A DNA stretch of 64,000 bases from the NCBI GenBank assembly GCA_913055685.1, contig CAJXKC010000002.1:558001-622000 (forward strand). The letters run 5' to 3'. This DNA comes from an uncultured Flavobacteriales bacterium. Its GTDB lineage: Bacteria; Bacteroidota; Bacteroidia; Flavobacteriales; Schleiferiaceae. The position numbers and the translations under genes are program-made. The notes under the pieces are model-generated. The model was given only the letters and a program-made list of their open reading frames with translations, made no database searches and was not told the origin of the DNA. Shown here one piece after another: positions 1-64,000 of the stretch. The first letter of the stretch is position 1; every line of letters starts with the position of its first letter.

Positions 1-711
1 AAGCACCAATGATACCTGGGCTCCTTTTTTAGCCGCAGCTTCTGCCAAGGCTACACCCATTTTTCCACTAGAGCGATTACCTACAAAGCGCACTGGATCA
101 ATCGCTTCATAAGTAGGTCCCGCATTAATCAAAACTTTTTTGCCGGCCAAGGGAGCTTGAGAGAGAAGATGCTTATGAATATGGGAGAATATGGTTTCCG
201 GTTCCGCCATTCTACCCTCACCCTCTAAACCCGAAGCTAATTCGCCGCTCTCGGCAGGAATTAAAAAATGCCCAAAGGATTTTAACTTTTCAATATTGGC
301 TTTAGTGGCGGGATGTTGGTACATATCCAAATCCATTGCCGGAGCAAAATAGACCGGACATTTGGCAGAAAGATAAACGGCCATTAGGAAGTTATCACTC
401 TGGCCATTAGCCATTTTGGCCAGACTATTGGCAGTCAATGGTGCGAAAACCATTAGATCTGCCCAAAGCGCTAATTCCACGTGATTATTCCACTCGCCAG
501 AATCTTCATCTTCTTCATTGATGTATTCCCAATGAACCGGATTCTTACTGAGGGTAGCCAAACTCAGCGGAGTTACAAAGTCGCGGGCCGAAGGGCTTAA
601 AACAACACGTACCTCGGCCCCTGCTTTAACAAGCAAGCGCACGAGGTACGTAGTTTTATAGGCGGCGATACCACCGGTTACTCCCAGTAGTACTTTCTTC
701 CCGCTAAACAT
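1..711 (-). CDS. coaBC: Phosphopantothenoylcysteine decarboxylase / phosphopantothenate-cysteine ligase (partial, 3' end off window)
   Basis: Read directly on the minus strand: an open frame of 237 codons starting [20 protein letters not shown] and running off the left edge. The family makes 4'-phosphopantetheine from phosphopantothenate and cysteine during coenzyme A synthesis. The N-terminal flavoprotein (CoaC) domain is complete, with the GGIAAYK start and the later PAMDLDMY stretch, a variant of the PAMN/PAMD active-site motif. The beginning of the CoaB ligase domain is visible ([16 protein letters not shown], then NRSSGKMG). It begins three bases after the rpoZ stop, so the two are probably co-transcribed. 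The rest of CoaB is outside the window. Confidence 0.95.
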
Positions 712-714
712 CTT

Positions 715-1047
715 TTAGTCTTCTTTAGGCGTATCGCTTGGACGACGGAAATAAATTTGATCGTCATTCCATTCTTTAGCCGCAATTGAATGTGCTTTTG
801 GAAGGCTTTCGTAGTAACGAGAAACTTCAATTTGCTCCTTGTTTTCAAAAATCTCTTCTAGAGAATCATTGTGAGTAGCAAATTCATCCAATTTTTCGTG
901 AAGCTCCACTTTAATATCCTCAGCAATCTGATCGGCCCTTTTAGCTAAAATGGCAACCGACTCATACACATTACCGGTAGGACGATCGATATCGTTATGA
1001 TCGCGAGTAACAGTGTTTCTTGGAGCGTCTACTTTTTTGAAGTCCAT
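715..1047 (-). CDS. rpoZ: RNA polymerase omega subunit family protein
   Basis: A 110-residue acidic protein matching the Bacteroidota-type omega/Rpb6-like family, including the block around NVYESVAILAKRADQIA (residues 26-42) that corresponds to the conserved omega core. Omega helps assemble and stabilise RNA polymerase. It lies between bamD (12-base gap) and coaBC (3-base gap), an order I recall as common across Bacteroidota and which supports the call. Length is normal for the phylum's version, which is longer than E. coli omega. No separate promoter is obvious, so it is probably expressed from bamD. Confidence 0.85.
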   Translation of the reverse strand: MDFKKVDAPRNTVTRDHNDIDRPTGNVYESVAILAKRADQIAEDIKVELHEKLDEFATHNDSLEEIFENKEQIEVSRYYESLPKAHSIAAKEWNDDQIYFRRPSDTPKED

Positions 1048-1059
1048 ATGAATATAGGA

Positions 1060-1869
1060 TTAGGATTGAATTCTTAAATTAGTAATAGTATCGTCTATAC
1101 CCTCAAAGAGCTTACTTAGTTCTTCTGCTCTTTCACTTTCGGGGTATGAATCTACAAATTCTTTGAATGCCGTACGGCTTTCGATATATCGTTGCAACTG
1201 CTTTTCTTGGATACTCTTTTCTGCTAAGCGGTATGCCGCAACAGTTTTAAAGTACAAGGCATCTTCACGATACTCAGTATCTGGATAATCATTAATCACA
1301 TTATCAAAAGCCACTACCGCCGATTGATAATACTCCATATTAAAGTATAACTTGGCGCGATCAAATGCTTTTAATTCCAGCTTAGCTCTCAACTCGTCAA
1401 TAAGTTCATTCACGCTAAGCAGTTTATCGCTATTAGGATAAAGATTAGCAAACAACTGCAAGTCATTCATCGCCTTGTAAGTATAATCTTGATCCAAACT
1501 AGCAGAGGGTGACTCCAAATAATGACAGTAGCCTACCATATAATAGGCAAGCTCGGTTTTGGGGTGATTTGGGAAAGTTTTCGCGAAGTTTTTGAAATGA
1601 TAAGCTGCGAGTATAAAGTCCTTCAACTCATAGCTACACATGGCGTAATAATAGTATACATCAGCGGCTTTGTCGCTTCCACGGTAGAGTAATAGTAATT
1701 CATCGAATAAAGGGTAAGCCTTTTGATACTCCCCATTTTCGTAATACTCAACTGCCTTTTCGTATTTGAAATCCACATTGGGACTTTTCAATACTTTTTG
1801 ATACTCATTACAAGCGCCAAGACTAAAGGTGATAATACCTATTAAAAAGATGTAAAACTTTTTCCTCAT
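1060..1869 (-). CDS. bamD: Outer membrane assembly lipoprotein BamD
   Basis: A 269-residue TPR lipoprotein. The signal peptide ends in the lipobox LGAC with the lipidated Cys at residue 20. The mature part holds tandem TPR-like helices, for example EKAVEYYENGEYQKAYPLF and the later YYQSAVVAFDNVINDYPDT, as in BamD/YfiO. BamD is part of the BAM complex that inserts beta-barrel proteins into the outer membrane. It is the first gene of the bamD-rpoZ-coaBC run. Length and domain order are normal for the family. Confidence 0.9.
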   Translation of the reverse strand: MRKKFYIFLIGIITFSLGACNEYQKVLKSPNVDFKYEKAVEYYENGEYQKAYPLFDELLLLYRGSDKAADVYYYYAMCSYELKDFILAAYHFKNFAKTFPNHPKTELAYYMVGYCHYLESPSASLDQDYTYKAMNDLQLFANLYPNSDKLLSVNELIDELRAKLELKAFDRAKLYFNMEYYQSAVVAFDNVINDYPDTEYREDALYFKTVAAYRLAEKSIQEKQLQRYIESRTAFKEFVDSYPESERAEELSKLFEGIDDTITNLRIQS

Positions 1870-1913
1870 AAAACAGCTGGCAAAAGTACAATTTTCCTAG
1901 GAATAGCCTAGGT

Positions 1914-2960
1914 TTATTTTCTTTCAATATGAAAACGAGCAGAACTTAGATTTAGCCTTTTTAGGAGTTCTTTTTTTAAAAACTGTTCAAGATCCTCAAG
2001 CACCGGTAACTCTGTGGCTTCCCCCTCGTAAATCCAGTCCACTAATAAGGGTATATTACTCTTTTTCAAAGATTTAATTACTGTCACCCCCTTATCCTTT
2101 AAAGCTTGCGCATTGCAATATTGCTCATACTGCCCTTTGATTGGCACCACCAAAAGCTTCTTTTTAAGAAACATCGCTTCGGCGGGAGTTTCAAAGCCAG
2201 CCGAGCAAATCACACCTTCAGATTGAGCCATAGCTTCTAAAAATGTATCGCCCGATATAGGTTCAAAAACAATATTGCGCCTTTGACATGGCTTAGTTAC
2301 CAGCTTACTAAAAACGCGGAATTCCTTATTGCTAACTGCGCTAAGGGTCTGGTAAATCTCTTCATCGTGATAGGCAGGAAGATAACAGACAAAACCCTTG
2401 CCATCCTTTAGCTCCAGACTTCTCACCTTTTCCCGTATAACCGGCGGGTAGATATACTGGTCGTATTGATCAAAGTGAAAGCCCAAAACCTCCTTGGCCG
2501 GGGCATAATACTTGAAAATCCATTCAGCCAAATAGTTTTTCTTGGATGGCCTAGGGGCATTAGGACTATAGAATGAGGCCTGGTGTCCCATCCCTAATAT
2601 TGCTGCCTTCTGCCTACGAGCCGCCCATGCGGTAACCGGTTCGAAATCATTAATAATTAAGTCGAAAGCCTTAAGGTCTAGATTCTGGGTGTCCTCAATA
2701 AAGCGCCGAGCCTTAAACTTCCTAATCGTGGCCCAATAATCTAAACCGCCTTCCGCATTATACTCAAACCCTATTCCCTCCCATTGATAATCAATTGAAA
2801 AGTCCAGTTCTAATTGACGATTTAAACCACTACAAGCAACCTTAACATCGGCCCATTTCTTTAAAAGTGGTACAATCTCGTTTGCCCTGGCAGAGTGACC
2901 ATTTCCTGTACCTTGAAAGGCATATAAAAGTTTTGGTTTAGAAGGCCAAGCCTGGGTCAT
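1914..2960 (-). CDS. MJ1255/UDP-glucuronosyltransferase-like glycosyltransferase
   Basis: A 348-residue GT-B-fold protein. Residues 11-31 carry the family's N-terminal signature (LLYAFQGTGNGHSARANEI). The C-terminal half has the nucleotide-sugar-binding block GFETPAEAMFLKKKLLVVP followed by GQYEQYCNA, typical of MurG-like transferases. It resembles the MJ1255-type family, whose donor and acceptor are not established here. The frame overlaps the 3' end of the downstream LpxH-like gene by 23 bases, so the two are probably translated from one message. A role in an envelope glycan or glycolipid is inference from that pairing. Confidence 0.75.
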   Translation of the reverse strand: MTQAWPSKPKLLYAFQGTGNGHSARANEIVPLLKKWADVKVACSGLNRQLELDFSIDYQWEGIGFEYNAEGGLDYWATIRKFKARRFIEDTQNLDLKAFDLIINDFEPVTAWAARRQKAAILGMGHQASFYSPNAPRPSKKNYLAEWIFKYYAPAKEVLGFHFDQYDQYIYPPVIREKVRSLELKDGKGFVCYLPAYHDEEIYQTLSAVSNKEFRVFSKLVTKPCQRRNIVFEPISGDTFLEAMAQSEGVICSAGFETPAEAMFLKKKLLVVPIKGQYEQYCNAQALKDKGVTVIKSLKKSNIPLLVDWIYEGEATELPVLEDLEQFLKKELLKRLNLSSARFHIERK

Positions 2961-3792
2961 TTAAAGTGACTTTTTGAATGATACGTTCTATGCTTAAATC
3001 ATTAAGAATTAAATCTTCTTCGTCTTTTTCTGCTTCTTTCTCCTTCACAAAGTGGTCCTCAAAATAAAACAAGGACCAGTTGCCTTCTGAATACTCTAAA
3101 GCACTTAAATTTTCAATCCAATCGCCGCTATTTAGATAAAGGCAAGATCCTTTATCGTTCCTGTAAGCTCGAATCTGCGCTTGGTGGATATGGCCACAAA
3201 TTACATATTGATAAGACTGATCAATCGCTAAGTCGGAGGCAGTACGCTCAAAATCATCAATATAGCTCACCGCTTTCTTTACACTATTCTTGATTTTTTT
3301 CGAAAAACTATAGCGTTCCCGCCCCATTTTTTCAAGTATCCAATTACTCAGGCTATTAATCATAATAAGCAGATCATAGCCATAACCTCCCAATTTAGCC
3401 AACCACTTCGCGGATTGAATAGAAACATCAAATATGTCGCCGTGAAAAATCCAGGCCTTTCCCTCAGGTAAGTCTAAAACGAGTTTATCGGCCAGAGTAA
3501 TATTCCCCATTTCAAAATCACTAAAACGTCTTAAGGCTTCATCGTGATTTCCAGTTAAGTAATAGACCTTGGTTCCCTTCGCTGCCATTGAAAATATTTG
3601 CTTAAGCACTTTTAAATGACTTTTGGGGAAATAGCTTTTGCGAAATTGCCAAATGTCGATTATATCGCCATTGAGGATAAGTTTCTCGGGCTTAATAGAT
3701 TTCAGATAACGGTATATCTCTTTTGCTCTGCAACCATAAGTACCAAGGTGCAAGTCAGATAACACTACGATGGGCAGCTCGCGTTTTTCCAT
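2938..3792 (-). CDS. LpxH-like UDP-2,3-diacylglucosamine pyrophosphatase / metallophosphoesterase
   Basis: A 284-residue calcineurin-like phosphoesterase with the full set of metal-binding motifs: DLH (13-15), GD (42-43), GNHD (81-84), HGD (117-119) and GHIH (200-203). This arrangement fits LpxH and its Bacteroidota relatives, which cleave UDP-2,3-diacylglucosamine in lipid A synthesis at the cytoplasmic face of the inner membrane. The protein is longer than E. coli LpxH and has an acidic C-terminal tail. Substrate is inferred from family resemblance. It is the upstream partner of the overlapping glycosyltransferase. Confidence 0.75.
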   Translation of the reverse strand: MEKRELPIVVLSDLHLGTYGCRAKEIYRYLKSIKPEKLILNGDIIDIWQFRKSYFPKSHLKVLKQIFSMAAKGTKVYYLTGNHDEALRRFSDFEMGNITLADKLVLDLPEGKAWIFHGDIFDVSIQSAKWLAKLGGYGYDLLIMINSLSNWILEKMGRERYSFSKKIKNSVKKAVSYIDDFERTASDLAIDQSYQYVICGHIHQAQIRAYRNDKGSCLYLNSGDWIENLSALEYSEGNWSLFYFEDHFVKEKEAEKDEEDLILNDLSIERIIQKVTLNDPGLAF

Positions 3793-3874
3793 TTCTTTGT
3801 TTTTACAAAGATTTGGCAGTCCTGTAAAGCCCAGATTAACTGCAGGTTAAAAAGCAGATTCTTTTAACATCGGC

Positions 3875-3904
3875 TTGTTAATGTTCTAATGGGCGATCAA
3901 TTTG
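3875..3904 (+). promoter_or_regulatory. Candidate Bacteroidota promoter for the KdsC-like gene
   Basis: TTG at 3875-3877, a 19-base spacer, then TCAATTTG at 3897-3904, which differs from the TAnnTTTG consensus at one position. The element ends 32 bases before the start codon. A weak match, supported mainly by position. Confidence 0.35.
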
Positions 3905-3936
3905 GTATTTGTAATTTCGATAATTAATTCAATCTT

Positions 3937-4647
3937 ATGGAATTAGTAGAATTAGAAAGTCAGTTTGTAGATATTGGCGGAAGCTTTTTAAGCTCAGCAT
4001 ATGACATGCGTGATAAGCTTAAACAGATAAAGGCCTTTTTATTTGATTGGGATGGTGTTTTTAATAGCGGTAGTAAGCTTGGTAATGAAGGGAGCCCTTT
4101 TAGCGAGGTAGATTCAGCTGGACTGCGAATGTTACGCTATGGTCAATACCGCAGTACCGGTGAAATACCTTTACTGGGTGTTATTACCGGAGCTAAGAAT
4201 CCCAGCGCCGCAGGGCTATTAGAAAGTCACGGAGGCGATGTTTTATACCAAAAAGCAATACATAAAAGCAAGGCCTTAGAGCACTTCTGCAAAGAGTTTC
4301 AATTGAAACCTTCTCAAGTCTGTTATGTCTACGACGATGTACTCGATTTAGATGTTGCCGCGCAAGTGGGACTGCGCTTTTGTGTAGGACGATTAGCTAA
4401 TCCTATTTTTTTAGGACTTGTGTCGGGTTCAGGCTTAGCCGATTACATTTCCGCTTGTCAAGGAAATGAACATGCTGTACGTGAGATATGTGAATTAAAC
4501 CTGGCGCTAATGGGTCAGTATGAACAGGTTACACAAGAAGTAATGCATCGCAGTGGTCACTACGCCGAATACAATAAAGAAGTCAAGCAAAGGCCTTTAA
4601 AGAAATTCGAATACCGTGATAAAGAAATTCTGTTGGTAGAAGACTAG
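3937..4647 (+). CDS. KdsC-like HAD-family phosphatase
   Basis: A 236-residue HAD protein. Motif I is FDWDG with the nucleophile and acid Asp at 37 and 39. The motif II region is VITGAKN, a Lys follows in the HKSKALEHF stretch, and motif IV is YDDVLDLDV. The ending GNEHAVREICE resembles the GGxGAVRE tail of KdsC, which removes phosphate from KDO-8-phosphate in lipopolysaccharide synthesis. There is a 30-residue N-terminal extension and no cap domain. Motifs are more divergent than in textbook KdsC, so the substrate could be another phosphorylated nonulosonate. No KDO synthesis genes are adjacent. Confidence 0.65.
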   Translation: MELVELESQFVDIGGSFLSSAYDMRDKLKQIKAFLFDWDGVFNSGSKLGNEGSPFSEVDSAGLRMLRYGQYRSTGEIPLLGVITGAKNPSAAGLLESHGGDVLYQKAIHKSKALEHFCKEFQLKPSQVCYVYDDVLDLDVAAQVGLRFCVGRLANPIFLGLVSGSGLADYISACQGNEHAVREICELNLALMGQYEQVTQEVMHRSGHYAEYNKEVKQRPLKKFEYRDKEILLVED

Positions 4648-4685
4648 CCCATTTACTACCTTGCTCAAAATTCCAATTGAAAACC

Positions 4686-5540
4686 ATGAAAAAGCTATTA
4701 CTATTTTTCTTGGCCTTAGGCACCTTAAACACCTACGCCCAAGACTTACCACAACCTAGTCCAAAGTCGACTGTAGAACAAAGAGTAGGCTTAACCGACT
4801 TTACCGTTGAGTATTCTCGTCCTGCCAAAAGAGATCGTGAAATTTTCGGGGCCCTTGTTCCTTACGGGAAATTATGGCGTACTGGCGCTAACAAGGCGAC
4901 TAGCATTGAATTTAACACCGCCGTTGTTTTCAATGGTGAAGAAGTTCCCGCCGGTAAATACAGTATTTTTACTGTACCTAGAGAAAACGAATGGGTATTA
5001 ATACTCAACTCAAATACCGAGTTATGGGGCAACGATGGCTATGAGGAGTCAAAAGATGTATTCCGCGCCTCCATGCCGGCCAAAGAATATCCAAAGCAAG
5101 AAAACTTCACTATTGGTTTTAACAGTATTGATGAAGGTGAAGGAAGCCTTGAAATCTCTTGGGATGGCACCGGTATTTCTGTGCCCTTCACGGTAGATGT
5201 GGTAGAAAAGGCTAAAAGCAATATTACGGAAGCATTAAAAAGTGCTAAACCTGAAGATCAGTGGCGCGTGCATCGTAATGCTGCAACTTATTATCTCCGT
5301 AGTTTAAACGATGCCGAAACAGCTAAAGGCTTCATCGAAGGATCGGTAAAATTAAACCCCGACAGCTGGTACAGTCACTATGTACATGGTGAAGTACTTT
5401 ACGCTTTAGGCGATAACAAAGGTGCGGTAAAAGCCGCTAAGACCGCTCTTAAGAAAGGCGAAGCCGCCGCTAAAGAAGCCGGACAAGAATTTGGTTATGC
5501 CAGCATGCTTGAAGAAGCCATGACCAAATGGAAAAAGTAA
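4686..5540 (+). CDS. Secreted DUF2911 protein
   Basis: 284 residues from the ATG at 4686. A TTG nine bases upstream is in frame, but the ATG places the signal peptide (MKKLLLFFLALGTLNTYAQ) directly at the N-terminus. Residues about 25-165 match DUF2911, a Bacteroidota exported-domain family, including YGKLWRTGANKATSIEF and VPAGKYSIFTVP. The C-terminal third looks like a TPR-type helical segment (NPDSWYSHYVHGEVLYALGD). Function is unknown for the family. A strong terminator follows it, so this is probably the last gene of its unit. Confidence 0.85.
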   Translation: MKKLLLFFLALGTLNTYAQDLPQPSPKSTVEQRVGLTDFTVEYSRPAKRDREIFGALVPYGKLWRTGANKATSIEFNTAVVFNGEEVPAGKYSIFTVPRENEWVLILNSNTELWGNDGYEESKDVFRASMPAKEYPKQENFTIGFNSIDEGEGSLEISWDGTGISVPFTVDVVEKAKSNITEALKSAKPEDQWRVHRNAATYYLRSLNDAETAKGFIEGSVKLNPDSWYSHYVHGEVLYALGDNKGAVKAAKTALKKGEAAAKEAGQEFGYASMLEEAMTKWKK

Positions 5541-5576
5541 ATTAATTTCAGCTCACCGCTTGCAAGAAGCTGAAAC

Positions 5577-5608
5577 ACCCCGGCCCTATGGTCGGGGTTT
5601 CTTTTTTA
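5577..5608 (+). terminator. Rho-independent terminator after the DUF2911 gene
   Basis: Nine-base-pair GC-rich stem (ACCCCGGCC paired with GGTCGGGGT, one G-U pair), a 4-base loop CTAT, then a T-rich run. It lies 37 bases after the stop codon. Confidence 0.85.
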
Positions 5609-5631
5609 TTTTCGCCGCCAAATAAGTTTAA

Positions 5632-6480
5632 ATGGAAATACAATGGCATCAATACAATGTAGCAGGGTTTAATGCAATTCCGATGAGCCTTGATCTCTAT
5701 GCTCCTAAATCCGATCAAGCCTTAGCCGTAGTAATATACGCCCACGGAATTAATGGCTTTAAAGATTGGGGCGGAATGGATTTAATAGCCGAGCATTTTG
5801 CCCAAGCCGGTATTGCCTTTTTAAAGTTTAACTTTTCCCACAATGGCACTACCCCAGCTAGGCCAGAAGAGTTTTTTGACTTAGAGGCTTATCAAGAGGA
5901 CTCTTATTTAAAAAGACAATTTGACTTAAAGCAAATTTTAAGTTTCATCGAAAATGGTCACCCCGAGGTGCAGCTCGATCTAAATCGCATTTATTTAATT
6001 GGCCATAGCCGAGGCGGCGCGGATGCTATTCTTTTGGCAAGTCAGGATGCACGGATTAAGAAACTCATTACCTGGGCTTCCACCTCTCATGCACAAACTC
6101 CTTGGAAAAGTCTCAGTTTCGATGAACTTAAAGACTGGAAAGAAAAAGGTCTGTTTACTCGAAAAAACTCACGAACCCAACAAGATCTGCCAATTTCATA
6201 CAGTCTTTACGAGGAATACCAAGCCAATAAACAGCTATTAAATATCGAAGAACGCGCAAGAGAAGTGAAGCAAGACTGGCTCATTATTCATGGCGACGAG
6301 GACGAGGCTGTTTTTATAAAGGAGGCTTATGACCTAAAGTCTTGGAACCCAGAGGCAAGGGTAAAAGTTATAGAAGGTACTGGGCACACTTTTGACCGCA
6401 CTCATCCTTGGGAGGCAAAGGAATTACCTACAGCCAGCTTGGAGCTTGTTCAAGCAAGTCTGCAATTTTTATTGGATTAA
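5632..6480 (+). CDS. Alpha/beta hydrolase (dienelactone-hydrolase/S9-like)
   Basis: A 282-residue cytoplasmic alpha/beta hydrolase. The oxyanion region is YAHGINGFKDWGG (36-48), the nucleophile elbow GHSRGG has Ser126, the acid is probably in HGDEDEAV (around 222-224), and the catalytic His is in GTGHTF (252). Substrate cannot be told from sequence. It follows a terminator and so has its own transcription. Its last 12 bases overlap the 3' end of the convergent exonuclease gene. Confidence 0.8.
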   Translation: MEIQWHQYNVAGFNAIPMSLDLYAPKSDQALAVVIYAHGINGFKDWGGMDLIAEHFAQAGIAFLKFNFSHNGTTPARPEEFFDLEAYQEDSYLKRQFDLKQILSFIENGHPEVQLDLNRIYLIGHSRGGADAILLASQDARIKKLITWASTSHAQTPWKSLSFDELKDWKEKGLFTRKNSRTQQDLPISYSLYEEYQANKQLLNIEERAREVKQDWLIIHGDEDEAVFIKEAYDLKSWNPEARVKVIEGTGHTFDRTHPWEAKELPTASLELVQASLQFLLD

Positions 6481-7788
6481 GATTTCCCGATACTTTACCC
6501 GTTTAAGGCCATCTCTAATAATTCCATCGGTGCTGGCACTGGAGTTGACGTCTAGCACAAATTCCTTTAAATCTTCGACAGTATTTACGGCTTGATCTTT
6601 AGGAACATAGCCCATAGCAATGAATCCTTCCGAACCTAAATGCAGGAAGCCGTTTTCCTCATTATTTCTGCCCTTTAAAATAAGAATGCGTTGCTGCTTC
6701 TCCTCTCCTAGCTCAAATAGTAGATTCTGAATCCCTACTTCATGGGTATCCATAATACCAGTTGAAGCCTGTGGGAAACCACAAAGCTTTGGATCTAAAC
6801 TGTGCTTTTCGACCTTTTCGGCAACCCAGCTCCTAGCCTTTTCCAAATTGTAAAATTGTTGGAGAAATGATTGCTGCCTATTAAGCTTATTAATTCCTAG
6901 GGCAGTTTGGCCCTTCTGAGTTTGATATATAAAGACCCCAAAACTTTGTTTCGGATTCTTTTGGGCACGGTTATGCGGCGGCCATAGTCTTCTAATTTCA
7001 TGATCTTCCCATAAGCCAGCCATTAGGATATTTCCACATAATTCATAATGAATATGGGCTATTTCTCTTTTAAAATCCGCAGATCGTGCGGTGCTTTTAT
7101 CAGCGGTGAAATGACTACTAACTCTCGATTTTAATCGGCTAGCCTTTCCCACATATAGTATTTCTCCCTGCTGATTATAAAAATAGTACACCCCAGGCTC
7201 ATTTGGCAAATCGTGAAATTCCTGCGCGGGTAAGTGGGCGGGTAAGTTTAGCTCGCCGGTATTCACTTTTATCATTTGTTGCCACTGTCCTTGCTTATCC
7301 TCTTCAAGTAAGAGATGTAGCAATTGCGTAGTTACATTGGCATCACCCCATGCTCGGTGTGCGGCTTCATTATTGAGTCTAAAATGCTTTGTAAGGTTTG
7401 ATAGGCTATATGATTTCAAGCCTTTTTTAAGCCTTCTGGAATAGCGAACCGTACATAAACGTCGGGGCTTATAATCTATCCCCTCCGCCTTAAAGGCTTC
7501 TTGTATGAAACTTAAATCGAAATTAACATTGTGGGCCACAAAGATGTGCTCTGCAAGAATGGCTCTTAGCTCCTTAGCAATGACGCTAAATGTAGGCGCA
7601 TCAGCCACCATATTATTATCAATCCCCGTTAAACTTTGAATAGCCATGGGGATAGCATGATCTGGCTTCACTAAGGTATCGTAACGATCTAAAACCTGAA
7701 GCCCATCACTAATAAGGACAGCTATTTCCGTTATCGAGTTGGCTGCTGCATAAGAGCCGGTAGTTTCAATATCCACAATTGCAAACAC
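6469..7788 (-). CDS. DnaQ-like 3'-5' exonuclease fused to a GIY-YIG (UvrC-type) domain
   Basis: A 439-residue two-nuclease fusion. Residues 1-165 are a DEDDh exonuclease like the Pol III epsilon subunit: D6 and E8 (IVDIETTG), AHNVNFD with D91, and H144/D149 in AHRAWGDAN. Residues about 193-280 are a GIY-YIG domain with GVYYF (199-203) and LYVGKA (211-216), as in UvrC/Cho. The C-terminal 150 residues are not recognised. Comparable fusions are found annotated as DnaQ/Cho-like nucleases with a proposed repair role. Both catalytic sets look intact. The gene stands alone, convergent with the hydrolase and divergent from mutM. Confidence 0.85.
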   Translation of the reverse strand: MFAIVDIETTGSYAAANSITEIAVLISDGLQVLDRYDTLVKPDHAIPMAIQSLTGIDNNMVADAPTFSVIAKELRAILAEHIFVAHNVNFDLSFIQEAFKAEGIDYKPRRLCTVRYSRRLKKGLKSYSLSNLTKHFRLNNEAAHRAWGDANVTTQLLHLLLEEDKQGQWQQMIKVNTGELNLPAHLPAQEFHDLPNEPGVYYFYNQQGEILYVGKASRLKSRVSSHFTADKSTARSADFKREIAHIHYELCGNILMAGLWEDHEIRRLWPPHNRAQKNPKQSFGVFIYQTQKGQTALGINKLNRQQSFLQQFYNLEKARSWVAEKVEKHSLDPKLCGFPQASTGIMDTHEVGIQNLLFELGEEKQQRILILKGRNNEENGFLHLGSEGFIAMGYVPKDQAVNTVEDLKEFVLDVNSSASTDGIIRDGLKRVKYREILIQ

Positions 7789-7841
7789 GAAGTGAAACTA
7801 ACAATTTTGCCATTTTGTGGTTATAGCTTAAAAGGAAAAAT

Positions 7842-8630
7842 ATGCCCGAATTACCCGAAGTAGAAATTATGCGACGCTATTTTGAGCATAGCGCCCTCAA
7901 TAAGAGAATTGTAGGTCTGCAATTTCATGATCCATTATTCAAGGTATTCAAGTCGAGTCCGGAAGAATTACAGGATTCATTAATTGGCTCCAACTTTATA
8001 AGTACCGAGCGTATTGGAAAATACCTCTTCATTAAAACTGATCAGGGGAATTATTTACACCTACACTTTGGCATGACCGGTGATTTGGAGCTTTTCCGTA
8101 GCGATAGCCTGCCAAAATACACCCGTTTTGTTTTCGAATTTGAGGATGGCGACAAACTTGCCTTTAAGGATCTACGCAAATTTGGAGTAATTCAATTGGT
8201 GGATAGCCCGGAAGTGTACCAAAAAGCCAATAAGCTTGGTACCGACCTACTAAAAATTCAAGCAAGTGAATTCATTGAGGCCATAAAAGGCCGAAAAATC
8301 GCCATTAAAACCGCCCTACTCGACCAAAAGCATTTTGCGGGTATTGGTAATTGGATTGCCGACGAAATGCTCTTTAATGCTGGAATACACCCCAAAAAGG
8401 CTTGCAATGATCTTAATGACCAGCAATTAAAAACACTTCTAAAAGAGGGACAAGCGATTGTGAAGGCCGCCATAGCCAAGGATACCCATTATGGCGACTT
8501 CCCAAAAGATTTCTTCGTGAACTATCGCAAGGAAGGTGCTTTACATCCTGAACACCCTAATAGTCCGGTTGAGCGATTAGTAGTGGGTGGCAGAGGAACC
8601 TTTATTGTCCCCGAAAGGCAAAAATTGTAA
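7842..8630 (+). CDS. mutM: Fpg/Nei-family DNA glycosylase lacking the zinc finger cysteines
   Basis: A 262-residue base-excision repair glycosylase/lyase. It has the PELPEVE N-terminus, where Pro2 is the catalytic nucleophile, and the helix-two-turn-helix region around GIGNWIADEMLFNAGIHP. The C-terminal finger retains the DNA-binding VVGGRGTFIVPERQ but has none of the four zinc-binding cysteines of classical Fpg. This resembles the 'zinc-less finger' known from plant Fpg and NEIL1-type enzymes. It likely removes oxidised purines. The start codon of the next small gene overlaps its stop by one base, so the pair is translationally linked. Confidence 0.85.
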   Translation: MPELPEVEIMRRYFEHSALNKRIVGLQFHDPLFKVFKSSPEELQDSLIGSNFISTERIGKYLFIKTDQGNYLHLHFGMTGDLELFRSDSLPKYTRFVFEFEDGDKLAFKDLRKFGVIQLVDSPEVYQKANKLGTDLLKIQASEFIEAIKGRKIAIKTALLDQKHFAGIGNWIADEMLFNAGIHPKKACNDLNDQQLKTLLKEGQAIVKAAIAKDTHYGDFPKDFFVNYRKEGALHPEHPNSPVERLVVGGRGTFIVPERQKL

Positions 8631-8812
8631 TGGAGGAGCTTTTTTATACTTGCCCCTATTGCTTTAGTGAAGTGAGCATTCTGGCCGACCTTTCGGTGGA
8701 TGAGCAAGAGTATATTGAAGACTGCGAGCGTTGCTGTAATCCGATAGAATTTAAACTAATTGCCCAGCATGGAAACCTAATTGATTTCCAGTGGCAACCT
8801 ATCGAACAGTAA
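8630..8812 (+). CDS. CPXCG-type small Cys-rich protein
   Basis: A 60-residue protein with two Cys pairs, CPYC (8-11) and CERCC (32-36), matching the small CPXCG Cys-rich family, which probably binds one zinc ion. Function is unknown. It begins on the A of the mutM TAA stop, suggesting coupled translation with the glycosylase. Its 3' end abuts the convergent DUF493 gene with no gap. Confidence 0.8.
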   Translation: MEELFYTCPYCFSEVSILADLSVDEQEYIEDCERCCNPIEFKLIAQHGNLIDFQWQPIEQ

Positions 8813-9094
8813 TTAGAGGGATATAAGACCTTTGATGTTTTCTGCCTTTAAATAGCGTTCAATTACCTTTTCCGGGCTTAACATCATTTCCTTGGCCGTG
8901 ATACTCACATAATTACCTTTACTGGAATTACGAATGCTAACCGTAGCTTCAGAGCTATCGAAGAGACCCTCGACCTGAGCGATTTTTTCATTGTCGGCAG
9001 GGACAATGAATTTAAACATGTAAACACTAGGCCAGTCAAAGTTATCGGTTAACTGAATCAATAACTTCTCGTATTTTTCTTTGCGGGGATCCAT
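8813..9094 (-). CDS. DUF493 (YbeD-like) protein
   Basis: A 93-residue ACT-like small protein. The block FKFIVPADNEKIAQV and the ending SITAKEMMLSPEKVIERY are typical of DUF493/YbeD. Family function is unresolved; E. coli YbeD sits near lipoate synthesis genes, but none are present here. It is convergent with and directly adjacent to the CPXCG gene, and divergent from the Mpo1-like gene. Confidence 0.85.
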   Translation of the reverse strand: MDPRKEKYEKLLIQLTDNFDWPSVYMFKFIVPADNEKIAQVEGLFDSSEATVSIRNSSKGNYVSITAKEMMLSPEKVIERYLKAENIKGLISL

Positions 9095-9138
9095 GCTGCA
9101 AAATTTGAAAACTTCTTTAACTTGGGCAATAGATTAAA

Positions 9139-9627
9139 ATGAATAGTATGAGAAGTATTCAATCTTGGTTTGATGAATATGCAGTGAGCCATCAAAACCC
9201 CAAAAACAAGCTTATCCACTATATCTGTGTCCCCTCAATTTTCTTTAGCATAGTGGCCCTATTGGCGTCAATCCCCCACGATTTTCTAAACTCTTGGGCG
9301 AGCGAAGCTTGGCAACCTTATTTGCATTTTGGCACTGTTTTAATTCTTTTCGGATTAATTTTTTACCTCCGTCTTTCCCTGCCCATATTCATTGGCATTG
9401 CTTTATTTTCCGCTCTCTGCTTGTATTTAACTAATATTTTAAGTGGACTTGATATACCGTTGTGGCAGAGTAGCTTATCAATTTTTGTCATAGCCTGGAT
9501 TGGTCAGTTTATTGGACATAAAATCGAAGGCGCAAAACCCTCATTCTTTAAAGATTTACAATTCCTAATGATTGGACCGGCTTGGATTTTAGGCTTTGTA
9601 TATCGGAAATTTGGCATCAAATATTAG
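9139..9627 (+). CDS. Mpo1/DUF962-like membrane protein
   Basis: A 162-residue protein with several hydrophobic segments (roughly 28-50, 60-78, 80-103, 106-126, 135-155). It opens with the family's WFDEYAVSHQNPKNKLIHYICVP block, whose His residues match DUF962. The yeast member Mpo1 is a dioxygenase acting on 2-hydroxy fatty acids; whether this bacterial protein does the same is inference. A second Met four codons in (MRSIQSWF) is an equally good start. It is followed after one base by the AAA ATPase gene. Confidence 0.75.
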   Translation: MNSMRSIQSWFDEYAVSHQNPKNKLIHYICVPSIFFSIVALLASIPHDFLNSWASEAWQPYLHFGTVLILFGLIFYLRLSLPIFIGIALFSALCLYLTNILSGLDIPLWQSSLSIFVIAWIGQFIGHKIEGAKPSFFKDLQFLMIGPAWILGFVYRKFGIKY

Positions 9628-9628
9628 C

Positions 9629-10159
9629 ATGTCTTCAAACCCCAGGATTGTTATTACCGGTGCGCCAGGTACTGGGAAAAGCACCGTTTTAGACTTATTG
9701 GCCCAAGAAAACTTTAGAGTTTTACCCGAAATGGCGCGTCAACTTATTGCCGAACAACAAGTAATAGAAGGTAGTCAAATGTTGCCTTGGCTCGATCACC
9801 CCAGTTTTGGCGAAGAACTCTTTAAAAGACAGGTTAAGCAGTACCATTTAGCAGATCAAGAAACTACTTTTTATGATCGAGGCATCTTGGATAATCTGGC
9901 TTATTTAAGGCGGGATGGTCATCGTAATCTCAGTCTCGAAGAGCAAGCGAAAGTCTATCCTTATCACCCCAAAGTCTTTTTAATGCCGCCCTGGCAAGAA
10001 ATTTACGGCAAAGACGAAGTGCGTTGGGAAGACTTAGACTTAATGCTAGACATTGATCGCGCGCTGCGCGAAATCTATAGCGATTTTGGCTATGAGGTTC
10101 TTGAGGTTCCTAAAAACTCACCCAAGGAAAGATTGAATTTCATTTTAAAGAACCTCTAG
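9629..10159 (+). CDS. AAA_28/NadR-like P-loop kinase or ATPase
   Basis: 176 residues from the ATG at 9629, immediately after the upstream stop. The Walker A motif GAPGTGKST is at residues 11-19. The later YDRGILDNLAYLRRDG block is typical of AAA_28/NadR-kinase-like proteins, which often phosphorylate small molecules. Substrate is unknown. An upstream in-frame start would overlap the previous gene and lacks family resemblance. Spacing to recQ is one base, so the three genes from 9139 look like one operon. Confidence 0.75.
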   Translation: MSSNPRIVITGAPGTGKSTVLDLLAQENFRVLPEMARQLIAEQQVIEGSQMLPWLDHPSFGEELFKRQVKQYHLADQETTFYDRGILDNLAYLRRDGHRNLSLEEQAKVYPYHPKVFLMPPWQEIYGKDEVRWEDLDLMLDIDRALREIYSDFGYEVLEVPKNSPKERLNFILKNL

Positions 10160-10160
10160 C

Positions 10161-12059
10161 TTGACCAAGGCACGGGAAATACTCAAGCAGTACTGGCATT
10201 TTGATCAATTTCGGCCTTTACAGGAAGACATTGTTAATGCCGCTTTAGAAGGCAAAGATGTGTTAGCCTTACTCCCTACCGGTGGTGGTAAATCCATTTG
10301 TTTTCAGGTGCCTAGCATGGCTCAAGATGGCTGTAGCATTGTGATTTCTCCGCTTATAGCCCTTATGACCGATCAGGTTGAGAACCTTAAAAAAAGAGGT
10401 ATTTCTGCCATAGCCATAAACTCAAGTTTAGATAGTAATCAAAGGGAGCTTGCCTTGCATAATGCCGCTAATGGCTATTACAAGTTTATCTACCTTTCCC
10501 CTGAAAGCCTCGAATCGGAGCGCTTACTGCATCGCCTAAGCTTTGTACGAGTTAATCAAATTGTAGTAGATGAGGCTCACTGTATTTCCCAGTGGGGCTA
10601 CGATTTCCGACCTGCTTATCTAAATATATCTAAGTTAAGAGACCTCTTCCCGGAAATTCCCTGTCTAGCCCTAACCGCTACCGCTACCGAAGCGGTGGCC
10701 CTTGATATTCAGGAAAAACTCAAATTTAAGGAGGCGGCGTCTTTTTTCCGCAAGAGCTTTGAAAGACCCGAGTTAGCTTATAATGTTTTGCACATCGAGG
10801 CTAAATCTGAGCGTCTATTAGAACTACTCCGTAAAATTCCTGGAAGCGCCTTGGTTTATTTGCGCAACCGAAAAGCGACAGTAGAAATAGCTCGTTGGCT
10901 GATGGATATGGGGGTTTCGGCCGACTATTACCACGCGGGCTTAGCCTTAGAGGAAAGACAGCAGAAGCAAACTAAGTGGATTAATGGTAAAACCCGCTTA
11001 ATGGTTTGCACCAATGCCTTTGGGATGGGAATCGACAAGGCGGATGTACGATTGGTGATACACCTGGATCTTCCAGATTCATTAGAAGCCTATTTTCAGG
11101 AAGCAGGCCGAGCCGCAAGGGATGGCCGTAAAGCATTTTCCTTTGTACTTGTAGGACCGCATGATGCGGAGTTGTTGCGTAAAAAACATTTAGAGGGCTT
11201 TCCCGAACGCGAAGAAGTAACTAGGGTTTACCGCGCCTTGCTCAATTACCTTCAAATTGGAATTGGAAGTGCCGAAGGAAGTAGTTATGACTTTGATTTA
11301 GAGATGTTTGCCAAGCAATATCGCCTTAAATCAGGTCGCGTCTATCGCTGTCTCCAAATCCTTCAGAAAGAAGGTATCATAGAATTAAATGAAAAGGGAC
11401 AGTATTTCTCTAGACTATTCTTAAAAGCAGATCGACGCACCTTGTATGATTATCAATTACGCAATCCGGAACTAGATCGACTTCTGAAGGTTTTGATGCG
11501 CTCTTATGGCGGAATGGACCTAGACTATGTGCGAATCCAAGAAAACACTCTCGCTGCTCGATTAGACACCAGTACCTATAAAGTAAAACAGGCTTTAAGA
11601 CATTTGGCCAACCACGGACTAGCCGAATACCAAGAGGCCAGCGAGAAATCTAAAATTATTTTACTCCAAGAACGCCAGGATTTTAGCAACTTACAATTAA
11701 GTGAAGCACACCTGGAAAGGCGCAAAGCGGAAATCGAGTATCGGATTGAGGCTGTTTTAAAATTTATAGCTAATGATGGTACTTGTCGACTAAAGAAGCT
11801 GCTAGCTTATTTCGGAGAGCGTAAAACTGATGATTGCGGACAATGCGATGTCTGCCGAAGGAGAAAACAGAAGTCCAGCCTCGATAGCTATCGAAAAGAA
11901 ATAAAGGAAATCCTTAAGGGAAAGCCTTTGGAATTAAGAAATCTTGCGGATCAATTCGAAAACAAAGTCTTGTTTTCGGAAGCCCTAAGGCGTTGTTTAG
12001 AATTAGAAGAAATTTCACAAAAAGGCTCAACTCTATATTTAAAAGGACCTAGCGAGTAG
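10161..12059 (+). CDS. recQ: ATP-dependent DNA helicase RecQ (TTG start)
   Basis: A 632-residue superfamily 2 helicase. Motif I is LPTGGGKS (38-45), motif II is VVDEAHCISQWGYDF, motif III is LTATAT, and the helicase C domain carries AFGMGIDKADVR and QEAGRAARDG. A RecQ-type zinc-binding region with CGQCDVC follows. The C-terminus is a short winged-helix-like segment; no clear HRDC domain is seen. The only start that keeps the conserved N-terminus is a TTG one base after the upstream stop. Members unwind DNA in recombination and fork repair. Confidence 0.92.
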   Translation: MTKAREILKQYWHFDQFRPLQEDIVNAALEGKDVLALLPTGGGKSICFQVPSMAQDGCSIVISPLIALMTDQVENLKKRGISAIAINSSLDSNQRELALHNAANGYYKFIYLSPESLESERLLHRLSFVRVNQIVVDEAHCISQWGYDFRPAYLNISKLRDLFPEIPCLALTATATEAVALDIQEKLKFKEAASFFRKSFERPELAYNVLHIEAKSERLLELLRKIPGSALVYLRNRKATVEIARWLMDMGVSADYYHAGLALEERQQKQTKWINGKTRLMVCTNAFGMGIDKADVRLVIHLDLPDSLEAYFQEAGRAARDGRKAFSFVLVGPHDAELLRKKHLEGFPEREEVTRVYRALLNYLQIGIGSAEGSSYDFDLEMFAKQYRLKSGRVYRCLQILQKEGIIELNEKGQYFSRLFLKADRRTLYDYQLRNPELDRLLKVLMRSYGGMDLDYVRIQENTLAARLDTSTYKVKQALRHLANHGLAEYQEASEKSKIILLQERQDFSNLQLSEAHLERRKAEIEYRIEAVLKFIANDGTCRLKKLLAYFGERKTDDCGQCDVCRRRKQKSSLDSYRKEIKEILKGKPLELRNLADQFENKVLFSEALRRCLELEEISQKGSTLYLKGPSE

Positions 12060-12069
12060 TAATTTTTTA

Positions 12070-12077
12070 TAGTTTTG
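12070..12077 (+). promoter_or_regulatory. Candidate -7 element before the DUF6588 gene
   Basis: TAGTTTTG matches the TAnnTTTG consensus and ends 17 bases before the start codon. No good TTG -33 element is present at the expected distance, so this is tentative. Confidence 0.3.
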
Positions 12078-12093
12078 GGGAAAAGCCAATCTC

Positions 12094-13113
12094 ATGAAAA
12101 GACTGATCTACCTCTTTAGTTTAGTATTTGCCTTTAATAGTGGTCAAGCTCAAATTAGCTTTGGGCCCACTGTAGCTGGCACTCAAAGCGATATAAATTA
12201 TTTAGCAGACGGTTATTTGAGTCCGATTGGAGAAGCCATGGCCTTTGGTTTAACCAATGGTTGGTACAATACCGCTAAGGTGAAGAAAACTTTACGATTT
12301 GAACTGGGCTTTACACCATCCGTAACTTTGGTGCCTTCCGAATTTCAAACCTTTACTATTGAGAATAGCGCCTTACAAGAATTGGAATTAGTAAGTGGTA
12401 GCTCTGCTAGCACCCCAACGGTGTATGGAGACGATAGTCCGGGTCCAATGGTACAATACAAAGACCCTGTGCTTCAGAATCTCCCCAACGGCAATTTTAG
12501 AATGCCATCTGGTTTAGGTTTTCACATCGCCCCTTTAATGCAGGCTCATGGCGCAGTCGGGCTGCCTTTCGATTTTGAATTAAGCGCACGCTACCTACCC
12601 ACTACCTCCATTCCATTATTAGATGGCTCCGAGATTGGCTTATGGGGCGTAGGGCTTAAACATGATTTGTTACGCTATATTCCAGGAGAGAAAATAATTC
12701 CTTTTAGTCTTAGTGCATTTGTGTCTTATACCCAACTCAATCTTGGTCAGGATATTGAACCTTCTCAAAACAACGATAAAAGAATAGATATTCAAGCCAG
12801 CGCTTTAGTGACGCGCTTATTGGTCTCAAAAAGCTTTTTATTCATCACCGTATATGGTGGCGTAGGATACAATCAGCTTAACGCAAACATTGACGTTTCT
12901 GGGACCTATGACTACATTAACCCCCTTGACCTAAGTAATCCACAACAAAGTTTAAAAGATCCAGTAGCCATTAGCAGCTCTGAAGGAAGTGGATTTGTTG
13001 GAAATGTAGGAATAAGAATGAAGTTCTTATTATTGGCTTACGTGAGCGCAGATTATACCTTTGGTCCCTTTAATGCCGCAACGCTTAGCTTGGGCATAAG
13101 TTGGGACTTATAA
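12094..13113 (+). CDS. DUF6588-family outer membrane protein
   Basis: A 339-residue exported protein. A Sec signal peptide (MKRLIYLFSLVFAFNSGQAQ) is followed by alternating amphipathic strands ending in LSLGISWDL, as expected of an outer-membrane beta-barrel. The SDINYLADGYLSPIGEAMAF block resembles DUF6588. Function is unknown. It stands between recQ and fmt with short gaps (34 and 7 bases). Confidence 0.75.
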   Translation: MKRLIYLFSLVFAFNSGQAQISFGPTVAGTQSDINYLADGYLSPIGEAMAFGLTNGWYNTAKVKKTLRFELGFTPSVTLVPSEFQTFTIENSALQELELVSGSSASTPTVYGDDSPGPMVQYKDPVLQNLPNGNFRMPSGLGFHIAPLMQAHGAVGLPFDFELSARYLPTTSIPLLDGSEIGLWGVGLKHDLLRYIPGEKIIPFSLSAFVSYTQLNLGQDIEPSQNNDKRIDIQASALVTRLLVSKSFLFITVYGGVGYNQLNANIDVSGTYDYINPLDLSNPQQSLKDPVAISSSEGSGFVGNVGIRMKFLLLAYVSADYTFGPFNAATLSLGISWDL

Positions 13114-13120
13114 AAAATAT

Positions 13121-14065
13121 ATGCGCATAGTATTTATGGGAACACCCGAGTTCGCGGTGTCCATTTTAAAAGGCTTAAACGAATCGAAACACCAAGTAGT
13201 AGCCGTTGTTACCGCAACTGATAAACCGGCTGGTCGAGGACGTAAATTAAGAGCTTCAGCGGTAAAAGCTTATGCCGAATCCGAGGGCCTGAAGCTTTTA
13301 CAGCCCGAGAAACTTAAAGATCCAGCCTTTCTTGAAAGCCTTAATGCCTTAAAAGCAGATCTATTTGTGGTGGTCGCATTTCGCATGCTACCGAAAGAAG
13401 TTTGGCAAATGCCCACTAAGGGCACCATTAATTTGCACGCCTCTCTCCTACCTCAATATCGTGGGGCCGCTCCCATTAATTGGGCCATTGTCAATGGTGA
13501 AAAAGAAACCGGTCTTAGCACCTTTTTTATTAATGAGAATATAGATACCGGAGATATCCTTATGCAGTGCAGGCTCGAAATTGGCGCCGAAGAAACCGCA
13601 GGAGAACTGCATGATCGAATGATGGTCGAAGGTTCGGCACTGGTACTAGAGACCTTGGAAGGAATAGAGAACGACAATATAAAGACCATAAGACAAGGGC
13701 ATATTCCGGATTCTGATATTAAATACGCTCCTAAAATTTTTAAAGAGGATTTACATATCTCATGGGAAGTAGGTCCTGAAAGCATCCACAACCTTATTCG
13801 TGGCATGTCTCCTTTTCCCGGAGCTTGGACCTTGGTAAATTTAGGGGGAAAAAGTTCTCAGCTTAAGATTTATCGATCGCAAATAATAGATCCGCTAATT
13901 TCAAAAAGCGATGGAAGTCTTTATACACATGGAAAAAGGCTGATTATCGCCCTTGAAAATGCCCATTTAGAGATTTTGGAGCTGCAATTAGAGGGCAAAA
14001 AACGCATGAAAGCCTTGGATTTCCTGAATGGACAGGAAATTGGCGAAAATGACCATGTTTTATAA
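13121..14065 (+). CDS. fmt: Methionyl-tRNA formyltransferase
   Basis: A 314-residue enzyme that formylates initiator Met-tRNA. The catalytic triad expected from E. coli Fmt is present at shifted positions: Asn104 and His106 in NLHASLLPQYRGAAP, and Asp142 in ENIDTGDIL. The loop TDKPAGRGRKL (34-44), which contacts tRNA in the family, is intact. The C-terminal OB-fold domain follows. Length is normal. It lies 7 bases downstream of the DUF6588 gene and upstream of the HU promoter. Confidence 0.95.
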   Translation: MRIVFMGTPEFAVSILKGLNESKHQVVAVVTATDKPAGRGRKLRASAVKAYAESEGLKLLQPEKLKDPAFLESLNALKADLFVVVAFRMLPKEVWQMPTKGTINLHASLLPQYRGAAPINWAIVNGEKETGLSTFFINENIDTGDILMQCRLEIGAEETAGELHDRMMVEGSALVLETLEGIENDNIKTIRQGHIPDSDIKYAPKIFKEDLHISWEVGPESIHNLIRGMSPFPGAWTLVNLGGKSSQLKIYRSQIIDPLISKSDGSLYTHGKRLIIALENAHLEILELQLEGKKRMKALDFLNGQEIGENDHVL

Positions 14066-14149
14066 TCAACTGATTATCAGCATTTTTTAATCTAGGCTTT
14101 TCAACAACCACTGTTAATTTTTAACAATGGCCTGCTTTTTTAGCCTGAA

Positions 14150-14182
14150 TTGTTGGCAGATAGCGCGTTTCGGTTAAATTTG
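14150..14182 (+). promoter_or_regulatory. Bacteroidota sigma-A promoter of the HU gene
   Basis: TTG at 14150-14152, a 22-base spacer and a perfect TAnnTTTG element (TAAATTTG) at 14175-14182. It ends 41 bases before the preferred HU start codon. This is the best consensus promoter in the window and fits a highly expressed nucleoid protein. Confidence 0.7.
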
Positions 14183-14223
14183 TTGGTGTTCGAATCACAA
14201 TGTCTAACCAAAAATTAAACGTA

Positions 14224-14493
14224 ATGAACAAAGCTGATCTTATTGACGCTATGGCTGCGGAAGCAGGAATTTCTAAAGCTGCTGCTAAAAAAGCATTAGA
14301 CGCCTTTACCGGTAAAGTAACTGATACTCTTGCTTCAGGTGGTCGTGTATCTTTAGTTGGTTTCGGAACCTTCTCTACTTCTCAGCGCTCTGCTCGCGAG
14401 GGTCGTAACCCACAAACTGGCCAAACCATCAAAATTCCAGCAAAAACAGTTGCTAAATTTAAAGCTGGTTCTGAGCTTAACTCTAAGCTCTAA
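14224..14493 (+). CDS. HU-family DNA-binding protein
   Basis: 89 residues from the ATG at 14224, where the conserved HU start MNKADLIDAMAAEAGISKAA begins. An ATG 24 bases upstream would add eight residues that the family lacks. The DNA-binding arm region GFGTFSTSQRSAREGRNPQT and the following proline-containing IKIPAKTVAKFKAG are complete. HU bends and compacts DNA as a dimer. It has its own strong promoter and a UUCG-loop terminator, so it is monocistronic. Confidence 0.93.
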   Translation: MNKADLIDAMAAEAGISKAAAKKALDAFTGKVTDTLASGGRVSLVGFGTFSTSQRSAREGRNPQTGQTIKIPAKTVAKFKAGSELNSKL

Positions 14494-14513
14494 CATAGCG
14501 AAGATATTTGCTT

Positions 14514-14541
14514 AAAAGACCTGCCTTCGGGCGGGTCTTTT
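14514..14541. terminator. Bidirectional terminator between HU and prmC
   Basis: Twelve-base-pair stem (AAAAGACC with GGTCTTTT, extended by T-G and G-C/C-G pairs) closed by a C(TTCG)G tetraloop, flanked by A and T runs so that it works on both strands. Its last two bases are the first two of the prmC stop codon on the other strand. Confidence 0.85.
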
Positions 14542-15370
14542 ACTTTATAGCCCATATAAATCGTGACTTTCCAAATTGATCCTCCAATAAATCTACCGAC
14601 CTAAAGGAGTCTTTTAAGAGCCTCATTAAGTCCTTTCCAAACATAGGATTAATCTCTAAGGCTAGCACCCCCTTGTCATTTAGTGCCTTCTCAGCGTATA
14701 GCGCGATTGGTTTGTAAAACAACAAAGGATCTTTATCAGGAACAAATAAGGCCATCTCTGGCTCTTGACCGAAAACCCTGGCACTCATCTCTCCCTTTTC
14801 GCTCCAAAGCACATAAGGTGGATTACTTACTATCAGATCAAGCTTCTCTGGCCATTTTTGACCGGGGTTCAAAATATCATCCTCAATAAAGATCACCGAC
14901 CGCTTTAATTGCCCTGCATTCATTCGAGCGATTTTAAGCGCTTCTAAGCTCTTTTCAATGGCATAAACGGTATTGCTACCATTTGATAAGGAAAGTGCTA
15001 TACAACCGCTGCCAGTTGCCAAGTCGATAATTCTTTTAGCATCTGCACATCTATCTTTTAATAGATACACCAATTCTTCCGTTTCAGGTCGAGGTACTAA
15101 TACCGAAGAATCTACTATGAATTTATTTCCAGCAAAATACTCCCATCCGATAATGTATTGCAGGACCTCTCCTTCGGTCAAACTACTAAGGTCAGCTTTA
15201 AATGACTCTATCTCACTCTTAGATAGTGTCTTTAAGCCACCTATCACATCTATACGTTTAAGACCATACTTATCTGCCAATAGCCGCCAGAACTGCGCTT
15301 TAAACTCAGTTTGTTCCTCAGCTGGAAACTGCGCTAAAAACTGTTTTTCTATTTGAAAGTAATCCTGCAT
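14540..15370 (-). CDS. prmC: Release factor glutamine methyltransferase PrmC
   Basis: 276 residues from the Met at 15370, starting MQDYFQIEKQF; an upstream Met would add eight poorly matching residues. The family methylates the GGQ glutamine of release factors. The AdoMet-binding motif is IDLATGSGCIALSL and the catalytic motif NPPY is in LIVSNPPYVL. The N-terminal helical domain is present. The stop codon sits at the edge of the shared terminator. The gene follows the sucD terminator, so it has its own transcription. Confidence 0.92.
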   Translation of the reverse strand: MQDYFQIEKQFLAQFPAEEQTEFKAQFWRLLADKYGLKRIDVIGGLKTLSKSEIESFKADLSSLTEGEVLQYIIGWEYFAGNKFIVDSSVLVPRPETEELVYLLKDRCADAKRIIDLATGSGCIALSLSNGSNTVYAIEKSLEALKIARMNAGQLKRSVIFIEDDILNPGQKWPEKLDLIVSNPPYVLWSEKGEMSARVFGQEPEMALFVPDKDPLLFYKPIALYAEKALNDKGVLALEINPMFGKDLMRLLKDSFRSVDLLEDQFGKSRFIWAIK

Positions 15371-15374
15371 CGCA

Positions 15375-15405
15375 TAAAAAAATCCCATCAGCAAAAGCTA
15401 ATGGG
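15375..15405 (-). terminator. Rho-independent terminator downstream of sucD
   Basis: On the minus strand: CCCATTAGC, loop TTTT, GCTGATGGG, then a run of seven T. The one imperfect pair is a U-G wobble only when read as minus-strand RNA, which supports this orientation. Confidence 0.8.
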
Positions 15406-15432
15406 ACTCTTGTCTTATTCTAGATCTTTAGC

Positions 15433-16302
15433 TTAAGCTAATACCTCAGTCATCTTCGTGCCAATATCTGCAGGTGAATCTACCACATGGATACCACACT
15501 CACGCATAATAGCCTTTTTAGCCTGAGCAGTATCTTCTGAACCACCAACAATAGCTCCAGCGTGACCCATAGTACGACCTTTAGGAGCGGTTTCTCCAGC
15601 GATAAAGCCTACTACTGGTTTGGTGCCGTTTTCCTTAATCCAATGGGCAGCCTCAGCTTCCATCTGACCACCAATTTCACCAATCATTACAATGCCATCG
15701 GTTTCACTGTCGTTCATCAAAAGCTCAATCGCTTCTTTCATGGAGGTACCGATAATTGGATCACCACCGATACCAATTGCAGTACTCTGACCCATACCTG
15801 CTTTGGTAATTTGATCTACTGCTTCATAGGTTAAAGTACCTGATTTGGATACAATACCGATGCGACCGGGGTTAAAGATAAAGGCTGGCATAATACCAAC
15901 TTTAGCACCTCCTGGAGTCATTACACCCGGACAGTTAGGTCCGATTAAACGACAATTCTTATCTGCTAGGTATTCTTTTACAGTAATCATGTCCTTCACT
16001 GGGATACCCTCAGTGATTGCTACGATAACCTTGATTCCTGCTTCGGCGGCTTCCATAATGGCATCACCAGCAAATGCAGGGGGTACAAAGATGATTGACA
16101 CATCCGCCCCAGTTTCCTTTACCGCATCGGCAACGGTATTAAATACTGGACGCTCCAAGTGGCTCTGACCACCTTTACCAGGCGTCACACCACCTACTAC
16201 TTGGGTGCCTGCTTCAATCATTTGACCAGCGTGAAATGTTCCTTCACTGCCAGTAAAACCTTGCACTATAACTTTGGAATCTTTGTTTACGAGTACGCTC
16301 AT
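15433..16302 (-). CDS. sucD: Succinate-CoA ligase alpha subunit
   Basis: 289 residues from [20 protein letters not shown]; an in-frame start seven codons upstream is not expected by family alignment. The TCA-cycle enzyme makes succinate plus ATP or GTP from succinyl-CoA. The CoA-binding fold is at the N-terminus ([15 protein letters not shown]). The phosphorylated His lies in GHAGAIVGG near residue 247. The beta subunit gene (sucC) is not adjacent. It ends at a clear terminator and is a single-gene unit. Confidence 0.95.
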
Positions 16303-16393
16303 TACTGCGAATTTGATTTGCAAATATTTGCCTGCGAAAATAATAGTTATTGTCTTTCTATAGCTGCGCTTTGCTAAAAAATCCCCTTATTTT

Positions 16394-17722
16394 TCAAGCC
16401 TTTGCTTTATTGTTGCGCAATAGAACTAAACCAATAAGGGCCGCTAGACTACTTGCTGCTAGAACGGCAAGCTTAGACTGACCAATTAATTCTTTAGAAT
16501 CAAAGGCCAACTCTGCGATAAATAAAGACATGGTAAAGCCTATACCGGCTAAAAAGGCCACACCGATTATTTGACGCCAATCTGCCTTAGCAGGCATTTC
16601 CGCCCAATTGAGCTTAAGCAATAACCAACTAAACAAACTGATTCCAATGGCCTTACCAAAAACTAATCCGAATATCACTCCCAACGCTACGGTACTAGTA
16701 CTTAAGGTGTCGAATCCTCCTTCCAAAACCACACCGGCATTAGCGAATGCAAAAAGAGGCATTACTATAAAAAACACAAAGCCATGTAAGCCGCTTTCAA
16801 TCTTTTGGAGCGGCGATCGAGCTTGATCCCCTAATTCCTCCATCTCCTCAATAAGGTAATCTTCTCGAGGGGAATTATAGCGCTCCGACAAACTCTTGGT
16901 TTTATCATAAGCTCCCATAAGTTTTACCGCTTGTTTACGAAATCTACTGCGCGTAACCTTGGTTCTAACCGGTATGGTCATAGCCAGTAAAATCCCCGCA
17001 ATAGTAGGGTGAATACCAGCGGTGAAAAAGGCCGACCAAATACCTACAATGCCCATAAAAGCGTAAAACAAAACCGATCGTACGCCAATCTTATTAGCGC
17101 CAAAAAGAATAATTAACACTATTGCCGCGTAAAGCAGCTGCTCCAAATGGATATTAGAGGTGTAAAAGAATGCAATAACCAAAACGGCCCCTATGTCATC
17201 AACTACCGCTAAGGAAGTAACAAAAACAGTTAGCGAGCGAGCAATGCGATTTTTAACCAGACTTATCAGCCCAAGCGTAAAGGCAATATCGGTGGCCATC
17301 GGAATCCCCCAGCCTTCAGCGGCTTCACCTTTATTAAAAGCTAAGTAAATCAAGGCTGGAGCTAGCATTCCTCCTAGCGCAGCACCTACCGGTAGACTAG
17401 CTTTCTTCCACGAATTTAGACTACCTAAAACGAATTCCCTCTTGATCTCTAAACCGACTTGAAAAAAGAAGATTGCCATCAAGCCATCATTAATCAAGTG
17501 ATGCAAATTCATCCCGAAATGGGCCGAACCAAATTGAATATTAATCTTAGTTTCCCATAAATGATGATACCAAGCCCCTCCCCAAGTAGAATTTGCCACT
17601 ACTAAAGCCGCCACTGCCGAAATGAACAGTAATATTCCAATGGTCAAATCATTGGAGGCTACTTTTCGTAAAGGTTTCTCGATGTAATCTATAGGTTCCC
17701 TTCTTGAGGACTTATTGCGCAT
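16394..17722 (-). CDS. nhaA: Na+/H+ antiporter NhaA
   Basis: A 442-residue inner-membrane antiporter with about 12 hydrophobic segments. The ion-binding aspartates are present: Asp145 in MATDIAF and Asp175/Asp176 in VVDDIGAV, matching E. coli Asp133, 163 and 164. There is an extended hydrophilic loop around residues 265-300 (RSRFRKQAVKLMGAYDK to ELGDQARSP), longer than in E. coli. It exports Na+ for pH and salt balance, consistent with a marine host. It overlaps the upstream crtA-like gene by 11 bases. Confidence 0.93.
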   Translation of the reverse strand: MRNKSSRREPIDYIEKPLRKVASNDLTIGILLFISAVAALVVANSTWGGAWYHHLWETKINIQFGSAHFGMNLHHLINDGLMAIFFFQVGLEIKREFVLGSLNSWKKASLPVGAALGGMLAPALIYLAFNKGEAAEGWGIPMATDIAFTLGLISLVKNRIARSLTVFVTSLAVVDDIGAVLVIAFFYTSNIHLEQLLYAAIVLIILFGANKIGVRSVLFYAFMGIVGIWSAFFTAGIHPTIAGILLAMTIPVRTKVTRSRFRKQAVKLMGAYDKTKSLSERYNSPREDYLIEEMEELGDQARSPLQKIESGLHGFVFFIVMPLFAFANAGVVLEGGFDTLSTSTVALGVIFGLVFGKAIGISLFSWLLLKLNWAEMPAKADWRQIIGVAFLAGIGFTMSLFIAELAFDSKELIGQSKLAVLAASSLAALIGLVLLRNNKAKA

Positions 17723-18434
17723 AAATACTTTTAAATTCTTCTAGTTTTTGAAATTTATCATCAGGCCAATGCCCTTCCCAGTTAAGAACTTTAAACCTAG
17801 TAAATTGCTCTTCTTTGTACCAATTTAAACGTCGTGTTTTTTGAACCACCTTGCGGTGCTCTGCCTGCGAATACGCGAAATCACGCATAGCAGCATCATG
17901 ATCCCAAATACTAAAGGTAGCTTGTTCTATTAGTGGCCACTCTCCTACTCCTTTTTGAAAGAGCATGGAATTTTGCTGGGAAATTACCCTAGAGACCTTG
18001 GGCACATTTCGCCAAAAGCTTATAAGTTTTCTTTTACGAATGGAGGCTCGGGTTAGCACCGCCATTAAGGCTGAATTATGCTCGGTTTCTACCGCACTTA
18101 CAAATGGCTTTTTTCCATTCCAAGTCCCTTTACTTAAATAAGGAGCCAATTCGAAACGCATGAAACCGTCCGATTTACCCACAAACTCTTGATAGGCAGC
18201 AGTTTTCAGCCACTTTTGGTAAGCCTCATCATCCTCCCAAACGCTTAGATGCGCGTAGGTTGACCAGTCTGGCCAGAGACTAAATCCCTCACCTGAGCCG
18301 CTGCCCAACATTTTAAAAAATGCTAAACCAGGCTCAACTGCCATCAAGGCGGGGTAAAGACGCATTTGCTTGAAAGCCCACCAACGGCTCTTTAGATTTG
18401 GAAAATGATAAAAATGGATGAAGGTTTTCGGCAA
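17712..18434 (-). CDS. CrtA-like (spheroidene monooxygenase family) protein
   Basis: 240 residues. The block LGSGSGEGFSLWPDWSTYAHLSVW (44-67) matches the CrtA/spheroidene monooxygenase family, a haem-binding dimeric alpha/beta-barrel oxygenase. The C-terminal half repeats the fold (ATFSIWDHDAAMRDFAYSQ). CrtA ketolates acyclic carotenoids in purple bacteria. In Bacteroidota, homologues occur outside carotenoid clusters and their substrate is uncertain. No other carotenoid gene is nearby. It overlaps nhaA by 11 bases, which argues for co-expression rather than shared function. Confidence 0.7.
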   Translation of the reverse strand: MPKTFIHFYHFPNLKSRWWAFKQMRLYPALMAVEPGLAFFKMLGSGSGEGFSLWPDWSTYAHLSVWEDDEAYQKWLKTAAYQEFVGKSDGFMRFELAPYLSKGTWNGKKPFVSAVETEHNSALMAVLTRASIRKRKLISFWRNVPKVSRVISQQNSMLFQKGVGEWPLIEQATFSIWDHDAAMRDFAYSQAEHRKVVQKTRRLNWYKEEQFTRFKVLNWEGHWPDDKFQKLEEFKSIYAQ

Positions 18435-18449
18435 AGATTCGCTTTAAAA

Positions 18450-18737
18450 CTAAACTTCTGAGCGATCAGAATGTTCGCCATGTATATGTTTAGATGCCTT
18501 ATGATGTTTGTGCCAGTGGTGATAATGGTCATGCTGAATCTTATAAATCACCGCCTGCCCAACCAGGCTTACACCACTATTAACCAGCACTAAACTTAAG
18601 GTTCCTGTCCAAAACCAATCTTGCCAATGCTCAGATTGCATTTTTAAAACTAAGGCTTCACCAAAAACACTTAGGCCGGCACCAATGAGTACCAGGCCTA
18701 AGATGCTAAATAGTAACCATTTTAATTTTTTTGTCAT
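18450..18737 (-). CDS. Small two-helix membrane protein with His-rich tail
   Basis: A 95-residue protein with two predicted membrane helices (about 7-29 and 43-65) and a C-terminal cluster of ten His between residues 69 and 89, suggestive of metal binding. No family was recognised. Its start overlaps the stop of the Zn-ribbon gene by four bases, so the two are translationally coupled. A metal-related role is inference from the His tail and the Zn-ribbon partner only. Confidence 0.65.
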   Translation of the reverse strand: MTKKLKWLLFSILGLVLIGAGLSVFGEALVLKMQSEHWQDWFWTGTLSLVLVNSGVSLVGQAVIYKIQHDHYHHWHKHHKASKHIHGEHSDRSEV

Positions 18738-19099
18738 CCTGTGGCTCGAAAGTGTTTATCCTCGGCCATTAAAATTACTAAATCTTCGCCTCTAATTTGA
18801 AAGGCCTGGTCGTAAATGAAGAATATTTCCTCTGCACTTTCATCGATTTTACGTGCTGTAAATAAATTGACCTCAAAACCTAAGGTTCGCAACACTTTCA
18901 ACGAAACTTTCTGCACTCCTTCATTCGCCAGATTCTCAATAATCGATCGATTGTTGACTAAACTGCGATTAATCTGTCGCACTTGGTTAATAATAGGTCG
19001 GGATTTTTCATTGTGATAAGCATTTCTACAATTGCTATCACAGAACTTTTTGTCGCTGCGGCCAAAGAGCTTGCCGCCGCATTCGATACATGTCTCCAT
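18734..19099 (-). CDS. Zn-ribbon protein (DUF2116-like)
   Basis: 121 residues. The N-terminus holds a treble-clef-like zinc site with Cys4, Cys7, Cys20 and Cys24 (CIECGGKLFGRSDKKFC, then NCRNAYHNEK). It resembles proteins often labelled DUF2116 Zn-ribbon in flavobacteria. The rest is a mixed alpha/beta segment of unknown function. It is the first gene of an overlapping run with the His-rich membrane protein and the CrtA-like gene. Confidence 0.65.
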   Translation of the reverse strand: METCIECGGKLFGRSDKKFCDSNCRNAYHNEKSRPIINQVRQINRSLVNNRSIIENLANEGVQKVSLKVLRTLGFEVNLFTARKIDESAEEIFFIYDQAFQIRGEDLVILMAEDKHFRATG

Positions 19100-19201
19100 A
19101 ATCAGTTAATTAGGTTAAGACTCTAAATATAAGCACTTTCCGAAACAATTCCTGAAGTATAGTGGAAATATTAAACACTTAAATCACTTAATCTATCCCA
19201 T

Positions 19202-19226
19202 AAAAAAAGAGGCTTAAAGCCTCTTT
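19202..19226 (-). terminator. Terminator downstream of the CBS gene
   Basis: Minus-strand stem AAAGAGGCT/AGCCTCTTT with a three-base loop followed by seven T. It lies 24 bases past the CBS-protein stop codon. Confidence 0.8.
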
Positions 19227-19249
19227 AAATTGATTATCAAAAGATTTTA

Positions 19250-19708
19250 TTACCAAGTTTCCGAACGCAAATGGGTGAAGGCTCGCATTACATCCTTCTG
19301 ACTTATTTGACCAATCAGTATCCCATTGCGAACCACAGGAAAGCGTCGAATTCGTTCGTTTAAAAATTTTCCAGCGGCATCGAATATGCTTGTTTCGGGA
19401 TCAATGGTATGAACGTCTTTGGTCATATAGTCCCCTACCGAACCAGATGAATGAGGGGAATTATTGTATTTACCCCTAATAATTTCTTTGAGACAATCAC
19501 CCTCCGATAGAATACCAATTAATCGTTGATCCTCATCCACCACTGGAGCACCCGAGATTTTTTTGCTTAGCAAAATCATCATGGCCTCCTCCATACTCTG
19601 CTCAGCTTTGAAAGTAATTAACTTGGTAGTCATATAATCTTTCACCTGAATGTTTTGCGGGGCCTCTTTACTGATAGGGGCTCTTGCCCCTTGAAAACTC
19701 TTGATCAT
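19250..19708 (-). CDS. CBS-domain pair protein
   Basis: 152 residues with two CBS domains, about 24-80 (VKDYMTTKLITF to GILSEGDCLKE) and 88-148 (VGDYMTKDVHTIDPETS to IGQISQKDVMRAF). Paired CBS domains bind adenine nucleotides and regulate partner proteins; here no enzyme domain is attached. The closest label is an acetoin-utilisation/IMPDH-like CBS protein without assigned function. It is monocistronic with its own terminator. Confidence 0.85.
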   Translation of the reverse strand: MIKSFQGARAPISKEAPQNIQVKDYMTTKLITFKAEQSMEEAMMILLSKKISGAPVVDEDQRLIGILSEGDCLKEIIRGKYNNSPHSSGSVGDYMTKDVHTIDPETSIFDAAGKFLNERIRRFPVVRNGILIGQISQKDVMRAFTHLRSETW

Positions 19709-19749
19709 GTCTTTTCGGATTGGTTCCTAGCAATATAGGGAATTGACTC

Positions 19750-20202
19750 CTATTCTACAAGTATTTTAAACTCTGGGATCTTTTCATTGGGCACGGTTAA
19801 TGATAGCTGGTAATGCTGTATTTTCCAGCTGTCTTCGACGGGAACTAGAACCGCGCTAGCTCTGCAAAGACCCATACCGGTGTCTAATAATTCATCGCAA
19901 ATCCAAAATCCATCTTGGGCTTGCCAATTACGCTCTCTCACTGTAAATGACCAAGCGCTATTTCTTGAAAAAGCTTCTTTAGCCCAAAGTCTTAGCTCGT
20001 CCCGCAGCCATCGTTCAGATGCATCGGTTCCAATAAAAACTGCATCCGCCGTCATCAAAGAAAAATAAGCCTCTTCATTTGCTTCATGCGCGGCTTGGTG
20101 CCACTCATCCATTAGGGCATCCATAGATGCTTCTGTAGCTTGTGGAAGCTTAGGTCCGCTGCAAGAAAACAGCAAGACAAAAAATAATAAGTATTGTTTC
20201 AT
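19750..20202 (-). CDS. NTF2/SnoaL-like lipoprotein
   Basis: 150 residues from the Met at 20202, where a lipoprotein signal peptide begins (MKQYLLFFVLLFSCSGPK, lipidated Cys14); an earlier start 11 codons upstream would bury it. The mature part matches the NTF2-like/SnoaL-type cone fold (DALMDEWHQAAHEANEEAYF, VFIGTDASERW). These are usually small-molecule binders or of unknown role. Likely anchored in the envelope. It is divergent from the DUF6268 gene. Confidence 0.75.
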   Translation of the reverse strand: MKQYLLFFVLLFSCSGPKLPQATEASMDALMDEWHQAAHEANEEAYFSLMTADAVFIGTDASERWLRDELRLWAKEAFSRNSAWSFTVRERNWQAQDGFWICDELLDTGMGLCRASAVLVPVEDSWKIQHYQLSLTVPNEKIPEFKILVE

Positions 20203-20259
20203 CCTTACAATTTCTGAAATAAAAGCTTTAGCCATTATTTTAGTGGCAAAATTCAGATT

Positions 20260-21351
20260 ATGAAGAGTAAGTACTTATGGCTTTCCAGCCTATTTACCCT
20301 AAGCCTTGGCCTTGTTGCTCAGGAAGATACTACCAGTAGCGAGGATGATTTCGACTTTTCCGACTTCGAATTAGCGGCCGAGCCAGCTAAGGTTTTCTGT
20401 AACAATAAAGTACTCGGTCAGAGTCCTACCTCTCTAGTTGGAGTTTTTTATAATCATCAATTAGCACATGATTTACCCATCGAACTAAGCGATGGTAGCG
20501 AATTTGATAGAGCGGAGATTTCCGCCGCTCAACAATTTTCACTGATTAGTAATATACCCCTTATAAGCCGTAATAATATCCTTATAAACATGGGTATTAC
20601 TTATCAAGAGCAGCGCTATTCAATTAATGGTGGTAATGGTCATCCTTTTATTGAACATTTAAAGGATAATGCTTTACGACGGACTAATCTCACTTTTACG
20701 CTCTTTAAGCCTTTAAATGAAAAGAATTTTATCCTTGCGCAATTAGGAGCTGAGATAAATGGTGACTATGGATTTGACATGGATTTTTCAAAAACTCGTT
20801 TACCCTTAGCACTTCTTTACGGATGGAAACCTAATGATCGATTAATGTATGCTTTTGGTGCCTCCCGGACCTATTTAGGCGGTGCTTTAAACTATGTGCC
20901 CATCATTTATTACTACCATACCTTTCAAAATCAAAAATGGGGTATCGAAGCCTTATTACCTGCCAGAGCGCTTGTCCGCTACCGCTTTAATAGCTTAAGC
21001 TTTATGTCCCTTGGCTTCCAGGTAAATGGTGCCAGTTATGCGCTAAATAATTTTCAAGATTATACCGCAGGGTATACCGGAACTAATGCAAACAATTCCG
21101 AACAATTATTAGCTGCCCAAGATGTGGAGTTAAGAAGATCTGAAATTAGAGCTGGCTTAGCTTACAGCCGTCAGTTGAGTGGTTTTTTCTGGATATCCGC
21201 AGAAGTAGGTTACCGCATTAATTACAGCTATGATGTCGATGAAAACGGTGACTTCTTACGCTTCTTTGGTAGTGACGACCCTTACCTTATCAATACCGGA
21301 TTGGAAAACCCACTGTACTTCACCATTGGCTTGTCCTACGTTAGTCCTTAA
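20260..21351 (+). CDS. DUF6268-family outer membrane beta-barrel protein
   Basis: 363 residues with a signal peptide (MKSKYLWLSSLFTLSLGLVAQ), an acidic linker (EDTTSSEDDFDFSDFE) and a series of amphipathic strands finishing in LYFTIGLSYVSP, as in an outer-membrane beta-barrel. The region PLNEKNFILAQLGAEINGDYG fits DUF6268. Function is unknown. Its 3' end overlaps the convergent universal stress gene by 11 bases. Confidence 0.75.
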   Translation: MKSKYLWLSSLFTLSLGLVAQEDTTSSEDDFDFSDFELAAEPAKVFCNNKVLGQSPTSLVGVFYNHQLAHDLPIELSDGSEFDRAEISAAQQFSLISNIPLISRNNILINMGITYQEQRYSINGGNGHPFIEHLKDNALRRTNLTFTLFKPLNEKNFILAQLGAEINGDYGFDMDFSKTRLPLALLYGWKPNDRLMYAFGASRTYLGGALNYVPIIYYYHTFQNQKWGIEALLPARALVRYRFNSLSFMSLGFQVNGASYALNNFQDYTAGYTGTNANNSEQLLAAQDVELRRSEIRAGLAYSRQLSGFFWISAEVGYRINYSYDVDENGDFLRFFGSDDPYLINTGLENPLYFTIGLSYVSP

Positions 21352-21778
21352 GGGGGACAACGATAATTGGTATATCCAATCTATCAATTAGCTTGCGAGC
21401 TGAATTACCTAAGAAATTTCGAAAAAAACCTTTTTCACGATGATGGCCGATTAGCAGATAATCGGCCTTTATTTTTTGTACCTGTTCTCGTAACCCTTCA
21501 ATGGTGGAACCTTCCTCCATTAAGACTTCGCAGACAATTCCTTGATCTTTAAACTGATCGGCAATACGATGTAGTATGCGATTTTCGGCTCGGAGCTCTG
21601 CTTCTCGATCCTTTACCGACTTTTCACGACCAATTTGATAACTTAATAAATGGGGATCAGGTACCGCTATATGTATCAGACAGACTTGAGCATTTAAAGC
21701 GGTGGCGAAACGGATACAATGCTTAATGAGCTTGTTACTCAGCTCTTCAAAATCGTAGGCTAAAGCAATCTTAATCAT
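21341..21778 (-). CDS. Universal stress protein (UspA family)
   Basis: 145-residue single Usp domain. It starts KIALAYDFEELSNKLIKHC and ends with the ATP-loop-like block LIGHHREKGFFRNFLGNSARKLI before PIIVVPL. The G-x2-G-x9-G-S motif is altered at its second glycine (GHHR), so ATP binding may be weaker; this is inference. Its message would read on into the convergent gene because no terminator separates them. Confidence 0.85.
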   Translation of the reverse strand: MIKIALAYDFEELSNKLIKHCIRFATALNAQVCLIHIAVPDPHLLSYQIGREKSVKDREAELRAENRILHRIADQFKDQGIVCEVLMEEGSTIEGLREQVQKIKADYLLIGHHREKGFFRNFLGNSARKLIDRLDIPIIVVPLKD

Positions 21779-21791
21779 AGCCTTAAGATAT

Positions 21792-21816
21792 AAAAAAACC
21801 GCCTCAGGGGCGGTTT
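21792..21816 (-). terminator. Terminator downstream of the DUF2147 gene
   Basis: Stem AAACCGCC/GGCGGTTT with a 5-base loop, followed on the minus strand by seven T. It also lies 14 bases upstream of the universal stress gene start. Confidence 0.8.
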
Positions 21817-21820
21817 CTCA

Positions 21821-22276
21821 TCACTTTTTCTTTTTCACTAAGCGGGTCCAGACGTCGGTTCGACCAAAGACTGGTGTTCCTACATAGCCCCGAATTTCAA
21901 TTTTATTCTCTTCGGTTAGCTCAATCTTACAGTTGTAGGTACTACCATTATTCGGATCGTAGATAGTGCCATCGGTCCATAGACCTTCCTCTGCATCATA
22001 AACGAAGTCTTTTAGAATGCGATATCCTTTAATGGGAGTGCTTCGCAATGATTCATCCGGATTGTTAATATCAGTGCGGGGCTTGCCGTTCTCATCATTC
22101 GGTTCCTTTAACCATACCACACGACCATAGAATTTGTTACCAATTTTGTCAATCTTCACCATAGAGCGGCCATTACTAGGTTGCCAAACTCCAATTAGCT
22201 TGTCTCCTGCCTCCTGGGCACTAAGTCCGCCTAAAGTAAAAACACTAACTAAAAGGCTGTAAATCAATTTTTTCAT
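21821..22276 (-). CDS. Secreted DUF2147 protein
   Basis: 151 residues with a signal peptide (MKKLIYSLLVSVFTLGGLSAQ). The pattern GVWQPSNGRSMVKI, GRVVWLKEPND, LKDFVYDAEEGLWTDGTIYDP and LRGYVG-like ending (EIRGYVGTPVFGRTDVWTR) identifies DUF2147, a lipocalin-like exported family of unknown function. It is three bases downstream of the lipoprotein gene, so the two form an operon closed by a terminator. Confidence 0.88.
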   Translation of the reverse strand: MKKLIYSLLVSVFTLGGLSAQEAGDKLIGVWQPSNGRSMVKIDKIGNKFYGRVVWLKEPNDENGKPRTDINNPDESLRSTPIKGYRILKDFVYDAEEGLWTDGTIYDPNNGSTYNCKIELTEENKIEIRGYVGTPVFGRTDVWTRLVKKKK

Positions 22277-22279
22277 ATT

Positions 22280-22786
22280 CTATTTCTCGTCTTTATATTC
22301 TACTACTAATGCTAATTTAGCCTTGGCCATCATCTCATCCATATGGTCTTCCGAAATATTTAGGTCCAGAACATAGGTAAGCCCCTCATCTTTCATGTAA
22401 GGTAACAGATTAACCTCCTCGGCCACATTTAGTTTTAAAACCCCAGTTTCTGGCAGTGGACTTAAACTGGCAACACTACTGAGCTCTTGATTATTACTTA
22501 CCACTTGAAACAGCAATGACTCAACGATGCCACGATTTTCCTGCTGGATATTCATTTCTACACTGCTAATTCCAACCCTAGTTATGGCTTCGCTACTCAC
22601 CCCTAAACTTTCAGCCAAAGAGGATAAATCTAAATCCCCTTTACCTTGGAGGGTGTTTGCTCCTTCAAACAGCATATCCCCGCTTAAAGCGACCTTTAAT
22701 TCCTGAGAATTATCGCTTACCGTCGATTGGCAAGCAATTAATAGTGGCAATAATGCCAGCGCTAAATATTTCCGCATGCGTTTCAT
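22280..22786 (-). CDS. Putative lipoprotein of unknown function
   Basis: 168 residues with a lipobox LLIAC (lipidated Cys19). The mature part is rich in beta-strand-forming stretches and resembles no family I can name. It contains regularly spaced acidic segments (SISEDHMDE-like, LDLNISEDHMDEMMA). It is the first gene of a two-gene unit with the DUF2147 protein. The 180-base upstream gap to the divergent helicase gene must hold both promoters, but none is clear. Confidence 0.65.
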   Translation of the reverse strand: MKRMRKYLALALLPLLIACQSTVSDNSQELKVALSGDMLFEGANTLQGKGDLDLSSLAESLGVSSEAITRVGISSVEMNIQQENRGIVESLLFQVVSNNQELSSVASLSPLPETGVLKLNVAEEVNLLPYMKDEGLTYVLDLNISEDHMDEMMAKAKLALVVEYKDEK

Positions 22787-22966
22787 TTTTGGCTAATTTA
22801 TAGTCTAGGCCTCAATTTTAAAAGTAGAATAGGAAGATCAATGCAAGGAATTAATTCTAAATGCAGGTTTATTAACGATTGGTCGTTTATCAATTAATCG
22901 CAAAGGCCTATTATTCTCATTAGTATTTAAGACCTTTAGCAGGCAGTAAAAGCACTGCGTTACACT

Positions 22967-24289
22967 ATGAAGTTTTCAGAATTTAATTTAAGTCAAGATT
23001 TACTAGAAGCCCTCTCCTACATGAATTTCGAAGAAGCTACTCCTATTCAGGAGCAAGCTATTCCACAAATCTTAGAGGGTAAAGATATTATCGGCTGTGC
23101 GCAAACGGGAACTGGTAAAACAGCCGCCTTCGTACTGCCAATTTTAGAGAAGCTAAGTAAAAAACGCAATCAAGGAATCAACGCCCTTATTCTTTGTCCA
23201 ACCCGCGAATTGGCGGTGCAAATCGACCAACAGGTTGAGGGACTCTCCTATTTCTCAGGGCTAAGCTCTTACTCAGTTTATGGTGGTGGCACCGGACCTG
23301 AATGGGAAGCAGAGCGACGGGCCTTAAGCGGTAGTACCGACATAATCATTGCCACCCCAGGTCGTCTCTTAGCCCATATACGCAACGAATACGTTAAACT
23401 CGACCAATTACAATACCTAATATTAGATGAGGCCGACCGAATGCTGGACATCGGTTTTTACGATGACATCATGAAAATCATTGGTGAATGTCCTAAAACC
23501 AGACAATCACTTTTGTTTTCAGCTACCATGGCCCCAAAAATCAGGAAGCTCGCTAAGCAGATTTTAAAGGATCCAGCCGAAATTAATTTATCGGTTTCCA
23601 AGCCCGCCGAGGGAGTTACCCAGGAAATTTACATGGCGCATGAAGAGCAAAAACAAGGCTTGGTACGCAAAATAATATCCGAACACCCTGACTTTAAAAG
23701 CATTATAATTTTCTGTTCGACCAAGAAAAAGGTACAGCGGCTTACAGCTAAGTTGCAGCAGAAAAAGATGAACGTGCAGGGAATTTCGAGTGATTACGAG
23801 CAAAAAGAACGCGAGCAACTCCTCCTCGATTTCAAGTCTCGGAAAGTGCGCATTGTTGTGGCCACCGATGTCTTAAGTCGCGGTATTGATATAAAAGATA
23901 TCGACCTGGTAATTAATTACGACGTTCCTAATGATGCTGAAGATTATGTGCACCGCGTGGGAAGAACAGCACGCGCCGCTTCGAAGGGCTTGGCCATTAC
24001 CTTAGTATCCTCCGACGATATTTATAAGTTTAAACGAATCGAAGAATTCGTGGAGCGGGTTTATGAAAAAAAGGATCCGCCAAATGATTTAGGACCAGGA
24101 CCAAAATGGGAGAATTCAAGACCCAAGCCCAAAGGTCGCCGTGGTAATTTTAAAGGAAATTCAAAAGGTGGTACACGCAAAGGGTCGGGGCCTAACAAGA
24201 ATTATAAAGGAAGACAAAAGTCCTCAAATAACCGCACGAATTCTAAGCGTAATAACGACAATAATGACTCTACTAAAAAGACTGATTAA
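22967..24289 (+). CDS. DEAD-box RNA helicase
   Basis: 440 residues with the complete helicase set: Q motif TPIQEQAIP (25-33), motif I AQTGTGKT (45-52), PTRELA, LDEADRMLD (motif II), SAT (motif III), and HRVGRTAR (motif VI). The last 80 residues are a basic, Gly/Asn/Lys-rich tail as in RhlE/CsdA-like RNA helicases, which probably aids RNA binding. Role is RNA remodelling in ribosome assembly or cold response; which paralogue is unclear. The next gene starts inside its 3' end. Confidence 0.9.
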   Translation: MKFSEFNLSQDLLEALSYMNFEEATPIQEQAIPQILEGKDIIGCAQTGTGKTAAFVLPILEKLSKKRNQGINALILCPTRELAVQIDQQVEGLSYFSGLSSYSVYGGGTGPEWEAERRALSGSTDIIIATPGRLLAHIRNEYVKLDQLQYLILDEADRMLDIGFYDDIMKIIGECPKTRQSLLFSATMAPKIRKLAKQILKDPAEINLSVSKPAEGVTQEIYMAHEEQKQGLVRKIISEHPDFKSIIIFCSTKKKVQRLTAKLQQKKMNVQGISSDYEQKEREQLLLDFKSRKVRIVVATDVLSRGIDIKDIDLVINYDVPNDAEDYVHRVGRTARAASKGLAITLVSSDDIYKFKRIEEFVERVYEKKDPPNDLGPGPKWENSRPKPKGRRGNFKGNSKGGTRKGSGPNKNYKGRQKSSNNRTNSKRNNDNNDSTKKTD

Positions 24290-24743
24290 CAATCATTTAG
24301 TTATAATCATCTTCCTTTTCACTTTAAACCTGAAGGCCCAGTTACGAGATGAGGTTTTAGCCATTGAAGAAGTGATTCGTGAAGCCTACATTGATGGTGT
24401 TTTTAATGAAGGTAATGTGCGGAATATAGAATTAGGCTTCAGTAAAAACTTTCAAATGCTTGCCCTAGATGAAGAGGGACAAGAAATGACCTTCGATCGG
24501 GACTACTTCATTCAGAGGGTGAAGCAAATGAAAGCAGAAGGAAAGTTCCCTCCAGCCAAAGACCAAATGGTGCATTTCAAGATTCTACGTACCGATGTAG
24601 AAGGCAATTCCGCTTCGGTGAAATTAAACTTCTATCGTGGCTCTAAACTTGCTTATATAGACCTATTGCACCTTATCAAAGTAAAGCGCAATTGGCTCAT
24701 TGTCCATAAGGTCTTTAAATCCACCGAACAAAGCAGTAAATAA
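24264..24743 (+). CDS. Secreted NTF2-like protein (putative lumazine-binding type)
   Basis: 159 residues from the ATG at 24264, which gives a clean signal peptide (MTLLKRLINNHLVIIIFLF, cleavage near KAQ); longer starts would run deep into the helicase gene. The mature part has the NTF2-like pattern (EVLAIEEVIREAYIDGVFNE, YIDLLHLIKVKRNWLIVHKVF). Family members are commonly annotated as putative lumazine-binding; no ligand is known. It overlaps the helicase gene by 26 bases in another frame. Confidence 0.75.
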   Translation: MTLLKRLINNHLVIIIFLFTLNLKAQLRDEVLAIEEVIREAYIDGVFNEGNVRNIELGFSKNFQMLALDEEGQEMTFDRDYFIQRVKQMKAEGKFPPAKDQMVHFKILRTDVEGNSASVKLNFYRGSKLAYIDLLHLIKVKRNWLIVHKVFKSTEQSSK

Positions 24744-24769
24744 ATTGTCCTTCCTGTAGAATCCCTGTT

Positions 24770-25966
24770 TTGAAAAGAACTACAAAGCTTATCCTCATAT
24801 TAGGGGCTATCGCAGCCTTAGGCCCTTTGTCTATTGATACTTACCTCGCTGCGTTCCCCGAAATTAAACGAGATCTAAATACAGAGATTAATTACGTTAG
24901 TCTCACCTTAACCGCATATTTTATCGGTATTGCCATTGGACAATTAATTAATGGTCCTATTCTCGATCGCTACGGAAGAAAGCGTCCTTTGATTATTGGC
25001 CTAAGTCTCTATTTCTTCGCTACCCTAGCATGTTCCACTGCCAACAGCATTGAGGTTTTAATTGCCTTACGCTTCTTGATGGCCTTAGGCGGATCAGTGG
25101 GAATGGTGGCAACCCGAGCTATCATTAGAGATAATTTTGAGCATAATGATATTGCCCGAGCTTTTTCGGCCCTAATCTTAATTATGGGTGTAGCCCCAAT
25201 CCTTGCCCCCATGCTCGGTGGCCTAATACTTAAGAGCTTCGGCTGGAGACCCATATTCTGGTTTTTAAGTGGCTATGTATTACTTATCCTCCTTTCTATA
25301 ATATTCCTTTTACGTGAGAGTAAAGAAAAGGACCCCGCAGTTTCTCTAAATCCTTCCACAGTTCTATTTAATTATATAGAATTACTAAAAAAGCCACGCT
25401 TCTTGCTTTACGCCTTAGCGGGTATGACGGGCATGGCGGCGATGTTTACCTATATTTCGGCCTCTCCTTTTGTTATTCGAGAAGTTTTGGTCTTCGATGA
25501 AATTTATTTTGGATGGATATTTGGCTCTAATGCCTTGGGTTACATTGGCGCTAGTCAGTTAAACCGATATCTATTAAAGTCGCACGACATCCGTAAGGTT
25601 TCTAAGGTAGTGGCTATAATCTTTGGTATTAGCGGCAGTCTTTTGTTGTTGCAGGTTCTTACGGGACTTAGCTTTCCCTTAGTTTTCCTCATCAATCAAT
25701 TTGTCTTTTTATCTATGCTGGGCTTTATAAACCCAAATATGCAGGCCCTAGCCCTTGAGCCTTTCCCCAAACAAGCAGGAATTGCCAGTGCCCTTTTGGG
25801 TGCGATTCGCATGCTTATGGGTACCTTAGCTTCAGGCTTGGTCTCGCTTTGGCATGACGGCAGTGCGCTACCAATGGCAAGCATTATGGCCTTTTGCGGG
25901 ATCGCCTTAATTGTAATTCTGTGGAATAGAAACTGGGCAACAAGTGCCCACAAAGAATTTGCCTAA
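24770..25966 (+). CDS. Bcr/CflA-type multidrug MFS exporter (TTG start)
   Basis: 398 residues with 12 predicted membrane helices. The start region LGPLSIDTYLAAFPEI is the Bcr/CflA drug:H+ antiporter signature. The loop GPILDRYGRKRPL is the MFS motif A. The family exports drugs such as bicyclomycin in E. coli; the substrate here is unknown. Translation starts at TTG; no ATG preserves the first helix. Its stop overlaps the start of the PhzF-like gene by one base. Confidence 0.88.
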   Translation: MKRTTKLILILGAIAALGPLSIDTYLAAFPEIKRDLNTEINYVSLTLTAYFIGIAIGQLINGPILDRYGRKRPLIIGLSLYFFATLACSTANSIEVLIALRFLMALGGSVGMVATRAIIRDNFEHNDIARAFSALILIMGVAPILAPMLGGLILKSFGWRPIFWFLSGYVLLILLSIIFLLRESKEKDPAVSLNPSTVLFNYIELLKKPRFLLYALAGMTGMAAMFTYISASPFVIREVLVFDEIYFGWIFGSNALGYIGASQLNRYLLKSHDIRKVSKVVAIIFGISGSLLLLQVLTGLSFPLVFLINQFVFLSMLGFINPNMQALALEPFPKQAGIASALLGAIRMLMGTLASGLVSLWHDGSALPMASIMAFCGIALIVILWNRNWATSAHKEFA

Positions 25967-26751
25967 TGGAAAACTTCGCGATAATTAGTGCTTTTAGCGA
26001 TATCGAGCATGGCCGCCTGGGGAACAACGCGGCGGTAATCCTAAGCCAGAATCGCTTGGAAAAAAGCGAGATGTCGGCCATAGCCTTTGAATTACAACAA
26101 CCGGCCACCACTTTCCTATTCCCAATTAAGCCGGGTCACTACGAGGTCTTTTGGTTTGCACCAGATGGAGAAATTGACCTATGTGGACATGGTAGCCTCG
26201 CCGCGGCAGCCTTTCTAAATAATTTTAAAAGCGAAGAAAAAGCTGTTCTGCACTACGAGAAGGGTTTTATCAAGGTAGGCTACGAAAACAACTCGCATTA
26301 TTTATGGATCGACCCAATTGAAGTAATCGATCACCAAAAGGCTCCTGAAGGCTTAGAAAGCGCATTAGGCAAGGAAATTCACGATTACTTCACCACTGCC
26401 AATAAGCATATAGTAATACTAAAATCGGAGGAAGATGTCCAAAGCATGAAACCTGATTTTAATGCTCTGGCTAAACTAGAGCCTTTTGGTTATGCGGTGA
26501 GCGCACCGGCTAAGGAGGTCGATTTCGTTTCCCGCACCTTGGTACCAAAAGTCCAACAACTAGAAGACCATGCTACAGGATCTTCTCATGCAGTTTTAGT
26601 TCCTTTTTGGGCTGAGCGTTTAATGAAGTCTGAAATGGAATCGCTGCAGTTAAGCCCGAGGGGCGGCGCTTTTCATAGTGAAATTCATATGAACAAAGTG
26701 CTCCTAAAGGGCCAAACTCGACTAATAGTACAGGGCCAATACCCTTTATAA
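25966..26751 (+). CDS. PhzF-family isomerase-like protein with altered catalytic site
   Basis: 261 residues of the diaminopimelate-epimerase-like fold: N-terminal GNNAAVIL, the LCGHGSLAAAAF loop and the second-half DHATGSSHAVLVP motif. In canonical PhzF the active-site Glu lies in a SET(T/A)F motif; the matching stretch here is QQPATTFLF with Ala47. The usual isomerase chemistry may therefore be lost or changed. It is coupled to the MFS gene upstream (one-base overlap) and followed after two bases by the AlbA_2 gene. Confidence 0.82.
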   Translation: MENFAIISAFSDIEHGRLGNNAAVILSQNRLEKSEMSAIAFELQQPATTFLFPIKPGHYEVFWFAPDGEIDLCGHGSLAAAAFLNNFKSEEKAVLHYEKGFIKVGYENNSHYLWIDPIEVIDHQKAPEGLESALGKEIHDYFTTANKHIVILKSEEDVQSMKPDFNALAKLEPFGYAVSAPAKEVDFVSRTLVPKVQQLEDHATGSSHAVLVPFWAERLMKSEMESLQLSPRGGAFHSEIHMNKVLLKGQTRLIVQGQYPL

Positions 26752-26753
26752 AT

Positions 26754-27458
26754 ATGGAACTAGACTGGGACAAAGGTTTTCGTGGTCCGGATCTAGAAAA
26801 AGCCACGGGTGATCCAGAAGAACTAAGAGCTTTCTTGCGTGAAGGTGAACATCAGGAACAAGATTTTAAGTTCCGAATTGACTCATCCACAAAAATAGCC
26901 CGCACTCTTTCCGCTTTTGCCAATACCGATGGGGGCCGACTACTAATTGGCGTCAAAGACAATGGCAAGGTCACCGGGATTATTCCTGATGAAGAGTACT
27001 TTATGATTGAAGGAGCAGCGGATCTTTATTGCGATCCCAAAGTGAAATTCGATTACGAATTATTTGATTATGAGGACAAGCTGGTATTAGTGATTGACGT
27101 TCCTCCCTCTGCAGAGAGACCACATTTTGTAAAGGAAAAAGATGGCAAGCGACAGGCCTACATTAGGCAAGACGACGAAAACTTTGCAGCCAATAAGGTT
27201 ATTCTGCGCTTTCTACGCGATCGAAAGCCGGATGAAAAAAGAAAAAACCTAGTCGCCTATGGTCCAGCCGAGCGAAGCTTATTTGACCTTTTAAGTACCG
27301 AAACCGAAATTTCGCTGAGCAAATTCGCTCGCAGCGCTAAGATACCCTTATGGCGTGCGGAAAAAATAATGGCCCTTTTTCTTAAATGGGGCATCCTAAG
27401 CTATGTAGCCACCGACAAGGGTATTCGCTTTCGTTTAAAGGAAGAAGCTACAGATTAA
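26754..27458 (+). CDS. AlbA_2 (Schlafen-type) putative DNA-binding protein
   Basis: 234 residues. Residues about 30-155 match the AlbA_2 domain: E-x-Q-x-F-E/F-K motif near HQEQDFKFRIDSS, FANTDGGRLLIGVKDNGKV, and IDVPPSAERPHF followed by AYIRQDDEN. The C-terminal 70 residues look like a winged helix (TEISLSKFARSAKIPLWRAEKIMAL). Likely a transcriptional regulator; the target is unknown. It is the last gene of a three-gene run and ends 11 bases inside the convergent Zn-ribbon gene. Confidence 0.82.
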   Translation: MELDWDKGFRGPDLEKATGDPEELRAFLREGEHQEQDFKFRIDSSTKIARTLSAFANTDGGRLLIGVKDNGKVTGIIPDEEYFMIEGAADLYCDPKVKFDYELFDYEDKLVLVIDVPPSAERPHFVKEKDGKRQAYIRQDDENFAANKVILRFLRDRKPDEKRKNLVAYGPAERSLFDLLSTETEISLSKFARSAKIPLWRAEKIMALFLKWGILSYVATDKGIRFRLKEEATD

Positions 27459-27699
27459 AGATATCCAACTCCGCCAAGCCCTCATCTAAGTTCCCATACC
27501 AGTCAATTAAGGCGGAACTTTCGCCGCAACCACCATATTCTTGCGGGCAATAAACTTTTTGGTGATTGAATCCGCAATACTCACAGCGCCCTAGGTTATC
27601 AAAAAGATCAATGTCTTGTCCGCATTGTAAACAATTCCAATCTTTTTCTTGCCTTTCTTGCCAGGCACATTGAGGGCATTTCGCTTTGGGGTCACTCAT
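27448..27699 (-). CDS. Small multi-CxxC zinc-ribbon protein
   Basis: 83 residues with four CxxC pairs (CPQC 8-11, CLQC 23-26, CEYC 39-42, and CPQEYGGC near 51-58), expected to bind two zinc ions like a double zinc ribbon. No named family was recognised. It is convergent with the AlbA_2 gene, overlapping its last 11 bases, and divergent from the ABC-F gene. Confidence 0.65.
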   Translation of the reverse strand: MSDPKAKCPQCAWQERQEKDWNCLQCGQDIDLFDNLGRCEYCGFNHQKVYCPQEYGGCGESSALIDWYGNLDEGLAELDIFNL

Positions 27700-27767
27700 C
27701 TTGCAAAGAAAATCAATCCATTCCTAAAAGTATTAGCCTTTGCAATGGTCATCCCTTTTATTCTATC

Positions 27768-30454
<2,687 letters not shown>

Positions 30455-30459
30455 GCTCT

Positions 30460-30490
30460 CAAATGTAGAGAGCAAGGCCAAGATTTGCAA
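30460..30490 (-). promoter_or_regulatory. Bacteroidota promoter immediately upstream of alkB
   Basis: On the minus strand: TTG (30490-30488), 20-base spacer, then TACATTTG (30467-30460), a perfect TAnnTTTG match. It ends five bases before the alkB ATG, so the transcript would be leaderless or nearly so, or an internal Met is used. Confidence 0.45.
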
Positions 30491-30586
30491 GCCAATCAAG
30501 CTTCCAGCGGTGAACTATAATGAACTAATGTAGTTATGCTAATCTCAGAAATGTCCTAAATTCGGGCCTCACCAAAAAACAAAAAT

Positions 30587-33500
30587 ATGCGCAAGTTTAT
30601 TCTACTACTATCAATCCTTATAAGTGTACCCAGCTTAGCTCAGGATAGTATTCCCCAAAAGGATCTCAATGATTTGAAATTCAGAGCTATTGGTCCAGCA
30701 GGAATGAGTGGCAGAATTACGGCAATTAAAGTAGACCCTCGCAATAAAAATAGTATTTATGCGGGCTCCGCTTCGGGCGGATTGTGGCATAGCACAAATG
30801 GAGGTACTTCTTGGCAATGCATTTTCAATAATGAAAAGGTTAGCAGTATCGGAGCCTTGGCCTTAGACCCGCAAAACCCCGACATCATTTGGGCGGGAAC
30901 CGGCGAGGGTAATCCTCGTAACTCCAATACTGGTGGTGAAGGAATATACCTTTCTCGTGATGGTGGCAAAACCTGGAACTTGATGGGATTGGAGCAAACC
31001 AGACATATCCATCGCATTATCGTGCATCCCAGCAATTCCGATATCATTTATGTAGCAGCAATTGGAAATCCTTGGGCCGACTCAGAGCACCGGGGTGTTT
31101 ATAAGTCTACTGATGGCGGAAAAAATTGGACTAAAATCCTCTATCAAAACAATCGCACTGGTGCAGCGGAAATGGTTATGGATCCGCAAAACCCGGATAA
31201 ACTTATCGTTAATATGTGGGAGCATCACCGCGATCCTTGGTTTTTTAAGTCAGGGGGAAAAGGCAGCGGTTTATTCATCACTTACGATGGTGGGGAAAGC
31301 TGGCAAAAGAAGACGGACAAAGACGGACTTCCCAAAGGTGAATTAGGTCGTATGGGTATTGCCATTGCCGCTTCACAACCCTCTCGAGTTTATGCATTTA
31401 TTGAGAAAAAGGGAAAGAATGCCTTATACCGGAGTGAGGATGGCGGAAACAAATGGCGTATGATTTCTCAGGATGACAATATTGGTAACCGTCCTTTCTA
31501 TTATGCCGAGATCTATGTAGATCCCAAAAATGAAAACCGCGTGTATAGCATTTGGTCCACTATCTCACGTAGTGAGGATGGCGGTAAAACTTGGCGCGTG
31601 ATAGCACCTTATAACTATATTCATCCCGATCATCACGCTTTATTCATTCATCCCGAAGATCCCAATTACCTTATTAATGGTAATGATGGCGGCATGAATA
31701 TTAGTCGCGACCGTGGCGAAACTTGGCGATTTGTAAACAACCTTCCCCTCGCTCAATTTTACCATATCAGCTACGATATGGACCTGCCCTATAATGTATA
31801 TGGGGGAATGCAAGACAATGGCTCTTGGAAAGGTCCCGCTTACGTTTGGAAAGCAGATGGCATTCGCAACGATTATTGGGAAGAGCTTTATTTCGGTGAT
31901 GGATTTGATGTAGTTCCAGATCCTTTGGATAAGGACTATGCCTATGCTCAAAGTCAGGAGGGCTACGTAGGCCGCGTACACACTCCCAGTGGATATACCG
32001 AGATGATACGCCCTGTTCACCCTGAGGCCAAAAACTTACGCTTTAACTGGAATGCTCCCATCGCTTTAAATCCTTTCGATCAAAAGACGCTCTATTTCGG
32101 CGCTCAGTATGTATTTAAAAGCATGGATCAAGGGAAGTCATGGAGCCTAATTTCGCCCGACCTAACCAGCAATGACAGCACAAAACAGAATTATGGTGAA
32201 AGCGGTGGTCTCACCTATGATGTTACGGGAGCCGAAAACTACACTACCCTGCTTTGCATTAGTCCTTCTAGCCAAGAAAAAGGCTTAATCTGGACCAGTT
32301 CCGATGATGGAAAACTACATCTAAGCAAAGATGGTGGTCAAAACTGGCAAGACCTTTCCTCTAAATTGAAAGCTATGCCCGAAGGAGCGTGGATTCCTCA
32401 AGTGGTGGTAAGTAAGCATAAGAAAGGGGCGGCATTTGTGGTAGCGAATGATTACCGTCGAGGAAATGAAAAAGCAATGCTCTTTTATACCGACAATTAC
32501 GGAAAGAGTTTTAAGAATATTGGAGCCTCCCTCCCAGCCTATGTAATTAGTGTGGCTCAGGATCCCAAAGACCCTCAGCTCATATTCGCGGGCACTCAAA
32601 GAGGTCTATACTTTAGCTGGGACCTAGGGAAGCACTGGCAAAAATGGAGCAAGGATCTTCCCACCACTTTGGTGTCGGACATCAAGATTCATCCGCGTGA
32701 AGACGACCTAATCCTAGGAACTTTTGGTCGTTCTGCTTTTATTCTAGATGGCTTGGAGGTACTACGCGCCCGTATTGCCGAGGAGCGCGAAGGTAAAGAG
32801 CCTAAACTAGCCTTATACCTAGAGCAAGATCCTTACCGCGTAGCTTATAAGCGTGCCGATGGTTCGCGTTTCCCAGCCGATGGTACCTTTAAAGGAGAAA
32901 ACCGCGCTAGTGGCTTAATCACTTATGTGTATCACAATTTTGATAAGAAAGATTCGATAAAGGCTAAAGACTTGCATTTTGAGATTTTAAACCCATCCGG
33001 CGAAAGCCTACGTAGCTTCTACCGCAAGCTCCCCGAGAAAGGCTTAAATCGCTTTGGCATTAGTTTACGTCATCGCGGACTAGGCTTCCCATCAAAAAAT
33101 GGAAAAATTAATGATACTACCGAAAGAGCACCTTTAAGCTTAGTGAGTGGTAGCTATATTCTCCGTCTTAGTTATGGTGGTGAGGTAGCCGAGCAAAAAT
33201 TTGATTACCACCCTGACCCCCGCATTAATATTAGTGTTGAGCAGGAAAAAGCGAACTTTAATTTTGCCCAGGAATTTGACCAGAGTTTGGCACCATTGCA
33301 CGAGGCGATTGATTATTTAAAACGCAGTAAAAAAGCTATTTCCATCGCCGAAAGTGCGGCAGAACTCTATCTAGACCAGAAGCAAGCAAAGGCTTTCACT
33401 GACTCCATAAAGTCTATCAAAAAGGAGCTAAAGCGTTTAGAAGAGGTTGTTTATGGTAAGGAGGTAGATGGTTACTACGATCAACCACAAACCCTTTCTT

Positions 33501-33691
33501 CAAAATACGGGGCGGCCATGTCCTATCTACGTCGCTCATGGTCTGGAGTTCCTAGTCAGGCTCAGATCTTAGCCGAGGACTATGCTAAGAGTCAGGATGA
33601 GTTCCTACAAAGCCTAAATCAGTTCAAAGAAGAACATTGGACCCGGTACAATGAACTGATAAACCAGTACCAGTTAAAACTTAACCCTTAA
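30587..33691 (+). CDS. Secreted sortilin/BNR-repeat beta-propeller protein
   Basis: A 1034-residue exported protein with a signal peptide (MRKFILLLSILISVPSLAQ). It carries many BNR/Asp-box repeats such as STNGGTSW, SRDGGKTWN, STDGGKNW, SEDGGKTWR and SRDRGETWR, giving one or two VPS10/sortilin-type beta-propellers over residues ~30-700. A C-terminal helical region (~880-1034) follows. Bacteroidota members of this type are labelled glycosyl hydrolase or VPS10 without biochemical proof. Its stop overlaps the start of the FAD-oxidoreductase gene by one base. Confidence 0.85.
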   Translation: MRKFILLLSILISVPSLAQDSIPQKDLNDLKFRAIGPAGMSGRITAIKVDPRNKNSIYAGSASGGLWHSTNGGTSWQCIFNNEKVSSIGALALDPQNPDIIWAGTGEGNPRNSNTGGEGIYLSRDGGKTWNLMGLEQTRHIHRIIVHPSNSDIIYVAAIGNPWADSEHRGVYKSTDGGKNWTKILYQNNRTGAAEMVMDPQNPDKLIVNMWEHHRDPWFFKSGGKGSGLFITYDGGESWQKKTDKDGLPKGELGRMGIAIAASQPSRVYAFIEKKGKNALYRSEDGGNKWRMISQDDNIGNRPFYYAEIYVDPKNENRVYSIWSTISRSEDGGKTWRVIAPYNYIHPDHHALFIHPEDPNYLINGNDGGMNISRDRGETWRFVNNLPLAQFYHISYDMDLPYNVYGGMQDNGSWKGPAYVWKADGIRNDYWEELYFGDGFDVVPDPLDKDYAYAQSQEGYVGRVHTPSGYTEMIRPVHPEAKNLRFNWNAPIALNPFDQKTLYFGAQYVFKSMDQGKSWSLISPDLTSNDSTKQNYGESGGLTYDVTGAENYTTLLCISPSSQEKGLIWTSSDDGKLHLSKDGGQNWQDLSSKLKAMPEGAWIPQVVVSKHKKGAAFVVANDYRRGNEKAMLFYTDNYGKSFKNIGASLPAYVISVAQDPKDPQLIFAGTQRGLYFSWDLGKHWQKWSKDLPTTLVSDIKIHPREDDLILGTFGRSAFILDGLEVLRARIAEEREGKEPKLALYLEQDPYRVAYKRADGSRFPADGTFKGENRASGLITYVYHNFDKKDSIKAKDLHFEILNPSGESLRSFYRKLPEKGLNRFGISLRHRGLGFPSKNGKINDTTERAPLSLVSGSYILRLSYGGEVAEQKFDYHPDPRINISVEQEKANFNFAQEFDQSLAPLHEAIDYLKRSKKAISIAESAAELYLDQKQAKAFTDSIKSIKKELKRLEEVVYGKEVDGYYDQPQTLSSKYGAAMSYLRRSWSGVPSQAQILAEDYAKSQDEFLQSLNQFKEEHWTRYNELINQYQLKLNP

Positions 33692-34941
33692 TGAATAAAG
33701 CATACGATGCCATTATTATTGGTGGTGGAGTTTCTGGCTTAATCGCAGCCAAGGAATTAGAAGCCTATCATCTAAATACACTACTTATAGATAGTGAGCC
33801 GCAAGCAGGGGGACGCTTAAAAACGGATCGCCTAGACGGTTTCCAACTCGATCATGGCTTTCAGGTACTATTGAGTGCTTACCCAATGGTAAAGAAACAC
33901 TTAGACCTCTCGCAGCTAGAATGTGAAGCTTTTGAGTCAGGTGCCTATTGCTTCGATACTAAAAAAGGCTTCGAGGTTCTCGATGTTAAACGAAACCCAG
34001 CTGCCTATTTAAAAATGGCCTTTAGTCCAATTGGCAGCTTTGGTGATAAGCTAAAAGTTGCCAAATTACGCCGTGAGGTACTCCATAAAACTGAGGAAGA
34101 GATTTATAATGAACCGGATACCTCTACCCTCTCCTTTTTGCAGCAATATGGCTTTAGCGATAAGATTATTGATCGTTTTTTTAAGCCTTTCTTTGGCGGC
34201 ATATTTTTAGAACATCAGCTCGAAACTTCCAGTCGACAGTTCCAATACATCTTCAAAATGTTTGCGCAAGGCGAAGCCCTTCTACCAAAAAAGGGAATTG
34301 CCGCAATCGCCGAGCAATTAAAAGGTCAATTACAGCGTACCGAATTTCGCTTCAATAGCAAAGTGAAATCTATTCTTGGTCAGGCAGTGCAATTAGAAGA
34401 CGGCACGGAATTTCAGGCAAAACAAATAATTATTGCGGGTGACCCATCGGCCATTATGCCTCAATATCAGTCGGATGTAAGCTGGAATAGTACCCTGCAG
34501 TTATATTTTAGCGGACCTAAAGGCCCCCTTTGTCGGAAAAAAATCGGCTTAAGTTTTAGTAAAGATGGACTTATAAGTAATGTCGCTTGTTTATCCCAGG
34601 TGCAGCCTTCCTATGGTAATGGTCAATCTGAATTGTACCAGGTAAGTTTGCGCGAGGAATTGAAAGCTAGTGAGCAGGAAATGGTGGAAAAAATTAAGCG
34701 CGAGTTACAGTTAATCGTTGGCAATGGATTACGCGATTGGAAATTCTTGCGTAGCTATCATGTAAGGCACTCCTTACCCCGCTTATCGAACCTGGCTTAC
34801 GAGCGTCCCTTCGAAGAAAGCCGCCTTGCCGATGGGATATATATCGCTGGCGATCATTTATTAAACCCTAGCTTAAATGCCGCAATGCTAAGCGGCGAAT
34901 TGGCCGCTAAGGCCCTGATTCTAAATCATCAAAACAAATGA
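33691..34941 (+). CDS. FAD-dependent amine-oxidase/phytoene-desaturase-like oxidoreductase
   Basis: 416 residues. The dinucleotide-binding motif IIIGGGVSGLIAAKEL is at residues 6-21 with the acidic end at LLIDSEPQAGGRL. The C-terminal FAD contact is DGIYIAGDHLLNPSLNAAM. This is the flavin amine oxidase/protoporphyrinogen oxidase/carotenoid desaturase superfamily; the substrate is not evident. It is coupled to the propeller gene upstream (one-base overlap) and to a small gene downstream (4-base overlap). No carotenoid synthesis genes are adjacent. Confidence 0.8.
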   Translation: MNKAYDAIIIGGGVSGLIAAKELEAYHLNTLLIDSEPQAGGRLKTDRLDGFQLDHGFQVLLSAYPMVKKHLDLSQLECEAFESGAYCFDTKKGFEVLDVKRNPAAYLKMAFSPIGSFGDKLKVAKLRREVLHKTEEEIYNEPDTSTLSFLQQYGFSDKIIDRFFKPFFGGIFLEHQLETSSRQFQYIFKMFAQGEALLPKKGIAAIAEQLKGQLQRTEFRFNSKVKSILGQAVQLEDGTEFQAKQIIIAGDPSAIMPQYQSDVSWNSTLQLYFSGPKGPLCRKKIGLSFSKDGLISNVACLSQVQPSYGNGQSELYQVSLREELKASEQEMVEKIKRELQLIVGNGLRDWKFLRSYHVRHSLPRLSNLAYERPFEESRLADGIYIAGDHLLNPSLNAAMLSGELAAKALILNHQNK

Positions 34942-35189
34942 GAATAGTAGGCCCCATACCCCACCCTAAGTTTAAAGTGATGCTTTACGCCCAAGAACAA
35001 CATTGGTACGTAGAGATTGAAACCGGTCCCATGAAACAATGTTTTAAGGTCCCCAAGGCCCGCGCCGCTAGTCAAGCGGAGGTGCAAAAATGGCTTGACC
35101 AAGAGTTTAATGAGGAGGCCTACCGGATTTTTGAGGCGATGTACAAAAACTACAAGGCTTCGGCCGATCGAAATTTGGACAAAGCATAA
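34938..35189 (+). CDS. Small conserved-looking protein of unknown function
   Basis: 83 residues, no signal peptide or membrane helix. A short beta-rich N-terminal half (PHPKFKVMLYAQEQHWYVEIE) is followed by a helical C-terminus. No family was recognised. It overlaps the FAD-oxidoreductase stop by four bases (ATGA), a strong sign of a real, co-translated gene, and it ends at a strong terminator. Confidence 0.6.
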   Translation: MRIVGPIPHPKFKVMLYAQEQHWYVEIETGPMKQCFKVPKARAASQAEVQKWLDQEFNEEAYRIFEAMYKNYKASADRNLDKA

Positions 35190-35215
35190 AAAAGGGGCCT
35201 TAAGCCCCTTTTTTT
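35188..35215. terminator. Bidirectional terminator between the 34938 gene and the thioredoxin gene
   Basis: AAAAAAGGGGC, loop CTTAA, GCCCCTTTTTTT. The A and T runs make it usable on both strands. It includes the stop codon of the upstream plus-strand gene and the edge of the stop codon of the minus-strand gene. Confidence 0.85.
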
Positions 35216-35807
35216 ATTTTGAGATTAACTCTGTTAACTCTTTGTCTATAGTAGCTCCGCGGTCGCGAGCATACCATTTTTGCAAATCAATGGTAACCTC
35301 TGCTTTAGGCCGGCCTTCTGCCTTACCATCGAGATGAATCTGCTGGGCAGGTTTAGGACGAGGTCCCCAGGTACCCATCTCATCACCGTTTTCTACATTA
35401 AAGCGGATCAACTTAGGAATGGCTCTTCCGCCATTGGTAAGGTATTGATCCATTAAATCCAGGTTTTCGTCACGTAAGAGAATTTTAAGCCTCACTTTAT
35501 CGCTATACTGGGCTGCCTTAGCCATGAAAGGCAAAGCATGGGCAGCATCGCCGCACCAACCCTCGCTCAGTACTACCCAGTCTTCTTGATGCTCCAATTG
35601 GTCTAGGGCAGCTTTTAATTCATCACTTAGTTCATAACGTTTATCCCACTTATCCATGCGGGCATTGTTCAGGTCGGTATAGTTAAGGAAGTCTTCTGAA
35701 CTAGAACCTCCCGTTGCCAAGCCTTTTGCTCTTAGGTCATTTATTAATTCGCGGTAAGCTTGGTAATCGTATACTTTGCTAGCTGTTTCGGTAGCGGTCA
35801 TATCCAT
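35214..35807 (-). CDS. Single-Cys thioredoxin-fold protein
   Basis: 197 residues of the thioredoxin-family type with WCGDA in place of WCxxC. Cys85 (SEGWCGDAAHA) is the only cysteine in the protein, so it cannot form the usual active-site disulfide. The DLMDQYLTNGGRAIPKLIRF block containing the cis-Pro loop is intact. Role may be in monothiol redox or bacillithiol-type chemistry; this is inference. A second Met at residue 3 is an alternative start. Confidence 0.8.
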   Translation of the reverse strand: MDMTATETASKVYDYQAYRELINDLRAKGLATGGSSSEDFLNYTDLNNARMDKWDKRYELSDELKAALDQLEHQEDWVVLSEGWCGDAAHALPFMAKAAQYSDKVRLKILLRDENLDLMDQYLTNGGRAIPKLIRFNVENGDEMGTWGPRPKPAQQIHLDGKAEGRPKAEVTIDLQKWYARDRGATIDKELTELISK

Positions 35808-35837
35808 TCATTTAGGGTGCAAATTTATAAACGAGAA

Positions 35838-35873
35838 AAGCCACTAAGTATGACTTATGACACTTAGTGGCTT
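35838..35873 (-). terminator. Terminator downstream of the hydroxyacyl-CoA dehydrogenase gene
   Basis: A perfect 12-base-pair inverted repeat (AAGCCACTAAGT/ACTTAGTGGCTT) with a 12-base loop, followed on the minus strand by TTTTCTCGTTT. It lies 25 bases past the stop codon. Confidence 0.7.
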
Positions 35874-35897
35874 ATAGTATTATAGGGCCGCTCTATA

Positions 35898-36785
35898 TTA
35901 TTTGAACTGCGCCGAAATGGTTTCGCTCTTAGGACCTTCGCTGTAATCATAGAAACCTTCACCAGATTTCGCGCCCAACTTGCCTGCGCGCACCATATTT
36001 ACCAATAAAGGACAAGGCGCATACTTAGGATTACCAAATCCTTCATAAAGCACATTAAGGATGGATAGGCAAACGTCCAAACCAATGAAATCAGCTAATT
36101 TCAATGGACCCATAGGGTGAGCCATACCCAATTTCATAATGGTGTCTATTTCTTTAACACCGGCTACTCCCTCGAATAGAGTGATAATAGCCTCATTAAT
36201 CATCGGCATTAAAATACGATTGGAAACAAAGCCTGGGTAGTCATTACACTCAGTTGGCACCTTACCTAGTTTTTCGGAAAGCTCCATAATGGTTTTAGTG
36301 GTAGCATCGGAAGTGGCATAGCCACGGATCACTTCCACCAATTTCATTACTGGTACCGGATTCATGAAGTGCATACCAATTACCTTGTCGGGTCGACCAG
36401 TTACCGCAGCAATCTGTGTTAGGCTAATCGAAGAGGTATTGGAAGCTAAAATGGCTTCGGGCTTAGAATACTTATCCATATCCCCGAAAATCTTCAACTT
36501 CAGCTCTACGTTTTCGGTAGCGGCTTCTACCACCAGATCCACATCGCCCAGCGCTGAGGCCATATCGGTGTGGGTGCTAAGATTAGCCAAGGTGCTTTGC
36601 TTCTTGGCTTCATCGATAACACCTTTACTTACTTGTCGATCTAAATTCTTTTCAATGGTTTTCATTCCGCGCTCTAGGGCAGCGTCTGAAATGTCCACTA
36701 GGTTTACAGTAAAGTCGTTTTGTGCAAAGACATGAGCAATTCCATTACCCATGGTTCCGGCACCAATTACGGCTACTTTTTGCAT
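35898..36785 (-). CDS. 3-hydroxybutyryl-CoA dehydrogenase family protein
   Basis: 295 residues. NAD-binding GxGxxG motif at residues 7-12 (VIGAGTMGNGIAHVFA). The C-terminal domain starts with the catalytic region IGMHFMNPVPVMKLVEVIRG (His in MHFMNP) and later NRILMPMINEA. It oxidises (S)-3-hydroxyacyl-CoA, fitting short-chain fatty-acid or butyrate metabolism. It is upstream of a terminator and separated by 24 bases from the TlpA-like gene. Confidence 0.9.
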   Translation of the reverse strand: MQKVAVIGAGTMGNGIAHVFAQNDFTVNLVDISDAALERGMKTIEKNLDRQVSKGVIDEAKKQSTLANLSTHTDMASALGDVDLVVEAATENVELKLKIFGDMDKYSKPEAILASNTSSISLTQIAAVTGRPDKVIGMHFMNPVPVMKLVEVIRGYATSDATTKTIMELSEKLGKVPTECNDYPGFVSNRILMPMINEAIITLFEGVAGVKEIDTIMKLGMAHPMGPLKLADFIGLDVCLSILNVLYEGFGNPKYAPCPLLVNMVRAGKLGAKSGEGFYDYSEGPKSETISAQFK

Positions 36786-36809
36786 TGTATCTATTTTGAG
36801 ATTTGAGGA

Positions 36810-38033
36810 TTATTCTTGAATTAATTTTTGCAAAAATGCATCATTTTCGCTCACAAAGTCTTCCCAAACCGGAGTTCCTGGTCCGGAGAAGCCCGTATGT
36901 ATCTTACGTACTTGATGATCTTTATCTAAATAAATGGCGGTAGGATAGCTCATGACGTGATTAAGCATGGGCAGTTTTTCCGCGGCTTTGTCGGCTCGTG
37001 TAGCGCCTGCCAATAAAACGGGATAAGGTACCGCAAGGTCTCTTTTCATCTTAGAAGCTCGCTTTAGAGCAATAGCCTCGTTCTTGGCCCGCTCAAAGGT
37101 CAAGCAAACAATTTCCAGTCCTTTAGGCTGATATTGCTTATACACCTCCGTTAAATAGCGACTTTCATCATAACAGTTAGGACACCAAGAACCGCTGATT
37201 TGAATAATCATCGGCTTGCCTGCAAAACGTTCATCCGAAAGACTAATCGTATCACCATCTAAATCCGGGAAACTGAAATCAAAACCTTCATAACCTTCCT
37301 TAATGAAGGTTAAGGTATCGGGATCGGGTAGGCTAAAGCTCGTATCCTTATACATTATAAAAGGAGCCATATAGGATCTACCGGAATAAAACTTCCCCTG
37401 AATTGTATCGAATAATTCGGCTTCGAAATGGAATAAATGCGCACCATCAAAGGCCGAGAAGTACATTTTACCTGCTGCGGCGGAGCCTTGTAAATAGCGG
37501 TAATCACCGGTTGCTGTCATCACCGTGCCATGGATTTCTCCATCCACAAGGTCGAAATAGGCTAAACCACTGCCCTCACCATCCGTACCCGGATTAAAGT
37601 CCATCCGCCAATAGCCCTTCAATGGGTCCATGATTTGGGTATTGGGATAACGGTCTTGCTTGCCTTTGCTCGCCTTGAATGGCAGTTCATAGTTTTCCGC
37701 ATCCGGATTGATATATACGCCTTTCAGCTCTTCACCACTGGCCTTTACCATAAAGTGATTAGCAAATACGGGCATTTCAATGCGGAAGCTATCTGGTCCT
37801 ATGGGAATCATGCGAGCCTCCAAGGTTTCGGAAGCATTATGCACTGTAAAGCTCAAGATGGAATCTCCTCCACTGATAGTGGCATTGAAATTCAAATCTA
37901 CGCTATCATTTAAGCTAATACTGGCCAGCCAATCACCTTGAAGTTCAAGTTCGGCCTTAGTATCCGCCGGCCCGGCACAAGAAACTATTAGCGCACCGAG
38001 ACCCAGTGCCATTAGATATTTTGCTATTCTCAT
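36810..38033 (-). CDS. TlpA-like thioredoxin-fold lipoprotein
   Basis: 407 residues with a lipobox IVSC (lipidated Cys19). Residues ~20-250 form a beta-rich domain of unknown type. Residues ~260-407 are a thioredoxin-like TlpA/AhpC-TSA domain with the redox motif GSWCPNC. It faces the periplasm and may reduce or form disulfides. It overlaps the phosphosugar mutase stop by four bases, so the two are translationally coupled. Confidence 0.8.
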   Translation of the reverse strand: MRIAKYLMALGLGALIVSCAGPADTKAELELQGDWLASISLNDSVDLNFNATISGGDSILSFTVHNASETLEARMIPIGPDSFRIEMPVFANHFMVKASGEELKGVYINPDAENYELPFKASKGKQDRYPNTQIMDPLKGYWRMDFNPGTDGEGSGLAYFDLVDGEIHGTVMTATGDYRYLQGSAAAGKMYFSAFDGAHLFHFEAELFDTIQGKFYSGRSYMAPFIMYKDTSFSLPDPDTLTFIKEGYEGFDFSFPDLDGDTISLSDERFAGKPMIIQISGSWCPNCYDESRYLTEVYKQYQPKGLEIVCLTFERAKNEAIALKRASKMKRDLAVPYPVLLAGATRADKAAEKLPMLNHVMSYPTAIYLDKDHQVRKIHTGFSGPGTPVWEDFVSENDAFLQKLIQE

Positions 38034-39739
38034 AAGCCCAGTGCTTTGGTGATTTCTGCTAAACGTCGTTCCAATTTTGCCTTACCTTCTCTAAAATCTT
38101 TAAGCTCGCCTAGGTGATCGTTTACACTAACGTAGAACTTAATCTTAGGTTCGGTACCACTAGGGCGTGCGGTAATCTTGGTGCCCTCCTCGGTAATAAA
38201 CTGTACTACATTACTTTTAGGTAAATCTATAGACTCGCTGCTCATATGTACCAAATCCTTGGCCTCGGAGCTTTGATAGTCCAAAACCTTAATAATACGC
38301 TCTCCAGCAATGGTGTCGGGGGTTTTGGTGCGGAAATCTTGCATCATTTGGGCAATTTCTTCCTGACCTTTCATGCCTTCACGTTTCAAGCTAACCAGTA
38401 CTTCTAGGTAAAAGCCAAACTTATGGTAGGCATCGATAAGCATTTCATAGAAACTACTGCCCTTACTTTTAGCATAGGCCGCTGCTTCCGCTAACATTAC
38501 CGCCGAAGCTACTGCATCTTTATCGCGCACGAAGTCGCCAATCATATAGCCATAGCTTTCTTCGCCTCCGCCGATAAAGGTCATCTCGCCTTCACGATTT
38601 CGAATAATATCCGCAATCCATTTAAAGCCGGTTAAACATTCTGGGCAGGGAACTTGGTAAGCTTCAGCAATTTTGGTAATTAAATCAGTAGTCACGATGG
38701 TCTTTGCAACGTATTCATTACCAGTTAATTTCCCTTTTTCTTTCCACTGCTCCAATAAGTAGTAAATAAGCACGGAGGCGGCTTGATTACCATTCAATAA
38801 TTCCAATTCGCCATCCAGGTTTCGAACCGCAATGCCCACCCTATCCGCATCTGGGTCGGTACCGATAACCATGTCGGCATTTAAGCGCTCGGCTTGCTTA
38901 AGGGCCATACTTAATGCCTCAGGCTCTTCTGGGTTGGGTGATTTCACGGTGGGGAAATCGCCATCAGGCTTTGCTTGCTCCTCTACTATCGAAACCTTCT
39001 TAAAGCCCGCCTGCTCTAAAGCAGGTGGCACTAAGGTTATACTGGTACCATGAATACTGGTAAAAACAATGGATAAGTCTTCCTTACCTGCATCAGAAAG
39101 GCTTTGCTTGTTAACCTCTTTGAGATAAGCGGCATCCACTTCGGCTCCAATCATCTCAATGAGCTCTTCTTTAAAGTCGTAACGAATTTCCGATACCTGA
39201 ACCGCTCTAACTTCATTGATCACCGCCTTATCATGAGGAGGCACCAATTGACCACCATCGCTCCAGTAGACCTTATAGCCATTGTAGGCAGGCGGGTTAT
39301 GAGAAGCGGTTAAAACGATACCGCTCTGGCAGCCTAAATGGCGGATGGCAAAACTTAAAGCTGGTGTAGGACGTAAATCCTCATAGAGATAAACGCGAAT
39401 TCCATTGGCCGATAATACCTCCGCTACTAGGCGAGCAAAGGGCTTGGAGTTATGGCGACTATCATGAGCAATCGCTACTTTAATTTCCTCATTGGGAAAC
39501 TGCTTGTTCAAATAATTGGCTAAACCTTGAGTTGCCGCTCCTAAAGTGTATTTGTTGATACGGTTAGTTCCAACCCCCATAATACCACGTAAGCCTCCGG
39601 TTCCAAAATCGAGATCTTGGTAAAAGGCATCGGCCAAGGCGTCGCCACCTTGATCAATTAATGCTTGGGCTGCCGCTTGAGTTTCGGCATCATAGGGTTC
39701 CTTTAGCCAGGCTTGGGCTCTTTCTAAGGCTGATTGCAT
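38030..39739 (-). CDS. Phosphoglucomutase/phosphomannomutase family protein
   Basis: 569-residue alpha-D-phosphohexomutase. It has all four family sites: phosphoserine loop TASHNPPAYNGYK, Mg-binding DPDADRVG, sugar-binding GGEESYG, and phosphate-binding RPSGTEPKIKFY. Length fits the PgcA/PGM2-like group that converts glucose-1-phosphate and glucose-6-phosphate, also seen with mannose. The gene lies between a DUF2807 gene (17-base gap) and the TlpA-like gene (overlap). Confidence 0.93.
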   Translation of the reverse strand: MQSALERAQAWLKEPYDAETQAAAQALIDQGGDALADAFYQDLDFGTGGLRGIMGVGTNRINKYTLGAATQGLANYLNKQFPNEEIKVAIAHDSRHNSKPFARLVAEVLSANGIRVYLYEDLRPTPALSFAIRHLGCQSGIVLTASHNPPAYNGYKVYWSDGGQLVPPHDKAVINEVRAVQVSEIRYDFKEELIEMIGAEVDAAYLKEVNKQSLSDAGKEDLSIVFTSIHGTSITLVPPALEQAGFKKVSIVEEQAKPDGDFPTVKSPNPEEPEALSMALKQAERLNADMVIGTDPDADRVGIAVRNLDGELELLNGNQAASVLIYYLLEQWKEKGKLTGNEYVAKTIVTTDLITKIAEAYQVPCPECLTGFKWIADIIRNREGEMTFIGGGEESYGYMIGDFVRDKDAVASAVMLAEAAAYAKSKGSSFYEMLIDAYHKFGFYLEVLVSLKREGMKGQEEIAQMMQDFRTKTPDTIAGERIIKVLDYQSSEAKDLVHMSSESIDLPKSNVVQFITEEGTKITARPSGTEPKIKFYVSVNDHLGELKDFREGKAKLERRLAEITKALGL

Positions 39740-39756
39740 TGTATTATTCTTAAAGT

Positions 39757-40455
39757 TTAATCTTTTCTTAAACTAGCTGCTCCGCTTAGCTCACTGCGGC
39801 TTATCTCCGGGTTTCCGCGGTATACAATTTCTGCTGCGCCAGAAGCTTCTAAGGATAGATCTTCCTCTACGCTTACCTCCACATCAGAAGCACCACTTAA
39901 ATCCAGGCGCATCCGATCTACCTTTAATTCGAAGAATTTTACTTCCGAGGCGCCGCTTGAGCTTAATCTTAGCTGATCTGCTTTACCACTCATTTCAATT
40001 TCGGAAGCACCACTTAGTTCAATACTAATCTGATCGTAATCCACGCTTAGCTTAATTTCAGCTGCACCGCTCGATTCAAGATGAAGCTCGCCTCCAGAAA
40101 GTTCGCCTACATTTTTAACCGAAACTGCACCCGAAAATTCCATTGCTTCGAGATCTTTAAGACCAATGTATAAATCAAGCTCTTCGGCCCGACCAATATC
40201 TTCTTTGGTACTAATTTGTAGCACCCCATTTTCTACGCGGCTTTCAATCAGTTCATGAAGATTTTCATCGGCTACCACTTTGAGGCTGTTTTCATCCGCC
40301 TGACGCAGATGAACTTCAAACATTCCACTTACGGAAATACGGTTAAAGTCTTCAACCGACCGATTGGCTTCTTCTACTTTACCATTTCCTTGAACCCCTA
40401 GCATACAAGAGCTTAAGAGTCCGATTAACACAAAGGCACTAAGTGATTTTCGCAT
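39757..40455 (-). CDS. DUF2807 (GIN-domain) lipoprotein-like exported protein
   Basis: 232 residues. A signal peptide precedes Cys17 (LLSSCMLG), so it may be a lipoprotein. The mature part is a right-handed beta-helix typical of DUF2807, with repeating SGASEVE/SGASEIE turns about every 20-22 residues (for example LSGASEIEMSG, SSGASEVKFFE, LSGASDVEVSV, ASGAAEIVYRG). The family is widespread in Bacteroidota envelopes with no known activity. It is first in a run with the mutase gene. Confidence 0.85.
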   Translation of the reverse strand: MRKSLSAFVLIGLLSSCMLGVQGNGKVEEANRSVEDFNRISVSGMFEVHLRQADENSLKVVADENLHELIESRVENGVLQISTKEDIGRAEELDLYIGLKDLEAMEFSGAVSVKNVGELSGGELHLESSGAAEIKLSVDYDQISIELSGASEIEMSGKADQLRLSSSGASEVKFFELKVDRMRLDLSGASDVEVSVEEDLSLEASGAAEIVYRGNPEISRSELSGAASLRKD

Positions 40456-40613
40456 AAGGCTTGATTTTACTGCTAATTTAAGGCTTCCTTGCTAGTGAGC
40501 CACTTCCTTTAGAAATATTGCCGCTAAAATTGTCTTTCGACTAGAGGTTTTGTTATTTCGTATTCAACCAAATCGTTAATACTTTTAGCTGAACGATTTT
40601 TTTAAACTCTGTT

Positions 40614-43529
40614 ATGAAAGCTCTGCTTCTTGGCCTTATGGCCTTATTCTCTCTTTCTTCCTTAGCCCAAAAACCTCAGTTTATACCCAAAGCCCATAAA
40701 CGAATTAATGTCAGCAATGATATTCCGGATGGGATTTTTGCGCTCATCGATTTAGATCAAGATGGTGATAAGGACCTAGTGGTTGAAAAAGGATGGCTCC
40801 AACTTTACCAGAACCAAGGCGACGGTAACTTTATTCGTTTACCACAACCTTGTGCCTTCCAAATAGCCGCCGAAGATATTCAGGTAGTTGATTTCGGTGC
40901 AGATGGTGACGAGGACTTGGTGGTAAGCACCGGTCAAGGCCAAATAGCCCTGATTGAAAATTTAGATAGCCTGCGTTTTAGACGCATTCAAGACAGTATT
41001 TATGGCGACCTCGTAGTAAGTATAATGGAGGCCGGAGATTTAAATGGAGATGCTTACCCTGACCTAATACTAAGCGGTCGAAATCCCCAATGGCGCAGCG
41101 AAATGCGCTTGTATTTTGGCGATTCTACCGGTCGCTTTCAATCGGATTCTACCATTGGTCCTTATCCCGGAATAAATAGTAATGGCGACATTGCTATTGG
41201 CGATTTAGATGACGATGGCGACCAAGACATTCTCTTTAGTGGATCGGTTAGTTGGGGTGTAAATAACCTCCCTCGCATGACGGCCGTTTTATGGAAAAAC
41301 CAATCAGGCTACAGCCTAGACAGCAATAGCTTTGTGCGACTCGAAAGTTCGATTTTGGGTATTGCCGACTTAAATGGTGATTCTAAAAACGATATTGTGC
41401 TAAGCGGGGAAACCCGCAACCCTTCGCAACAACTGATGGGAATTATCTACCAGCAAACGAGTAATGGCTTTGCCTTTACCGATACCTTCCGCGGTACCGA
41501 TACTCGATTTGCGACCAGACATTCGATTGCTTTTGAAGACCGCGAAGGCGATGGCGACCTCGATTTTTATATCCTGGGCGACATCTACAGTAATGGCAGC
41601 TATCGCTGGGTAGAGAATAAAGGCAGCGGTACTTATACTTCTAGGAGGTGGCCGACTGAATTTTTCACGCATGACGACAGCTATGGATTTGCTATCGCCG
41701 ATTTAAATCAGGATGGTCGTTCCGATTACCTCGCCAGTGCTAATCGCGAGCGTTTGCACATCTGGATGCAGGATAGCTCCAATCAGGTGCACACCACCAC
41801 CAATCACTTCGACCCTGGCCTATGGACCGATTTTGCTTCGGGTTATATAGATGGGGATAGCTTATTGGACTTTATTGTAGTTGGCAATAATCCGCTAACG
41901 GGCTATGGACGTGCCATTCCCAAGATTTTCCTCAATGATGGTTCAGGAAACTATGACGCTTATACCGACCCAGATATTCCTCTTTATGATGATGAGGTAC
42001 AATTGGTGGATGTAGATGGCGACGGTGATGATGACCTTTTTATTGCTGGGGCTTACGGAAGTTTAAATGAAGGGGTAAAACTGCTTATTAATGATGGTAG
42101 TGGAAACTTTGCTGCGCCCACTAGCCTCATAAATCAGCTGAGCTCTGCTCAAATTGTACCCGCCGATTTCGATAGCGATGGAGACTTTGATATTGTAGTG
42201 GCCTATCACAATGGCTCAAGCACCAATCCTTATCATACCAAACTCTTTAAAAATGACGGTTCTGGAAACTTCAGCGAGTTTCTAAACCACAATTTACCAG
42301 GGGTAAGAACCATTAACAATGAACCCCTGCATTTAATCGACTATAATGCCGATGGACATCTAGATTTATTGATGCCCATGAACTATCAAACCGATTTATA
42401 CCTCAATGATTCGAATGGGGTCTTTCAAAAAGATTCTGTTCGCAGCGCGGGATTCGTAGGTCTAAAGTTTGCCCAACTGGCGCGAGGCGACCTCGACCTA
42501 GACGGTAACCAGGATTTTGTAGCCTTTACCGATACCAATAGAGGCTCGAATCGCTTTAAATTGCGCTTCTTTTACGGCGATGGTCAAGGGAATTACAGCG
42601 TGAGCGCTCCCTTGCGTCACATGGGGCAGCCCGCTTTAAACGGCGGATTAATTTTACGCGACCTAGATGGAGACTCCCTTTTGGACCTGATCGGTCTTGG
42701 CGCGGGATTCCCTAATGGCACGAGTATTTACTGGAACGATAGCACCCAAGGCTTTTTCCGGGATTCAGCTTTCTTTGAATACGATCGAAATGTGGGCGCT
42801 TATTTTACTGATGATGTAGATGGCGATGGCGACCAAGATATTGTGAGTATTACCCGCAATGTTAACGCCGGACTAGGAATTGGTAAGGTATGGCTTCAAG
42901 AGTCTTGTCCCTACTATCAAGTGGACTATAGTCTAAGTACTTGCCGCAATTATTACTGGGAAATTGGGGGCTGTGTCCTTAATCAGAGTGGCACGTATAC
43001 CGCCGTAGTGCAAAATGGAAATTGTAAGGAAGAATACACGCTAAACCTCACTATCCTACCGCAACCGAGGATAATCATGACCAGCGATTCCCTTTTGCAA
43101 TCGGATACTGCTGCGCTTAGTTATCAATGGCTTATTTGTGATACCAGTGGTCTTAAAAGCCCGATCGCTAATGCCACCAGCCAGAGCTATAATCCACCTC
43201 AATCGGGATGGTATGCCGTAGTAAATTTCCAAGGCAATTGCAGCGATACCTCCGAATGCTTCTTGTATGAAGTCTTAAGTAATCCGGAGGAGGATAGCCA
43301 TCAGGCGAAAGCCTACCCTAATCCATTCCAAGACCAATTGGCCTTAGAAGAATTGGAACTAAACTCAAGCATTCAAATAATTAACTCTGCCGGGCAAGTC
43401 CTCTTAGAGAAAAAAGCAAAAGACACCCACCTTCAATTAGAACTCAGTGCCTTAAAACCAGGCGTTTATTTACTACAGGTGAGAAATCCGGATGGAGCGC
43501 TATCCTCCCAGCGGCTGATAAAAAACTAA
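40614..43529 (+). CDS. FG-GAP/VCBS repeat protein with T9SS sorting domain
   Basis: 971 residues. Signal peptide MKALLLGLMALFSLSSLAQ. At least ten FG-GAP/VCBS-type repeats with calcium-binding D-x-D-x-D-G loops (DLDQDGDKD, DLNGDAYPD, DLDDDGDQD, DVDGDGDDD, DLDLDGNQD). The C-terminus is a type A T9SS sorting domain (AYPNPFQDQL to SSQRLIKN). It is probably exported across the outer membrane and fixed to the surface. Such proteins act in adhesion or integrin-like binding; the ligand is unknown. Confidence 0.9.
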   Translation: MKALLLGLMALFSLSSLAQKPQFIPKAHKRINVSNDIPDGIFALIDLDQDGDKDLVVEKGWLQLYQNQGDGNFIRLPQPCAFQIAAEDIQVVDFGADGDEDLVVSTGQGQIALIENLDSLRFRRIQDSIYGDLVVSIMEAGDLNGDAYPDLILSGRNPQWRSEMRLYFGDSTGRFQSDSTIGPYPGINSNGDIAIGDLDDDGDQDILFSGSVSWGVNNLPRMTAVLWKNQSGYSLDSNSFVRLESSILGIADLNGDSKNDIVLSGETRNPSQQLMGIIYQQTSNGFAFTDTFRGTDTRFATRHSIAFEDREGDGDLDFYILGDIYSNGSYRWVENKGSGTYTSRRWPTEFFTHDDSYGFAIADLNQDGRSDYLASANRERLHIWMQDSSNQVHTTTNHFDPGLWTDFASGYIDGDSLLDFIVVGNNPLTGYGRAIPKIFLNDGSGNYDAYTDPDIPLYDDEVQLVDVDGDGDDDLFIAGAYGSLNEGVKLLINDGSGNFAAPTSLINQLSSAQIVPADFDSDGDFDIVVAYHNGSSTNPYHTKLFKNDGSGNFSEFLNHNLPGVRTINNEPLHLIDYNADGHLDLLMPMNYQTDLYLNDSNGVFQKDSVRSAGFVGLKFAQLARGDLDLDGNQDFVAFTDTNRGSNRFKLRFFYGDGQGNYSVSAPLRHMGQPALNGGLILRDLDGDSLLDLIGLGAGFPNGTSIYWNDSTQGFFRDSAFFEYDRNVGAYFTDDVDGDGDQDIVSITRNVNAGLGIGKVWLQESCPYYQVDYSLSTCRNYYWEIGGCVLNQSGTYTAVVQNGNCKEEYTLNLTILPQPRIIMTSDSLLQSDTAALSYQWLICDTSGLKSPIANATSQSYNPPQSGWYAVVNFQGNCSDTSECFLYEVLSNPEEDSHQAKAYPNPFQDQLALEELELNSSIQIINSAGQVLLEKKAKDTHLQLELSALKPGVYLLQVRNPDGALSSQRLIKN

Positions 43530-43566
43530 AAAAAAGCCCCAGACCACTAAGGTTTGGGGCTTTTTA
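43528..43566. terminator. Bidirectional terminator between the FG-GAP gene and htpG
   Basis: AAAAAGCCCCAGACC with GGTTTGGGGCTTTTT, a 15-base-pair stem (one G-U) and a 5-base loop. A-rich on one side and T-rich on the other, so it serves both convergent genes. Confidence 0.88.
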
Positions 43567-43584
43567 AATAGGAGAAGCTTTGAA

Positions 43585-45468
43585 TTAATTCAGCGCTTCA
43601 AATTGTTGTTCTACAAAATTGGTCAGTGCTTCACCGTGCAAGAGGTTTTGCGATAATAGGGCTAAATCCTTAGCTCTATTAATTAAGGCTTTACGCTCTG
43701 ACTCGTCTTTCTCATCCAAAATACGGCTGGCTAGAGGATGATTGGTGTTTACAATTAGATTGTACATATCTGGCATATCACCCATGCCCATCATTCCTCC
43801 ACCGGTCATGCTCATTTCCTTCATGCGGCGCATAAATTCGGGAACGGTAATCGTAAAGGGCGCTTCTTGCGAATCCATAGCTTCTAATACCACGGTATAG
43901 CTGGCCTTATCTACCTCTTCTTCGATGAGGGGCTTCAGTTTCTCTTTTTGTTCTTCGCTTAATAAGGATACGGCCTCCTCATCTTTAGGGATAAGCTTGT
44001 CTATAGCGTCGCTATCCACCCTGGCGAACTTCACTTTGTGATCACCACCTTCCAATTTCTGCATTAGATGACTAACCAAAGGACCTTCCATTAGCAATAC
44101 ATCATATCCCTTGTTCTGGGCTTTTTTGATAAAGCTATGCTGACCATCCTTATGGGCGGCGTAAAGGACCACTAGGTTGCCGTCTTTGTCTGTCTGACTA
44201 GCCTTGATCTTTTCGATATACTCTTCGAAGGTGAAATACTGATCTTCTACGTTTTGATATAAGCCAAACTTCTGTGCTTTTTCGAAGAACTTATCGTCAC
44301 TAAGCATTCCATACTCAATGATTACTTTGATATCGTTCCATTTCTGCTCGAAGTCCTCACGATCTTTCTTGAATAAGCTACTCAGCTTATCTGCTACCTT
44401 TTTGGTAATGTGTCCACTAATCTTTTTAACCGCGCCATCGGCCTGTAAATAAGAACGAGACACATTAAGCGGAATATCTTTCGAGTCGATTACCCCGTGT
44501 AGAAGAGTAAGGAAGTCTGGTACAATTCCCTCTAAATTATCAGTAACGAAAACTTGATTTTGGTACAACTGAATTTTATTACGCTGTAAGTCCATATTGG
44601 GCTTAATGCGCGGGAAGAACAGAATACCATTAAGATCGAAAGGATAATCCACATTTAAATGAATATGGAACAAAGGCTCCTCGAAAGTCATTGGATAAAG
44701 CTGACGATAGAACTCCTTGTAATCATCCGACTCTAAGTCAGCCGGAGCCTTAGTCCAAGCGGGATCGGTAACGTTTACAATATCCGCTACCGTTTTCTTG
44801 GTTTCCTTTTTATCGTCGCCCTCTCCTTCTGTTTCGGTAATTTCCTTTTCACCAAATTGAATAGGCACTGGGAGGAATCGACAGTATTTCTTCAGTAATT
44901 CACGAATACGCCCTTCTTCAAGGAATTCTTCGCTATCCTCATTTATATGTAAAACGATGTCGGTTCCGCGCTCCTTACGGCTATCGTTTTCTTCTAAGGT
45001 AAACTCGGGCGAGCCGTCGCAGGTCCAATAGGCTGCCTTGGCTCCTTCTTGGTGCGATAAGGAGAAAATCTCCACTTTCTTAGCCACCATAAAAGAAGAA
45101 TAGAAACCTAAGCCAAAGTGACCAATTATAGCGGCGCCATCGGCTTTATCCTCATACTTCTTTACAAACTCCTCTGCACCAGAAAATGCAAGTTCGTTTA
45201 TGTATTTATTGATTTCATCGGTGGTCATCCCAACCCCGCGATCCGAAATCGTTAAGGTTTTGTTCTCTTTATCTACTTTAACCTGAATGGTGAGATCCCC
45301 TAATTCGGCTTTTGATTCGCCAATGCGACTTAGGGTCTTTAACTTCTGGCTAGCGTCTACGGCATTTGACACCAATTCTCTTAAAAAGATCTCATGATCT
45401 GAATAGAGGAATTTTTTGATGATCGGAAAAATATTATCAGCTGTAACATTAATCTTACCGGTACTCAT
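43585..45468 (-). CDS. htpG: Chaperone HtpG (Hsp90)
   Basis: 627 residues from the Met at 45468 (MSTGKINVTADNIFPI); the longer frame adds 17 residues with no family match. The N-terminal ATPase motifs are complete: ELVSNAVDASQKL, DRGVGMT, and GHFGLGFYSSFMV. The middle and C-terminal dimerisation domains are present, and the charged linker is short as in bacterial Hsp90. ATP-driven folding of client proteins. Transcribed alone; no clear heat-shock element was seen upstream. Confidence 0.95.
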   Translation of the reverse strand: MSTGKINVTADNIFPIIKKFLYSDHEIFLRELVSNAVDASQKLKTLSRIGESKAELGDLTIQVKVDKENKTLTISDRGVGMTTDEINKYINELAFSGAEEFVKKYEDKADGAAIIGHFGLGFYSSFMVAKKVEIFSLSHQEGAKAAYWTCDGSPEFTLEENDSRKERGTDIVLHINEDSEEFLEEGRIRELLKKYCRFLPVPIQFGEKEITETEGEGDDKKETKKTVADIVNVTDPAWTKAPADLESDDYKEFYRQLYPMTFEEPLFHIHLNVDYPFDLNGILFFPRIKPNMDLQRNKIQLYQNQVFVTDNLEGIVPDFLTLLHGVIDSKDIPLNVSRSYLQADGAVKKISGHITKKVADKLSSLFKKDREDFEQKWNDIKVIIEYGMLSDDKFFEKAQKFGLYQNVEDQYFTFEEYIEKIKASQTDKDGNLVVLYAAHKDGQHSFIKKAQNKGYDVLLMEGPLVSHLMQKLEGGDHKVKFARVDSDAIDKLIPKDEEAVSLLSEEQKEKLKPLIEEEVDKASYTVVLEAMDSQEAPFTITVPEFMRRMKEMSMTGGGMMGMGDMPDMYNLIVNTNHPLASRILDEKDESERKALINRAKDLALLSQNLLHGEALTNFVEQQFEALN

Positions 45469-45592
45469 AATTTTAGTTTTTGAATCTGCAGGATTGAAAG
45501 CAAAGCATATGCCGCCCAATTTAAATATGACAAGTTTGCAGCGCCTGGAAAAGGATGTCAGTCAGCTTGCCAATTATTACTGACATTGGTCA

Positions 45593-45623
45593 TTGTTTAA
45601 AGCTGGAAGTGGTGCTAATCTTG
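45593..45623 (+). promoter_or_regulatory. Promoter of the acetyl-CoA hydrolase/transferase gene
   Basis: TTG at 45593-45595, a 20-base spacer, then TAATCTTG at 45616-45623, one base from the TAnnTTTG consensus. It ends 20 bases before the start codon. Confidence 0.5.
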
Positions 45624-45643
45624 CATAGTAATTAACACCAAAC

Positions 45644-46909
45644 ATGAAATACGTAAGCGCTAGCGAAGCCGTAAAAGTCGTGAAGGATAATGACAGAGTT
45701 TATGTACACTCTGTATCCATGGCCCCTCAACAGTTAATTAAAGCCCTAACCGCCCGTGCCAATGAATTGCGGAATGTGGAAATGTGCCATTTGCATATTG
45801 AAGGTGAAGCGCCCTATGCGGACCCCAAATACAGTGACTCATTTCACGTAAACTCCTTATTTATTGGTGCCAATGTGCGTCATACGCTAAAGGCTGGAAA
45901 TGGATCTTATACACCCGTGTTCTTATCGGAAATCCCATATTTATTCCGTCATGGCGTACTGCCTATAAATGTTGCCTTATTGCAGGTTTCACCTCCAGAT
46001 AAACATGGCTATTGTTCTTTGGGCACTTCCGTGGATGCCTCCTTGGCCGCTGCTCAGTCTGCCGAACATGTTATTGCTCAGGTAAACCCTAGAGTGCCTC
46101 GCTCTCATGGCGATGGACTCCTACACGTCTCTAAGTTTGATTCTTTGGTAGAGGTAGATGAGGCCTTACCAGCCCATGCCCCAGCCACTCCTACCGATAT
46201 TGAAATGGAAATCGGTAAGAACGTGGCCTCTTTGATTGAGGATGGCTCCACCCTGCAAATGGGAATTGGTGCCATTCCCAATGCCGCATTAAGTCAGATG
46301 GGAGGTCATAAAAACTTAGGCATCCATACCGAGATGTTTTCGGATGGAATTCTGGACTTGGTCGAAAAAGGCGTGATTAATGGTGCAGAAAAGAAAACGC
46401 ATCCAGGGAAAATAATCAGTGGCTTTGTGATGGGCTCTCAGCGCTTGTACGACTTCATTGATGATAACCCATTGGTGAACCTACTCGACATTGGTTATGT
46501 GAACGATACCGCGGTTATCCGTAAGAACCCAAAAGCCGTATCCATTAATTCGGCAGTAGAAATCGATTTAACCGGTCAGGTTTGCGCCGATAGCATTGGA
46601 CCAAGGATGTATTCGGGTGTAGGCGGCCAAATGGATTTTATGCGCGGTGCCATGCTTAGTAAAGGCGGCAAGCCCATAATTGCCCTTCCCAGTACCACCC
46701 GCAAAGGATTAACGAGGATTGTTCCCTTCTTGAAGCCCGGTGCTGGAGTGGTTACCACCCGTTCTCACGTGCACTATATCGTTACCGAATACGGCATTGC
46801 CGATTTATACGGTAAAACCTTGAAACAAAGAGCCCAAGAATTAGCGAATATCGCCCATCCCGATCACCGCGAAACTATTTTGCGGGAATACATGGATGCG
46901 ATTCGTTAA
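45644..46909 (+). CDS. Acetyl-CoA hydrolase/CoA-transferase family protein
   Basis: 421 residues. The family-wide blocks are EYGIADLYGKTLKQRAQELANIAHPDHR near the C-terminus, and GVGGQMDFMRGAMLSKGGKPIIALPST in the middle. It most resembles 4-hydroxybutyrate or butyrate:acetyl-CoA CoA-transferases. It transfers CoA between short-chain carboxylates via a catalytic Glu; the exact pair of substrates is unknown. Monocistronic with its own promoter and terminator. A link with the hydroxybutyryl-CoA dehydrogenase nearby is possible but they are 9 kb apart. Confidence 0.85.
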   Translation: MKYVSASEAVKVVKDNDRVYVHSVSMAPQQLIKALTARANELRNVEMCHLHIEGEAPYADPKYSDSFHVNSLFIGANVRHTLKAGNGSYTPVFLSEIPYLFRHGVLPINVALLQVSPPDKHGYCSLGTSVDASLAAAQSAEHVIAQVNPRVPRSHGDGLLHVSKFDSLVEVDEALPAHAPATPTDIEMEIGKNVASLIEDGSTLQMGIGAIPNAALSQMGGHKNLGIHTEMFSDGILDLVEKGVINGAEKKTHPGKIISGFVMGSQRLYDFIDDNPLVNLLDIGYVNDTAVIRKNPKAVSINSAVEIDLTGQVCADSIGPRMYSGVGGQMDFMRGAMLSKGGKPIIALPSTTRKGLTRIVPFLKPGAGVVTTRSHVHYIVTEYGIADLYGKTLKQRAQELANIAHPDHRETILREYMDAIR

Positions 46910-46922
46910 ATAAATAACTTCT

Positions 46923-46956
46923 AAAAGCCTGCTTCTAAACAAAAGCAGGCTTTTTT
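46923..46956 (+). terminator. Terminator after the CoA-transferase gene
   Basis: AAAAGCCTGCTT paired with AAGCAGGCTTTT (12 base pairs), loop CTAAACAA, then T run. It lies 14 bases after the stop codon. Confidence 0.88.
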
Positions 46957-47036
46957 GCGTACTTTAAGGGCGGAAAGGCTTTTTAAAAATTTGCCTTTTA
47001 TTTGCGGTTAAAGCACCAATCAAATACGAATACATT

Positions 47037-48044
47037 ATGCTTAGAACGAGAATTGCCGGAGTTGGTCATTATGTACCCGAAAATGTGGTTACCAATAATG
47101 ACCTGTCCTTAATTATGGAAACTTCAGACGAATGGATTCAAGAGCGCACCGGAATTAAAGAAAGACGCTGGGTAGCCACCGACAGTGAAGATACCACCTC
47201 TAGCATGGGAACCGCTGCTGCCCGTAAGGCTATAGCGGACGCTGGTTTAGAGCCAAGCGACATCGACTTTATCATTTTTGCCACTTTATCCCCCGACTAT
47301 TATTTCCCAGGTCCGGGTGTACAAGTACAGGAGCAATTGGGCTTAGATACCATTGGTGCCCTAGACGTGCGTAACCAATGTTCGGGTTTTGTTTACGGCC
47401 TATCCGTTGCCGACCAGTTTATCAAAACCGGGATGTACAAGAATATTTTACTAATCGGATCCGAATTACACTCAGGGGGCTTGGATAAAACCACCCGCGG
47501 CCGTGGAGTTTCGGTAATTTTTGGTGATGGTGCTGGAGCGGTCGTTTTATCTGCTACCGAAGAAGAAGGTAAGGGTATCCTTACTACTAAACTTCATTCG
47601 GAAGGTAAGCACGCTAAAGAATTGGCCTTATTAGGTCCCGCTACTTCACGCTGGGTAGACACCATTATGGAAGAAAATGATCCCGAAGATCTCTCCTACT
47701 ACCCTTATATGAACGGTAATTTCGTGTTTAAACACGCTGTAACGCGCTTCCAAGAAGTAATTCATGAAGCATTGGCCGAAGCTGGGAAGTCACCGGAAGA
47801 TATTGACTTATTAATTCCCCATCAGGCAAACCTGCGTATCTCGCAATATATTCAAGCCAAAATGGGCTTGGGAGCAGATAAGGTTTTCAATAATATCATG
47901 AAGTACGGTAATACTACCGCCGCCTCCATTCCCATTGCTTTAAGCGAAGCAAAAGCGGAGGGAAAAGTAAAAGATGGCGACCTCTTATGCCTTGCGGCCT
48001 TTGGTAGCGGCTTTACTTGGGGCTCGGCCCTTATACAGTTCTAA
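47037..48044 (+). CDS. 3-oxoacyl-ACP synthase III (FabH-like)
   Basis: 335-residue thiolase-fold condensing enzyme. Catalytic Cys115 in VRNQCSGFVYGL, His in LIPHQANLRI (around 262) and Asn in YGNTTAASIP (around 292) form the FabH triad. It condenses acetyl- or branched acyl-CoA with malonyl-ACP to start fatty-acid synthesis. No other fab genes are adjacent, so it may be a second, specialised copy. Terminated by a clear hairpin. Confidence 0.88.
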   Translation: MLRTRIAGVGHYVPENVVTNNDLSLIMETSDEWIQERTGIKERRWVATDSEDTTSSMGTAAARKAIADAGLEPSDIDFIIFATLSPDYYFPGPGVQVQEQLGLDTIGALDVRNQCSGFVYGLSVADQFIKTGMYKNILLIGSELHSGGLDKTTRGRGVSVIFGDGAGAVVLSATEEEGKGILTTKLHSEGKHAKELALLGPATSRWVDTIMEENDPEDLSYYPYMNGNFVFKHAVTRFQEVIHEALAEAGKSPEDIDLLIPHQANLRISQYIQAKMGLGADKVFNNIMKYGNTTAASIPIALSEAKAEGKVKDGDLLCLAAFGSGFTWGSALIQF

Positions 48045-48051
48045 AAATAAG

Positions 48052-48077
48052 AAAGGGTCGTCAAGACCCTTTTTTTA
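48052..48077 (+). terminator. Terminator after the FabH-like gene
   Basis: AAAGGGTC/GACCCTTT stem, 5-base loop, run of seven T, eight bases after the stop codon. Confidence 0.88.
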
Positions 48078-48124
48078 TTTTAAACCTTTGGCCCTTTACT
48101 TCTTCCAATAGTAAATTCTGTATC

Positions 48125-48937
48125 ATGAAAAAGCATTTAATACTTAGCAGCCTCCTAGCCCTTGCTTTTAGTTTTGGCTCCTGTTCTAAGGAAAGTGAAC
48201 CGGTGCAAGACATTAGCCAAACCGAAGTAGAACAATTGGTCTTGGAGCAAATCATCGCCGAGCAACTTTTAAGTGACTTTGATCTATTAATGGAAGATGA
48301 AGGATCCAATGAACTATTGGCCTTTAAAACTAATTCTTGCCTCAACGTTTACCGCGATACGAGTCAGAATCCGCCTTTATTAATTTTCGATTTTGGCCCG
48401 GTAAATTGCATGGGTCTCGATAGCAATTTACGCCGTGGACAAATAATTATGTCCCAACTCGGTACCCCTAATGGCCAAGGCTGGCAAAGAACAATTCGCA
48501 CCCGTAACTTTTTCTTTAATGACCATGAAGTTATCGCGCATCGCAGTATTAGTCAAAGGGCTCGAAATGGCGGCGGCAATCCAAGTTTTGATATTAATAG
48601 CCGCGTAAAAGTCTTGTTTCAGAATGGTAGCGATAGCTGTGTGGCGCTGCAAACACGCAGCCGTGAATTCACCAAGGGTTTTAATACCCAACGCCGCATT
48701 GACGACGAATTTAGCATAACTGGAACCCATAGCTTCAGAACTACGCAGGGTCGAAACTTCAATGCCCGAATTAGCAAAGCCCTAATTCGCACTAATGATT
48801 GTCCGTGGATTCGAGCGGGTGAAATAACCCTTACTAGTCAGCGTGGTAAAACTATTGTAATCGACTTTGGTAATGGCCGCTGCGACCGAATAGCCACACT
48901 CAGCTTTAATGGCCGAAGCAAAACAATTCGCCTCTAG
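48125..48937 (+). CDS. Putative lipoprotein of unknown function
   Basis: 270 residues from the ATG at 48125, giving a lipoprotein signal peptide (MKKHLILSSLLALAFSFGSC, lipidated Cys20). The N-terminal part is acidic (EVEQLVLEQIIAEQLLSDFD). The rest is beta-rich with regular FDFGPVNC and VIDFGNGRC motifs, in which two similar strands end in a Cys; this hints at an internal duplication. No family was recognised. Monocistronic between two terminators. Confidence 0.65.
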   Translation: MKKHLILSSLLALAFSFGSCSKESEPVQDISQTEVEQLVLEQIIAEQLLSDFDLLMEDEGSNELLAFKTNSCLNVYRDTSQNPPLLIFDFGPVNCMGLDSNLRRGQIIMSQLGTPNGQGWQRTIRTRNFFFNDHEVIAHRSISQRARNGGGNPSFDINSRVKVLFQNGSDSCVALQTRSREFTKGFNTQRRIDDEFSITGTHSFRTTQGRNFNARISKALIRTNDCPWIRAGEITLTSQRGKTIVIDFGNGRCDRIATLSFNGRSKTIRL

Positions 48938-48957
48938 CGAAAATGATTTTAAATATA

Positions 48958-48985
48958 AAAGGCAGCTAAGGCTGTCTTTTTTTTT
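48958..48985 (+). terminator. Terminator after the 48125 lipoprotein gene
   Basis: AAAGGCAGC/GCTGTCTTT stem (one G-U), loop TAAG, then nine T in a run. Confidence 0.85.
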
Positions 48986-49048
48986 GTACTAAACTTCTCT
49001 TTCACAAGATTTGGCCTTTACTTGCGTTAAGCAATCAAACAACCAACA

Positions 49049-50008
49049 ATGAACAAGAGCCTCTTATTGATTTTCCTTTTGGGAAGCATTGGTCTTTTTG
49101 GCCAAAGCGAAGCCGAAATCGACAGTGTAAAGAAACTCTTTGGTGCCCGCGAGTATACCTGGGTGCAAGAGGAGAACAACATTTTTAAAATGCGAAAGCG
49201 TTGGACCAAAAAATGGGGACTCTTCTCTTGGAATGTAGAGGGTTTACAATTGCTCCCTATGGAATACGATTCGGTAAGCTTCATGAGCGATATGGAGCCT
49301 TTTAGCATTGTAAAGAAAGACGGTAAATACGGACGGTACTTGCTCCCCTTCGAAGTAATAGATGCCCATGAAAAGGTAAACTGTGTTTACGATAAGCTAA
49401 AGCTGGTGGAAAATGAGAATAGTTATTCGGGCTACCATCTATTGGCTCGAAAAGAGGGAAAATGGGCCTTACTCGATTGGTTTGATGAATTTGAGATAAC
49501 TCCCTACGAATACGATAAACCCGAGGATGTTCCCCTATCTGATATGGACGAATGGACCAAGGGTTTAATCCTCGAAATGCGCGATAGCTTTGATGTGGAT
49601 ATCGTGGAAATGGATCACAATAATGGCGATGGGGTTCTTCGAGCCCGCAACAAAAACACCAAGAAATGGGGTATGTATCAGCTATCGCAAGAATTAATCG
49701 CCCCTGTTTACGACAGTATCTACTTTTTCCGCTGGAATGGCGTGGTAACTCCCGTTTTTCAAAATGGGAAAGTGGGTTTCCATACCAGTCCCTGGTCATA
49801 CGATGATGAGGCTAAAGAAACTATTCCCTGCATTTACGATGACTACGAATTTGTGGTGAAACAAGAAGGCGGCACCCGCTATTTAGCGGTTAAAAAAGAT
49901 AATAAGTGGGCCTGGATCGACTGGCTGAGCGGCGAACTTAAGTCAGAATGGTACGAAGGCGAACGTTCAAATCTCCCCTATCCTTATTATCAACAAGATA
50001 GATGGTAA
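49049..50008 (+). CDS. Secreted WG-repeat-like protein
   Basis: 319 residues with a signal peptide (MNKSLLLIFLLGSIGLFGQ). It contains diverged WG-type repeats: KKWGLFSWNVEGLQLLPMEYDSV, GKWALLDWFDEFEITPYEYD, KKWGMYQLSQELIAPVYDSI and NKWAWIDWLSGELKSEWYEG, each about 45-75 residues apart. WG repeats form beta-propeller-like or repeat scaffolds in the bacterial envelope; function is unknown. It precedes the histidine kinase by 29 bases. Confidence 0.75.
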   Translation: MNKSLLLIFLLGSIGLFGQSEAEIDSVKKLFGAREYTWVQEENNIFKMRKRWTKKWGLFSWNVEGLQLLPMEYDSVSFMSDMEPFSIVKKDGKYGRYLLPFEVIDAHEKVNCVYDKLKLVENENSYSGYHLLARKEGKWALLDWFDEFEITPYEYDKPEDVPLSDMDEWTKGLILEMRDSFDVDIVEMDHNNGDGVLRARNKNTKKWGMYQLSQELIAPVYDSIYFFRWNGVVTPVFQNGKVGFHTSPWSYDDEAKETIPCIYDDYEFVVKQEGGTRYLAVKKDNKWAWIDWLSGELKSEWYEGERSNLPYPYYQQDRW

Positions 50009-50037
50009 TTCTAAAATAGTTTTTTCTAGATTTGGGC

Positions 50038-51417
50038 ATGCCTGATAATCAAGATAAAGACGATTTAGAAGCATTAAAAGGAAAGGTCCTCGAGCGGAGC
50101 ATTAATTTATTCTTACTCCTGGCGGTGGCCATTACCTTAATTCTCTTCTACCGCTTTTACGAAACCGGCGAGTATGTTACCCTAATTGGCGTTTTTTCGG
50201 CGGGCTTGGTTTTGATGGTACTGCGACTCTTTGGCGAGACCATCCCCCATGGCTATAAGGTAGGCTTCATTGTTTTACTGATCCTTTTTGTGGTAGGCAT
50301 CGGGGTTTACAACTTTGGCATCGTTGCCGGGGCTTTACCCTATATCGTAATGGTGCCTGCTTTCACCTTTTTAACCAGTAATAAGAAAGCCGCCCTGCTC
50401 ACCCTTTTACTGGCCCTACTTCTATGCGGCTGGGTTGCTTCGGCCTACATCAGCGGAGAATTAACCTATTTTATTGATATCAACGAGTATGTTGCTAAAC
50501 CCACGAGCTGGATTCTAAACCTGAGTATTATCTTCTTCACCAGCGTGGTTATCCTCGACATTATTTCTGTTTACGATAAAAGTATCCGGAAATCCTATCA
50601 GAAAATTAGTAAGCAAAGGCAAAAGCTTAAAGAGATTGTCGACCAACAAACTATCGATCTTAAATCCTCTAATGAGGATCTAAAAAAGAATGTTGCAGAC
50701 TTAAAACGCACTCAAAGCCAGTTACTGAATGCGGAAAAAATGGCTTCCCTAGGTATGCTCACCGCGGGTATTGCCCACGAATTAAAGAATCCCTTAGCGG
50801 CAATTCAAAATAGCTATCAATTATTAGAAGAAAACAGCCGCGCTACTGCTAGTAATGAGGACCAAGAGTTACTGGATTTCATCAAAACCAGTGCCGATCA
50901 AATGGCCTCAATCGTGAAGGATTTAAACCTATACAGTCAGGAAAAAGAAGGCTTGAAGGATAAGTGTCAACTTTCTGAAATAGTGGAATCTAGCTTAAAT
51001 ATACTAAAGCACAGCTATAAAGGTCGAATCGAGCTTCATAAATCCTATCACGAAGTGCCTGACCTCCCCTGCAATCGCAGTAAACTCAATCAGGTTTTTA
51101 CTAATCTGCTGAGTAATGCCATCCAAGCCATTCCCGGACTGGGCAACATTGAAATTAGCATTGAGCAGAAGGGGCAGGAAATAATCTGCCTTATTAAGGA
51201 TGATGGTCATGGTATTAGTAAGGAAGATTTAAAACGCATCCAGGAACCCTTCTTTTCCAAAAAGCAAAATGGCGAAGGCACCGGATTAGGTTTATTTATA
51301 AGCGAAAAAATTCTCTTCGATCACGGGGCCCAAATGGAATTCGAATCTACCTTAGGTAAAGGCACTAGTGTTTCTATTCGCTTTCCCCTAGCTAAGGCTG
51401 AAGCGCCGGATACTTAA
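50038..51417 (+). CDS. Membrane sensor histidine kinase
   Basis: 459 residues from the ATG at 50038. About five to six membrane helices (23-180), a coiled coil (185-235), then HisKA with the phosphorylated His247 (GIAHELKNPLAAI), and the ATPase domain with N box NQVFTNLLSNAIQAI, DDGHGIS, and GTGLGLFISEKI. No extracellular sensor domain is large enough to name. No response regulator is encoded nearby, so it is orphan in this window. Its 3' end overlaps the convergent gene by 26 bases. Confidence 0.88.
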   Translation: MPDNQDKDDLEALKGKVLERSINLFLLLAVAITLILFYRFYETGEYVTLIGVFSAGLVLMVLRLFGETIPHGYKVGFIVLLILFVVGIGVYNFGIVAGALPYIVMVPAFTFLTSNKKAALLTLLLALLLCGWVASAYISGELTYFIDINEYVAKPTSWILNLSIIFFTSVVILDIISVYDKSIRKSYQKISKQRQKLKEIVDQQTIDLKSSNEDLKKNVADLKRTQSQLLNAEKMASLGMLTAGIAHELKNPLAAIQNSYQLLEENSRATASNEDQELLDFIKTSADQMASIVKDLNLYSQEKEGLKDKCQLSEIVESSLNILKHSYKGRIELHKSYHEVPDLPCNRSKLNQVFTNLLSNAIQAIPGLGNIEISIEQKGQEIICLIKDDGHGISKEDLKRIQEPFFSKKQNGEGTGLGLFISEKILFDHGAQMEFESTLGKGTSVSIRFPLAKAEAPDT

Positions 51418-52393
51418 AAGGTAAATCCACGATAAAAACATTTACGTCTTTATGTTCAGCACTTGGTACTTGCCAGTGCTGCGCTTGTAAATAATGAAAG
51501 ATACTGTAATCGAGCACTCCTAAACTCTTTAGAGCTCTAATGTTAATAAGCTTTCCCTGCGGGTTTATTCGGAGTCGATAAAGTCCTTTTCCACTAATAC
51601 CAAGGCTATCTAGTGATGCCTCCTCGGGATTAAAGTCGGCTAAAAAATGGCGATAATCTTCAATCCCTCCCAAAAATGCCTTTTCAAAAGCTAAGCTCAT
51701 TTCAACTGAGCTAGATGAAGTCCTTCGGGCCAGTTCTGCCTTTTCAAACTGAGGCGCCTCCTCTTCCTCCCGCTGTAGCGAATCTGGTTTTTCTAGATAG
51801 ACTATACCTTCATTGAACAGGTGATAATTCCGATTTGCTTCCTCAAAGGCCCGAATCAAGGAATTCTGGGCTATTATTCTTTGCCCTCCTCTACTTTCAG
51901 GGTCAAATTGAGGCCTTGCCAATAGGTCTAGTGTATAATACTCCAACAACTCCTTCAATTCACGGTCCTCTTTGAAATAATGGTAATAACCAGCAAACTG
52001 AACCCGTAATTGTTTTTTACCAAAGCCAAAGGAGGTGCTCATTTGCTCTTCCAAGAACCACTTTCCGTTTTGCCTTTCTAATTGCAAACGGTAAGTCTGA
52101 CCTACCACTAGCTTTTGCAAGACATAGTCGCGCTCTACCCTTCCGTCGACCTGCAATGGGTAACTTTTTCCAATTTGCAGGCTGCCACTGGTATCTCGGT
52201 ATATATACACCGGTTTAAAGTAAATAGCACCCTCTTCATATTCTAAACTCGCCTTTATCAAAGCTTCGGAATGCCAATAGCAGCGCAACATGTCTCGCTG
52301 GGGCGCATAGCAACTGGTTACAATAGTCTTTTCCTGTGCACTCAGAAAAAGACTAAGGCTTATAAAGCTATATAGTAGAATCAATTTTCGCAT
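51392..52393 (-). CDS. Secreted protein with TonB-C-like domain
   Basis: 333 residues from the Met at 52393, which gives a signal peptide (MRKLILLYSFISLSLFLSAQ); an upstream Met adds 18 unlikely residues. The N-terminal two-thirds are beta-rich and unrecognised. The C-terminal 70 residues (ISGKGLYRLRINPQGKLINI to LQAQHWQVPS) look like a TonB/energy-transducer C-terminal domain. No transmembrane anchor besides the signal peptide, so it may be periplasmic. It is divergent from the export operon. Confidence 0.65.
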   Translation of the reverse strand: MRKLILLYSFISLSLFLSAQEKTIVTSCYAPQRDMLRCYWHSEALIKASLEYEEGAIYFKPVYIYRDTSGSLQIGKSYPLQVDGRVERDYVLQKLVVGQTYRLQLERQNGKWFLEEQMSTSFGFGKKQLRVQFAGYYHYFKEDRELKELLEYYTLDLLARPQFDPESRGGQRIIAQNSLIRAFEEANRNYHLFNEGIVYLEKPDSLQREEEEAPQFEKAELARRTSSSSVEMSLAFEKAFLGGIEDYRHFLADFNPEEASLDSLGISGKGLYRLRINPQGKLINIRALKSLGVLDYSIFHYLQAQHWQVPSAEHKDVNVFIVDLPFKYPALQP

Positions 52394-52493
52394 GTCCCTT
52401 TCCCTGCCAAATAAATGCCAAAAACATAGCAAAGCTAAGCTTCTCAAACTGAGTCATTCGCTCCCTTATCACCTTTTAAAACTGTCCCTTTTC

Positions 52494-52518
52494 GAACAAT
52501 GGTGTTCAGTAATGAACA
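52494..52518 (+). promoter_or_regulatory. Three alternating GAACA/TGTTC half-sites upstream of the export operon
   Basis: GAACA (52494), TGTTCA (52503) and TGAACA (52513), each separated by exactly four bases, form two overlapping inverted repeats. TGTTCA-gtaa-TGAACA is a perfect 6+6 palindrome. They lie about 90-115 bases before the transcript start predicted from the adjacent sigma-54-like element, where enhancer sites for NtrC-type activators normally sit. Confidence 0.45.
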
Positions 52519-52583
52519 ATTAATCTTGGTCCAAAATGGCATTTCAAAGCTTAATTAATTGAAAATCAAAGTGAGCCTTAAAA

Positions 52584-52598
52584 TGGCACGCCAATTGG
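52584..52598 (+). promoter_or_regulatory. Candidate sigma-54 promoter of the HlyD/MacB export operon
   Basis: TGGCACG, 4 bases, TTGG: matches the sigma-54 consensus TGGCACG-N4-TTGC at all positions but the last (G for C in the -12 doublet). It would start transcription about 20 bases before the start codon at 52629. The bases 52590-52599 also form the palindrome GCCAATTGGC. No sigma-70-type Bacteroidota element fits this position. The critical mismatch leaves real doubt. Confidence 0.4.
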
Positions 52599-52628
52599 CT
52601 ATCTTTTAAGGCAAACAGGGTAAATTAC

Positions 52629-53879
52629 ATGGACAAAGTAATTGCGAAGAAGAAATGGTCATGGCAGAGACGTCTGCTTTATTTTGGCCTTCCTCTCGGC
52701 ATTCTCATTCTAGCTTATTTGGTCTACGCAGCATCTGGAGCAAAAAGCTTAAAAGTAGATAGTAAACGTCTCAGTATTGGGACTGTAATTCAGGGATCCT
52801 TCGAGGACAATATCCCCATTACTGGCACCGTAGAGCCATTGGCTTCAGTATTTATTACTGCCGCGGAAGGAGGTAATGTGGAAGAAATCTTTGTTGAAGA
52901 TGGGCAAATGGTCGAAAAAGGTAAGGCGCTTTTACGCTTATCCAATGCCAATTTGATGCTCGATTTCATGAATCGAGAAACCCAAATCATTGAACAAATA
53001 AATAATCTCCGCAATACCCGTCTTACTATAGAACAAAACAAACGCGGTTTAAAGGATCAATTAATTGACCTGAATTATCAATTAGTTGAGGCTCAGAGGC
53101 AGTTTGCCTTAGATAGCACCCTTTACCGTGATTCAGTTATTGCCGATAATGATTACCGCGCTTCCTATAATTCCATTCATTACCTAAGGGAAAAAATCAA
53201 ATTTACCCGGGAAAACCTAAAGCGTGAGGAGGCCATCCAAAGCAATCAGCTTAACCGAATCGATGGCAGCATAAGCTTAATGGAACGGAATTTAGAAGCT
53301 ATTAGGCGCAATTTGGAAAACCTTACCATTAAAGCCCCGATCAGCGGACAACTTACGGGCTTTAACCATTACCTCGGCGAAACCAAACAAAGGGGCGAGA
53401 ATCTGGGGCAGGTCGATCAGTTAAGCGGCTTTATGATGCGTTGTAATGTGGATGAGTTTTACCTCGGACGCGTGCAAAATGGTCAGCTGGGAAGCTTCGA
53501 CTTTAATGGGGCCGCGCATCAATTAGAGGTGCAAAAAGTATTACCACAGGTAAGTAATGGACAGTTTCAAATAGAAATGCACTTTAGGGATAGCATTCCC
53601 ACTGGAATACGCCGAGGTCAGAGCCGACAAATCCGCCTCTCGCTCTCCGAAGCCAAACCGGCCCTAATGGTGCCTCGTGGTGGCTTCTACCAGAGTACAG
53701 GCGGCGCTTGGGTCTTTTTAGTACAGGAGGATGGCACCGCCATAAAGCATCCAGTAGAAATGGGTCGTCAAAACTCCAATTACGTAGAAATCCTAGCCGG
53801 CTTAAATCCCGGTGATCAAATAATAACCAATAGCTACAGCCCTTACGGCGAGGCTGAACTCTTATTAATCGAAAACTAA
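52629..53879 (+). CDS. Membrane-fusion/periplasmic adaptor protein (HlyD/RND-MFP family)
   Basis: 416 residues: one membrane helix (about 16-35), then a periplasmic adaptor with biotinyl-lipoyl half-motifs (TAAEGGNVEEIFVEDGQMVEKG; later LTIKAPISGQLTGF), a coiled-coil hairpin (NRETQIIEQINNLRNTRLTI to EAIQSNQLNR) and a C-terminal beta-barrel (GQIITNSYSPYGEAELLL). It links an inner-membrane pump to an outer-membrane channel. First gene of a four-gene operon with an ABC ATPase and two permeases; no TolC-like gene is present. Confidence 0.88.
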   Translation: MDKVIAKKKWSWQRRLLYFGLPLGILILAYLVYAASGAKSLKVDSKRLSIGTVIQGSFEDNIPITGTVEPLASVFITAAEGGNVEEIFVEDGQMVEKGKALLRLSNANLMLDFMNRETQIIEQINNLRNTRLTIEQNKRGLKDQLIDLNYQLVEAQRQFALDSTLYRDSVIADNDYRASYNSIHYLREKIKFTRENLKREEAIQSNQLNRIDGSISLMERNLEAIRRNLENLTIKAPISGQLTGFNHYLGETKQRGENLGQVDQLSGFMMRCNVDEFYLGRVQNGQLGSFDFNGAAHQLEVQKVLPQVSNGQFQIEMHFRDSIPTGIRRGQSRQIRLSLSEAKPALMVPRGGFYQSTGGAWVFLVQEDGTAIKHPVEMGRQNSNYVEILAGLNPGDQIITNSYSPYGEAELLLIEN

Positions 53880-53894
53880 AACACGCACACGAAA

Positions 53895-54578
53895 ATGGCT
53901 TTCATTGAAATTAAACAGCTTACCAAGACCTACCGTATGGAGGAAATTGAAACTACCGCCTTAAATGAAGTCTCCCTAAGAATCGAAAAGGGAGAGTTCT
54001 TGGCCCTAATGGGTCCCTCTGGCTGTGGAAAATCTACTCTTCTCAATGTTTTAGGGATGCTAGACAAAGCAGATGCGGGCTCTTATACCTTTGGCGGTGA
54101 AGAGGTCGCAAACCTTAATGAAAAGAAGCGCAGCATTCTAAGGAAAAACAATATCGGCTTCGTCTTTCAAAGCTTTAACCTCATCGATGAACTTAGCGTT
54201 GCGGAAAACATTGAACTACCCTTAATCTATACCAAAGAGCCGGCTAATGAGCGTAAGGCAAAGGTAAATGCGATGTTGGAACGAATGGGACTCGCTAATC
54301 GTGCCAAACATTATCCACAGCAGCTAAGTGGCGGACAGCAACAGCGAGTAGCGGTAGGTCGTGCTCTAATAACTGATCCGCATATTATCCTAGCGGATGA
54401 ACCTACTGGTAACCTCGACTCGGCGCATGGCGATGAAGTAATGAAGCTCCTCCAAGAATTACATGAGGCGGGAACCACAATCGTAATGGTAACCCACTCG
54501 GAACACGATGCTCAATACGCTTCTCGCATATTACGTCTTCACGACGGTATGATTTTACAGCCCAGCGCTGCAAACTAA
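53895..54578 (+). CDS. MacB/LolD-type ABC transporter ATPase
   Basis: 227 residues. Walker A GPSGCGKST (40-48), Q-loop VFQSFNLIDELSV, signature LSGGQQQRVAVGRAL and Walker B ILADEPTGNLDSA, typical of the MacB/LolD/FtsE family that powers extraction or export from the inner membrane. Fifteen bases after the adaptor gene and 11 before the first permease. It energises the two downstream MacB-type permeases. Substrate unknown; antibiotics, peptides or lipoproteins are possible. Confidence 0.93.
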   Translation: MAFIEIKQLTKTYRMEEIETTALNEVSLRIEKGEFLALMGPSGCGKSTLLNVLGMLDKADAGSYTFGGEEVANLNEKKRSILRKNNIGFVFQSFNLIDELSVAENIELPLIYTKEPANERKAKVNAMLERMGLANRAKHYPQQLSGGQQQRVAVGRALITDPHIILADEPTGNLDSAHGDEVMKLLQELHEAGTTIVMVTHSEHDAQYASRILRLHDGMILQPSAAN

Positions 54579-54589
54579 TACCGACTATT

Positions 54590-56971
54590 ATGTGGAACTA
54601 TAAAATAAAGTTGGCGCTTCGCCACCTTTGGAAGGACAAGGTATTTACGGGTATCAATATTTTAGGATTAGCGCTTGGCATTGCGGTGTCGACGGCCATT
54701 TTCCTTTACGCAAACTACCATTATAGCTACGATCGCTTTCATGAAGACCCAGAGGAAATCTACCGCGTTTTAACCATAGACAAGGCCTTGGGGGTAAGTA
54801 GCTCTCGAGTGGGTATTTGTCCGCCTGCAGCCGGACCTGCCGCTCTAAACATTCCTGGCGTAAAAGCGCAAACGCGCTACCTATCGCAAGGCCAGAACCT
54901 ACTGCGGGTAGGCGAACGTTCTATCTATGCCGAGAGCTTTGCCTTTGTGGATAGTAATTTCTTTGAGTTTTTCAATTTCCCGCTCAAATATGGCAATGCT
55001 AGTCAGATTCTACGTAGTCCCAACCAAGCTATTCTCTCTGCCGAATTAGCCACTAAGCTCTTTGGCCAGGAAAACCCTGTGGGCAAGACCATTCAGACCT
55101 CTAATGCTCCAGACCCAGTAATAGTGGAAGGGGTTTTCGAGGATTTACCAGAAAACAGTCATATTCAATTCGAAATGGCTTTGAGCTTGGTCCCTAATCC
55201 CGGCGATACCAATACTGCCCAGTTTTTAAGTACCTGGCAATCGATTGCCGCCCCCACCTATATACGTTTAAGCGAAGAAAGTGATTGGGAATCTATAAAT
55301 GCCCAATTGTTAGAGATTGCTCGCAATAACGATTACGGCGATAATTTCGATCTTACTATGCAGCCCATGCTAGAAGCCCACCTCTACTCCACCGAGCTGC
55401 TCTTCGACAATTATAATATTGGTAAAACCGACATCGGTCAGATTCGCAATTTAGTATTGGTAGCAATCTTCTTGATTTTAATTGCTGCCTTTAACTTCAT
55501 GAACTTAAGCACCGCCCGCAGTGCTAAAAGGGCACGGGAAATTGGCATGCGTAAGGTATTGGGCGCACAGAAGGAACAGCTTATCGCTCAGTTTTTATTC
55601 GAATCCATTTTCTTGGTATTCCTAGCTTTCCTCTTCTCGCTATTCATCTTGCAGATTTTTGGAAACTCAATTGGCATTCAAGTGCCTGAAGGATATCTGA
55701 GCTATTTCATAGCTAATCCAGGCTTTTGGCTTTATGCCATCGCTTTAATCCTAATTTTAGGCTTACTGAGTGGCATCTACCCGGCCTTTGTATTATCGGC
55801 TTATGAGCCTATTAAAACGCTAAAAGGTAATTTTAAGAGTCACGGCTCAGGCTTGTGGATGCGCCGCGCCTTAGTGAGTTTGCAATTTGCGGTATCTATA
55901 GCGGTGATAATTGGTATGCTGGTGGTTCAGGCGCAAATCGATTACATGAACGAAAAGGATATGGGCTTTTCAAAGGAAAACTTGCTAAGTCTGCGTTTAA
56001 ATAGTCGAGAAGCCATACAGAATGCCGAAAGCTTAAAGAATCAAATTGAAAAGATTGACGGGGTATTGGGACTTAGCTCTGCCAATGCCCTACCGGGCAC
56101 CGGATACGGTCGTAATGGTGTAGTTCCAGAAGGTTATAGTGGCGACGATGTTTGGATATTCTCCACCACTGCCGTCCATCATAATTTTGCTGAAGTAATG
56201 AAGCTGGAAGTTTTGGAAGGACGCTTTTACGATGATGAACATCCTGCCGACCTCCAGAACAGCGTTATTATAAATGAAGCGGCTGCCGAAGCGCTGGGCT
56301 GGGAAGAAGCCTTAGGTAAGAAATTGCAATTAGGACCAAATGAGCGCACCATTATTGGGGTCATTAAAAACTTCCACTATGTGGGTTTACGGTATCCCAT
56401 CGAACCCTTACTTCTCTTTCCTCAATCTCGTTTAGCCGGCTCGGTAGCCATTAAAATAGATGCCCAGAAAACGGCACAGGCATTAGATGACATTAGCATG
56501 GCTTGGACGGAAGTAAACCCTAACATTCCCTTCGAATATCAATTCTTTGATGATCAATTCAATGAGATCTTCCAAGACGATCAAAGATTCGCCCAAGTTT
56601 TGAATAGCTTTAACTGGCTTACCATTATTATCGCCTGTTTAGGACTATTAGGTTTAAGTGCTTACAGTGTAGATCAGCGAACCCGAGAGCTCGGACTGCG
56701 CAAGGTCTTAGGTGCTAATTTCACTCAAATCTTTATGGTCCTCAGTAAAGAGTTTTGGTACCTTCTATTGGTTTCCAATGCTTTGGCAATTCCCATTGCT
56801 TATTACTATATGCAAGCTTGGCTAAGCGAATTTGTATATCGCATAGAGCTCAGCTTCTGGCCATTCCTTTTGGCCCTAGCACTTTCTTTTGCCTTAGCTT
56901 GGCTTACCATTGCCTCCCAGGCCTATAGAGCGCTAAGAATAGATCCTGTTAAAGCCCTTAAATACGAGTAA
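54590..56971 (+). CDS. MacB-type ABC transporter permease 1
   Basis: 793 residues. An N-terminal helix (LALRHLWKDKVFTGINILGLALG) is followed by a large periplasmic MacB_PCD domain (~50-260). Then FtsX-type helices with the characteristic NFMNLSTARSAKRAREIGMRKVLGAQ block (~300-330). A second half repeats the plan, with a periplasmic domain and NWLTIIIACLGLLGLSAY followed by TRELGLRKVLGANFTQI. So it is a fused, double-length permease, common in Bacteroidota. It shares the operon with a second, homologous permease one base downstream. Confidence 0.88.
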   Translation: MWNYKIKLALRHLWKDKVFTGINILGLALGIAVSTAIFLYANYHYSYDRFHEDPEEIYRVLTIDKALGVSSSRVGICPPAAGPAALNIPGVKAQTRYLSQGQNLLRVGERSIYAESFAFVDSNFFEFFNFPLKYGNASQILRSPNQAILSAELATKLFGQENPVGKTIQTSNAPDPVIVEGVFEDLPENSHIQFEMALSLVPNPGDTNTAQFLSTWQSIAAPTYIRLSEESDWESINAQLLEIARNNDYGDNFDLTMQPMLEAHLYSTELLFDNYNIGKTDIGQIRNLVLVAIFLILIAAFNFMNLSTARSAKRAREIGMRKVLGAQKEQLIAQFLFESIFLVFLAFLFSLFILQIFGNSIGIQVPEGYLSYFIANPGFWLYAIALILILGLLSGIYPAFVLSAYEPIKTLKGNFKSHGSGLWMRRALVSLQFAVSIAVIIGMLVVQAQIDYMNEKDMGFSKENLLSLRLNSREAIQNAESLKNQIEKIDGVLGLSSANALPGTGYGRNGVVPEGYSGDDVWIFSTTAVHHNFAEVMKLEVLEGRFYDDEHPADLQNSVIINEAAAEALGWEEALGKKLQLGPNERTIIGVIKNFHYVGLRYPIEPLLLFPQSRLAGSVAIKIDAQKTAQALDDISMAWTEVNPNIPFEYQFFDDQFNEIFQDDQRFAQVLNSFNWLTIIIACLGLLGLSAYSVDQRTRELGLRKVLGANFTQIFMVLSKEFWYLLLVSNALAIPIAYYYMQAWLSEFVYRIELSFWPFLLALALSFALAWLTIASQAYRALRIDPVKALKYE

Positions 56972-56972
56972 T

Positions 56973-59369
56973 ATGTGGCGATCCTATTTAAAAACTGCTT
57001 GGCGCAACCTCTGGAAAGCACCTCTATTCACGCTTATTAATCTAAGCGGACTCATTACCGCTCTCTGCAGCTTTGCCCTAATTGCCCTCTACTTGCAAGA
57101 CGAGTATTCCTACGATCGATATCATCACGATTATGAGAATACATACCGTTTATGGGAGGAGCTCGATTTTGAAGGAGCAGGAGAACGTAGTTCCAGCATG
57201 CAGTTTCCAGTGGGACCCGCCCTATTAAACGACTACCCGCATCTTATTGAAGACGTGGTGCGCTTTTTCAATTTTCAAAAGCCCATCTATACCATTAAGG
57301 TAGAGGATCAAATGTTTAATCAGGAAAAGGTATTCTTTACTGATACCGGTGTTTTTAAGATCTTCAATTGGCCTTTATTAGCGGGAGATCCCGAAACGGC
57401 ACTGGATAAACCACAGTCTATTGTCCTAGATAGCGAATTGGCGCAAAAATTCTTCGGTAATGAGGACCCTATTGGTAAGGAGTTAATTATCGAAAGGGGT
57501 GTTCCCTTAAAAGTAACTGGAATAATGGCTCCAGTGCCCTCGCAAACGCATTTTCAACCTAAGGCATTGATAAGCTTTAGCACTTTAGCAGCCTATTTTG
57601 GTCCCGATCTGCAAGCCAATAATTGGGTGTGGAATCCGGCCTGGACCTATATCCATTTCAAAGAGCAAGGTGCTAAAGCCGAATTAGAAGCGCAATTCCC
57701 TAGCTTCATTCAGAAGTATTACCCCGACTTCATGCGCGATCAGACTGAGTTTAGCTTGATGCCGATTGCTGATATTCACCTTGAGTCACATTTGGAATAT
57801 GAATTAGAGGAAAATCATCATCGTTCCGACCTCTACATCTTGGCCACCATGGCCTTAATTATACTCATTATTGCCATTATCAACTTTACTAATTTGGCTA
57901 CTGCTCGCAGCACAGGGCGAGCTCGGGAGGTTGGTGTGCGCAAAACCTTGGGCGCCAATCGTAGTCAGCTTATCCAACAGTTTTTAGGGGAATCCATTTT
58001 GCAGAGCCTTATGGCGGCTATCATTTCGCTAGGACTATTAGCCTTAGTTCTGCCATTGTTTAACAGTTTAGCCCAGGTAAATTTAGCTTACGCTGATTTA
58101 TGGAAAGGCCCTGCCCCCTATGTCTTGCTATCCACTAGCATTTTATTGGGATTCTTAGCTGGCCTCTACCCTGCCTTTTACCTCTCTGCCTTTGAGCCGC
58201 AATTAGTTCTAAAAGGAGGCGCGGTAAAACGTGGCAAAAACCTATTAGGTAAAGTATTAGTGGTCTTTCAATTTGTCCTTAGTGCGGTCTTGATTATTGC
58301 CACCCTTACGGTAAATGAGCAGTTTAGCTTTATGCAGGAAAAAGACTTGGGTTTTGATGAGGAGCAGGTAGTAGTAATGAGCACTAAGCCGAAGCTAATA
58401 CCCCAAATCGAAGCCATTCGAGCCGAATTACTCAAAAGCCCTAATATCGAAGCCTTTACGGTGATGAACGACATCATAGGCGAGGATCATAATGTTTTTG
58501 AATACAATTACGGGGGTATGCCGGCGGGCCAATGGCAGTACCTCCCTACTCTAGTGGTAAACGAGGATTTCGTTAAAACCATGGGGCTGGAAATAATTGC
58601 CGGACGCGATTTGAACCGGGATATTAAATCCGACGATACCGCAGCGGTATTGGTAAATGAAACCTTGGTACGTGAAATGGGCTGGGGCAGCCCCGAAGAA
58701 GCTCTCGGTCAGCGTATGACCACCCCAAGGGGTCGCGAGCGTGTGGTCGGTGTTTTAAAGGATTTCCACTACGTTTCTCTTAAAGAGCCGATCCGACCTT
58801 TTGTTTTGGACATGATTGCCGGTGGTTTTTGGATCCAAGAATTTGCCATTCGCATAAAAGCGGGTAAAACTGAGGCGGCATTAGCGGATTTAAAGGAAGT
58901 ATGGCAGGCTTTTGCCCCCGAATTCCCCTTCGATTACTTCTTTCTGGAAGATCGTTTAGATCGCCTATATGAAAACCAAGACACCTTACGCAAACTGGTA
59001 GCACTCTTCTCTCTTATCGCCTTAATCATTTCTGCGATCGGACTCTTTGCCCTTAGCTCCTTAAGTATTGCTCAGCGTACCAAGGAAATTGGTATTCGCA
59101 AGATTTTAGGTGCGGAAGCGCCCCAATTGATTCAATTGCTCTCTAAAGAGTTTTTAAGTCTGGTTATTATCGCCTTGCTTATTGCTAGCCCCTTATCCTA
59201 TTGGCTGCTTAACAATTGGCTGCAAAGTTTTGCTTATCACATTGACTTCTCTTGGTGGAACGTAGCCCTAGCCGCCATTTTGGCCTTGGCTATAGCGCTT
59301 TTAAGCATGTCATATCACTTAACGAAGGTCTTGCGCAGTGACCCAGTACAGAGCATTCGCTATGAGTAA
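56973..59369 (+). CDS. MacB-type ABC transporter permease 2
   Basis: 798 residues of the same double-length design: helix LKTAWRNLWKAPLFTLINLSG, MacB_PCD, FtsX block NFTNLATARSTGRAREVGVRKTLGANRSQ, and a second copy ending QRTKEIGIRKILGAEAPQL. It differs clearly from the preceding permease, so the two may form a heterodimer with one ATPase. It is the last gene of the operon; no rho-independent terminator follows, and the next DNA is the repeat tract. Confidence 0.88.
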   Translation: MWRSYLKTAWRNLWKAPLFTLINLSGLITALCSFALIALYLQDEYSYDRYHHDYENTYRLWEELDFEGAGERSSSMQFPVGPALLNDYPHLIEDVVRFFNFQKPIYTIKVEDQMFNQEKVFFTDTGVFKIFNWPLLAGDPETALDKPQSIVLDSELAQKFFGNEDPIGKELIIERGVPLKVTGIMAPVPSQTHFQPKALISFSTLAAYFGPDLQANNWVWNPAWTYIHFKEQGAKAELEAQFPSFIQKYYPDFMRDQTEFSLMPIADIHLESHLEYELEENHHRSDLYILATMALIILIIAIINFTNLATARSTGRAREVGVRKTLGANRSQLIQQFLGESILQSLMAAIISLGLLALVLPLFNSLAQVNLAYADLWKGPAPYVLLSTSILLGFLAGLYPAFYLSAFEPQLVLKGGAVKRGKNLLGKVLVVFQFVLSAVLIIATLTVNEQFSFMQEKDLGFDEEQVVVMSTKPKLIPQIEAIRAELLKSPNIEAFTVMNDIIGEDHNVFEYNYGGMPAGQWQYLPTLVVNEDFVKTMGLEIIAGRDLNRDIKSDDTAAVLVNETLVREMGWGSPEEALGQRMTTPRGRERVVGVLKDFHYVSLKEPIRPFVLDMIAGGFWIQEFAIRIKAGKTEAALADLKEVWQAFAPEFPFDYFFLEDRLDRLYENQDTLRKLVALFSLIALIISAIGLFALSSLSIAQRTKEIGIRKILGAEAPQLIQLLSKEFLSLVIIALLIASPLSYWLLNNWLQSFAYHIDFSWWNVALAAILALAIALLSMSYHLTKVLRSDPVQSIRYE

Positions 59370-59410
59370 TTAAAGGCATTACCACCTTAGAGCTTTGTAT
59401 TTCAATGCGT

Positions 59411-59487
59411 TAGACCTTAAGCTGTAGCGCTCAGACTTTATCCCAAGGCGCTCAGACTTTATCCAAGGACGCTCAGACCTTGTCCCA
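59411..59487 (+). repeat. Four tandem 21-bp degenerate repeats
   Basis: The core AGAC recurs with its central A at 59414, 59435, 59456 and 59477, exactly 21 bases apart. The middle two units share GCGCTCAGACTTTATCC; the fourth reads CGCTCAGACCTTGTCCCA. The first unit is more diverged. Confidence 0.75.
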
Positions 59488-59587
59488 TTATAGCTATGCT
59501 TTTAGCCACTATAGCTTTGCTAGTGCAAAAGTAGAGGGCTCATTTCATCCATCAACACTATAGACAATGTCCAGCCCTACAAGCAAA

Positions 59588-59675
59588 GGCATCCCATGCC
59601 TATATCGACTTCCTCCATTACCTGAACCCTAGGCATCCCAAGCCTGGTAAGACTTCATCCCTTGGCTAGTTCAAT
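59588..59675 (+). repeat. 44-bp direct repeat, two copies
   Basis: Copies begin at 59588 and 59632. Both start GGCATCCCA(T/A)GCCT and continue with GACTTC(C/A)TCC; later bases diverge. 44 is twice 22, so this is likely part of the same 21-22 bp repeat family. Confidence 0.6.
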
Positions 59676-60042
59676 AATCTCCTTAGGATATGCGGTATAT
59701 CTAATACCTCCATCCTACCTTTATATATAACTAATTAGGTTTTATATAGTAGGCCTTTCAAGGGAGTCCATGCCGCATAAGACAGCATCCAAAAGGTCTT
59801 AAACGTTTAAGAATGTTCACTTTGATTTCATCCCATAATTGCCTGATCCTGGTCCTTAAAGTCCTTATACATTACCCTATATAAAGGTCGATTTGCACCC
59901 ATTTAAGCAGCCCTTTCCACAAGAAGACGCCTTAAGCTATCCCAGGCACCATGCGGCTTTTGGCTATTTAGTCAATAAACTTTTCCTTTTATCCTTTCGG
60001 AGGCCTATAAATTTGAAATGTGTCTTTTCAATTGAAAGAATT

Positions 60043-60245
60043 AGACCTTCTCCTATGCTAGTACAGACCTTCTCCTATGCTAGTACAGACCTTCCCCCAT
60101 GGTTTCATGACCTTTCCCAAGCTTGTTCGGACCCCTTAAAACGCCACTGGGGACCCTATAATATCGACGCTCCTGGTACTTCCAAAGGATATTCCGAACT
60201 TGGGCAGCGGACCATTGGACCTCTTCCTAAAACGAAGCGGACCTT
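60043..60245 (+). repeat. 22-bp periodic (A/G)GACC array
   Basis: The A of (A/G/T)GACC falls at 60045, 60067, 60089, 60110, 60131, 60153, then 60219 and 60241 with weaker matches in between near 60175 and 60197. Spacing is 21-22 bases throughout. The first two units are identical (AGACCTTCTCCTATGCTAGTAC); later ones keep mainly the GACC core. Confidence 0.7.
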
Positions 60246-60260
60246 TTAATATCATGAGGG

Positions 60261-60655
60261 CTACCCTTCCTCTACTTCATCAGCATGGCTTCTTAGGATC
60301 TTCAATACCCTTCGGTACATGGCTTCCGATAAGCTCCAATTATAGCCTTCGAAGTCTACGCTGTTCGTAAACTGGATTAGCACAACATCTATGTCCTCAT
60401 GGTAAAAGGCTAAGGTCTGATAACCTGGTATAAGTCCACTATGACCACTAGGATACAAGGAGTTATAAAGTGCTTCTTCCTCCGAGTTCCTAAAGGCGGA
60501 CCCATCGTTTAAGGCCCTAATAAAGGAGGCTATATCAGCGGCACTAGCCTACATTGAACCAAAGGTTACAGTTCCTCTATGAAATTAATCCATTTAAAAC
60601 CTCGCTAGAGTTTCCATATAGCTTTAGCTGATAGAGTCCTTTCTAGACAATAATA
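60261..60655 (-). pseudogene. Decayed serine hydrolase (beta-lactamase family) remnant
   Basis: On the minus strand a C-terminal serine-hydrolase segment is recognisable: GSM, then a TAG stop (60551-60549) where Tyr or a similar residue is expected, then ASAADIASFIRALNDG, and further on the GHSGLIPGYQTLAFYHEDID motif, which corresponds to the HxG-type active-site region of class C beta-lactamase relatives. Upstream bits continue only in other frames (LYGNSSEVLNGLIS) with more stops, and the catalytic SxxK half is missing. It is therefore a truncated, frameshifted remnant. Confidence 0.75.
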
Positions 60656-61291
60656 TCATTTCAAGATGAAGTAATCTTTTAAATCCCAGACCACCGGACC
60701 ATTTAAACTATCTTGAATTATTTGTCGAACCAAGCCAACATCGGGAACAAAGAAAAAGTCACGATCGTAATTAAAAATTGGTGCTTCATGGTTATCTAAC
60801 TGATCTTTGGCGATAACCTTAAAATGCTGGACCGCATAAAAAGTAGTAGCTCCTATAGATAAGCTATCTAAATTCTCAACCAATTGAAGTGCATTTAAAG
60901 CTTCTCCCGGCGCTAAGCTAGTGTTAAAGATGCGCTGGCCCAGATGGCCGTGACTACCGCCTCCCCTATACTTTATGTCGCTTTCAATTAAATAGTAGTT
61001 AAAGGTGTCTAGACTAGCGCTGCTGTAAAAAGTGGTATTAATAAACTCCTTACGGGGACAATCAAAAGGGCAGGCATGGGTAAAACCACTTTGCTGGTTC
61101 TTTATAGATATGCTATCCCTTTCAAAATCCTGGTTCTCATACACCCAATAGGACCCTTTTAGAAAATGATACTGATTTTTAAGCTGTTCATCTACATCAA
61201 GGTAGACGGTATCATCCTTATTTGTATCCTTTTGGCAAGAGATCAACAGTAGAAGCAGTATTATAAACAAGCTTTCCTTTCGCAAAGTCAT
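60656..61291 (-). CDS. Putative lipoprotein of unknown function
   Basis: 211 residues with a lipobox LISC (lipidated Cys19). The mature protein is strand-rich with a central CPFDCPRKEF pair of Cys and a Gly/His-rich turn (KYRGGGSHGHLGQ). No family was recognised. The gene lies between a pseudogene and a T9SS cargo gene, in a region with less dense coding than the rest of the window. Confidence 0.65.
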   Translation of the reverse strand: MTLRKESLFIILLLLLISCQKDTNKDDTVYLDVDEQLKNQYHFLKGSYWVYENQDFERDSISIKNQQSGFTHACPFDCPRKEFINTTFYSSASLDTFNYYLIESDIKYRGGGSHGHLGQRIFNTSLAPGEALNALQLVENLDSLSIGATTFYAVQHFKVIAKDQLDNHEAPIFNYDRDFFFVPDVGLVRQIIQDSLNGPVVWDLKDYFILK

Positions 61292-61482
61292 TAATTCAGG
61301 GTTTTAATCGATTCTGTGGCTTTAAGACACAATGGCTTTAACTAGCGTAGCAATTCACCAATAGGTGATAATCCAAGATACGATTATTATAAAGAAGCCC
61401 TTGAAAATCGATTTGCTCATTCCTCATTATTACTAAAGACTAAATTTTCTAGCCAATTCTATATTACCGTGAGGCACATCTT

Positions 61483-64000
61483 CTAATTCCTTAGCCTAAA
61501 CTTCAGCGCTTTTTGCTTTCCATTAGCTAAACTTAAGTAGTAAACACCCTCTGCCAAATGGGAAACATCGAACTCCCAGAGCCCCTGCTCTACCTTCAAA
61601 GCTTTTAGACTATAGGCCTTACCACTTGAATCATAGCACTTGAGCTTACTAAGTTCTAAGTTGGTATTAGTACTGCTAAGATAAAGACGCTCCTGAGCAG
61701 GATTTGGGTATAAGGCTATTCGACCTAAATGCACTTCCTCCAAAGAGATGAAATTAAGGCTGTAATACATGGTGTCACTTAAGCCACAGTCGGCACGGGT
61801 AATTAAGGAAACCATATAAGCCAATCCCGGGTTCGCATAGACATGTATCGGGCTCAGATTAGTGGAGTCCTTTGCTCCATCACCAAAATCCCAAACAAAG
61901 GAATCCACAAACTGGGAACTGGTGCCATCAAAACTGACCCTCAAAACTCCATTAAAAAGTTGGGCATTGCTAGTAAAACTAGCCACCGGTTGATCACAAA
62001 TCAATAAGTTCAAAAAGGCGGTATCACTCTCGCCACAGGCATTTTGCACCACTAAATAAATAGAATAGCTCCCTTTGGCGGGGAAAGTAATACTTGGGTT
62101 GGCAGTGGTATCGGTACCTAAGGTGCCAAAATCCCAATAATAGCTCCCTGCCCCGCTGGAACTCGATCCATTGAATTGCACATTAAGTCCGTTCCTAGAA
62201 TACTGTATCTGGGCTTGAGCAATTTCACAGATCTGTATGCTTTTTATGAGCGTATCGGATGTCATACAGGTATCGGTAACAATAAGTTCTACGCTGTAAG
62301 TTCCAGCGCTGGCATAGCTGTGGTTAGTCTGCAAGCCACTTCCCGTATTACCATCACCATAATCCCACTGGTACTGCAATGCATTGCCTTGAGAGGTACT
62401 AGCATCAAAACTTAATTGGAGTCCGTTTGCCTGTTCCATGAAACCTGCTTGCGGAACGCTACAAGAGGTTCTAAAGGCATACGGTCCGACCCAGACACTA
62501 TTAGCAGACCGGCAAGTATCCTGAACGTAAAATTCATAATCGGTAAAAGCCTGCAGACCATTCAGGCTGTAGCCTGATAAGACATTAGTAACAATGGTAC
62601 CCGAGCCTAGGCTAAAACCGGCTAATCCGTATTGCAATTTGGTAGCGCTTCCAGCACTGGTCCAGTTTAACTGCGCAGAGTTAAAGGTAATGGCGCTAGC
62701 ACTTAAATTACTGGGGCCACTGCATAATCGATCAATGATTTCAACATCGTCGATTGCGATATGTCCTTTACCAATACCATTACCGTATTGCCCTACAAAG
62801 ACAATCTTAACCGTATCACCTTTAAAAGCCGATAAGGAAACACTCTCTTGTAACCAAGCAGCGCTGCCGCTGCTTTGCTGCTGACCAATAAGGGTATCGA
62901 CCAAAAAGCGTCGCTCATCTAACTTTTCTACATAAACCCACAGTTTTTGAATTTGCGAACCATAAAGGTGATACCAAAAATTAAGCTCCGGATCTTGAAG
63001 TCCATCAAGGATTAGTACAGGACTGCGTAGTTCAGAGCGATTAGGCTTTCCTGCTGGAGGGGCCGCAAACGTTTCGGTTAGCATATAATTCCCTGTCCCA
63101 GTGCGGGAAGCAGATGGACCACTAAGAGGATTCCCAGTACCGCCACTAAATGGCAGCCAAGCCTTATAAATTGTATCGGATCGGCGCCAGCAAGGATCAA
63201 TTGCGCCCGCTGTTGATACAGCGCGAGGCGGACTCCACAAGGCGGCGTCAAAACTTTCGTAATAAGGCACTGTGCTGGGCAGGCAATCCGTCGTAAAATA
63301 CAAGGGGCCCAGCCAATCACTCACATCCCCTTGTGCACAGCTATCGCGTACCCATACCTCATAGGTCGTTCCTGGTCGTAAGCCTTGAATAGCGAAGGAG
63401 TCATTTACGCTGGTAGCGACAAAACCAAAAGGACTACCCAGCATTTTATACTTAAAGAGCCAATTAGAAGCCCCACCGGTTGTCCACTTAAATGAAGCTT
63501 CGGTAAAGCCTACCGCTAGACTTTCTAAATCTTTAGGGGGCTCGCAATTTAAATTATCGAAAATGGAAATATCATCTATCCCTCCTGCGCTGCCCGCATA
63601 GAGGTTATTACCCTGTGAGGTAAAGCGCAAGCGTATGGTATCATGCCGAAAAGCAAAAAGGTCGAGGGTATCGCTTAGCCAAGCATCGGAGGTATTAAAC
63701 TGCTGTGGACCATTAATAGTAGTGAGATTCTGCCAACCCGAACCATTGTTTACCGCCACATGCAACTGATTGGTCGAAAAACTCCATCCGCCTAAGAAAT
63801 ACCAGAATGCCAGTTTTGGTCGCGTTAAATTGCTTAAATCAATATGGGGTGAAGTAAAGGAAGTCGGTTCATTTGTGCCATTCCCCAAAAACAAAGTTCC
63901 CCCAATGTATTTGCCACTTCCCGTAGTATGATCGGCCGTTGGCAGTAAGTTATTAGGTAATATAGTCGCCGGTGATGGTTGCCAAAGGGGGCCCAATTCG
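61483..64000 (-). CDS. Large surface protein with MAM-like, FN3, PKD and T9SS domains (5' end off window)
   Basis: The visible 839 residues are open to the right edge, so the N-terminus and signal peptide are missing. In order: jelly-roll/MAM-like adhesion domain, FN3 (PKDLESLAVGFTEASFKW), a second jelly-roll domain (ASRTGTGNYMLTETFAAP to IAIDDVEIIDR), FN3, three PKD domains (WDYGDG, WDFGTLG, WDFGDG) and a type A T9SS C-terminal sorting domain (ALYPNPAQERLYLSS to ALKFRLRN). Probably secreted to and anchored on the cell surface; likely an adhesin or part of an exoenzyme. Confidence 0.88.
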   Translation of the reverse strand, partial: ELGPLWQPSPATILPNNLLPTADHTTGSGKYIGGTLFLGNGTNEPTSFTSPHIDLSNLTRPKLAFWYFLGGWSFSTNQLHVAVNNGSGWQNLTTINGPQQFNTSDAWLSDTLDLFAFRHDTIRLRFTSQGNNLYAGSAGGIDDISIFDNLNCEPPKDLESLAVGFTEASFKWTTGGASNWLFKYKMLGSPFGFVATSVNDSFAIQGLRPGTTYEVWVRDSCAQGDVSDWLGPLYFTTDCLPSTVPYYESFDAALWSPPRAVSTAGAIDPCWRRSDTIYKAWLPFSGGTGNPLSGPSASRTGTGNYMLTETFAAPPAGKPNRSELRSPVLILDGLQDPELNFWYHLYGSQIQKLWVYVEKLDERRFLVDTLIGQQQSSGSAAWLQESVSLSAFKGDTVKIVFVGQYGNGIGKGHIAIDDVEIIDRLCSGPSNLSASAITFNSAQLNWTSAGSATKLQYGLAGFSLGSGTIVTNVLSGYSLNGLQAFTDYEFYVQDTCRSANSVWVGPYAFRTSCSVPQAGFMEQANGLQLSFDASTSQGNALQYQWDYGDGNTGSGLQTNHSYASAGTYSVELIVTDTCMTSDTLIKSIQICEIAQAQIQYSRNGLNVQFNGSSSSGAGSYYWDFGTLGTDTTANPSITFPAKGSYSIYLVVQNACGESDTAFLNLLICDQPVASFTSNAQLFNGVLRVSFDGTSSQFVDSFVWDFGDGAKDSTNLSPIHVYANPGLAYMVSLITRADCGLSDTMYYSLNFISLEEVHLGRIALYPNPAQERLYLSSTNTNLELSKLKCYDSSGKAYSLKALKVEQGLWEFDVSHLAEGVYYLSLANGKQKALKFRLRN

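Follow-up and report, generated by a model that had tools for sequence, protein, structure and literature searches.

Plasmid iterons and partition (parC/parS-like) arrays consist of direct repeats about two helix turns apart, next to the gene that encodes their binding protein. A second point of comparison comes from Porphyromonas gingivalis, which we take to belong to the same phylum as the organism studied here. The nearest described repeat that we found is BrickBuilt of that species, characterized, in the part of its published account drawn on here, as a minisatellite of 23-nt units within a miniature transposable element, with 19 copies that share one sequence, 0-11% mismatches within an element, a leader and a tail with small inverted ends, and promoter activity (PMC4596501). 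A literature search yielded no description of arrays like those reported below, which is weak evidence of absence because subscription papers lay mostly outside its reach.

The locus in question, tract A, lies in a window (the whole stretch of DNA analysed, 64,000 nucleotides, G000 C2:558001-622000) of genome G000, which comprises 2.96 Mb in 8 contigs; the labels ORF1, ORF2 and tracts A to F are defined in this analysis. The phylum surveyed is taken to be Bacteroidota on account of its gene families (SusC-like receptor, Por sorting domain, HU-HIG). The arrays to which we relate tract A appear analogous to iteron and partition arrays in having direct two-turn repeats beside one gene, ORF1, but no replication initiator or partition motor is common to the 22 ORF1 regions surveyed; unlike for iterons, plasmid records contained no ORF1 relative in single-protein searches, and within a single chromosome the copies differ in unit sequence. 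At tract A itself the adjoining gene encodes an FtsX/MacB permease rather than an initiator or motor. Like BrickBuilt, with its up to ~23 units, the arrays are intergenic, dispersed and made of head-to-tail, two-turn-like units without spacers, but their units measure 20-22 bp rather than 23 nt, differ at about half of their positions and have their own sequence at each locus; no inverted ends were found in A, C, E or F, and the arrays have a partner gene, of which the part of the BrickBuilt account drawn on here makes no mention (PMC4596501). Tract A lacks both the inverted-repeat ends and the 23-nt unit with at most 11% mismatches given for BrickBuilt in that part of the account (PMC4596501).

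Periodicity and setting of tract A

A preliminary description made from the sequence had reported a degenerate 21-22 bp repeat at 59405-60245, and the periodicity is confirmed: at lags 20-23 the interval holds 63 identical 5-mer pairs, whereas 2,000 dinucleotide-preserving shuffles averaged 4.4 such pairs and never exceeded 17. The same description had named a lack of self-similarity over shuffled sequence as grounds for rejection, and across 59370-60260 there is a clear excess (105 5-mer pairs in lag bins 20-23, 42-45 and 63-67; maximum 33 in 300 shuffles). A tandem-repeat search, proposed there as a check, was made with Tandem Repeats Finder, which placed the two top-scoring of its 18 rows for the window inside tract A (Table 1), and in a scan of the eight window gaps of at least 250 bp between ORFs of at least 100 aa, the gap in tract A scored z 12.1 and the seven others z -0.5 to 1.3.

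Two blocks with regular units enclose a middle with a periodicity of its own of z 4.8 (Table 1). The four exact 21-bp units of the preliminary description are all found in the left block, and its ten-step (A/G)GACC series is in place in the right block, where 9 of the 10 units are spaced 21 or 22 bp, although the units at 60174 and 60196 lack the initial GACC. What had been called a 44-bp direct repeat is a pair in the middle for which 44 bp is the correct offset but the repeated length is 33 nt. A 40-unit chain can be drawn through the whole tract with 37 units scoring above zero, a figure that overstates the middle because the chain was fitted to tract A itself.

Tract A is non-coding, with stops in all six frames. 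Promoters and terminators do not exceed shuffles, no inverted repeats occur in 59300-60300, and no Rfam match was obtained up to E 1. A CRISPR array was considered and rejected: the units abut at 21-22 bp and differ widely, without unique spacers between near-identical repeats.

The permease gene precedes the tract, and there is no sign that the tract has a role in that operon; of the export operon and the dead gene to which the earlier account had drawn attention, neither has a demonstrated part, and tracts B, C and F adjoin other kinds of genes. The last gene of the operon has no close ortholog in congeners (best identity 36%), and a contig scan found two distant loci at 35%. The dead-gene region consists of a 65-aa ORF and broken frames; for the ORF, Pfam gave nothing at 0.01 and PDB a single match, at E 0.73.

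Table 1. Positions of tract A, its relatives in genome G000 and neighbouring features. Positions without a prefix are those of the window.
Feature	Position	Strand	Description
Tract A, left block	59412-59496	+	Four units, 21 bp apart, GACYTTnTCCCA type; unit starts 59413, 59434, 59455, 59476
Tract A, middle	59497-60042	+	Weak periodicity, probably decayed; holds the 33-nt pair
33-nt pair	59587 and 59631		76% identical, 44 bp apart
Tract A, right block	60043-60262	+	Ten units 21-22 bp apart, units 1 and 2 identical over 22 bp; unit starts 60044, 60066, 60088, 60109, 60130, 60152, 60174, 60196, 60218, 60240
Tandem Repeats Finder row	59427-59487		Period 21, 2.9 copies
Tandem Repeats Finder row	60043-60101		Period 22, 2.7 copies
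Model R2 matches in tract A	60044-60078 and 60088-60118		
Dead-gene region	60261-60655		65-aa ORF at 60261-60458, broken frames
HU-like gene	14224-14490		One of two plain HU-like genes of the genome
Tract B	C1:742379-742742		22-bp units, GACCTTTCCCCATGA type
ORF1-B	L032 8161-8955 (gene at C1:743160)		264 aa
Tract C	C1:1533974-1534577		~23 units of 22 bp
Toxin-antitoxin neighbourhood of C	L078 6776-7463 and 7940-8600		HigB_toxin with HTH_3
Array E	L139 181-440		Clean array, GGGGAAGTCTGTAGCTCGTGC
Array F	C1:1304035-1304330 (L296 7900-8400)		Orphan relative of array E
Toxin-antitoxin neighbourhood of F	L296 7850-8400 and 8714-9299		HigB-like_toxin with HTH_3
Other tandem repeats on C5	L079 6380-6880 and 9600-9700; L116 3400-4460		

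Relatives of tract A and the partner gene ORF1

A search of the rest of the genome for the consensus, as had been proposed, did find relatives, tracts B and C. The pattern AGACCTTNTCCCA, with one mismatch allowed, occurs at 28 places in G000 against 9 for the reversed pattern, and four of the 28 cluster in tract B; tract C was found by a 36-nt model from A and B. The model was rebuilt from B and C only, as R2, to avoid circularity, and among the 150 of its 978 first-look candidates in G000 that were scored it finds B and C themselves, a pair of places in tract A (E 1.7 and 6.5) and a single place elsewhere (E 8.3); over 864 kb, three of its four matches fall in tract A. A profile from 40 units of B and C scores 69.2 on tract A, against maxima of 19.0 in 300 shuffles and 15.8 in 1,720 background pieces, and 23.4 on tract D, which is of another type, a score reached by 1 of 300 shuffles. 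Applied to the parts of tract A, the hold-out profile gives 35.4 for the left block (maximum 13.8 in 300 shuffles) and 62.0 for the right block (maximum 15.3 in 300), but the middle (59488-60042) is marginal and near chance, 13 of 300 shuffles reaching its score. A repeat over the whole of 59405-60245, as first described, is therefore solid in its two blocks and marginal between them, and the earlier suggestion of a decayed minisatellite suits this worn middle.

It is the profile that carries the kinship, since blastn at E 0.01 matches tract A to neither B nor C. The A-and-B model found nothing in six congeners, where the B type is missing, and one weak match each (E 0.04-0.41) in five other genomes of 39 searched. 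Tract A has direct units of 20-22 bp above shuffles, its middle being marginal, and its unit sequence is found by both the hold-out model and the profile from B and C; judged by its sequence, it is very probably a relative of the ORF1-linked arrays described next.

Array B lies 5' of ORF1-B, array D lies 5' of a gene on C5 that is 30% identical to ORF1-B, and a third ORF1 copy of G000, on C6, has array E. ORF1 proteins are roughly 225-300 aa long, and their bodies have a mean pI of 6.9 (several sequences being partial). A search with ORF1-B found homologs in 3 of 88 genomes of the family (three copies in G000, six in G054 and three in G055), and an ORF1 profile run over 395 genomes of the phylum found at least 11 carriers, G000 among them, with at least 19 loci outside G000 in at least six further families. 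The total is thus at least 31 loci, 12 from the family search and at least 19 new ones from the phylum scan. No ORF1 match was obtained in Pfam, NCBIfam, PHROG or PDB at E 0.001, and no DNA-binding domain is recognisable, the best Pfam match among 10 aligned members being E 0.0036, in one member. Viral contigs, plasmid records and phages contained no ORF1 relative by single-protein searches, which reach close relatives only, and it is within that reach that a phage or plasmid origin of ORF1 was set aside.

An array of 20-22 bp precedes ORF1 in 25 of the 27 loci tested, of the at least 31 found, when the 1,500 bp before the start of the profile match are folded at fixed periods; before partial ORF1 matches these 1,500 bp include some ORF1 coding sequence, and the distances there are too large. 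The best period is 21 bp in 23 of the 27 loci, 22 bp in one (B) and 20 bp in one, and the two-helix-turn period read from tract A is in this way borne out for the array class; at the remaining two (G445 and G147) no array exceeds shuffles. Left out of the 27 were L214, L217, L218 and L219, where no array was seen and the contig holds 459, 115, 146 and 0 bases 5' of the frame. Counted separately, 8 of the 12 family-level loci have an array at z of at least 17, the other four having 0 to 459 bases 5' of the frame, and 16 of the 19 loci outside G000 have a strong periodic array (z of at least 12.5) within 3.4-3.7 kb; in a control of 120 random 3.5-kb pieces from two sampled genomes the best z was 10.0 and the median 4.6.

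In 349,138 bases round 22 of the at least 31 ORF1 genes, all 22 peaks of period 20-22.5 (z of at least 11) lie near ORF1, 19 of them within 1,005 bp 5' and three within 715 bp 3'; near ORF1 there are also five peaks of other periods, and two regions have no peak at all. The control for array frequency covers the ORF1-bearing regions and sampled pieces of two genomes. ORF1 is the sole gene family common to all 22 regions, the next being present in five. A second array of 21-22 bp was observed 3' of three ORF1 genes (L249, L254 and L255), 112-715 bp away.

The position of most arrays 5' of ORF1 (19 of the 22 peaks) would also fit an operator array for another regulator that controls ORF1, with tract A as a stray copy. 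The neighbouring ORF2, which by eye resembles a helix-turn-helix protein, is an example of such a regulator, and homologs lie near ORF1 at the three G000 loci and at loci of G054 and G055. We nevertheless regard this reading as quite unlikely: ORF2 is present in only 4 of the 22 regions, and Pfam assigns no domain to two ORF2 proteins and finds only weak matches in a third (BetR, E 0.05). Moreover, three of the arrays are on the 3' side of ORF1, no ORF1 adjoins tracts A, C and F, and ~16 units are many for an operator.

That tract A is instead a miniature transposable element with an internal minisatellite, after the manner of BrickBuilt, is highly improbable. Intergenic and dispersed arrays, units of 21-23 nt and short-unit families within one genome would agree with such an element as far as the part of the BrickBuilt account drawn on here goes (PMC4596501), but A has no inverted repeats, none of at least 14 nt was found round C, E or F, the one 23-nt pair near B is 78% complementary, A, B and C share no flanks, and the array class has a partner gene. 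For tract A this candidate was rejected on the missing inverted ends in A, C, E and F and on the fact that the 891-bp tract has no second DNA match in its own genome at E 0.001.

Tracts B, D and E have ORF1 within ~1 kb, but tract A does not, and no ORF1 gene or clear remnant lies beside it; the search for remnants also gave chance-level matches far off, the best (10326-10658, E 6.6e-4) being 49 kb away. Because no ORF1 adjoins, we call tract A an orphan relative rather than a complete ORF1-array locus.

Spacing and sequence within the arrays

Across 25 arrays the median number of units is 16 and the median pairwise unit identity is 0.52, and unit sequence varies from locus to locus. Of 418 spacings, 362 equal the modal period of their array and 44 more are one base off, although the chaining used favours the modal spacing and so inflates the first figure. 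In most of these arrays, neighbouring units are hardly more similar to each other than units far apart. We read this pattern as pointing to constraint on the spacing and on a few positions per unit, rather than to recent slippage.

A neutral or selfish satellite, spread by slippage or unequal exchange and copied about the genome, would make ORF1 a mere neighbour and tract A a dying minisatellite. Several observations agree with it: units turn over fast between loci and are alike within an array, array G355_1 is nearly homogeneous (86% identity), the middle of tract A has decayed, and arrays E and F point to array-sized copying. Drift alone, however, does not fit the scarcely greater likeness of adjacent units in most of the 25 arrays, the exact links in spite of differences at about half of the positions, or the same period beside the same gene family in at least seven families of the phylum (that of the window genome included), and we consider a satellite of this kind unlikely.

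Arrays E and F resemble each other across the array and at both edges, but the likeness stops at the flanks, the best piece being 87.6% identical over 97 bp; array-sized copying without ORF1 therefore happens, by some route. The orphan arrays C and F both adjoin HigBA-type toxin-antitoxin genes, C lying 5' of HigB and F lying 3' of the antitoxin gene (Table 1).

Coevolution of ORF1 with unit sequence was examined and dropped. Three ORF1 pairs, at 95, 92 and 64% identity, have same-direction unit similarities of 1.00, 0.84 and 0.78, but the other three of the six pairs at 60% identity or more (60-71%) have no clearly similar units, two of them involving the one 20-bp array, and units are not clearly similar in pairs near 50% identity. 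Among distant pairs protein and unit similarity are weakly correlated, equally strongly on the opposite strand, which means that composition explains the correlation; agreement is thus confined to some close pairs.

A transcribed product, either a repeat-coding gene or a structured RNA, is extremely improbable. Seven codons span 21 bp, in 17 of the 25 arrays one frame or more stays open across eight units, and one array stretch (L222) folds better than its shuffles (z -2.49, 1/200). Against these points, every one of the six frames is interrupted by stops in tracts A, B and C, the codon-phase contrast over 23 arrays of 21 bp is at its null (p 0.45) and the period of the B type is 22 bp; of the 14 stretches, the remaining 13 fold no better than shuffles (z -0.71 to 2.65), and Rfam gave no match for 18 loci at gathering scores or, as noted, for tract A. 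A coding repeat was rejected on the stops and the codon-phase result, which also disposes of the old repeat-rich gene that had been suggested for tract A, and a structured RNA is not supported by the folding and Rfam results.

Within the 21-bp unit the AT content of 23 arrays shows a 7-bp modulation, with three rises and falls per unit, that was matched by none of 2,000 permutations; this is one of 20 tests, to which a further 70 were added without three near-duplicate arrays or arrays of periods other than 21. A 10.5-bp modulation of AT content is absent, and the bases themselves do not recur at lag 7.

A candidate binding platform and a second array system

In our judgement it is probable that tract A represents a partly decayed orphan array of the ORF1-B type and that the intact arrays are platforms on one face of the helix for a protein whose binding we infer. 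The two-turn period, the mostly single position relative to the gene, the differing sequence and the constant neighbour together suggest that sites are lined up along a single face of the DNA. Among the possibilities raised for tract A at the outset, a protein-binding array would best fit the class, in which spacing is kept, sequence differs and one gene family adjoins; for tract A itself it would apply to what is left of such an array.

A typical array would offer ~16 direct units at 21 bp, or two helix turns (22 bp in the B type, tract A included), to a protein that binds about once per unit on one helix face and touches its neighbours along the row of sites, so that a long nucleoprotein strip would form. 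ORF1 or a multimer of it would be the likeliest binder, acting in cis on the array of its own gene and in trans on the orphan ones, that is, at A and C for the ORF1-B type and at F for the ORF1-E type; tract A would then be a trans site of long standing whose middle is being lost. The gene is constant beside the arrays, and the unit sequence of each orphan array is that of one particular ORF1 copy (A and C match B, and F matches E), which makes ORF1 an economical candidate. The similar units of the ORF1 pairs at 95, 92 and 64% identity speak for it as well; against it stand the lack of a recognisable DNA-binding domain and the other pairs, whose units are not clearly similar. We put binding by ORF1 forward tentatively, as having slightly under an even chance.

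On a still more cautious footing, and from sequence comparison, we can envisage a patchy but widespread system in which ORF1 coats its own upstream array, one step per two turns, selection maintains the period while unit sequence turns over, and orphan arrays serve as further docking sites; this is plausible, though somewhat less likely than not. If true, such a system would be like a prokaryotic satellite whose length, not sequence, is kept. A protein family with no match in the curated libraries searched is tied to an array in 25 of 27 loci tested, and the period stays at two turns while the sequence does not; in this array class, how spacing is read can thereby be told apart from how sequence is read. 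A direct handle for experiments is provided by a single gene with its array and by natural orphan arrays that share its genome. Should ORF1 bind, the arrays would represent a bacterial nucleoprotein structure of a new kind; should it not, a cause yet to be found keeps a satellite next to a single gene family.

Short 22-bp arrays were also observed in the congeners G001-G005 (L171-L182), 3' of HU-HIG (PF18291) genes. They are often palindromic (AAACATGCTGATGTTT; TGACCGCGGTCA; TTTGC..GCAAA), and on the 3' side 9 of 12 loci have a best period of 22 bp and a tenth, clearly above shuffles, has 21 bp, with one locus marginal and one without an array, whereas on the 5' side none of the 12 has a best period of 21 or 22 bp. 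These arrays form a second gene-linked two-turn array system. Both systems combine a small multi-copy gene family with an adjoining two-turn array whose sequence differs between several copies, but the HU-HIG arrays are 3', short, often palindromic, of 22 bp and beside a gene with a known DNA-binding fold, whereas the ORF1 arrays are mostly 5' with ~16 units and ORF1 has no Pfam match. The congener arrays (AAACATGCTGATGTTT) were considered as the same system as tract A, and this was dropped: they go with HU-HIG genes, of which the window genome has no relative of the congener type at E 1e-5. One of its two plain HU-like genes, found by the HU-HIG model at 31.5 bits, lies in the window (Table 1).

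Contig C5 of G000, which carries array D, is rich in other tandem repeats (Table 1), of the CCTTCGTG type, a 24-bp CTGAGC type and TATGGT. TTCGTG-type repeats occur in other bacteria.
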